Positions 1-34,002 of a stretch of 34,002 nucleotides of DNA are shown here, in pieces. This stretch comes from Pseudomonadota bacterium. GTDB taxonomy: Bacteria > Pseudomonadota > Gammaproteobacteria > Burkholderiales > Burkholderiaceae_C. The DNA is taken from contig JAUNUR010000031.1 of assembly GCA_030538085.1 (NCBI GenBank), forward strand, positions 1 through 34,002, in the 5' to 3' direction. The notes beneath the pieces are model-generated. The model was not told the origin of the DNA and ran no database searches. It saw only the letters and a list, made by a program, of their open reading frames with translations. The translations under genes and the position numbers were made by a program. The stretch's first letter is position 1. Every line of letters begins with the position of its first letter.

Positions 1-617
<617 letters not shown>

Positions 618-648
618 TGTGACTGCAACGATTGCGCGTCAATTGTGT

Positions 649-677
649 AAAAAGGACGGCTTTTGCCGTCCTTTTTA
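649..677 (+). terminator. Rho-independent terminator of glnA
   Basis: A 12-bp perfect stem (AAAAAGGACGGC / GCCGTCCTTTTT) with a TTTT loop ends in a T run, 31 bp after the glnA stop codon. The A-rich 5' arm could let it act in both directions. Confidence 0.93.
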
Positions 678-781
678 CTGCCCGGGCGGGAACATGGCGT
701 GGTCAACCGGGTCTATTTGCTCGATACTTGATTCTTTAGAACACATGCCGGCCCTGGTTGCCGTATGAAACACGTACCGAC

Positions 782-1294
782 ATGAAATCTCGCCTGCTGA
801 CTTCCTGCCTCTGCCTGGCTGCCGGTTTGCTGGCTGTCGCGGCGGCGCCCGCGTCGGCCCAGGACCGCGTCTACCGCTGCGGTAACGAATACACCAACCA
901 GATCAAGGGCCGCAGCGATTGCAAGCTGGTCGAAGGCGGCAACGTGACCATCGTGCGCGGCACCATGCCCGCGACCGTCTCCGAGAGGCCCGTGCGCAGC
1001 AGCGCCGCGCCGCGCACGGCCAGTGCCGCCCCCGCCGCCCCGCGCATCGACACGCCCGAGCAGCGCGCGCGCGATGCCGACGCCAAGGTCATTCTTGAGC
1101 AGGAACTGCGCCGCGCCGAAACGCGCCAGGCCGAGCTGCTGAAGGAATACAACAATGGCGAGCCCGACAAGATCGGCGGCGAAGCACGCAACTACCAGAA
1201 GTACCTGGATCGCGTGGCCGAGATGAAAGCCGCCGTGGAGCGCAACCAAAGCGACATCGACGGCCTCAAGCGCGAACTCTCCCGTCATCGCTGA
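782..1294 (+). CDS. small secreted protein, possibly DUF4124-like, with coiled-coil C-terminus
   Basis: The protein has about 170 residues. The start at 782 is chosen because the sequence then opens with a textbook signal peptide (MKSR, hydrophobic core, ASAQ cleavage site). A start at 758 would place charged residues ahead of it. The mature N-terminus, VYRCGNEYTNQ...RSDCK, has two cysteines spaced as in the DUF4124 domain. A Pro/Ala-rich linker follows, then a C-terminal half rich in Arg, Glu, Ala and Leu that should form a coiled coil. It probably acts in the periplasm. It lies between glnA and glnL; the same neighbourhood is common in related Burkholderiales (from memory), but its role is unknown. 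The DUF4124 assignment is tentative. Confidence 0.85.
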   Translation: MKSRLLTSCLCLAAGLLAVAAAPASAQDRVYRCGNEYTNQIKGRSDCKLVEGGNVTIVRGTMPATVSERPVRSSAAPRTASAAPAAPRIDTPEQRARDADAKVILEQELRRAETRQAELLKEYNNGEPDKIGGEARNYQKYLDRVAEMKAAVERNQSDIDGLKRELSRHR

Positions 1295-1299
1295 CAGCG

Positions 1300-1319
1300 G
1301 GCCAGCCCCTTGGCTGGCA
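1300..1319 (+). other. short stem-loop after the secreted-protein gene
   Basis: GCCAGCC / GGCTGGC forms a 7-bp perfect stem with a CCTT loop, 6 bp after the stop codon. No T run follows, so it is either a Rho-dependent 3' end structure or without function. The remaining ~170 bp to glnL show nothing clear; I found no convincing sigma-54 promoter there. Confidence 0.4.
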
Positions 1320-1488
1320 CACCGCCATCGGGGGCGAAGGCGCGCTTTCACGTTTCGGATTTTCCGGGTAGGCGTACTGGCCTTGCTTCCTTGATAAGCG
1401 GGCGCGCCGCCCGTGTCTGGCGCGTGGCGGCGGGGCGAAATAGCCTGGCCCATCAACCCCGTGGGCGTGTCTTGCCAACATCCATTCC

Positions 1489-2562
1489 ATGCCCGCGCCC
1501 AGCCGTCTCCATTCCGCGCGTTTCCAGGCATTCAACCTGCTGGCCTCCCTGGTGGCGGTGGTCGATGACGCTGGCACGGTTCTGTTTGTCAACGCAGCAC
1601 TGGAAGACGCCATTGGCCTGTCATGGCGCGGCATCGAAGGCGCGGCGCTGGGCCAGCATTTCACCGATGCCGACGCCCTGAGGCGCGCACTGCAAGGCGC
1701 GCAAGGCAACGAGTTTGCCGCGCTGCGCTACGACGCCCAGCTCAAGCGCCTGGGTAGCGAGCCCTGGCCGGTGCACGTCATCGTGGCGCAGACCGAGCAG
1801 CCGGGCGAGCTGGTGGTGGAGCTGTTGCCGCTGGAGCAGCAGGCCCGCCAGGAGCGCGAAGAGCGCCTGGCCGAGCAGGCGCGCGTCAACAAGGAGTTGT
1901 TTCGCAATCTGGCGCACGAGGTCAAGAACCCGCTGGGCGGCATCCGCGGAGCGGCGCAACTGCTGCAGATGGAGATCGACCGCGGCTTGCACGATTACAC
2001 GCGCGTCATCATCCGCGAAGCCGACCGCCTGCAGGTGCTGGTCGATCGCTTGCTGGAGCCGCACCGCCGGCCATGGCAGGTGGGCGATGTCAACATCCAC
2101 GAGGTCTGCGAGCGGGTGCGCGCGCTGATCCTGGCCGAGTTTCCCAAGGGGCTGCGGGTGGCGCGCGACTACGACGTCTCGATCCCCGAGTTCCGTGGCG
2201 ACCGCGAGCAGCTCATCCAGGCGGTACTGAACATCGCGCACAACGCGGCGCTGGCCTTGAGCGGGCGCATTGAGCAAGGTGACGCCGAGATCGTGCTGCG
2301 CACGCGCGTGCAGCGCCAGATCACGTTCGGCAAGCAGCGCTACAGGCTGGCGCTGGACTTGCACGTCATCGACAACGGCCCCGGCGTGCCGGACGCGATC
2401 AAGGATCGGGTGTTCGCGCCGCTGGTGTCGGGGCGCGAGGGAGGCAGCGGGCTGGGACTGACGCTGGCACAGACCTTCGTGCAGCACCATCATGGCTTGA
2501 TCGAACTGGACAGCGAGCCCGGGCAAACCGATTTCCGTATCCTGATTCCGTTGCCCTATTGA
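1489..2562 (+). CDS. glnL: nitrogen regulation sensor histidine kinase NtrB
   Basis: A soluble two-component kinase of 357 residues that phosphorylates NtrC when nitrogen is limiting and is normally controlled by PII protein. Domains in order: a PAS-like sensor (about 12-110), a DHp domain with the H-box NLAHEVKNPLGG (phosphoacceptor His at residue 143), and a HATPase domain with an N-box (LNIAHNAALAL), G1 (DNGPGVPD) and G2 (GGSGLGL) motifs. There are no membrane segments, as expected for NtrB. Length is normal for the family. The last codons (CCC TAT TGA) coincide with the left end of a family A repeat, so the repeat begins at or inside the stop codon. Normally glnG would follow directly; here about 320 bp of repeat separates them. 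Confidence 0.96.
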   Translation: MPAPSRLHSARFQAFNLLASLVAVVDDAGTVLFVNAALEDAIGLSWRGIEGAALGQHFTDADALRRALQGAQGNEFAALRYDAQLKRLGSEPWPVHVIVAQTEQPGELVVELLPLEQQARQEREERLAEQARVNKELFRNLAHEVKNPLGGIRGAAQLLQMEIDRGLHDYTRVIIREADRLQVLVDRLLEPHRRPWQVGDVNIHEVCERVRALILAEFPKGLRVARDYDVSIPEFRGDREQLIQAVLNIAHNAALALSGRIEQGDAEIVLRTRVQRQITFGKQRYRLALDLHVIDNGPGVPDAIKDRVFAPLVSGREGGSGLGLTLAQTFVQHHHGLIELDSEPGQTDFRILIPLPY

Positions 2563-2835
2563 GCAACCCAACCCCGCCAGCAGGGCCGGTGTGCCTGAAG
2601 AAAATCAATGACTTACAAAACGTTTTCTTGAGAGAGTTTCGTCATTCAGGACAAGCCTATGCCATGCCTTCACCTCATCCCGTCATTGCGGCGAAGGCCG
2701 CAATCCACATGGTGTCCATGGGTCAACACCGTGTCAAAGTGACGCCGCCATGGATTGCGGCCTTCGCCGCAATGACGAGGGAATGTGGGGGGTTCTGATG
2801 ACCCGCGCTGTCGTGATTTTTGAAAACCTCAATAG
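2556..2835 (+). repeat. family A repeat, copy A1 (long form, ~280 bp)
   Basis: Starts CTATTGAG at the glnL stop and ends CTCAATAG, so the tips are inverted repeats. The core holds two arms of a 27-bp inverted repeat (CGTCATTGCGGC... and its reverse complement), each itself an ATTGCGGC-GAAG-GCCGCAAT palindrome, flanking a third small hairpin (CATGGTGT-like). The left ~75 bp (GCAACCCAACCCCGCC... to ...AACGTTTTC) is an extension found only here and in copy A3. It fills the gap between glnL and glnG. No transposase is encoded. Confidence 0.9.
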
Positions 2836-2885
2836 ACGGCATGGTTTTCAGGTGCATGGCAGCAATGGACAAACAGGAACGCAAG

Positions 2886-4370
<1,485 letters not shown>

Positions 4371-4457
4371 CTTGGCGCTTGGTACTTGTCTTCAAAGTCC
4401 TCGCGCCGCGCTTTCATGTGTCGAAATTTCCGTTTCGGCGTACTGTTCAGGTTTTCA

Positions 4458-4671
4458 ACCTATGGAGAGTTTCGTAAGTCAGGACAAGCCTAAGTCATGC
4501 CTTCACCTCATCCCGTCATTGCGGCGAAGGCCGCAATCCACACGGTGTCCGTGGGTCAACACCGTGTCAAGGTGACGCCCCATGGATTGCGGCCTTCGCC
4601 GCAATGACGAGGGGATATGAGGGGATTTTTCTGATGACCCGCGCTGTCGTGATTATTGAAAATATCAATAG
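4458..4671 (+). repeat. family A repeat, copy A2 (short form, ~213 bp)
   Basis: The left end reads AACCTATGGAGAGTTTCG (one mismatch to the usual CTATTGAG) and the right end GAAAATATCAATAG. The two 27-bp arms are at 4514-4540 and 4583-4609, an exact inverted repeat. A third hairpin CACGGTGT / ACACCGTG lies between them at 4541-4566. It occupies most of the 372-bp gap between glnG and the SagB-like gene. The first ~85 bp of that gap (4371-4457) show nothing recognisable. Confidence 0.92.
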
Positions 4672-4741
4672 TCACTCGCGCTGATCTGGCTGGGCGGCAC
4701 GACTTTGGCACCATGAGCCGCCGCCTGGCCGCTGCGCCGCT

Positions 4742-5488
4742 TCAGTGCTTCTTGGCGGGCGCGCCGCAGGCGTACACGATGACCGCGGGCCAGCCCCGTC
4801 CGTCCAGGCCGAACAGGCGCAGCAGCGCGTCGTCGTGGTACGAGCCGATAGGCACGCCCGCCAGGCCCAGCTCGGCCGCTTGCAGCGCCAGCGCGCCCAT
4901 CATGGCGCCGGCTTCCAGCAGCAGAAAGCGGCCGCCGCGTTCGCCGTACTTGCGCTGCAAGGCGTCGCTGGCGGCGGCCAGCAGCCACACGCTGGCCGGC
5001 GGCGTGGGCCAGTCGACCCCCAGGGCGCGGGCCATGTCGGGCCAGGGTGGTACCGGGCCCAGCGGCGTGAGCGCGTGGGTGGTCGGCGCATAGGCCACGC
5101 GCTGGCCCGCCAGTTCAGCCACGCCGGTCACCGCGTACAGCGCGCCCCAGGCCAGCAGCGGGTATTTGGCGCCGCCCGAGGGCAGGTGGCGCGTGCCGTC
5201 GGGCCGCGCGGCCAGCGGCAGCAGCAGGGTGCTGAGCTGCGCGGGCGTGAGCGGCGCCGGGCCAAAGGCGCGCCCGCTGGCCCGGCGCCCGTACAGCGGC
5301 GCCAGCGCCGACCGCGGCGGCGGCAGTGGCATGGCGGCCCGTGCATGGCGCGGCTGGGGGGCGCTGGCGGGACGAGCGGCGTCACGGCCGATGCGCTCGG
5401 CCATGCGCTCGGCCTGCGTGGGGTTGAGCGTGCCGTTCAACCAGAAGCGGTCGAACAGCGGTGCGGGGTCGTCGGCGGGCGCGGTCAT
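4742..5488 (-). CDS. SagB-type azoline dehydrogenase (nitroreductase fold)
   Basis: A protein of 248 residues. In TOMM pathways this FMN enzyme oxidises thiazolines/oxazolines to thiazoles/oxazoles. Family signatures: RRASGRAFG (residues 68-76, FMN phosphate contacts in the family), the LPSGGAKYPLLAWGALYAV block (102-120) typical of SagB proteins, THALTPL after it, and YGERGGRFLLLEAGAMMGAL (181-200). The start at 5488 (MTAPADD) is chosen because its ATG overlaps the stop of the upstream YcaO gene by 4 bp (ATGA), implying translational coupling. It is the last gene of the minus-strand cluster. A plain nitroreductase is the alternative, but adjacency to YcaO and an E1-like gene argues for SagB. 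Activity of this copy is inferred. Confidence 0.85.
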   Translation of the reverse strand: MTAPADDPAPLFDRFWLNGTLNPTQAERMAERIGRDAARPASAPQPRHARAAMPLPPPRSALAPLYGRRASGRAFGPAPLTPAQLSTLLLPLAARPDGTRHLPSGGAKYPLLAWGALYAVTGVAELAGQRVAYAPTTHALTPLGPVPPWPDMARALGVDWPTPPASVWLLAAASDALQRKYGERGGRFLLLEAGAMMGALALQAAELGLAGVPIGSYHDDALLRLFGLDGRGWPAVIVYACGAPAKKH

Positions 5489-6777
5489 CCAAGCGGGTGC
5501 GGCAGCGGGTTGGGAAAAGCGGTGTGCCGCCGGGCACCGGGGTAGCGCCATTCGGCGTCGTCGGTGCGTCCGCCCAGAAAAGGCGCGCGCTCATCGGCGT
5601 GCAGGGCGCTCAACTGGGGCGAGAGCGCGCGCATCACCACCAGGCCGGTGGCAGCCACGTCGGTGGTGGTCAGATCGCGGTACAGCACCTGAATGCCATG
5701 GGCGCGCAGCGCGGCCTGCAAGACCTGCAATTGCGCCAGCGGCGTGGCGGGTGGCGTGGCGGTTTCGGGCGGCGGCTGCCAGGGCGCGCGGTGTGCCAGC
5801 AGGGCGGTGCGCGGCCACAGCTCGGGCCGCAGGGTGTAGAAGGCCGCGTGTTCGTCGAACCGGCGCAGTTCGGCTGGCTCGGTGGGCAGCGGATGGGCGC
5901 GCGCGGCGCCTTGTGTGAGGTGCCGCACATAGGCCAGGCTTTGCGCCCATTCCTGTGCGGCCTTGTGCAACGCATCGGCCCGCGTGGCCCGGCAGGCCAT
6001 GCCCAGCACCGGCCGTGGGCGCCCATCGCAGGCGATGCTGCCGGCCACGGCCACGACGGGGTGCGGGTTCCAGCGCTGCGTCAGATCGAACGCGTGTACT
6101 TGCCCATCGTGCCCATCCAGCGCGGCGATGGCGTGGCGCCAGCCCTCGGGCAAGGCGATTTCACGCCCACCCAGTCCGCACAGCCAGGTGACGGTGAGCG
6201 CATCACGCTCCAGCAGTTCCTGTACCGCGCGCAGCAGCGCCAGCCAGGGGCCTTGCGTGCCCGCGCGCTGCGCGGCCAGCCCGCTGCTGGTGGACGGCAG
6301 GCGCGCGCTGCCCATGCGCGGGCCCAGGCCCACCAGCTCTTGCGGAACCCACAGGCGCCGGTTGTCGTGCAGGCACCAGACGGGGGCGAACCAGTCGTCG
6401 GGGCCGGCATGCAGCGGCCATTGAAAGCCGGGCGTGTGGCGTTGGGCGTCGGAAAACAGGGCGAAGGCCGGTTCGTCCAGACGCTCCTGCGCTGGCAGGC
6501 TGGCGCGGCGGCGCAGCGGTAGCGGCACCTGGGCGGCCGCCAGGCGTTCCAGCGCCTCGGCGATGGCGCCGGCTTCGGCCTCGTGCGCGTTGGCCGCCAC
6601 GGCGCCAGAAGGCGTTTGCCAGGCGTTGGAGCGGTCGGCTGGCACGCTGGCGTTGACCAGGTGGGGTACATCACAAGACTCGGGCGCCAGCCGGTGCACC
6701 GCCGGCACCAGGCCGGCGCGCGCGCTGGCGGCGCGCCGCAGCAGATGACGTGACAGCGGTGGCGCGGTGGTGCTCAT
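5485..6777 (-). CDS. YcaO-domain protein, probable TOMM cyclodehydratase subunit
   Basis: A protein of 430 residues. YcaO enzymes use ATP to activate a backbone amide so that Cys/Ser/Thr side chains cyclise to azolines. Visible signatures: AGAIAEALERLAA (69-81, the Sx3ExxER-like ATP-binding helix), SGLAAQRAGTQGPWLALLRA (165-184) and VQELLERDAL (185-194, the ELxERDA motif). Late in the chain RDLTTTDVAATGLVVMRALS (367-386) matches the typical dlT.dv..Gl.Vvra segment. The last residues PNPLPHP (422-428) form a PxPxPxP tail like the proline-rich C-terminus important in TOMM YcaO proteins. The start at 6777 is chosen over the upstream codon at 6807, which lies in repeat B1; a weak GGA precedes it. 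The gene is 4-bp coupled to the dehydrogenase. Confidence 0.88.
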   Translation of the reverse strand: MSTTAPPLSRHLLRRAASARAGLVPAVHRLAPESCDVPHLVNASVPADRSNAWQTPSGAVAANAHEAEAGAIAEALERLAAAQVPLPLRRRASLPAQERLDEPAFALFSDAQRHTPGFQWPLHAGPDDWFAPVWCLHDNRRLWVPQELVGLGPRMGSARLPSTSSGLAAQRAGTQGPWLALLRAVQELLERDALTVTWLCGLGGREIALPEGWRHAIAALDGHDGQVHAFDLTQRWNPHPVVAVAGSIACDGRPRPVLGMACRATRADALHKAAQEWAQSLAYVRHLTQGAARAHPLPTEPAELRRFDEHAAFYTLRPELWPRTALLAHRAPWQPPPETATPPATPLAQLQVLQAALRAHGIQVLYRDLTTTDVAATGLVVMRALSPQLSALHADERAPFLGGRTDDAEWRYPGARRHTAFPNPLPHPLG

Positions 6778-6784
6778 TCCAATT

Positions 6785-6953
6785 TCAGAGGTTGTCCTCA
6801 AATTCATCGCGGTAAGCGATTGCCCCGGATCGGGTGTGCTGCAAGGCGCATTTCGCAGCCAATAGCCTGTGCTATTGGCAAGGGATGCAACGCCGCAGGG
6901 CGCCCGAGACCGGGGACAAGCACGGCGCGAGGTGTTTGGGGACAGCCTCTCGG
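6785..6953. repeat. family B repeat, copy B1 (complete, ~169 bp)
   Basis: The left end CAGAGGTTGTCCTCAAA and right end TTTGGGGACAGCCTCT are imperfect inverted repeats (14 of 16). Inside is a CCAATAGC-CTGT-GCTATTGG hairpin (near 6860-6880). The same sequence recurs at 33893-34002 and, shortened and inverted, at 15891-15937. It begins 8 bp upstream of the YcaO start codon, so it separates YcaO from the upstream cluster genes. Confidence 0.88.
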
Positions 6954-6971
6954 ATCAACGCCGCAATACCT

Positions 6972-7051
6972 TGTCATTGCTGCGAAGGCCGGAATCCAGA
7001 CGGCGTGTGCGGGGAAAAACATGGATCCTGCGGCCTTCGCGTGGATGACGG
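6972..7051. repeat. degenerate family A core
   Basis: TGTCATTGCTGCGAAGGCCGGAATCCA on the left and GGATCCTGCGGCCTTCGC...GGATGACGG on the right resemble the two arms of the family A core with several mismatches. The CTATTGA ends are missing. It directly follows repeat B1, so the 302-bp gap between the YcaO gene and its upstream neighbour is almost wholly repeat. Confidence 0.65.
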
Positions 7052-7079
7052 TTATTGACGCCTTGACGTGGAAATGGAA

Positions 7080-7565
7080 TCAGCTCAGCCACGCCAGCAT
7101 CTCAAGCACGCTGACCGCCAGGGCCAGAACCAGCAAGCCGATGCCAATGGCCACGCCCTTGCCCGGGCGGCCTTGTGTGGCGCCGTAAACGTAGGCCGAG
7201 ATGGCAACGAAGCCACCCACTGCCAGCAGCAGCGCCAGGCCGACAAGCTGCGCGTCTGCCTGGAACGACAAGCCAACCAGCGCCAGCAGCGCAGGGGCCG
7301 TGGCCCAGCCCAGCAGGCGCGCTCTGATGGTGCCGAGCTTGCGGTGGGGCTGAGGTGGTTCAGGTGGCGCGGCATGGCTGGTGTTGTCTGCCGTGCCCTG
7401 GCCTTTGGCCGCGCTGGCGAAGACCTCGCCAGCCAGCACGCTGGTGCCCAGCAGCGTGACCACGCAGGACGAGCAGGTGGTGGAGGTGGAGCCACCGCCG
7501 GCCACCGCGTGGGCGTCGGGGGCGACACGTGCTTGCGGATCGAACTGGTCGGGAAGGCGAAGCAT
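7080..7565 (-). CDS. membrane protein with N-terminal CSSC segment; candidate TOMM precursor
   Basis: I do not recognise the family. The 161-residue product has a hydrophilic N-terminus with VAGGG at 21-25, then STSTTCSSC (26-34), a run of Ser, Thr and Cys suited to azole formation, then VVTLLGTSVLAG. A Pro-rich linker (about 59-75) follows, and then three likely membrane helices (about 83-101, 107-128 and 137-160). It starts 20 bp after the stop of the E1-like gene and precedes YcaO on the same strand, so it sits where a TOMM precursor gene often lies. The GGG could mark a leader/core boundary. A precursor fused to a membrane domain would be unusual. Alternatives are an immunity or export protein, or a membrane protein whose CSSC pair binds metal or forms a disulphide. 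That it is a real gene is well supported; its role is inference. Confidence 0.75.
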   Translation of the reverse strand: MLRLPDQFDPQARVAPDAHAVAGGGSTSTTCSSCVVTLLGTSVLAGEVFASAAKGQGTADNTSHAAPPEPPQPHRKLGTIRARLLGWATAPALLALVGLSFQADAQLVGLALLLAVGGFVAISAYVYGATQGRPGKGVAIGIGLLVLALAVSVLEMLAWLS

Positions 7566-7585
7566 GCGCGGGCTTTCAGGTCAGG

Positions 7586-8395
7586 TTAGGTCAGGGCGGG
7601 GGCGGCCCAGGGCAAATCGAGCCGGCCGCTGGTGGCTGGCTCGGGCAAGGCGCTGGCGCCGCACACCGGGCAGTGCGGCTGGCGGTACACCGCTTCGCGC
7701 TGGCTGGTCAGGGTGTGCAGGTTCAGGCTGGTGGTCTGTTCGATCCAGGCCAGCCGCGTGCGCTGGCCCGTGCTGGCGTGCAGAGCCTGTGCCAGCAGGG
7801 CGGCCACCAGCGGCCAGGCGGCCTGCGCGGCGGGTACCGGGGGCAGGGGCGCCTCGCCCCAGCGGTGCGCGATGCGGTGGCCCAGACAGGCCACGCACGC
7901 CGTGTCGCCGGGCACCACCAGCGGGCCAATGCACAGCGTGTGATGGTGCGCCAGATCCACCAGCAGGTGCGTGCCGCGTGGGGGCGCTTGCTGGTAGGCC
8001 GCCAGCGCCTGTGGCCAAGGGGCGTTGCTGCGGATCACCACGGTGAGGCGCGTGTCATCGCCTGCATCGTCGTCCGTGGTCAGCTCCAGCCCTGGCAGCG
8101 CGGTCAGCGCGGCCTGCAGCGCTGGCAGCGGCTCGCCCAGCCAGTGCAAGACCAGCCGTGCAGGGGTAGTCAAGGCGCTGGCCGGCACCAGTGCGCCGAC
8201 ATGCCGCAATTGCCGCACGGCGGCGGCGGTGCGGGCATCGGCCAGCAGGGCTTGCCAGCGGGACGGCTGGGTTTCAGGCGCTGCATGCCAGGCGGCCAGC
8301 ACGGCCTGCGCGGCGGTGGTGTCGGGCAGTTCGTCGAGCCAGTAGCTTTCGTCGGCACCGCCGGACAGCAGCAGGCTGGTATCGACCAGCGACAA
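7586..8395 (-). CDS. E1-like / TOMM precursor leader-binding (cyclodehydratase partner) protein
   Basis: About 269 residues from the TTG at 8395. In TOMM systems such proteins bind the precursor's leader peptide and present it to YcaO. The best signature is CIGPLVVPGDTACVACLGHR (about 155-174), matching the 'GPlf.PG.t.C..Cl..R' hallmark of the cyclodehydratase/E1-like family. A second Cys pair, CPVC (242-245), probably completes a zinc site with Cys167/Cys170. The protein is shorter than full-length fused E1-YcaO proteins, fitting a stand-alone partner. The start is uncertain: there is no in-frame ATG near 8400. TTG codons at 8395, 8443 and 8452 are possible, and an ATG at 8420 is in another frame. 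It is first in the minus-strand cluster and divergent from the PAP2 gene. Confidence 0.8.
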   Translation of the reverse strand: MSLVDTSLLLSGGADESYWLDELPDTTAAQAVLAAWHAAPETQPSRWQALLADARTAAAVRQLRHVGALVPASALTTPARLVLHWLGEPLPALQAALTALPGLELTTDDDAGDDTRLTVVIRSNAPWPQALAAYQQAPPRGTHLLVDLAHHHTLCIGPLVVPGDTACVACLGHRIAHRWGEAPLPPVPAAQAAWPLVAALLAQALHASTGQRTRLAWIEQTTSLNLHTLTSQREAVYRQPHCPVCGASALPEPATSGRLDLPWAAPALT

Positions 8396-8431
8396 TGTCC
8401 AGCACGGACTGTGTATCCATGAAGGTGGCGG

Positions 8432-9112
8432 GTGACGAGGCAAGGCGGACAAGAAGATGGAGTGAGCGGTTGGCCGACCCAGGCGGACGGCAAGCCAACA
8501 TACCCGGTGGGTCGGGCCATGGCCTGGCTGGCGCTGCTGGGCGCTGTGTTCGTGCTGGGCTACTCTAGCACCAACGCCCGCGCCGCCTTGCTGCCCACGG
8601 TGGCGCGCCTGGGCGGCCCGTGGGACGCATGGCTGCCGTTCTGGCCCTGGACGCTGCTGCCCTATCTGAGCCTGAACCTGATCTACCCGTGCGCTTTGCT
8701 GGCGCAGCCCACGCGCGCGGCGCTGGACCGCTTGGCATTGCGCCTGGCAGCCGTGCAACTGGCGTGCCTGGCAGTGTTCTGGCTGTGGCCCACGGGCGCC
8801 ACGCGCCAGCCGCCCGCGCTGACCGGGCCGTGGGGCTTGTTGTATGCGCAATTGCGCGCGTTCGAGCAGCCATTCAATCTCTTCCCCTCGCTGCACGTGG
8901 CCGTGCTGGTGCTGGCCTGGCACGCGCTGACGCCCGCGTTGCCAGCGGTGGCGCGCTGGGCATGGCACGGCTGGTGCGTGCTCATCCTGGTGTCCACGCT
9001 CACCACCTGGCAGCACGATCTGATCGACGTGGCGGGCGGCTTGGCCGTGGGCCTGGTGGCGCTTGCCTGGCGGCCACCCCGAATCAAGCGGTGCTTGTCC
9101 GGGGTCGGATAG
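8432..9112 (+). CDS. PAP2-family membrane phosphatase / phosphotransferase
   Basis: Up to 226 residues with about five or six hydrophobic helices. It belongs to the PAP2 branch related to inositol-phosphorylceramide synthase and bacterial 'PAP2/dual-specificity phosphatase' proteins. WLPFWPWTLLPYLSLNLIY (about 69-87) is the typical N-terminal block. The active-site motifs are FPSLHVAV and TLTTWQHDLIDVAGG, each with a catalytic His. The substrate is probably a lipid phosphate in the inner membrane. The GTG at 8432 has AAGG 6 bp upstream and is taken as the start; a GTG at 8462 or ATG at 8519 (just before the first helix) are alternatives. It is divergent from the TOMM-like cluster with 36 bp or less between starts, so the two may share a control region. 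Confidence 0.85.
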   Translation: MTRQGGQEDGVSGWPTQADGKPTYPVGRAMAWLALLGAVFVLGYSSTNARAALLPTVARLGGPWDAWLPFWPWTLLPYLSLNLIYPCALLAQPTRAALDRLALRLAAVQLACLAVFWLWPTGATRQPPALTGPWGLLYAQLRAFEQPFNLFPSLHVAVLVLAWHALTPALPAVARWAWHGWCVLILVSTLTTWQHDLIDVAGGLAVGLVALAWRPPRIKRCLSGVG

Positions 9113-9118
9113 CTGGCA

Positions 9119-9895
9119 TCAGCCCAGCGTCACCGTCACCGGCGCGTGGTCGCTGGGCTTGGGCCACTTGCGCGGCGTGCGGTCAACGGCGCAGGCGGTG
9201 ACCTGCGGCACCAGCGGCGCGCTGACCAGAATGTGGTCGATGCGCAGGCCGCGGTTCTTTTGGTAGCCGAGCATGCGGTAATCCCACCATGAGAAGCTCT
9301 TTTCCGGCTGCTCGAACAGGCGGAAGGTGTCCGTCAGGCCCAGGCCCAGCAGCGCCTTGAAGTGATCGCGCTCTTCGGTGGTGTGGTGAATGGTTTCGGC
9401 CAGCCCCACCGGGTCGTAGCTGTCGCGATCCTCGGGAGCGATGTTGAAGTCGCCCAGCAGCACCAGGCGCGGGTGCGCGGCCATCTCCTCGCGCAGCCAG
9501 TCACGCAGGCCCCGCAGCCAGCTCATCTTGTAGTCGAACTTGTCGGTGCCTGGCGCCTGCCCGTTGACGAAATAGCCGTTGACGATGCGCAGCGGCCCAC
9601 CGGGGCCATCGACGGTGCCGGCGATGACGCGCGAGCTGTCATCGCTGAAGCCGGCGATGTTGCGCGCCACATCCGCCACTGGTGTGCGCGAGAGCAGGGC
9701 GACGCCGTTGTATGTCTTCTGGCCGAACGCGGCGGCCTCGTAGCCGGCTTCGCGCAGTACGTCGAACGGAAATTTGTCGTCCGTCATCTTCAGCTCCTGC
9801 AGCGCCAGCACATCGACCGGGTTAGCGGCCAGCCAGTCGAGTACGTGTTGCAGGCGGGCGGTGAGGGAGTTGACGTTCCAGGTGGTGAGCTTCAT
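9119..9895 (-). CDS. xthA: exodeoxyribonuclease III
   Basis: A protein of 258 residues of the exonuclease III/AP endonuclease (EEP) superfamily, acting in base-excision repair at abasic sites and 3' blocked ends. Motifs: MKLTTWNVNS at the start, LQELKM with the metal-binding Glu34, the GDFNIAPEDRD catalytic Asp/Asn block, RIDHILVS and SDHAPV with the catalytic His near the end. The start at 9895 gives the family's usual MKL.TWNVNS beginning; the upstream in-frame codon at 9955 adds unrelated residues. It converges with the PAP2 gene, with stop codons 6 bp apart. Confidence 0.96.
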   Translation of the reverse strand: MKLTTWNVNSLTARLQHVLDWLAANPVDVLALQELKMTDDKFPFDVLREAGYEAAAFGQKTYNGVALLSRTPVADVARNIAGFSDDSSRVIAGTVDGPGGPLRIVNGYFVNGQAPGTDKFDYKMSWLRGLRDWLREEMAAHPRLVLLGDFNIAPEDRDSYDPVGLAETIHHTTEERDHFKALLGLGLTDTFRLFEQPEKSFSWWDYRMLGYQKNRGLRIDHILVSAPLVPQVTACAVDRTPRKWPKPSDHAPVTVTLG

Positions 9896-10111
9896 GCGGG
9901 CGATTGTGCCGGCTCGGCGCGCGCGCCCGATATTCGGCGGCCGATGTGAGGCCACAACGCGGCAGGCAAGCCGCCGCGGAGCGCTGGCGCCATGGGCGCA
10001 GGCCAGTTTTCATGGAGCGCGGGGCGCAGCAAGGTCGTGAACTCGGTGCGATGAGTTTGAGCCCAGCCTTTCGGCGAGAAGTCATCGACTTCGATGACTG
10101 GTGGTGACAGC

Positions 10112-10345
10112 TCAGCGCGCGCGCTTGCCCACCTCGTTGCCGATCAGTGCTCCGGCAGCCGCGCCGCCAACGGTGCCCGCGGTGCTGCCGAACAGCACGT
10201 TGCCCGCCACGCCGCCAGCCACGGCGCCGACGCCGGTGCCGATCTGCGCGTTGGTGGGCGAGGTGGAACAACCAGCGCCTGCCAGGCCAGCCGCCAGCAC
10301 GACGGCGGTGCTCAGGTGGCGCATGCGGTATTGAATGGGTTGCAT
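10112..10345 (-). CDS. glycine-zipper lipoprotein (OsmB-like)
   Basis: A protein of 77 residues. The start at 10345 has AAGGAG at ideal spacing. A lipoprotein signal peptide ends in the lipobox LAGAGC, so the mature protein begins at this Cys, and the Ser that follows suggests sorting to the outer membrane. The rest is a glycine-zipper 2TM domain with repeated GxxxG spacing (VGAVAGGVAGNVLFGSTAG, AAAGALIGNEVG). Such small proteins (OsmB/SlyB relatives) are induced by envelope or osmotic stress in other bacteria; no specific role can be read here. It has its own upstream region of ~250 bp, in which I see no clear feature. Confidence 0.88.
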   Translation of the reverse strand: MQPIQYRMRHLSTAVVLAAGLAGAGCSTSPTNAQIGTGVGAVAGGVAGNVLFGSTAGTVGGAAAGALIGNEVGKRAR

Positions 10346-10603
10346 GAGGAACTCCTTTGTCGAATGGTTCAGCTTCGCAGCCAGCGGACGGGGCCGTGTG
10401 ACCAATCCGTACCAACTGCAACGGTGAATCCACTGTGACTGCGAGTCCTGCACCTGCTCGTCAGCGGTTCGGGCATGCCCATGTCGGAGGCTGCCGACAG
10501 TACAAATTTCACATTTCGTGACTATTCATGCAGGCTGCTCGGGCCGCCAGCCCAGTGTTTTCCTGTGTGGATAGCTTTGAATTCAATAGCGGTCCGCCGA
10601 CCG

Positions 10604-11200
10604 TCAACCACGCGCCGGCCGCACCGCGCTCTTGGGCCGGAAGGCCTTGCACACTGCGTCGTTGGTTTCCAGGTAGGGGCCGCCGATCAGGTCGATGCAA
10701 TACGGCACGGCGGCGAAGATGCCGTGCACCTGCGGGTTGCCGGCGTTGTCCTTCAGGCCTTCCAGCGTCTCGGCAATCGCCTTGGGCTGGCCGGGCAGGT
10801 TGATGATCAGGCTCTGCCCGCGGATCACCGCCACCTGCCGGCTCAGGATGGCCGTGGGCACGAAGGCCAAGCTGATCTGGCGCATCTGCTCGCCAAAGCC
10901 GGGCATTTCCTTGTCGGCCACGGCCAGCGTGGCCTCGGGCGTCACGTCGCGCACGGCGGGGCCGGTGCCCCCGGTGGTCAGCACCAGCGCGCAGCCGGCG
11001 TCGACCAGTTCGACCAGCGTGCGGCTGATGCCCGCCTGGTCGTCGGGGATCAGGCGCGGCTCGAAGCTGATAGGGTTCTTCAGCGCCTTCGTCAGCCAGT
11101 CCTGCAGCGCGGGCAGGCCTTTGTCCTCATATGTGCCGCTGGAGGCGCGGTCGCTGATGGAAACGATGCCAATCTTGACGGGGTCGGCGTCCATGCTCAT
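10604..11200 (-). CDS. mog: molybdopterin adenylyltransferase
   Basis: A protein of 198 residues that adenylylates molybdopterin as a step before molybdate insertion (Moco synthesis). MoaB/Mog fold with KIGIVSISDRASSGTYEDKG near the start, LVLTTGGTGPAVRDVTPEAT (nucleotide-binding TTGGTG loop) and INLPGQPKAIAETLEG near the C-terminus. The start at 11200 has GAGG about 10 bp upstream; ATG at 11194 is equally possible. It follows the darP gene on the same strand with a 35-bp gap, so the two are probably cotranscribed. Confidence 0.95.
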   Translation of the reverse strand: MSMDADPVKIGIVSISDRASSGTYEDKGLPALQDWLTKALKNPISFEPRLIPDDQAGISRTLVELVDAGCALVLTTGGTGPAVRDVTPEATLAVADKEMPGFGEQMRQISLAFVPTAILSRQVAVIRGQSLIINLPGQPKAIAETLEGLKDNAGNPQVHGIFAAVPYCIDLIGGPYLETNDAVCKAFRPKSAVRPARG

Positions 11201-11235
11201 GAGATTGCTGTCCTCTGTCCTGAATGTTGGGTGGA

Positions 11236-11928
11236 TCAGCCGGCGCGGGCGTCGTTGACGTAGCCCACGTCCTCGGCGTCGATGGGTTGCACCTCGGGCG
11301 GGTGAGCCTCGGCCTGCGTCAGCGCGGTGTTCACCAATTGGAACAGCTCGCGGAAGGCGCGGCTGTGGCGCTGCGCCTGGCCCTTGGCTTCGGCCTCCTT
11401 GGCAGCGTCGGGCGTCGGCGCATCCTTGCGCGCCTGGCGCACCAGCGCGCGCAACTGCTGCACGTCGGTGTCGGGGAACTGCGTCACCCAGGCGTTCACG
11501 GCGGCGTCTTCGGCGATCAGGCGCTCGCGCCAGCGCTCGGCCGCGTGCAGGCGCATGGTGTCGGCGGCGGGGCCACGGCGCTGCTCTTCCAGCGCGGCGC
11601 GCACGGCGGCCAGTTGTTCTTCATCCAACTGGCGCATCAGCTTGCCCACGTACTGGCTCTGGCGGCGCTTGCCCTCGAAGTTGGTGATGCGCTTGAGTTC
11701 TTCCAGGCCATCGACCAGCTTGGTGGGCAGCTCGAGCGGCTCGAACAGATCACGCCGCAGCGTCAGCAGCGCCTCGCCCAGCGCCTGCAGCTCGGCGCTT
11801 TGCGCCTTCAGCTCGGTCTTGCTGGGGCCGTCGCCGCGCATCTCGGCCTTGAGCTGTTCGTCCAGCTCGCTGCCTTCGGCGACAAACTGGCCGCGAACGA
11901 AATAGCCTCTTTTGGGTTTGCGAGACAT
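11236..11928 (-). CDS. darP: ribosome-associated protein DarP (YjgA, DUF615)
   Basis: A protein of 230 residues. DarP acts in late 50S ribosomal subunit assembly in E. coli. The protein is highly charged, with the family block LPTKLVDGLEELKRITNFEG, then RRQSQYVGKLMRQLDEE, and LRALVRQARKD towards the end. The C-terminal extension is longer than in E. coli. The start at 11928 (MSRKPKRGYFVRGQ) is the natural one; the in-frame ATG at 12018 lies in repeat C1. It is divergent from pmbA, as in many betaproteobacteria (from memory). Confidence 0.93.
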   Translation of the reverse strand: MSRKPKRGYFVRGQFVAEGSELDEQLKAEMRGDGPSKTELKAQSAELQALGEALLTLRRDLFEPLELPTKLVDGLEELKRITNFEGKRRQSQYVGKLMRQLDEEQLAAVRAALEEQRRGPAADTMRLHAAERWRERLIAEDAAVNAWVTQFPDTDVQQLRALVRQARKDAPTPDAAKEAEAKGQAQRHSRAFRELFQLVNTALTQAEAHPPEVQPIDAEDVGYVNDARAG

Positions 11929-11965
11929 GCGGTAACTTGGAAACGGGCGTTCAATCGTAAACAAA

Positions 11966-12070
11966 TGGCCGCGGAGCAGGCCAAGCCAGAACGCCGTGGT
12001 CGGGGTCTCCCCGACCACCAGCGTTGTCCCCCTCAGGGGGAAGGCGCCGCAGGCGACTCAGGGGGAGCGT
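11966..12070 (-). repeat. family C repeat, copy C1
   Basis: Reverse complement of the repeat at 32975-33080, aligned over about 100 bp. It contains a perfect 10-bp stem GTGGTCGGGG / CCCCGACCAC (11996-12018), framed by AACGC and GCGTT, plus a second palindromic part around CCCCCTCAGGGGG. It lies between the divergent darP and pmbA genes, ending 16 bp before the pmbA start. Confidence 0.85.
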
Positions 12071-12085
12071 CAGTATGATGCCACC

Positions 12086-13459
12086 ATGCAAGACACATCC
12101 AAGCCCCTGGCGGGCTTTTCTTATTCCCGCGCCTTCTTCGAAGAGCTGGTCGACACCGCGCTGGCGCATGCCAAGAAGCTGGGCGCCACCGACGCCGGCG
12201 CCGAGGCGTCGGAGGGCTCGGGCCTCAGCGTGAGCGTGCGCAAGGGCGAGCTGGAGACGGTGGAGCGCAACCGCGATAAGTCGCTGGGCGTGACGGTGTA
12301 CTTGGGCCAGCGGCGCGGCAATGCCAGCACGTCGGACTTCTCGCGCGCCGCCCTCGAGCAGACGGTGCAGGCGGCCTACGACATCGCGCGCTTCACGGCC
12401 GAAGACCCGGTGGCCGGCCTGCCGGACGAGGCCGACATCGCCCAGCCGAAGGAGCAGCGCGACCTGGACCTGTTCCACCCCTGGCCCATCACCAGCGAGC
12501 AGGCGGCCGAGATGGCGCTGGCCTGCGAGCGCGCGGCGCTGGCGGTGGACAAGCGCATCACCAACAGCGAGGGCGCGGGCGTGTCGGCGCAGCAAAGCCA
12601 TTTCTTCAGCGCGCACACGCACGGTTTTCGCGGCGGTTATGCCAGCTCGCGCCACAGTTTGTCGGTGGCGCCGATTGCGGGCAAGGGCAGTGACATGCAG
12701 CGCGACTACTGGTACAGCTCGGAGCGCAACGCTTGCAACCTGGCCGCGCCCGAGGCCGTGGGCCGCTACGCCGCCGAGCGCGCGCTGAGCCGGCTGAAGA
12801 GCCGCAAGATCGGCACGCGCCAGTGCCCGGTGCTGTTCGAATCGCCTCTGGCTGCCGGCCTGCTGGGCAGCCTGACGCAGGCGCTGAGCGGTGGAGCGTT
12901 GTACCGCAAGACCTCGTTCCTGGTTGATTCACTGGGCAAGCCGGTGCTTCCCAAGCACATCGACGTGGTGGAAGACCCGTTCGTCGTCGGCGGCAAGGGA
13001 TCGTCACCGTTCGACGAGGAGGGCGTGCGCGTGAAGGCGCGCAAGGTGGTGGATGCGGGGCGGGTGGAGGGCTACTTCCTCAGCACCTATTCGGCGCGCA
13101 AGCTGGGTATGAAGACCACCGGCAACGCGGGCGGCTCGCACAACCTCACGCTGTCGTCGCGCCTGACGCGCGCGGGCGACGACCTGGACGCCATGCTGCG
13201 CAAGCTGGGCACCGGCCTGTTCGTGATCGAGCTGATGGGCCAGGGCGTGAACTACGTGACGGGCGACTATTCGCGCGGCGCCAGCGGCTTCTGGGTAGAG
13301 AACGGCCGCATCGCCTACCCGGTGCAGGAGATCACCATCGCCGGCAACCTGCGCGAGATGTTCATGGGCATCCAGGCCGTGGGTGCCGATACCTACACCT
13401 ACGGCTCGAAGACCGTGGGTTCGGTGCTCATCGACAAGATGACGGTGGCGGGCAACTGA
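12086..13459 (+). CDS. pmbA: metalloprotease PmbA (TldE)
   Basis: A protein of 457 residues. It partners TldD; the pair is known for microcin B17 maturation and CcdA degradation in E. coli and is widespread as a housekeeping protease. Recognisable family blocks: AEASEGSGLSVSVRKGELE near residue 45, VLFESPLAAGLLGSL in the middle, GFWVENGRIAYPVQEITIAG and the C-terminal end DKMTVAGN. PmbA itself lacks the HExxxH metal site found in TldD, and none is seen here. The start at 12086 is preferred because it follows repeat C1. A link to the nearby TOMM-like cluster is tempting, since TldD/E process a TOMM in E. coli, but pmbA beside darP is a common arrangement without any TOMM. Confidence 0.95.
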   Translation: MQDTSKPLAGFSYSRAFFEELVDTALAHAKKLGATDAGAEASEGSGLSVSVRKGELETVERNRDKSLGVTVYLGQRRGNASTSDFSRAALEQTVQAAYDIARFTAEDPVAGLPDEADIAQPKEQRDLDLFHPWPITSEQAAEMALACERAALAVDKRITNSEGAGVSAQQSHFFSAHTHGFRGGYASSRHSLSVAPIAGKGSDMQRDYWYSSERNACNLAAPEAVGRYAAERALSRLKSRKIGTRQCPVLFESPLAAGLLGSLTQALSGGALYRKTSFLVDSLGKPVLPKHIDVVEDPFVVGGKGSSPFDEEGVRVKARKVVDAGRVEGYFLSTYSARKLGMKTTGNAGGSHNLTLSSRLTRAGDDLDAMLRKLGTGLFVIELMGQGVNYVTGDYSRGASGFWVENGRIAYPVQEITIAGNLREMFMGIQAVGADTYTYGSKTVGSVLIDKMTVAGN

Positions 13460-13531
13460 GCTTGGGGCGGTTGGCCATGGACTGCTTTCCTGGCCGGCTG
13501 CCCAAGGATGGTGAACGATCAACTGCCGTTT

Positions 13532-13814
13532 CTATTGACGTTTTCAAAAATCACGACAGCACGGACCATCAGTAAAAAAACCTCACATTCCCTCGTCATT
13601 GCGGCGAAGGCCGCAATCCATGGAGCGTCACCTTGACACGGCATTCACCCACGGACACCGTGTGGATTGCGGCCTTCGCCGCAATGACGGGATGAGGTGA
13701 TGGCATGGCATAGGCTTGTCCTGAATTACGAAACTCTCTCAAGAAAACGTTTTGTAAGTCATTGATTTTCTTCAGGTGCACCGGCCCTGCTGGCGGGGTT
13801 GGGTTGCTCAATAG
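13532..13814 (-). repeat. family A repeat, copy A3 (long form, ~283 bp)
   Basis: Inverted relative to A1 and like it carrying the ~75-bp extension next to the GCTCAATAG end. Ends CTATTGAC and CTCAATAG. It sits between the convergent pmbA and FecR-like genes, ending 2 bp from the latter's stop. The ~30 bp just outside its left end (13501-13531) also occur just outside the right end of copy A5. Confidence 0.9.
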
Positions 13815-13816
13815 GG

Positions 13817-15574
13817 TTACTGCACCATCATGATCCGCCGTTGCTCGCGTTGGGGCATGGCGGCGGGCTCATGCATGGGTGGAGCGGGGCGCTGCAGGCC
13901 ACCGCCCAGCTCGCCGGGCGAGAAGGCACGTGGTGAGGGCATGGCGGGCGCGCGCATTTGCAGCTCGCGCAAGCGCTCTTGCTGCTGGCGCTGCAGTTGC
14001 TGCTGCATGCGCTGCTGCTCCGCCATGGCGCCGCCCTGATTGACCAGCGCGGGCGGTGGGCCGTGGCGCAGGTAGCGGTCGCGTTCCATCATGTCGGGGC
14101 CAGGCCGTGGGTTGACCGGGGGCTGGAACACGCGGCGCCTGTCGTCGCCGCGCGGCATGCTGGGCAACGGTGGGGGCAGTATGCCGCGATCAGCGCCGAT
14201 GCGCGTGTCGCGCGGGTCGGTCATGCCATGGCGGTCGGGGCGTGGCATGGGCAGTGGCAAAGACGATGGCGGCGGCGCCTGGGTGGATACCCCCGGCACA
14301 TACGCCCGTGGGGGTGGCGTGATGATGCGGGTGCCCGTGAGCGCGCCGGAAGGCAGGCGGCTGCCATCGCCATGGCGCGGTCGCCGGTCGCGCTTGCCAC
14401 CACCGAACTGATCGATCGGTGCCACGCTGATGGCTCCGGGACGGCGCTGGAAGTGGTAGCCATCGTTGGCTGGTCGTCGCACGCGGCCATCGCCCCAGTT
14501 CAAGCCGCGCCAATAGCGGTCGCTGGCGTGGTAGTGCGGATGCCAGGGCTCGCCCGGCGCCAGGGGGAACCACGCGGCGCCAGGGCTGCCCACCGACAGA
14601 CTCCAGTTGTCGCCGCTCATGAAGGCCACCAGCGCCGGTGCATACACCGGCCGCGGGCCGAAGCTGCCAGGCACCCAGGCCCAGCGCGGGCCAATCTGCG
14701 CCCAGCGGCCGTAGTGCGAGGGCGCGAAACCCCAGGGCGCATCGTCCACCCAGGTCCAGCCCCAGGGATCGACCCAGGCCCAGCGGCCGTAACGGTAGGG
14801 CGCCCAGTCCGACACGCTGACCCGCGGGTACCACACGGGGCCGTAGGTGGCGTCCCGCGCCCATTCACCATGGGCGTCGAGCTGGTGGTAGCCGGGCATG
14901 TCGCGCGGCACGTAGCGGGCCGAGCTTGAGCGGTCTTCCAGCGCGTTGCGCTGGGCTACCCACTGGTCGAACCCGTCGCGGTAGGCCGCGCCCCCGCGCT
15001 GGACGATCTGCAGATCGCGGCCAGTGAACAGCATCTGCTGGTGCTGGTCCATGGTGGTGGACTGGCCGGCTTCGCCATACACCGTGGCCGTGCCGGCATG
15101 CACGGTGACGCGCGTGGTGTCGGCGCGCCGATCAACGTCCACCCGGTATTCGCCGGCCTGGTTGGCCACCACGGCCAGGTGCGGCGTGTCGATCTCGACG
15201 CGCTCGCCCGGTTGCAACCGACGCACGCGCACCGAGGCCGTGCCGTCCATCAGCGCGACCTGCGTGGTGTCGTCGTTCAGCGCGGTCACGCTCAGGTCGG
15301 CTGGGCCGGTCAGGCGCAGGGCCGTCTCGCCGCCGTGCAGTTCGGCGCGTGCACCGGGGTCGGTGACGATGCGGGTGCCGGTGGTCACCGGCCAGTTGAT
15401 GGAAGCGGGTGCAAAGCGCTGCCCGTCGGTGGCGATCTGCACGGCGCCTTCGGCGGCGCTGACGTAGGCCACGCGCGAGGGTGGGTCGGCCTGCGCCCAG
15501 CCCAGCAGGGGAGAGGCCAGCAGTAATGCGCCGCCAAGCCAGCGGCGCCAGGGCAAGGATGTGGGTTGCGTCAT
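13817..15574 (-). CDS. secreted FecR-domain / DUF6600-type protein
   Basis: A protein of 585 residues with a signal peptide (LPWRRWLGGALLLASPLLGW, then AQA). An N-terminal FecR-like beta-rich domain (about 30-190) carries typical phrases such as RIVTDPGARAELHGG and LQPGERVEIDTPHLAVVANQ. A Trp/Tyr/Gly/Pro-rich region (about 225-350) repeats units like YRYGRWAWVDPWGWTWVDD and HYGRWAQIG, as in DUF6600 proteins. The C-terminal third is Pro/Arg-rich and disordered with a Gln-rich stretch (MQQQLQRQQQERLRELQ). There is no C-terminal anchor, so it is probably periplasmic or exported. Function unknown. Unlike true FecR it has no cytoplasmic anti-sigma part and no sigma factor beside it. Confidence 0.87.
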   Translation of the reverse strand: MTQPTSLPWRRWLGGALLLASPLLGWAQADPPSRVAYVSAAEGAVQIATDGQRFAPASINWPVTTGTRIVTDPGARAELHGGETALRLTGPADLSVTALNDDTTQVALMDGTASVRVRRLQPGERVEIDTPHLAVVANQAGEYRVDVDRRADTTRVTVHAGTATVYGEAGQSTTMDQHQQMLFTGRDLQIVQRGGAAYRDGFDQWVAQRNALEDRSSSARYVPRDMPGYHQLDAHGEWARDATYGPVWYPRVSVSDWAPYRYGRWAWVDPWGWTWVDDAPWGFAPSHYGRWAQIGPRWAWVPGSFGPRPVYAPALVAFMSGDNWSLSVGSPGAAWFPLAPGEPWHPHYHASDRYWRGLNWGDGRVRRPANDGYHFQRRPGAISVAPIDQFGGGKRDRRPRHGDGSRLPSGALTGTRIITPPPRAYVPGVSTQAPPPSSLPLPMPRPDRHGMTDPRDTRIGADRGILPPPLPSMPRGDDRRRVFQPPVNPRPGPDMMERDRYLRHGPPPALVNQGGAMAEQQRMQQQLQRQQQERLRELQMRAPAMPSPRAFSPGELGGGLQRPAPPMHEPAAMPQREQRRIMMVQ

Positions 15575-15747
15575 GGTGGTGAGAGGCCTTGAGGGAACAA
15601 AGCGTTCCTACCTTCTCACAACGCGCCGGCCAGGAGTTTGGTTTGCCGGGCTTGGCCCTGCCGTGCAAAGCCTTGGCAGATTGTGCAAGCAAATGTCATT
15701 TCATTTTCACTTTCCTTGCAAGGGCAGATGGATTCCAGCTTCCGCTG

Positions 15748-15890
15748 GACAAGCCTATGTCATGCCTTCACCTCATCCCGTCATTGCGGCGAAGGCCGCA
15801 ATCCACACGGTGTCCGTGGGTGAATGCCGTGTCAAGGTGACGCTCCATGGATTGCGGCCTTCGCCACAATGACGAGGGGATGTGAGGGGG
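15748..15890 (+). repeat. family A repeat, copy A4 (truncated at both ends)
   Basis: Contains both arms and the middle hairpin of the core, but lacks both CTATTGA ends. One arm has an A in place of G (TTCGCCACAAT). It runs directly into repeat B2. With B2 it fills about 190 bp of the 459-bp gap between the FecR-like and pbpG-like genes. The remainder (15575-15747 and 15938-16033) shows no gene. Confidence 0.85.
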
Positions 15891-15937
15891 GATCCGGGGC
15901 AATCGCTTACCGCGATGAACTTGAGGACAGTCTCTGA
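15891..15937 (-). repeat. family B repeat, copy B2 (one end only)
   Basis: The reverse complement reads TCAGAGACTGTCCTCAAGTT..., the left end of family B as in B1 and B3. The following bases (15948-15966, AAGCGCGGCGCGAGGAGTTT) resemble the right-hand part of B1 in direct orientation, so this copy is rearranged or internally deleted. Confidence 0.75.
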
Positions 15938-16033
15938 GGCTGAAAGCCAAGCGCGGCGCGAGGAGTTTGTGGTCCGCCTTTCAGGGGGGCATGGGGCGGC
16001 CCGGTGTTCAGGAGCCGCGCCCGAAATCGCCAC

Positions 16034-17278
16034 TCAGCCCGAGTACGGCACGCTCGCCACGGTGCTGGTCGAGCGCTGTACCTCCACCCAGCGGCGCACG
16101 CGCTCGGCATCGGCCAGGCGGCTGTATCTGCCGGACGAATCCAAAAACACCATGATCAGCTTGCGGCCCGCCACCTGGGCCTGCATCACCAGGCACCGGC
16201 CCGCTTCGGAGATGTAGCCGGTTTTCTGCAGGCCGATCCGCCATTCGGGGTCGTGCACCAGGCGGTTGGTGTTGTTGTACTGAAGCACGCGGCTGCCCAC
16301 CGCCACTTCATAGCCCGTTGACGTGGAGAGCTGACGCAACAGCGGATCCTGCGAGGCCGTGTGCACCAGCGTGGCCAGGTCGTAGGCGCTGGAGCGGTTG
16401 GCGCTGGAAAGCCCCGTGGGTTCGACGTAGCGGGTGTCTTTCATGCCCAGCATGATCGCGCGGGCGTTCATCAGGCTCACGAAGCGTTGCAGCCCGCCCG
16501 GGAACGTGCGGCCCAAGGCATGGGCGGCGCGGTTCTCGCTGGACATCAAGGTCAGGTGCATCAGCTCGCCACGGGTCAGGGTGGTGCCCACGGCCAGGCG
16601 CGAGCGACTGCCTTTCTCGGTGTCGACGTCTTCCCCGGTGATGGTGATCAGTTCGTCCAGCGGTAGCTGGGCGTCGGACACGATCAGGCCCGTCATCAGC
16701 TTGGTGAGCGAGGCGATGGGCAGCACCGCGTGGTCGTTCTTGCTCAGCAACACCTCGTGCGTGTCCTGGTCAAGCACCAGCGCCACGCTGGACTTGAGGT
16801 CGAGCGGATCATCCACCGCGTGCAGGCCCGCCATTTGCCCGAACGACAGGCGTGGCGGGCGCGCTTCACGCTTGGCTTGCGCCACTGGCCGCATGGACAG
16901 GCGCGTGCGCTGCGCCGCCACGCGGCCGGCACGCTCTTGCGCGCGGCTGTTGCGCGCGGTTACGGCCGGCTTGCCACCACGGCGGGTGGCGGTTTGGGCG
17001 GCTTTCTTGTCAGTGCGAGCGGCCCTCTTGGCGGTTGCCTGGCGGGTTGGCGCCGCCTTGCGTGCCGCTGTGGACTTGGCGCTGGCCTTGGGTGCTGCCT
17101 TGGATGCGGTGGCCGGCTTCGATTTGGCGGGTGCGGATTTGGCTTGTTTCTTGGCCGGTGCCGCCTCAACCGGCGTCCAGGCGGAAAGTGAAAGTCCAAG
17201 AACCAGGCCAGCCGAAACCAGCCCCATTCCCACTCCTTGATGCCAAGTCGTCAACCACCGTCCGAGTGCACCACGCAT
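16034..17278 (-). CDS. pbpG: D-alanyl-D-alanine endopeptidase, PbpG-like (peptidase S11)
   Basis: A periplasmic penicillin-binding protein of 414 residues that cuts peptidoglycan cross-links. Catalytic motifs are all present: SLTK (190-193), SEN (247-249) and KTG (352-354). A signal peptide (GLVSAGLVLGLSLSAW) is followed by an unusually long Lys/Ala/Arg-rich segment (about 40-140) absent from E. coli PbpG; it should be disordered and strongly positive. The start at 17278 is chosen because GGGGA lies 6 bp upstream; the ATG at 17284 abuts that site. The gene lies downstream of leuA on the same strand, with 113 bp between the leuA stop and this start. Confidence 0.93.
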   Translation of the reverse strand: MRGALGRWLTTWHQGVGMGLVSAGLVLGLSLSAWTPVEAAPAKKQAKSAPAKSKPATASKAAPKASAKSTAARKAAPTRQATAKRAARTDKKAAQTATRRGGKPAVTARNSRAQERAGRVAAQRTRLSMRPVAQAKREARPPRLSFGQMAGLHAVDDPLDLKSSVALVLDQDTHEVLLSKNDHAVLPIASLTKLMTGLIVSDAQLPLDELITITGEDVDTEKGSRSRLAVGTTLTRGELMHLTLMSSENRAAHALGRTFPGGLQRFVSLMNARAIMLGMKDTRYVEPTGLSSANRSSAYDLATLVHTASQDPLLRQLSTSTGYEVAVGSRVLQYNNTNRLVHDPEWRIGLQKTGYISEAGRCLVMQAQVAGRKLIMVFLDSSGRYSRLADAERVRRWVEVQRSTSTVASVPYSG

Positions 17279-17397
17279 TGCCATTCCCCAAGCCAGACCA
17301 CCAATGGGAACAAAGTGTACTAAAACTAAAAAATAGAAGCAATATCATCGACTTGCGTCTACTTCTTCAACTGGTGCAACAGTTAACCCGCTTAAGC

Positions 17398-18936
17398 CTA
17401 GCCTTGGGCGGCCACACGGTCAGATTTGTCGTGTAACTTGTTGAGGGCACTCAGATAAGCCTTGGCCGAGGCGACGATGATGTCGGGGTCTGCGCCCACG
17501 CCGTTGACCACCCGGCCCGAGCTTTGCAGGCGCACCGTGACCTCGCCCTGGCTCTCGGTGGAGCCGCTGATGGCGTTGACCGAATACAGCACCATCTCGG
17601 CGCCGCTTTTCACGTGTGACTCGATGGCCTTCATCGAGGCGTCCACGGGTCCGTTGCCCTGCGACTGGCCGCGTACCTCTTCACCGCCCACGGTGAACAC
17701 GATCTCGGCCTGCGGCATCTCGCCGGTTTCGCTGTGCTGCGACAGCGAGATGAAGCCGTAGTGCTCCTTCTCGGCGGTCACGCTTTCGTCGCTCACCAGC
17801 GCCAGGATGTCCTCGTCGAAAATCTCGCTCTTGCGGTCGGCCAGATCCTTGAACTTGGCGAACGCGGCTATGATCTCGCCTTCGGATTCGAGCATCACGC
17901 CCAGCTCCTGCAGGCGCTGCTTGAAGGCGTTGCGGCCGCTGAGCTTGCCCAGCACGATTTTGTTGGCGCTCCAGCCCACGTCCTCGGCGCGCATGATCTC
18001 GTAGGTGTCGCGCGCCTTCAGCACGCCGTCCTGGTGGATGCCGCTGGCGTGCGCGAAGGCGTTGGCGCCCACCACGGCCTTGTTGGGCTGCACCACGAAG
18101 CCGGTGGTGTGGCTCACCATCTTGCTGGCCGGCACGATCTGCGTGGTGTCGATGTCGACCTCAAGGCCGAAGTAATCGCGCCGCGTTTTCACCGCCATCA
18201 CGATTTCTTCGAGCGAGCAGTTGCCCGCGCGCTCGCCCAGGCCGTTGATGGTGCATTCGACCTGGCGCGCGCCGCCAATCTTCACGCCCGCCAGGCTGTT
18301 GGCCACCGCCATGCCTAAGTCGTTGTGGCAGTGCACCGACCAGATGGCCTTGTCGCTGTTGGGCACCTTCTCGCGCAGCGTCTTGATGAAGTTCCCATAC
18401 AGCTCGGGAATCGCGTAGCCCACGGTGTCGGGGATGTTGATGGTGGTGGCGCCTTCGTTGATTACGGCCTCGCAGATACGGGCCAGAAAGTCGATGTCGC
18501 TGCGGTAGCCGTCCTCGGCGCTGAACTCGATGTCGCCCATCAGGTTGCGCGCGAAGCGCACCGCCAGCCTGGCCTGCTCGAACACCTCGTCCTCCGTCAT
18601 GCGCAGTTTTTTCTCCATGTGCAGCGGGCTGGTGGCGATGAAGGTGTGGATGCGCCCGCGGTTGGCGCCCTTCAGCGCCTCGGCGGCGCGGGCGATGTCG
18701 CGGTCGTTGGCGCGCGAGAGCGAGCACACCGTGGAGTCCTTGATCGCCTCGGCGATCGACTTGATGCACTCGAAATCACCGTTGGAGCTGGCGGCGAAGC
18801 CCGCCTCGATCACGTCCACCTTCAGTCGTTCGAGCTGGCGCGCGATGCGCAGCTTCTCGTCGCGCGTCATGCTGGCGCCGGGCGACTGTTCGCCATCGCG
18901 CAAGGTGGTGTCGAAGATGATGAGCTTGTCGGTCAT
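17398..18936 (-). CDS. leuA: 2-isopropylmalate synthase
   Basis: A protein of 512 residues that condenses acetyl-CoA with 2-ketoisovalerate, the first committed step of leucine synthesis. HMGL-like TIM barrel with [13 protein letters not shown] at the start (catalytic Arg and metal-binding Asp), [16 protein letters not shown] (metal-binding His) and [15 protein letters not shown], followed by the LeuA allosteric dimer domain (about 390-500) that senses leucine. The start at 18936 is the ATG giving [15 protein letters not shown]; the TTG at 18954 would add six residues. Upstream is a leader peptide and attenuator. It converges with no gene: pssA lies upstream on the same strand. Confidence 0.97.
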
Positions 18937-18997
18937 GATGAGGATGTACTCCAAAGGTAGGTGACTGAAATCCCGCTAGCGCAAAGTTCTTGAACCA

Positions 18998-19034
18998 AAC
19001 AAAAAGGCCCGCTGCGGGTGCAAACGGGCCTTTA
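18998..19034 (-). terminator. leu attenuator (Rho-independent terminator ahead of leuA)
   Basis: On the minus strand AAAGGCCCG pairs with CGGGCCTTT (9 bp) and a T5 run follows, 60 bp before the leuA start. The 5' arm (GCCCGTTTG, 19021-19029) can pair instead with CGAACGGGC (19065-19073) at the end of the leader ORF, nine pairs with one G-U. That is the antiterminator expected in attenuation. Confidence 0.88.
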
Positions 19035-19053
19035 CAGGAAAAAGTCGCGCGCG

Positions 19054-19107
19054 CTACCGATCCCGCCCGTTCGGCGTTGCCAGTAGTAGAGCCAGCGACT
19101 TGTTCAT
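19054..19107 (-). CDS. leuL: leu leader peptide
   Basis: A short ORF of 17 residues, MNKSLALLLATPNGRDR, with four leucines, two encoded by CTA, which should be rare in such a GC-rich genome. Stalling at these codons would cover AAGTCGC (19095-19101), which otherwise pairs with GCGACTT (19042-19048). That would free CGAACGGGC to form the antiterminator. Reading to the TAG stop would cover CGAACGGGC and let the terminator form. No Shine-Dalgarno is seen; a possible extended -10 only about 10 bp upstream suggests a nearly leaderless transcript. An in-frame ATG at 19128 would give a 24-residue version. Confidence 0.8.
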   Translation of the reverse strand: MNKSLALLLATPNGRDR

Positions 19108-19116
19108 AAGGGCGCA

Positions 19117-19125
19117 AATGTAGCA
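19117..19125 (-). promoter_or_regulatory. possible extended -10 of the leu promoter
   Basis: The minus strand reads TGCTACATT, a TGn extended -10 followed by TACATT. Transcription would start near 19110, right at the leader ATG. No good -35 is visible, so this is a weak call based on position. Confidence 0.35.
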
Positions 19126-19172
19126 CATGGAATAACGGCCGCGCACACTGGGGATTTCACCAAGACCGCCGG

Positions 19173-20057
19173 TCAGTCGTGGTGCAGCCCGCGCTCGTCG
19201 GGCTCGTCGGTCGAGGTGCTGACGATGCTGGCGTGCTGCCCCTTGGCGCGCCGCCAGGCGTAGATGACGTAGCCCGACAGCGCATAGCCCACGAACAGCA
19301 CGAACAGCATGGTGGCCGGCTCGATGCTGATGACGGCAAACAGCAGCGCCACCAGCACCAGCACCACGAAGGGCACGCTGCGGCGTCCGCCGAAATCCTT
19401 GAAGCTGTAGTACGGGATGTTGGTGACCATGGTCAGCCCCGCGAACAGCGTGACGGCGAACATGATCCACGCCAGGTCGGCCCGCACGATGGGCTCGCCG
19501 CCGAATACCGAGATCAGCGCCTTGAACAATGGCACCTCGCGGTGCGCCACCAGCATGGCGCTGGTCAGCCAGATGAAGCCCGCCACCAGCGCCGCCGCGG
19601 CTGGCGACGGCAGTCCCTGGAAGTAGCGCTTGTCCACCACCGAGGTGTTGACGTTGAAGCGCGCCAGCCGCAGCGCCGCGCAGGCGCAGTAGACGAAGGC
19701 GGCGATCCAGCCCCAACGGCCCAGCGGGCGCAGCGCCCACTCGTAGGCCAGCAGCGCCGGCGCGGCGCCAAAGCTGACCATGTCGGACAGCGAATCCATC
19801 TGCTCGCCGAAGGCGCTTTGCGTGCCGGTCATGCGCGCCACGCGGCCGTCCAGGCTGTCGAGCACCATGGCCGCGAAGATCCCCGTGGTGGCCAGGTTGA
19901 AATGGCCATTGATGGCCATCACGATGCCGTAGAAGCCGCCGAACAGCGCCGCCAGCGTGAACAGGTTGGGCAGCACGTAGATGCCCTTGCGGCGACGGCG
20001 CGGCAAGTGTGCGGGTTCGTCCTGGACAGGGGATGAGGATGGTTCTGGATCAGTCAT
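19173..20057 (-). CDS. pssA: CDP-diacylglycerol--serine O-phosphatidyltransferase
   Basis: A protein of 294 residues that makes phosphatidylserine from CDP-diacylglycerol and serine, the first step to phosphatidylethanolamine. An integral membrane protein with about eight helices. The full CDP-alcohol phosphatidyltransferase motif is present: Asp70-Gly71, Ala74-Arg75, Gly84, Asp88 and Asp92 with exact family spacing. The start at 20057 is the first ATG (TTG at 20060 also possible). It lies between ilvC and leuA, an arrangement found in many proteobacteria. The gap from ilvC holds a terminator, so pssA probably has its own promoter. Confidence 0.95.
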   Translation of the reverse strand: MTDPEPSSSPVQDEPAHLPRRRRKGIYVLPNLFTLAALFGGFYGIVMAINGHFNLATTGIFAAMVLDSLDGRVARMTGTQSAFGEQMDSLSDMVSFGAAPALLAYEWALRPLGRWGWIAAFVYCACAALRLARFNVNTSVVDKRYFQGLPSPAAAALVAGFIWLTSAMLVAHREVPLFKALISVFGGEPIVRADLAWIMFAVTLFAGLTMVTNIPYYSFKDFGGRRSVPFVVLVLVALLFAVISIEPATMLFVLFVGYALSGYVIYAWRRAKGQHASIVSTSTDEPDERGLHHD

Positions 20058-20086
20058 CAAATCTGGTTCTGATGCTCGCCTGCAAA

Positions 20087-20100
20087 GCGCAAGCAGCTAT
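20087..20100 (-). repeat. short motif ATAGCTGCTTGCGC
   Basis: Matches ATAGCTGCTAGCGC at 22431-22444 in 13 of 14 bases. Both lie in the 5' region of a minus-strand gene (pssA, ilvH). I recall similar motifs scattered in Comamonadaceae intergenic DNA. No function is known to me. Confidence 0.5.
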
Positions 20101-20159
20101 GAAATCAAGAGTAAACCAGCAGGGCAGCCAGCCTTGCCAGTGTAACGAATCGCAGCAAC

Positions 20160-20186
20160 GAAAAAGGCCACGCAAACGTGGCCTTC
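20160..20186 (-). terminator. Rho-independent terminator of ilvC
   Basis: On the minus strand AAGGCCACG pairs with CGTGGCCTT around a TTTG loop, followed by TTTTTC, 35 bp after the ilvC stop. Confidence 0.92.
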
Positions 20187-20219
20187 CTCTGCATCTCCGC
20201 AGCGATCAGGTCAACAAGA

Positions 20220-21248
<1,029 letters not shown>

Positions 21249-21265
21249 TCAAAAAAGGGAAGCCG

Positions 21266-21562
21266 TCAGTGCCGGCCCTGGGATACCACTGGATGCCGGC
21301 GCTGATGCACCACGGCGATCACGCGCAGAAAGTGATCGTGCCGGCGATAGAAAACCGAATAGGGAAAACGGCGCAGTGGAAACACGCGTCGCCCCACTGA
21401 AAGCGGAGTGCCAAGCTCGGGAAACTCGCACAGGATTGCGGCTACGCGCTCGAACTCAGTCAGATACAAGCCCGCCAGCTTTTCACCTGCCTGCTCCCGA
21501 TAGAACCGCATGGCTTGGGTCAGGTCGTCGGCGGCGGCACTGCTCAATTGCAGGGTCAGCAC
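21266..21562 (-). CDS. RelE/ParE-family toxin
   Basis: A protein of 98 residues from the GTG at 21562 (VLTLQLSSAAADDL). The family pattern is clear: ALxDL-like start, FYREQAGEKLAGLYLTEFER, PELGTPLSVGRRVFPLRRFP, then YSVFYRRHDHFLRVIAVVHQ and RRHP at the end. Such proteins inhibit translation or DNA gyrase when freed from the antitoxin. The GTG overlaps the antitoxin stop by 7 bp, showing translational coupling. An upstream in-frame start at 21607 would overlap the antitoxin further. It lies 29 bp before ilvC in the same direction. Whether it acts as a ParE or RelE toxin cannot be told from sequence. Confidence 0.88.
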   Translation of the reverse strand: MLTLQLSSAAADDLTQAMRFYREQAGEKLAGLYLTEFERVAAILCEFPELGTPLSVGRRVFPLRRFPYSVFYRRHDHFLRVIAVVHQRRHPVVSQGRH

Positions 21563-21780
21563 GGCTCGGCCCGCAATTTCGCCACCACTGCGCCACCATC
21601 CAGCCATGCATCACCGTCGCGCGCCATCGCTGCCTCGCGGCGCTCGCACTCCGCGTCCCAGGCGAGTGCCCATTCGGCATCGCGGTCCAGACTGGCGATC
21701 AACTGGTTCAGCAAGTGCTGGCGCTGTTCGGCGGGCAGGGCCAGTACCTGGGCTTCGAGATGGTCAAACGTGGTGGACAT
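21556..21780 (-). CDS. addiction-module antitoxin
   Basis: A protein of 74 residues with the LPAEQRQHLLNQLIASLD segment typical of small 'addiction module' antitoxins (the TIGR02574-type family) that accompany RelE/ParE toxins. An acidic, Trp-containing C-terminal half (DRDAEWALAWDAECERRE) should wrap the toxin. A strong Shine-Dalgarno (GGAGG) lies upstream of the ATG at 21780. There is no obvious DNA-binding domain, so autoregulation is uncertain. It follows ilvH by 63 bp. Confidence 0.87.
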   Translation of the reverse strand: MSTTFDHLEAQVLALPAEQRQHLLNQLIASLDRDAEWALAWDAECERREAAMARDGDAWLDGGAVVAKLRAEPC

Positions 21781-21843
21781 GGATGAACCTCCGGTGGGTT
21801 GATGCGCCGCGCCAAATCATAGGCGCGGCTGGCCGCACCCCGC

Positions 21844-22335
21844 TCAGACCCTCAACAGGCGCTCGCCACGCCCGATCCCGCTGGCGCCGGTGCGCACGGT
21901 CTCCAGGATCGCCGTCTTGTCGATGGCGTTCAGGAAGGCTTCGTTCTTGCCCTGGTCGCCGGTCAGCTCGATGGTGTAGCTCTTGTCGGTGACGTCGATG
22001 ATGCGGCCGCGGAAGATGTCGACCATGCGCTTCATCTCCTCGCGCTCCTTGCCGACGGCGCGCACTTTCACCATCATGTGCTCGCGCTCGATGTAGGCGC
22101 CCTCGGTCAGGTCGACCACCTTCACCACCTCGATCAGGCGGTTCAGGTGCTTGGTGATCTGCTCGATGGTTTCGTCGGAGCCGCGCGTCTGGATCGTCAT
22201 GCGCGAGAGGCTTGCGTCCTCGGTCGGCGCGACGATGAGTGATTCGATGTTGTAGCCGCGGGCCGAGAACAGGCCCACCACGCGGGACAGCGCGCCCGCC
22301 TCGTTTTCAATCAATACGGCAATGATGTGTTTCAT
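21844..22335 (-). CDS. ilvH: acetolactate synthase small (regulatory) subunit
   Basis: A protein of 163 residues. It binds the large subunit and confers valine feedback inhibition. The N-terminal ACT domain begins HIIAVLIENEAGALSRVVGL with ARGYNIESL after it, and a C-terminal domain carries GKNEAFLNAID. The start at 22335 is set by this conserved beginning; the longer frame to 22431 has no support. It lies 241 bp after ilvB, in a gap with two hairpins and a short motif, so it may have its own control. Confidence 0.97.
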   Translation of the reverse strand: MKHIIAVLIENEAGALSRVVGLFSARGYNIESLIVAPTEDASLSRMTIQTRGSDETIEQITKHLNRLIEVVKVVDLTEGAYIEREHMMVKVRAVGKEREEMKRMVDIFRGRIIDVTDKSYTIELTGDQGKNEAFLNAIDKTAILETVRTGASGIGRGERLLRV

Positions 22336-22430
22336 GTGAGTCCTCTTTTCGCCGCCCTCCACCGCGCACGGTAATGCGCGGGCTTGGCGGTCAATAGATT
22401 CGTCCGGGAACGATGGTTTATATAAAAACA

Positions 22431-22444
22431 ATAGCTGCTAGCGC
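22431..22444 (+). repeat. short motif ATAGCTGCTAGCGC
   Basis: Second copy of the motif at 20087-20100, in the opposite orientation. It lies in the ilvB-ilvH gap. Confidence 0.5.
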
Positions 22445-22453
22445 CCGTCAGTA

Positions 22454-22496
22454 AAGGATTTCAGATGTTTTTTTCTTGAAATCCTTGCTGGGCAAG
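22454..22496. other. two adjacent hairpins between ilvB and ilvH
   Basis: AAGGATTTCA / TGAAATCCTT (22454-22463 and 22477-22486) is a perfect 10-bp stem with a T-rich loop. Next to it CTTGC / GCAAG (22484-22496) forms a small stem that overlaps it by three bases, so the two exclude each other in part. No T run follows on the minus strand, so this is not a plain terminator. Confidence 0.55.
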
Positions 22497-22576
22497 CGCA
22501 ACCCACTATAGGTTCAGGAGCGTCCGGTGTTCACGCTGAACGCTGATCGCCGAACGCCGAACGCTCAACCGCTGTT

Positions 22577-24355
22577 TCACAGGTCTTCCGCGCCCAGCAG
22601 CATCTCGGTCAGGCCCTTGCCGGCCTGCACCATCGGGAACACGTTTTCGGTGGGGTCGGTGCGGAAGTCCATGAACACGGTGCGGTCCTTGAGCTTGCGC
22701 GCCTCGCGCAGCGCCGGCTCCACGTCCTGCGGCCGCTCGATCAGCATGCCGACGTGGCCAAACGCCTCGGCCAGCTTCACGAAGTTGGGCAGTGCGTCCA
22801 TGTAGCTGTGGCTGTAGCGGCCGGAGTATTCAATCTCCTGCCACTGGCGCACCATGCCGAGGTAGCGGTTGTTCAGCGAGACGATCTTGATCGGCGTGTT
22901 GTACTGCAGGCAGGTGGACAGCTCCTGAATGCACATCTGCACCGAGCCTTCGCCCGTCACGCAGTACACCTCGCTGTCGGGCTTGGCCAGCTTGATGCCC
23001 ATGGCGTAGGGAATGCCTACGCCCATGGTGCCCAGGCCGCCGGAGTTGATCCAGCGGCGCGGCTCGTTGAACTTGTAGAACTGCGCTGCCCACATCTGGT
23101 GCTGGCCCACGTCGGAGGTCACGTAGGCGTCGGCGTCCTTGGTCATCTCCCACAGCGTCTCGATGACCTTCTGCGGCTTGATGACGTCGGTGTTGGCGCG
23201 GTCGTACTTCAGGCAGTCGCGGCTGCGCCAATCCTCGATGGTCTTCCACCAGTCGGCCAGCGCGGCCTCGTCGGGCTTGGCGGCGTTTTCGCGGATCATG
23301 CCGATCATCTCGGTCAGCACGTCCTTCACGTCGCCGACGATGGGCACGTCGACCTTCACGCGCTTGGAGATGCTGGACGGGTCGATGTCGATGTGGATGA
23401 TCTTGCGCTCGTTCTGCGCGAAGTGCTTGGGGTTGCCGATCACGCGGTCGTCGAAGCGCGCGCCCACGGCCAGCAGCACGTCGCAGTTCTGCATGGCGTT
23501 GTTGGCTTCCCAGGTGCCGTGCATGCCCGGCATGCCCAGGAAGCGCCGGTCGGTGGCCGGGAAAGCGCCCAGGCCCATCAGCGTGTTGGTGACCGGGTAG
23601 TTGAGCAGATCGACCAGCGCGCGCAGCTCGGCCGTGGCATCGGCCAGCAGCACGCCGCCGCCGGTGTAGATGTAGGGGCGCTTGGCGTTCAGCAAGAATT
23701 GCAGCGCCTTGCGAATCTGCCCGCCATGCCCTTTCTTGACGGGGTTGTACGAGCGCATTTCCACCTTGTCGGGATAGCCCTTGTAGGTGGTCTTGTTGAA
23801 CGACACGTCTTTCGGGATATCGACCACCACCGGGCCGGGGCGGCCCGAGCGCGCGATGTGGAAGGCCTTTTTCATCACGTCGGCCATGTCGCGCACGTCC
23901 TTCACCAGGAAGTTGTGCTTGACCACCGGGCGCGTGATGCCCACGGTGTCGCACTCCTGGAAGGCGTCCAGGCCGATGGCGGCGGTGGGCACCTGGCCGG
24001 TGATGATCACCATCGGGATCGAGTCCATGTACGCCGTGGCGATGCCGGTGATCGCGTTGGTCACGCCGGGACCGGAGGTGACCAGCGCCACGCCCACGTC
24101 GCCCGTGGCGCGCGCGTAGCCGTCGGCGGCGTGCACGGCGGCCTGCTCGTGGCGCACCAGCACGTGCTGGATGGTGTCCTGCTTGTAGAACGCGTCGTAG
24201 ATATGCAACACCGCGCCGCCGGGATAGCCCCAGACGTATTTCACCCCTTCGGCCTGGAGGGCCTTGACGAGGATTTCAGCGCCACGGAGTTCTTGGGAGG
24301 AGGTGCCGGCGGATGCGGCGGCGGCCGATTTGAGTTCGGCTTTGGAGACTTCCAT
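22577..24355 (-). CDS. ilvB: acetolactate synthase large (catalytic) subunit
   Basis: A thiamine-diphosphate enzyme of 592 residues that joins two pyruvates, or pyruvate and 2-oxobutyrate. The N-terminal PYR domain carries [16 protein letters not shown] and [14 protein letters not shown] with the catalytic Glu; the central FAD-binding domain includes [16 protein letters not shown]; the C-terminal PP domain has [19 protein letters not shown] and [14 protein letters not shown]. Length fits the family. The start at 24355 has AAAGG about 11 bp upstream. First gene of the ilvB-ilvH-(TA)-ilvC series. A good sigma-70 promoter lies about 160 bp upstream. Confidence 0.97.
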
Positions 24356-24512
24356 TTTGAGATCAACCTTTCGAGAATTTCTCTAACGAAATACCTTGGG
24401 TGCCCCTTGCCAGCCCTCGTGAGGCCGCTTCAGGACTTGAGACCATGCGCCATGGGCGACTGAATTCCGTCGCCGGACGATGACCCGTTTGCCTTTTTTG
24501 ACTGCAAGGCGG

Positions 24513-24542
24513 ATTATCGCACTGCAACATGGCCTTTGTCAG
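24513..24542 (-). promoter_or_regulatory. sigma-70 promoter for ilvB
   Basis: The minus strand reads CTGACA (24537-24542), 18 bp, GATAAT (24513-24518). It leaves a 5' untranslated leader of about 150 nt before ilvB. The -35 overlaps that of the divergent promoter. Confidence 0.65.
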
Positions 24543-24565
24543 CACAAAAGACCCGATGCCATAAT
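24536..24565 (+). promoter_or_regulatory. sigma-70 promoter for the sigma-factor operon
   Basis: The plus strand reads TTGTCA (24536-24541), 18 bp, CATAAT (24560-24565), about 80 bp before the sigma-factor gene. It shares its -35 bases with the ilvB promoter on the other strand. Confidence 0.6.
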
Positions 24566-24645
24566 CGCGCCCAGAAAAATGCGGCCAGACAGTCCCTGAC
24601 GCCGCCTTCAGCACTCACTTCCCGCGGTCCGGCGCTCACTGCCGC

Positions 24646-25221
24646 TTGACGTCCTTGGCTACCGAACAAGAACTTTCCGATTTCCTCAAAAGCGTCGAGA
24701 AGCGGGCGTTCAAGCGCGCGGTCTACCACGTGCGCGACGAGGACGCCGCGCTGGACATCGTGCAAGACAGCATGATGAAGCTGGCCGAGCACTACGGCGA
24801 CAAGCCTCCGGCCGAGCTGCCGCTGCTGTTCCAGCGTATCCTGTCGAACAGCACGCTGGACTGGTTCCGCCGGCAGAAAACGCGCAACGCCTTGTTTTCG
24901 AACATGAGCGACTTCGACTCGCCCGATGGCGACGGCGATTTCGACCTGCTGGAGGCCTTTGCTGGCGCCGACGATTCGCAGCGGATCGAAAGCGCGGAGG
25001 ATTCCACGCGACGCGCCCAGATCCTGCGGGAGATCGAGTTACAAATACAGGCTCTTCCCAACCGTCAACGCGAGGCGTTTCTGATGCGTTATTGGGAGGA
25101 AATGGATGTTGCTGAAACGGCGGCGGCCATGGGTTGTTCGGAGGGCAGCGTGAAGACGCATTGCTCACGCGCGGTCCAGGCGCTTGCCAAGGCATTGCGA
25201 GCCAGGGGAATCCTGCCATGA
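24646..25221 (+). CDS. RNA polymerase sigma factor, sigma-70/ECF type
   Basis: About 190 residues. Region 2 spans roughly 17-80 (KRAFKRAVYHVRDEDAALDI, LLFQRILSNSTLDWFRRQKT) and region 4 roughly 130-185 (IQALPNRQREAFLMRYWEE, then MGCSEGSVKTHCSRAVQALA, a HTH). The two are joined by an acidic linker. There is no nearby ATG: TTG at 24646 or TTG at 24655 (giving MATEQELSDFL) are candidates, and the second looks more like family members. It overlaps the DUF3619 gene by 4 bp (ATGA). The set sigma, DUF3619, DUF3106, RDD is a recurrent Burkholderiales group (from memory), which suggests the next protein is its membrane regulator; that is unproven. Confidence 0.92.
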   Translation: MTSLATEQELSDFLKSVEKRAFKRAVYHVRDEDAALDIVQDSMMKLAEHYGDKPPAELPLLFQRILSNSTLDWFRRQKTRNALFSNMSDFDSPDGDGDFDLLEAFAGADDSQRIESAEDSTRRAQILREIELQIQALPNRQREAFLMRYWEEMDVAETAAAMGCSEGSVKTHCSRAVQALAKALRARGILP

Positions 25222-25682
25222 ACACCCACTACAACCACCAGCACCACGATACCCTGCAAAACCGTTTTGGCTTGCGCGTGGCGGCCCGCCTGTCGGCTGG
25301 CGCTGAATCGCTGCCGCACGACATTGGCGAGCGCCTGCGCGTGGCGCGCCAGCAGGCCCTGGCGCGGCGCAAGCAGCCCGTGGCGTCGCTGCGCCAGCAG
25401 ACCGCCACGGACGTGCTGAGCCACGGCGCCACGGCCACGATGGGCTTTGGTCATGACGGCCTGGGATTCTGGGGGCGGCTGGCTTCCGCCGCGCTGGTGC
25501 TTGCCCTGGCCGTTGGCCTGGTCACCATCAACCTGGTGCAGGAGGACGGCCGCACCATGGAAGTGGCCGACCTGGACGCGGCCCTGCTGACGGACGATCT
25601 GCCGCCCGAGGCGTATGCCGACCCGGGTTTTCTGCAGTACCTGAAGTCCGACGCCGGGGCCGCGCGTACATCCAGCCGCTGA
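25218..25682 (+). CDS. DUF3619-type single-pass membrane protein
   Basis: A protein of 154 residues. A His-rich N-terminus (MNTHYNHQHHD), a basic cytoplasmic part (about 15-75, with ALARRKQ), one membrane helix (LASAALVLALAVGLVTINLV, about 90-109) and an acidic outside tail (DLDAALLTDDLPPEAYADPG). The topology is that of an anti-sigma factor, with the N-terminus inside. It is translationally coupled to the sigma gene by an ATGA overlap, fitting a sigma/anti-sigma pair, but it shows no zinc anti-sigma motif. DUF3619 is recalled from the gene order and tail sequence. The function is inference. Confidence 0.85.
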   Translation: MNTHYNHQHHDTLQNRFGLRVAARLSAGAESLPHDIGERLRVARQQALARRKQPVASLRQQTATDVLSHGATATMGFGHDGLGFWGRLASAALVLALAVGLVTINLVQEDGRTMEVADLDAALLTDDLPPEAYADPGFLQYLKSDAGAARTSSR

Positions 25683-25712
25683 CCTGACGCAGTTGCCTGC
25701 CCGCTTGCCTTG

Positions 25713-26291
25713 ATGCGCCGTTTGTTTCCAGTTCTCGTTGCCGCATGCGGCGCCATGTTGTTGGCGCCCGTGTCCGCGCAAGCGCAGCCGGACGAGGTGG
25801 TGCTGGCCCAGGCCGCGGGCACCATGGCCTGGCGCGGCCTGACGGCCGAGCAGCAAGCCGCGCTGCAGCCCTTGCAAAAACTGTGGCCAAGCCTGGGCGC
25901 CGACCAGCAGCGCAAATGGGTGGCGCTGGCGTACAACTTCAACCGCATGACGCCCGACGAGCGTGCCACGCTGCAAAGCCGCATGAAGGAATGGGCACGC
26001 CTGACGCCCGCGCAGCGGACACAGGCCCGCCTCAATTTTGGCGAGGTGCAACGCCGCGTGCCCGCCGACGAGCGGCGCGCCAAATGGGAGGAGTACCAGG
26101 CGCTGCCCATCGAGGAGCGCGAGCGCCTGGCCAGCGACCAGCCCAAGCCCCTCAAGAGCGCGGCCCCCGCGCTTCGGCCCACACGGCCTGCGGTGTCGGC
26201 TGGCGTGCCTTCTGGCGCGGCGCCCGCGCAGACCACGCCACCCGTGAATCGCCATACACTCCTGCCCGAGCGCGCGCCGGCAAGCCGTTGA
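25713..26291 (+). CDS. DUF3106-type periplasmic protein
   Basis: A protein of 192 residues with a signal peptide (MRRLFPVLVAACGAMLLAPV, then SAQAQ). The body repeats Leu-Thr-x-Glu/Asp-Gln units (LTAEQQAALQPLQKLWPSL, MTPDERATLQSRMKEWARLT, PAQRTQARLNFGEVQR), a pattern resembling the LTxxQ repeats of CpxP/Spy stress chaperones, though this is only a likeness. The C-terminal 50 residues are Pro/Ala-rich and disordered. The ATG at 25713 is chosen over the TTG at 25710. It is 30 bp downstream of DUF3619, so it is probably in the same operon. Confidence 0.87.
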   Translation: MRRLFPVLVAACGAMLLAPVSAQAQPDEVVLAQAAGTMAWRGLTAEQQAALQPLQKLWPSLGADQQRKWVALAYNFNRMTPDERATLQSRMKEWARLTPAQRTQARLNFGEVQRRVPADERRAKWEEYQALPIEERERLASDQPKPLKSAAPALRPTRPAVSAGVPSGAAPAQTTPPVNRHTLLPERAPASR

Positions 26292-26319
26292 TGGCGCTGC
26301 CACGGCCGGGCGGCTGAAC

Positions 26320-26439
26320 CTATTGAGATTTTCAAAAATCACGACAGCGCGGGCCATCAGAAAGAAATCTCCCTCTCCCTCTGGGAGAGGGTTGGGGTGA
26401 GGGCAAGCGGCGTGTCATGAATTACGAAATTTTCAATAG
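26320..26439 (+). repeat. family A variant, copy A5 (120 bp, core replaced)
   Basis: Keeps the family A ends: CTATTGAGATTTTCAAAAAT plus CACGACAGCGCGGGCCATCAG on the left, and TGAATTACGAAATTTTCAATAG on the right. The usual two-arm core is absent. In its place is a different palindrome, CCCTCTCC-CTCT-GGGAGAGGG (about 26370-26391). It lies between DUF3106 and RDD. The rest of that gap (26440-26636) has ~30 bp shared with the flank of A3 and otherwise nothing. Confidence 0.85.
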
Positions 26440-26636
26440 AAACGGCAGTTGACCGCTCGCCATCCTTGGACAACTGGCATGAGCACTGACTTTCACAGCT
26501 TCGATCACATTCACCTGTTGGGTGAGCGTGCTATGCACCCGATCGCACCGCGCTGGCTCGCTGCCCAAGCCGCGTTGTTCGTCCTTGCAGGCACAAATCC
26601 GCCGCGCGGCCCGGTCCTTCACCCAACTCCTGCTGC

Positions 26637-27179
26637 ATGAATTCGCCCGTCACTCCGGCCGTCGCCGCCCTTGGCGCTCCATCGCTTCGCGCGCCTTCCT
26701 TGCGCCGCCGCATGGCCTGCTGGCTGTATGAAGGCACGCTGCTGTTCGGCGTGGTCGTGCTGCCGGGGCTGATCTTCGGCATCGTGACCAACACGCGCCA
26801 CGCCATGGACAACCGGCATGGCTTGCAGGCGCTGGTGTTCGGCGTGCTGGCGCTGTACTTCATCTACTTCTGGTGCAAGGGCCAGACCCTGCCCATGAAG
26901 ACGTGGCACATCCGCGTGGTCGACCGCCGGGGCCAGCCGTTGCGCTGGCCGCGCGCTTTGCTGCGCTACGTGCTGGCGTGGGCGTGGTTTCTGCCGCCGC
27001 TGGCCGTCATGGCGCCGTTCAAGCTGACGGGGGGCGAGGTCGCCGTGCTGCTGCTTGGCTGGGTCGCGGTCTGGGCCTTGCTGAGCCGCTTTCACGCGCG
27101 GCAGCAGTTCTGGCACGACGTGCTGGCCGGCACGCGGCTGATCGACGTGCAGCCCGACGTGTCGCGCCGGCGCGCTTGA
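26637..27179 (+). CDS. RDD family membrane protein
   Basis: A protein of 180 residues with about four membrane helices. The RDD family is named for an Arg-Asp-Asp motif; here the N-terminal helix reads RRRMACWLYEGTLLFGVVVL (Glu in place of Asp). The typical later phrases are present: TLPMKTWHIRVVDRRGQPL and the C-terminal QQFWHDVLAGTRLIDV. Function of most RDD proteins is unknown. It follows the sigma/DUF3619/DUF3106 genes, separated by repeat A5 and 345 bp, so cotranscription is less certain than in genomes without the repeat. Confidence 0.9.
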   Translation: MNSPVTPAVAALGAPSLRAPSLRRRMACWLYEGTLLFGVVVLPGLIFGIVTNTRHAMDNRHGLQALVFGVLALYFIYFWCKGQTLPMKTWHIRVVDRRGQPLRWPRALLRYVLAWAWFLPPLAVMAPFKLTGGEVAVLLLGWVAVWALLSRFHARQQFWHDVLAGTRLIDVQPDVSRRRA

Positions 27180-27191
27180 TATCGTGTGACA

Positions 27192-27255
27192 TTCAAACAA
27201 TGACCAATGGCCGCGGCTGGCGCCGCATGACGAATGCGCCATTTGTCATTTTGAA
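27192..27255 (+). repeat. family D repeat, copy D1 (~64 bp)
   Basis: TTCAA and TTGAA ends bracket a GC-rich palindromic centre (CCGCGGCTGGCGCCGC) and small ATGACNAATG repeats. It begins 12 bp after the RDD stop. Closely similar to 28371-28440, which begins 12 bp after the LOG stop. Confidence 0.75.
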
Positions 27256-27312
27256 AGCCGCGCTGGACACCCGGATCACGACAGTCATTGGCATACGACA
27301 GAATCGCACCCC

Positions 27313-27759
27313 ATGAACTCGCGCCCCCCCTTGTCTGGCGGCAATGCCGCTGCCCCGGCCCCGGCTTCGACGCAGGATCCCGTCAACCCGCAGAAAGACC
27401 GCACCGGCATGGCCCGCATCTGGCACGCCACCGGCTACTCCATGGAGGGGCTGAAGGCCGGCTGGGGCGAAACCGCCTTTCGGCAAGAGGCCATGATGGC
27501 CATCGTGCTGTTGCCCGCTTCGTTCTGGATCGGGCGTGACTGGACGGAAACCGCCTTGCTGGCCGGGTCGGTGCTGTTCGTGATGATCGTCGAGCTGCTC
27601 AACACGGGTATCGAGACCGCCATCGACCGCATCGGCCCCGAGTGGCACGATTTGTCCAAGCGCGCCAAGGACATGGGCTCGGCCGCCGTGTTCCTCAGTC
27701 TGGTGCTGGCGGGCAGCATCTGGCTGTCGGCGCTGTACACGCACTTCCTGATTCGATGA
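27313..27759 (+). CDS. dgkA: diacylglycerol kinase (prokaryotic, DgkA)
   Basis: A protein of 148 residues with three membrane helices. It phosphorylates diacylglycerol released during synthesis of periplasmic glucans and returns it to phospholipid synthesis. Family motifs: GLKAGWGETAFRQE at the first amphipathic part, then the catalytic block ELLNTGIETAIDRI and LSKRAKDMGSAAVF. The N-terminus is about 25 residues longer than in E. coli and Pro/Ala-rich, so the true start could be the ATG at 27409. It overlaps the LOG gene by 4 bp (ATGA). Confidence 0.95.
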   Translation: MNSRPPLSGGNAAAPAPASTQDPVNPQKDRTGMARIWHATGYSMEGLKAGWGETAFRQEAMMAIVLLPASFWIGRDWTETALLAGSVLFVMIVELLNTGIETAIDRIGPEWHDLSKRAKDMGSAAVFLSLVLAGSIWLSALYTHFLIR

Positions 27760-28358
27760 CCGTGGATACCTCTGTCGACCCCGCTTTCTCGATCTGCGTC
27801 TATTGCGGCTCGCGCGCTGGCGCGGACGCGGCCTTTGCCGATACCGCCGCGCGGGTGGGCCAGTGGATTGGCCAGCGCCGGGGGCAACTGGTCTATGGCG
27901 GTGGCCGCAGCGGGCTGATGGGCGTGGTGGCCGATGCCACGCTGGCCGCCGGCGGGCGCGTGGTGGGCATCATCCCGCGCACGCTGGTGGAGCGCGAACA
28001 CGCGCACCGCGGCTGTACCGAGCTGCACGTGGTCGAGACCATGCACGAGCGCAAGCGCATCATGGCCGAGCGGGCCGATGCCTTTCTGGCGCTGCCCGGC
28101 GGCATCGGCACGTTCGAGGAGTTCTTCGAGACCTGGACCTGGCGCCAACTGGGCTACCACAACAAGCCGCTCGGCCTGCTGAATCAGCAGGGCTATTACG
28201 ACGCCATGCTGCGCTTCATCGACCACTGCGTGAGCAGCGGCTTCATGGACGACAGCCAGATGCGGCTGATGAGCGCCGACGACGACTGGCAACGCCTGCT
28301 GCAAATGCTGGTGGAGTCGGCTGGATTTCCGTTGCCGACGCAGGTGCACGCTATTTGA
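27756..28358 (+). CDS. LOG-family protein (cytokinin riboside 5'-monophosphate phosphoribohydrolase type)
   Basis: A protein of 200 residues of the TIGR00730/Lonely Guy family. Such enzymes hydrolyse nucleoside 5'-monophosphates at the N-glycosidic bond. Motifs: ICVYCGSRAGAD at the start, VYGGGRSGLMGVVAD (nucleotide loop) and the hallmark LPGGIGTFEEFFE (PGGxGTxxE). In bacteria the physiological substrate is often unclear. The start at 27756 overlaps the dgkA stop (ATGA), so the two are coupled. Confidence 0.94.
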   Translation: MTVDTSVDPAFSICVYCGSRAGADAAFADTAARVGQWIGQRRGQLVYGGGRSGLMGVVADATLAAGGRVVGIIPRTLVEREHAHRGCTELHVVETMHERKRIMAERADAFLALPGGIGTFEEFFETWTWRQLGYHNKPLGLLNQQGYYDAMLRFIDHCVSSGFMDDSQMRLMSADDDWQRLLQMLVESAGFPLPTQVHAI

Positions 28359-28370
28359 TGCCGTTTTGCG

Positions 28371-28440
28371 TTCAAGACGATGACGAATGACCGCGGCTGG
28401 CGCCGCATGACAAATGACGAATGAGTCATTCGCCATTGAA
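28371..28440 (+). repeat. family D repeat, copy D2 (~70 bp)
   Basis: Second copy of D1: TTCAAGACGATGACGAATGA, then CCGCGGCTGGCGCCGCATGA, ending ATTGAA. It has one extra ATGACGA-type unit compared with D1. Confidence 0.75.
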
Positions 28441-28467
28441 GCGCGGTGAAGTCATCCATCGACCTTT

Positions 28468-28627
28468 CCCGTCATTGCGGCGAAGGCTGCAATCCACACG
28501 GTGTCCGCGGGTCAACACCGTGTCAAGGTGACGCCCCATGGATTGCGGCCTTCGCCGCAATGACGAGGGGATGTGAGGGAGTTTTTCTGACGACCCGAAC
28601 TGTCGTGATTTTTGAAAATATCAATAG
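28468..28627 (+). repeat. family A repeat, copy A6 (left end missing)
   Basis: Core arms, middle hairpin and the right end ...GTGATTTTTGAAAATATCAATAG are intact. The left ~45 bp with the CTATTGAGAGTTTCG end are absent. The next 45 bp hold another REP-like palindrome, TGGAT...ATGGCGGC-GCA-GCCGCCGTCATCCA (28639-28672). Together these fill most of the 475-bp gap between the LOG and CsbD genes. Confidence 0.88.
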
Positions 28628-28758
28628 CGGACACCGCGTGGATTGTCATGGCGGCGCAGCCGCCGTCATCCAAGCGCAGCGAGGTCATTTCGTCATCGCA
28701 TCGTGCGCGCCAGAAGCTGTTTTTTGAACGCGAAACAGCATGAGGCGCGCAGACGACA

Positions 28759-28797
28759 AAGCCGCGTGGCCTGCAAGGCACACGCGGCTTTTCTTTG
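28759..28797. terminator. terminator between LOG-side repeats and CsbD gene
   Basis: AAGCCGCGTG / CACGCGGCTT is a perfect 10-bp stem. TTCTTT follows on the plus strand and only CTTTG on the minus. It lies 37 bp after the CsbD stop on the minus strand, so it probably ends csbD transcription and could work for both directions. Confidence 0.75.
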
Positions 28798-28833
28798 GCT
28801 GGCTACCCGCATGCGCGGGTTCGGCGGAGTGGC

Positions 28834-29043
28834 TTACCAGCGGTACTTGTTGCTGCTTTCCCAGTTGCTGATCTGCTTTTCAGCTTCTTCGCGGGCGATG
28901 CCGTAACGCTCCTGCATCTTGCCGATCATCTGGTCGCGCTTGCCGGCAATCACGTCCAGATCATCGTCCGTCAGCTTGCCCCATTGCTCTTTCACTTTGC
29001 CCTTGAACTGCTTCCAGTTGCCGGCGATGGTGTCTTCATTCAT
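28834..29043 (-). CDS. CsbD-family stress protein
   Basis: A small soluble protein of 69 residues. The start at 29043 has AGGAG at good spacing (the longer frame to 29067 does not). Family pattern: MNEDTIAGNWKQFKGKVKEQ, then WGKLTDDDL and the C-terminal YGIAREEAEKQISNWE. CsbD-like proteins are abundant under general stress in many bacteria, but no molecular activity is established. It stands alone with its own terminator. Confidence 0.95.
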   Translation of the reverse strand: MNEDTIAGNWKQFKGKVKEQWGKLTDDDLDVIAGKRDQMIGKMQERYGIAREEAEKQISNWESSNKYRW

Positions 29044-29236
29044 GCTGAATCTCCTGAGTGGTTTCACAAACGCCCTTCATGGAAGTCATGAAGTCGGAAA
29101 GCGCTTGCGATGGATGCATCGTATGAAGCAATCGGGGCGCACGCAGTAGGTGTCGGCGGCGCCTGCTCGTCAGCCGAGGACTACCCGGATGTATGTCGTG
29201 CGACATAGTCGCCGCACGGCATTCCGGTTGCCAGCA

Positions 29237-30445
29237 TCAGGCATCAGGCAGAAACAGTGCCTGCAGATCGCTCAGGAAATCGAAGCCGCGCGCCGTGGGC
29301 CGCAGCACGGCGCCATCGCGCTCCAGCCAGCCGTTTTGCTCTGCTTTTTCAAGCGCATCGCCCAGACTGCTGGGCGGCAGGCCGGTGCTTTCAACGTAGT
29401 CCCGCAGCGTGAAGCCGTCTTTCAGGCGCAGCGCGTTCAGCATGTACTCGAACGGCAGATCGCGCCGCGCCACCTCGTGCGCCTGCGCGATGGCGTCGCC
29501 GGCCAGGGCCTTGTCCATGTACAGCTCGGGCTGGCGGTGGCGCACCTGCCGCACGATGCGGTGCGGAAAGCTCAGCTTGCCGTGCGCGCCGGCGCCCAGC
29601 CCCAGGTAGTCGCCAAACTGCCAGTAGTTCTGGTTGTGCACGCAGCGGTGGCCGGCGCGCGCGTAGGCCGAGACTTCGTAGCGCTCCAGCCCGGCCCGCG
29701 CCGTCGCCGCGGTGATGTGGTCGAGCATGTCCCAGGCCACGTCCTCGTCGGGCACGCGCGGCGGAAACTTGGCGAACACCGTGTTCGGCTCGATGGTCAG
29801 GTGGTAGACCGACAGGTGCGGCGGCCTGAAGGCCAGCGCGGTGTCCAGATCGTGCTGCAAATCCGCCAGCGACTGGCCGGGCAGCGCATACATCAGGTCG
29901 AGGTTGAAGGTGTCGAACGCGCGCGCGGCTTCTTCTACCGCGGCCCGAGCCTGCGCGCCATCGTGCACGCGGCCAATGGCCTGCAGCAACCGGTCGTCAA
30001 AGCTCTGCACACCGATCGACAGGCGCGTGACGCCGGCGGCGCGAAAGGCGGCGAAGCGTTCGCGCTCGAAGGTGCCGGGGTTGGCTTCCAGCGTGATCTC
30101 GCACGCCGGCTCCAGCGGCAGGCGGGCGCGCACGCCGGCGATCAGGCGGTCGATCAGCTCGGGCGCGAACAGGCTGGGCGTGCCGCCGCCGATGAACACG
30201 CTGACCACCGGGCGCCCCCACACCAGCGGCAGGCTGGCCTCCAGATCGGCCATCAGGGCATCGACGTAGCGCGCCTGCTGGGCCGCCGTATCCACGCCCG
30301 CGCGCCGCTCGTGCGAGTTGAAGTCGCAGTACGGGCACTTGCGGATGCACCACGGCAGGTGCACGTACAGCGACAGCGGCGGCAGGGCCGGCAGTTGCAG
30401 CGTGCCGGGGCGCAGGTAGTGGGACACATCGGTCATCGTGAACAT
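29237..30445 (-). CDS. hemW: radical SAM family heme chaperone HemW
   Basis: A protein of about 402 residues. HemW binds heme and a [4Fe-4S] cluster through CxxxCxxC (Cys33, Cys37, Cys40; CIRKCPYC), and was long misannotated as coproporphyrinogen III oxidase. Other motifs are GGGTPSLF, EANPGTF, RLSIGVQSFDDRLLQAIGR and the HemN C-terminal domain (LPFEYMLNALRLKDGF). The start is uncertain: ATG at 30445 or 30436, neither with a clear Shine-Dalgarno. Repeat A7 begins 12 bp upstream, so the native 5' region may have been altered. Confidence 0.95.
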   Translation of the reverse strand: MFTMTDVSHYLRPGTLQLPALPPLSLYVHLPWCIRKCPYCDFNSHERRAGVDTAAQQARYVDALMADLEASLPLVWGRPVVSVFIGGGTPSLFAPELIDRLIAGVRARLPLEPACEITLEANPGTFERERFAAFRAAGVTRLSIGVQSFDDRLLQAIGRVHDGAQARAAVEEAARAFDTFNLDLMYALPGQSLADLQHDLDTALAFRPPHLSVYHLTIEPNTVFAKFPPRVPDEDVAWDMLDHITAATARAGLERYEVSAYARAGHRCVHNQNYWQFGDYLGLGAGAHGKLSFPHRIVRQVRHRQPELYMDKALAGDAIAQAHEVARRDLPFEYMLNALRLKDGFTLRDYVESTGLPPSSLGDALEKAEQNGWLERDGAVLRPTARGFDFLSDLQALFLPDA

Positions 30446-30456
30446 CGGGGTTGAAC

Positions 30457-30668
30457 CTATTGATATTTTCAAAAATCACGACAGCGCGGGCCATCAGAAC
30501 AACTCCCTCACATCCCCTCGTCATTGCGGCGAAAGCCGTAATCCATGGGGCGTCACCTTGACACGGTGTTGACCCGCGGACACCGTGTGGATTGCGGCCT
30601 TCGCCGCAATGACGGGATGAGGTGAAGGCATTACGTATGCTTGTCCTGAATGACCAAACTCTCAATAG
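30457..30668 (-). repeat. family A repeat, copy A7 (short form, 212 bp)
   Basis: The most symmetrical copy: TTGAACCTATTGA on the left and TCAATAGGTTGAA on the right are near-perfect inverted repeats (12 of 13). Both arms are present; one has two changes (GAAAGCCGTAAT). It is wedged between the stop of the upstream gene (7 bp away) and the hemW start (12 bp away). Confidence 0.92.
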
Positions 30669-30674
30669 GTTGAA

Positions 30675-31625
30675 TCAACCCGGAAGCAGCAGTTGCCTGC
30701 GCAGGTCAGACCAGCGCAGCGGCTTGATGAAGCTGGAAGCCCTGAAGCCCAATCCAGCGCCGGGCCGCAGCGTGACCGCGCGACGCGGACCGCACAGGGT
30801 CAGGCGCACGTCGGCACCCTGGGCCAATTCCCGGGCCAGTTGCGCCACGCTGCCGGTGTCGATGGCTTGCCATGCCGCCTGCCACGCAGCCAGATCGGGC
30901 GTGGCGGCGGGGGCCAGGCGCGCATCGACGCGCACGCCGGGTTGCGGGGCGATGGGACGGTCGAGCGTGCCCGCGCCCTCGATCCACAGCGCGTTCACCG
31001 GCGGCTGGCGGCGCTGCTCGCGCGCGTCGTTGACGGGGTGGGTGTAGAGCAGCATCTGCAGCTCGTTTTGTAGCCGCCGCAGGTGCGCGCTTTGCGCGGG
31101 CGTGGCCGCCAGTGACAACGCCTCGCGTGTCAGTGGCTGCTGCGCGGCGCGCGCCATCGACCAGGTGGTCAGGCCGCGCAGCAGCTCGCCCTGGGCCAGC
31201 CAGGCATCGGGGCGCTGGTATTCCAGTGTCAAGCCGTCTTCGTGCAGCAGCGGCTGCACGGTGCCGAGCAGGGCGCGCGATTCGGCCTCGGGCAGAGTGA
31301 GTTGCTCGGGCGGCAGCAGCGTGACGTGGTCCATGCCCAACTGCCAATGGCAGGGCCGCAGCCAGGCGCAGGGCGTGCCGAAGGTGGCGGTGTCGAACGC
31401 GGCCCACGGCACCTGGCCGGGTGCGCCGGGTAGGCCGTGGGCGCGGGCCAGCGCACGCTCGAACGGGGTGTCGGGCGCGTCGTCGTCGCAGGTGAGGGTG
31501 TCGCTGACCCGCAGGCGCCTGAGCAGCGCGTCCAGATGGGGTAGCGGCGGCAGCGCGGGCAGGGCGGCGCCCTCGGGCCGCAGGGGGCTGGCGTCGGGGA
31601 TCAGCAGGTGAAGTGTTTCGGGCAC
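30675..31625 (-). CDS. conserved hypothetical protein
   Basis: 316 residues from a GTG at 31625. I recall similar proteins next to lolC/lolD and recJ in Burkholderiales, sometimes labelled phosphoglycerate mutase, but I see no phosphoglycerate mutase motif and do not endorse that. Features: opening LHLLIPDASPL followed by a Pro/Leu-rich segment; a middle part with CHWQLGMDHVTLLPPEQLTL; then LQNELQMLLYTHPVNDAREQ and VNALWIEGAGTL; ending LGFRASSFIKPLRWSDL. No signal peptide or membrane segment. It is divergent from lolC (79 bp between starts) and upstream of hemW on the same strand. Confidence 0.82.
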   Translation of the reverse strand: MPETLHLLIPDASPLRPEGAALPALPPLPHLDALLRRLRVSDTLTCDDDAPDTPFERALARAHGLPGAPGQVPWAAFDTATFGTPCAWLRPCHWQLGMDHVTLLPPEQLTLPEAESRALLGTVQPLLHEDGLTLEYQRPDAWLAQGELLRGLTTWSMARAAQQPLTREALSLAATPAQSAHLRRLQNELQMLLYTHPVNDAREQRRQPPVNALWIEGAGTLDRPIAPQPGVRVDARLAPAATPDLAAWQAAWQAIDTGSVAQLARELAQGADVRLTLCGPRRAVTLRPGAGLGFRASSFIKPLRWSDLRRQLLLPG

Positions 31626-31704
31626 GGCCGGATTGTCGAGGATGCGAGAATTGCCCCCTTTGTCCGCAGGCCCGTTTCAGCGCGCGGCCTTCCACCCAGT
31701 TCCT

Positions 31705-32973
31705 ATGACTCTGTCCCAACGCTGGCCCTACGAAATGCTGCTTGGCTGGCGCTACACGCGCGCCGGGCGCGCGACGCGGCGCAACGGCTTCATCTCCTTC
31801 ATCTCGGCGGCGTCCATGCTGGGCATCGCGCTGGGCGTGGCGGCGCTGATCATCGTACTCTCCGTGATGAACGGCTTCCAGAAAGACGTGGCCGGGCGCA
31901 TGCTCAGCGTGATCTCGCACGTCGAGGTGTTCTCGCCCGACGGCGGCGCGCTGCCCGACGTGCAGCGCACGCTGAGCGAGGTGCGCGCGCACCCCGAGGT
32001 GGTTGGCGCCGCGCCCTTCATTGGCGCGCAGGGCCTGCTGGCGCGCGGCGAGGTGATGCAGGGCGCCATGGTGCGCGGTATCGACCCCGCGCTGGAGCCG
32101 GGCGTGACCGACATCGCCGCCGACATGAAGGACACGCTTTTACCCAGGCTGGTGCCGGGCGAATTCGGCATCCTGCTGGGCGCCGACCTGGCGCGCAAGC
32201 TGGGCGTGGGCGAGGGCGACCAGGTCACGCTGATCGCGCCCAGCGGCCAGGTCACGCCCGCCGGTGTGGTGCCGCGCCTGAAGCAGATGACGGTGGTGGG
32301 CACCTTCTCAAGCGGTCACTACGAATACGACTCGGCGCTCGTCATGCTGCACCAGGATGACGCGGCGCGCATCTTCCGTCTGGAGGGGCCAACCGGCATC
32401 CGCCTGAAGCTGCGCGATTTGCACCAGGCGCGCGAGGTGACGGAGCAACTGGCCGGCTCGATCTCGGGCCACCTGCTGCTGCTGGACTGGACGCGCCAGA
32501 ACCGCACCTGGTTCGCCGCCGTGCAACTGGAAAAGCGCATGATGTTCATCATCCTCACGCTGATCGTGGCCGTGGCCGCGTTCAACCTGGTCAGCACGCT
32601 GGTGATGACGGTGCAGGACAAGCGCGCCGACATCGCCATCTTGCGCACGCTGGGGGCCAGCCCGGCCAGCATCATGAAAATCTTCATCGTGCAGGGCGCG
32701 CTGGTGGGCGTGATCGGCACGCTGGCGGGGCTGGCGCTGGGCCTTGCCATCGCTTTCAACATCGATGTCATCGTGCCTTTCCTGGAGGGCGTGTTTCGCG
32801 CCAGCTTCCTGCCCAAGGACATCTACCTGATCAGCAAGATGCCCAGCGACCCGCAGGCCAGCGACATCGTGCCGATTGGCGTGATCTCGCTGCTGCTGGC
32901 TTTCGTGGCGACGATCTATCCAAGCTGGCGCGCCAGCCGCGTGAACCCCGCAGAGGCTTTGCGCTATGAATGA
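31705..32973 (+). CDS. lolC: lipoprotein-releasing ABC transporter permease LolC/E
   Basis: A protein of 422 residues. With LolD it extracts outer-membrane lipoproteins from the inner membrane and hands them to LolA. One N-terminal helix (FISAASMLGIALGVAALIIV region) is followed by the large periplasmic domain (about 50-270), then three helices of the FtsX domain (LIVAVAAFNLVSTLVMTVQD, GALVGVIGTLAGLALGLAIA, PIGVISLLLAFVATIYPSW), ending SRVNPAEALRYE. Only one permease is present, as in species where a single LolF/LolC does both jobs; another could lie outside the window. The start at 31705 gives the usual WPYEMLLGWRYTR beginning. Confidence 0.95.
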   Translation: MTLSQRWPYEMLLGWRYTRAGRATRRNGFISFISAASMLGIALGVAALIIVLSVMNGFQKDVAGRMLSVISHVEVFSPDGGALPDVQRTLSEVRAHPEVVGAAPFIGAQGLLARGEVMQGAMVRGIDPALEPGVTDIAADMKDTLLPRLVPGEFGILLGADLARKLGVGEGDQVTLIAPSGQVTPAGVVPRLKQMTVVGTFSSGHYEYDSALVMLHQDDAARIFRLEGPTGIRLKLRDLHQAREVTEQLAGSISGHLLLLDWTRQNRTWFAAVQLEKRMMFIILTLIVAVAAFNLVSTLVMTVQDKRADIAILRTLGASPASIMKIFIVQGALVGVIGTLAGLALGLAIAFNIDVIVPFLEGVFRASFLPKDIYLISKMPSDPQASDIVPIGVISLLLAFVATIYPSWRASRVNPAEALRYE

Positions 32974-32974
32974 T

Positions 32975-33080
32975 GGTTCCCCCCTGAGCCGCTCACGCGG
33001 CATCCCCCCTGAGGGGGGACAACGCCAGTGGCCGGCGCAGGTCCGGCCACGGCGTTCTGGCATCGCCTGCTCCGCGGCGC
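32975..33080 (+). repeat. family C repeat, copy C2
   Basis: GGTTCCCCCCTGAGCCGCTC... CCCCCCTGAGGGGGGACAAC, then a stem-loop GTGGCCGG / CCGGCCAC (33028-33035 and 33043-33050) framed by AACGCC and GGCGTT, then TTCTGGCATCGCCTGCTCCG. It matches the reverse complement of C1 throughout. It lies between lolC and lolD, which are usually adjacent. Confidence 0.85.
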
Positions 33081-33141
33081 GAGCGGGCTTGCTGCGCAGC
33101 CTTGATCTGCCGTGGGGTAGGCGTAATGTTGGAGTGACGCT

Positions 33142-33864
33142 ATGAATTCAGAAGCTGTTCACGACTATTCCGCAAGCGCCAAGGCCGTATTGGAAGCCCA
33201 AGCCGTCACCAAACGCTTTCATGAAGGCCCACTCGACGTGACGGTGCTGCACGGCGTTGATCTGACGGTGCATGCGGGCGAGACGCTGGCCATCGTCGGC
33301 CAGTCTGGCTCGGGCAAAAGCACGCTGCTGCATCTGCTGGGCGGGTTGGACGCGCCTACCACGGGCAGCGTGCGGCTGATGGGGCAGGACTTCTCGGGCC
33401 TGTCACCCGCCGCGCAGGGCGCGCTGCGCAACACGCACCTCGGCTTCGTTTACCAGTTTCATCACCTGCTGCCCGAGTTCAGCGCGCTGGAGAACGTCGC
33501 CATGCCGCTGTGGATTCGCCGCCAGCCGCGTGAGCAGGCGGCGCAGGTGGCCGAGCGCATGCTGGAGCAGGTGGGTCTGGCCGCGCGCGTGCACCACCGC
33601 CCGGCCGAGCTGTCAGGCGGCGAGCGCCAGCGCGTGGCGATTGCCCGCGCGCTGGTCACGCAGCCCGCCTGCGTGTTGGCCGACGAACCCACCGGCAACC
33701 TCGACCGCACCACCGCCGACGGTGTGTTCGCGCTGATGATGGAGTTGGCCCGCAACCACGGCACGGCCTTCGTGCTGGTCACGCACGACGACGCGCTGGC
33801 CGCGCGCTGCGGGCGCGCGCTGCGGCTGGTGCAGGGCCGGCTGGCCGACGCCGAGGTGCGTTGA
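33142..33864 (+). CDS. lolD: lipoprotein-releasing ABC transporter ATPase LolD
   Basis: An ATPase of 240 residues. Walker [10 protein letters not shown] (about 53-61), Q-loop [16 protein letters not shown] (the LolD-type 'Lol motif' region that contacts the permease), signature [15 protein letters not shown] and Walker [13 protein letters not shown] with the following D-loop, then the switch His in VLVTHDD. Length is normal. GGAG lies 8 bp before the ATG. It follows lolC in the same direction, separated by 168 bp holding repeat C2. Confidence 0.96.
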
Positions 33865-33892
33865 CCAGCCCACCCGCCGCACGCCGAGCCGC

Positions 33893-34002
33893 TCAGAGGC
33901 TGTCCTCAAATTTATCGCGGTAAGCGATTGCCCCGGATCGGGTTCCCGCAAGGCGCATTACGCAGCCAATAGCTTGTGCTATTGGCAAGGGATGCAACGC
34001 CG
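33893..34002. repeat. family B repeat, copy B3 (runs off the window end)
   Basis: CTCAGAGGCTGTCCTCAAAT... through the CCAATAGC-TTGT-GCTATTGG hairpin to GGATGCAACGCCG. Nearly identical to B1 along its first ~110 bp. It begins 28 bp after the lolD stop; the other end lies beyond the window. Confidence 0.9.

Follow-up and report, generated by a model that had tools for sequence, protein, structure and literature searches.

A minimal five-gene TOMM-type cassette in a Burkholderiales genome, with a polytopic membrane protein as its putative substrate

The window (the whole stretch of 34,002 nucleotides analysed here) carries a cassette composed of five genes, four of which (SagB-type, YcaO, precursor and E1-like) are on the minus strand, the fifth being a divergent PAP2_3 gene, together with a repeat located between the precursor and YcaO genes:

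4742..5488, minus strand: SagB/McbC-type FMN dehydrogenase (putative azoline oxidase), 248 aa (PF00881; TIGR03605 below cut-off; McbC match)
5485..6777, minus strand: YcaO cyclodehydratase (D protein), about 430 aa (PF02624; TIGR03604 below cut-off)
6785..6951, no strand assigned: MITE-like repeat, about 165 bp (at least 35 other near-full copies in the genome)
7080..7565, minus strand: putative precursor, 161 aa (gene in 17/17 loci; core of Ser, Thr and Cys alone)
7586..8452, minus strand: E1-like leader-binding/cyclodehydratase partner (C protein), about 288 aa (TIGR03882)
8462..9112, plus strand: PAP2_3-type membrane protein resembling lipid phosphatases/transferases (PF14378)

The initial annotation had described positions 4742..8395 as an azole-forming TOMM cluster of E1-like, YcaO and SagB-type genes, and both their common strand and the 4-bp overlap of the last two (5485..6777 against 4742..5488) are borne out by the ORF calls and HMMs. 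It had also found no stand-alone precursor, which is wrong: a 161-codon ORF (7080-7565, minus strand) lies between the E1 and YcaO genes and its counterpart is present in every locus compared, so that a precursor absent or encoded elsewhere is rejected. The extent of the cluster was likewise drawn too narrowly, leaving out a PAP2_3 gene that accompanies the cassette in all 17 loci.

These 17 loci were gathered by similarity to the YcaO protein and comprise that of the window, 14 contigs (from Comamonadaceae, Alcaligenaceae, Sphaerotilaceae and Stenotrophomonas) and two further genomes. The same genes recur throughout, and the unrelated partner genes that had been named as the finding that would speak against a TOMM pathway were not encountered in this neighbourhood comparison. 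The cassette is sporadic, one genome of the same genus having identical neighbours with no cassette between them. The surrounding genes (glnA-, ntrB- and ntrC-like, xthA, glycine-zipper, MoCF-domain, darP, pmbA and DUF6600 genes) were considered as cassette members and rejected, being missing at the 10 tested of the 16 other loci (tblastn, E 1e-10), and a glutathione S-transferase-like gene following SagB was found at two loci only (L006 and L024). The pmbA/TldE gene (11996-13459) was also considered as a dedicated protease; it is not near the 10 tested cassettes, so its proximity in the window is probably accidental. As the initial annotation had stated, there is no transporter or protease gene inside the cluster, and the loci share no dedicated exporter, immunity or protease gene beyond the five cassette genes. 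Searches with PADLOC gave no match that would link the cassette to anti-phage systems, a plasmid collection contained no match to the precursor (E 1e-5) or to YcaO (E 1e-20), and no YcaO relative was found among viral contigs.

The HMM searches that the initial annotation had proposed place each of the three enzymes above one family cut-off; a TIGR03603 match (20.5 bits) stays under its cut-off of 187.65. The E1-like protein matches TIGR03882 (46.3 bits, cut-off 36.9), and its profile gives weak matches to TruD (3.7e-5) and LynD (0.0062). The two Cys pairs (CVAC and CPVC) are present, and C186, C189, C261 and C264 are unchanged in 12/12 aligned sequences; this alignment draws on 12 of the 17 loci and omits L023, L011, L015, L017 and L006, a MAG whose E1 is shorter. 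Residues W12, P16 and W18, invariant in the same 12 sequences, are encoded upstream of 8395, so the start previously placed there is too late, and a TTG at 8452 fits as the probable start. A comparison of the E1 N-terminus with 26 PqqD sequences by hhalign, using a shallow alignment (Neff about 2.4), gave no RRE match. The YcaO protein matches PF02624 (121.9 bits, cut-off 25.7) and scores 133.5 bits against TIGR03604, under the cut-off of 219.25; the prolines of its C-terminal N-P-L-P-H-P-L-G (PxPxP) are unchanged in 12/12 aligned sequences, its best start is at 6777, with a second in-frame ATG at 6807, and no PDB match was obtained at 1e-3. The SagB-type protein, starting at 5488, matches PF00881 (46 bits, cut-off 23.5), reaches 56.1 bits against TIGR03605, under the cut-off of 78.4, and its profile matches the McbC structure 6gos (3e-11); its Lys-Tyr motif (K180-Y181) is unchanged in 12/12 aligned sequences.

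The precursor begins with a leader (residues 1-22) and a GGG motif, followed by the core STSTTCSSC (26-34). After the core come a hydrophobic segment and a linker of variable sequence, and then three additional predicted membrane segments. In each of the 17 loci its gene is flanked by those for E1 and YcaO, and the 18 copies code for proteins of 151-288 aa; in one genome there are two tandem precursors, one with the core STTTTCCCT and the other with CTTTTCSCT, and both have a membrane part of their own. All 18 cores are made of Ser, Thr and Cys alone, and each precursor contains three or four hydrophobic segments, the last of which carries a Glu and a Trp unchanged in 15/15 aligned sequences. 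Mean identity, calculated for 10 of the 17 loci, is highest in the GG motif and core (0.86), followed by the leader (0.54), the first hydrophobic segment (0.36), the membrane part (0.30) and the linker (0.23). Core codons were compared pairwise for 11 of the 17 loci: of 605 comparisons, 297 show the same codon, 290 a synonymous difference and 18 a nonsynonymous one. Charge distribution (the positive-inside rule) predicts that the loop preceding the last segment is cytoplasmic, which would place the linker inside and, if the first segment spans the membrane, the N-terminus outside; such a topology would clash with modification in the cytosol unless membrane insertion comes afterwards. The precursor has no NCBIfam match, and its sole Pfam match (CPP1-like, 10.7 bits, E 0.39) is below threshold and not credible; neither collection recognises a nitrile-hydratase-like or Nif11 leader. 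The precursor profile also gave weak matches in four more genomes (E values from 9e-4 to 5e-3); these were confined to the linker and membrane part (profile positions 61-173), included no leader or core, and were dropped; in one precursor-profile search the window sequence in the query alignment was one codon short (first Met absent). A literature search with a peptide string returned no paper from PMC, subscription papers being outside its scope.

The PAP2_3 protein matches PF14378 (33.2 bits, cut-off 27), with no NCBIfam match and no PDB match at 1. The catalytic His/His/Asp residues (PSLH, Q-H and D) are unchanged in 13/13 aligned sequences, and the gene belongs to all 17 loci, even where it is placed downstream of SagB. 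Seen from PAP2, the pairing is not exclusive, since relatives are also common outside cassettes; one such relative (L051) has phospholipid-synthesis genes as neighbours according to Pfam.

The three enzymes, their conserved motifs and the matching Ser/Thr/Cys core support the proposal of an azole-forming TOMM pathway, and we favour a minimal five-gene pathway acting on the precursor encoded at 7080-7565, with a probability of about 0.72. The E1-like protein would bind the leader (MxRLPxQFD-like) and, together with YcaO, would cyclodehydrate Ser, Thr and Cys residues of the nine-residue core to azolines, some of which would be oxidised to azoles by the SagB-type enzyme. Instead of a short peptide, the enzymes would modify the N-terminal end of a small, polytopic membrane protein, so that the azole core would directly adjoin a membrane segment. 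Because the cassette has no protease or exporter, the leader might be retained, or trimmed by a general protease, and the product might stay tethered in the membrane or act there. In microcin B17, trimming of the TldD/E type goes no further than the first heterocycle. Given the pathway, the odds on retention of the product in the membrane are roughly balanced. The PAP2-like protein would have a membrane phospholipid as its substrate and serve as an immunity, lipid-handling or tailoring partner. The best reading is thus a TOMM subfamily that uses a polytopic membrane protein as substrate, which is possibly membrane-tethered; a more tentative proposal, held at below even odds, is that the mature product is a polytopic inner-membrane protein with an azole-rich N-terminus, working with a co-inherited phospholipid phosphatase/transferase, which would make it an azole-modified membrane machine instead of a secreted antibiotic.

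YcaO/SagB pathways are regarded as makers of small secreted peptides. If the proposed pathway is true, azole chemistry would extend to membrane proteins, in a constant gene set that includes a lipid-phosphatase-like gene at each of the loci and no common exporter or protease. A search that looks for precursors among short ORFs alone misses this one, whose gene codes for a predicted membrane protein, and a GGSTSTTCSSC-like motif followed by a membrane segment could be used to search for further cases.

A serious possibility, though one we would not bet on, is that the cassette makes a conventional azole peptide that is released, similar to bacteriocins or cytolysins. The core, perhaps together with the first hydrophobic segment, would be cut from both the leader and the membrane domain, and the membrane domain would be a carrier, exporter or immunity part built into the precursor. 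The leader-GGG-Ser/Thr/Cys layout resembles that of streptolysin S-like precursors, the hypervariable linker is what would be expected of a disposable spacer, and both tandem precursors with variant cores and sporadic distribution are typical of bioactive peptides. However, the loci share no gene that would cut or export such a peptide, and the membrane part, with its invariant Glu and Trp, is retained in 18/18 precursors and is duplicated alongside each core. Release would fit the TOMM pathway, and opposes membrane retention alone.

The repeat at 6785-6951 has other copies of 87-99% identity in the same genome and an RNA fold z-score of -5.6, and the repeat search reported no inverted repeat there. 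It is an insertion between the precursor and YcaO genes, outside the pathway, that lies 7 bp ahead of the YcaO start; the gap of 302 bp between these genes has no counterpart in the 16 other loci (-4 to 71 bp, some starts being approximate). The repeat parts the precursor from YcaO, making expression uncertain in this strain, and the cassette could be decaying or silent there, but this is unlikely, as all five ORFs are intact and retain their motifs.

YcaO proteins also produce thioamides and amidines, and the scores of YcaO and the SagB-like protein under the TIGR03604 and TIGR03605 cut-offs leave some room for a different backbone modification (a thioamide, or only an azoline), with the SagB-like protein serving another purpose. 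This is improbable, since the E1 partner, the PxPxP tail and the Lys-Tyr motif, invariant in 12 aligned homologues, point to azol(in)e chemistry. Least probable of all is that the membrane ORF codes for an accessory or immunity protein and the true precursor lies elsewhere: the size of these proteins and their membrane segments, a combination not known from TOMM precursors, and the lack of a family model would suit it, but conservation peaks in the core, the core differs between tandem copies, and the gene is located between E1 and YcaO at every locus found.

Streptolysin S-like cytolysins (SagABCD) have a leader, a Gly motif and a contiguous Cys/Ser/Thr core, and B, C and D enzymes. The cassette shares these elements, but it has no ABC transporter or SagE-like gene, and a long membrane part follows its core. 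Microcin B17 (McbBCD) also uses separate C, D and B-type enzymes, with the SagB profile matching McbC, whereas the cassette has a multi-segment predicted membrane protein as precursor, a PAP2 partner, and no visible immunity/exporter genes of the McbEFG kind. The microcin B17 leader is trimmed by TldD/E, hence no protease is needed in the cluster (PMC10885120); in the window genome, the sole PF01523 match is PmbA/TldE and TldD was not seen. Mobilisins, in the parts of Cox et al. 2015 (PMC4603692) consulted, resemble the cassette in having a minimal B, C and D cluster with a precursor that is hard to find; they are mainly actinobacterial, a fused cyclodehydratase is mentioned, and those parts describe no membrane precursor or PAP2. 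NHLP/Nif11 TOMM precursors (PMC12455567) are, like that of the cassette, longer than usual and in part a folded domain; their leader is long and structured, whereas the cassette precursor has a leader of about 22 aa and its additional domain, which matches no family, follows the core and is of membrane type.

The initial annotation described the TOMM-like cluster as having no obvious stand-alone precursor, a reading that does not hold, as an intact ORF of 161 codons lies between the E1-like and YcaO genes. The features are as follows:

7080-7565, minus strand: putative precursor ORF, intact, 161 codons, beginning MLRLPDQFDPQARVAPDAHAVAGGGSTSTTCSSCVVTLLG
6785-6951: MITE-like repeat of about 165 bp, just upstream of the YcaO start
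33893-34002: partial copy of the MITE-like repeat, at the contig end
13817-15574, minus strand: DUF6600/FecR-domain protein, 585 aa

The ORF product matched no NCBIfam family and a single Pfam model, far under its cut-off. In 18 of 18 precursors an uninterrupted run composed only of Ser, Thr and Cys directly follows a Gly-Gly (nine residues in 17 of them and ten in the other). One genome, G162, carries two tandem precursor genes (L024 3096-4109) with near-identical leaders and the cores STTTTCCCT and CTTTTCSCT, and all the residue changes between them keep heterocyclisable letters. Among 605 core-codon comparisons (11 of 17 loci), 297 were identical, 290 synonymous and 18 nonsynonymous. Mean pairwise identity in 10 of the 17 loci (six further Stenotrophomonas loci and locus L006 were dropped, and one of the two G162 copies was used) was highest for the Gly-Gly and core (0.86), followed by the leader (0.54), the first hydrophobic segment (0.36), the membrane part (0.30) and the linker (0.23). 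Because of the constant Ser/Thr/Cys core, its variants in G162, the synonymous codon changes and the identity of the core, the ORF at 7080-7565 is, as read from its sequence, the predicted precursor of the TOMM enzymes.

The three TOMM-type genes originally placed at 4742-8395 were confirmed as to family by HMM matches of the E1-like protein (TIGR03882, 46.3 bits, cut-off 36.9), YcaO (PF02624, 121.9 bits, cut-off 25.7) and the dehydrogenase (PF00881, 46 bits, cut-off 23.5); matches to two more specific models, TIGR03604 (133.5) and TIGR03605 (56.1), fell under their cut-offs (219.25 and 78.4). In profile searches against PDB, the dehydrogenase matched ten chains, including a SagB-type protein, CyaGox and McbC (6gos, 3e-11), E1 weakly matched TruD (3.7e-5) and LynD (0.0062), and YcaO had no match at 1e-3. 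PxPxP and the Lys-Tyr pair are TOMM hallmarks. The C-terminal prolines of YcaO (NPLPHPLG), the SagB Lys-Tyr pair and four E1 cysteines are each invariant in 12/12 aligned homologues (12 of 17 loci). A comparison of E1 with PqqD by hhalign, based on a shallow alignment, detected no RRE. The 4-bp overlap between the YcaO stop and the SagB start was also correct, as was the lack of a transporter or protease gene, none being seen inside the cluster. The E1 start had been set at 8395, which must be wrong because residues invariant in 12/12 homologues lie upstream of it; the best candidate is a TTG at 8452.

Fourteen loci came from a single pattern scan in which the YcaO protein was run against the species-genome collection; they lie in Variovorax, Bordetella (two), Candidimonas, Aquabacterium, a Comamonadaceae and eight Stenotrophomonas, and two additional loci were found in genomes G079 and G162. 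E1, precursor, YcaO, SagB and the PAP2_3 gene are all present in 17/17 loci, window included, the latter being divergent from E1 in 15 and downstream of SagB in two. The window precursor was found by tblastn (E 1e-10) in 8/10 tested loci; those of L018 and L023 were missed by this search and recognised by motif. Beyond the five genes, few are common to loci and none widely, same-genus and near-identical groups set aside: one extra gene is common to L006 and L018 and another to L007, L012 and L014, and a glutathione S-transferase-like gene directly follows SagB in L006 (9972-10901) and L024 (224-1012), the two being 42% identical. Ten of the 16 other loci were tested for the window's flanking genes, and none of these genes turned up there.

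YcaO matches at 1e-20 occurred in 2/150 family and 2/300 order genomes (both counts include the own genome); the precursor profile matched 1/369 class genomes (the own genome) and gave six matches in 398 phylum genomes, two of them credible (own and G162). No YcaO match was seen in G015 or G146, the two genomes of the same genus in the sample. In G015 the site is without the cassette, since ntrC and xthA are separated by about 640 bp of other DNA; in G146 they are on separate contigs. In the YcaO tree (midpoint-rooted for drawing, with 5/14 inner branches strongly supported) the Stenotrophomonas copies are placed among Burkholderiales ones, which is consistent with transfer.

At least 35 other near-full copies of the 165-bp repeat occur in the genome, with 87-99% identity. 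The predicted fold of the repeat is a long hairpin (z -5.6), and some copies match their own reverse strand at 69-71%; the repeat search listed no inverted repeat at the element. The stretch from ntrC to the cassette contains a REP-like palindrome (4497-4626); a related half-element lies at 7029-7050, between precursor and YcaO.

A hydropathy scan placed a hydrophobic segment at or directly after the core in 18/18 precursors, followed by three further segments in 16 and two in the others (L016, L018). All 18 carry a net positive charge in the short loop preceding the last segment, and a Glu and a Trp of that segment are invariant in the 15 aligned precursors. Read literally, the positive-inside rule would make the linker cytoplasmic and leave the N-terminus on the outer side; therefore, segment 1 would be either non-spanning or inserted after modification.

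In the PAP2 partner, the PSLH, Gln-His and Asp residues are invariant in 13/13 aligned proteins. Across 10 loci, the five cassette proteins agree in their pairwise distances, with correlations of 0.85 to 0.96 in a comparison confined to these five. PAP2 relatives at 1e-8 were present in 25/150 family genomes, two being the cassette holders G000 and G079, and the matches outside the cassette, among those listed, share 28-44% identity. Eight non-cassette loci (L046-L053) all contain genes common to other loci of the set; the match is an ORF of 405-509 aa in six, and gene picking did not show the PAP2 ORF in two. These longer proteins may be a clue to the ancestry of the cassette PAP2. In L051, the single locus tested, Pfam finds PAP2 and, at the C-terminus of the same protein, a dual-specificity phosphatase (both matches under cut-off), together with a CDP-alcohol phosphatidyltransferase, an acyltransferase and a cytidylyltransferase, and the predicted domains make these surroundings a phospholipid-synthesis setting.

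From what is known of these families, E1 would bind the precursor leader, E1/YcaO would carry out cyclodehydration and the SagB-type enzyme would perform the oxidation; given such a pathway, the chances that the product is membrane-tethered are about even. Searches of PMC papers, judged by titles and abstract starts, gave no description of the cassette family, and in the portions consulted of a survey of about 20 TOMM families (PMC4603692) none is described with a membrane precursor or a PAP2 gene. A PmbA/TldE metalloprotease gene adjoins darP in the window (11996-13459, plus strand), and no second PF01523 match, as TldD would give, was found in the genome. According to the portion of PMC10885120 consulted, TOMM leaders can be trimmed by general proteases, and in microcin B17 the leader is trimmed by TldD/E, which halts at the heterocycles.
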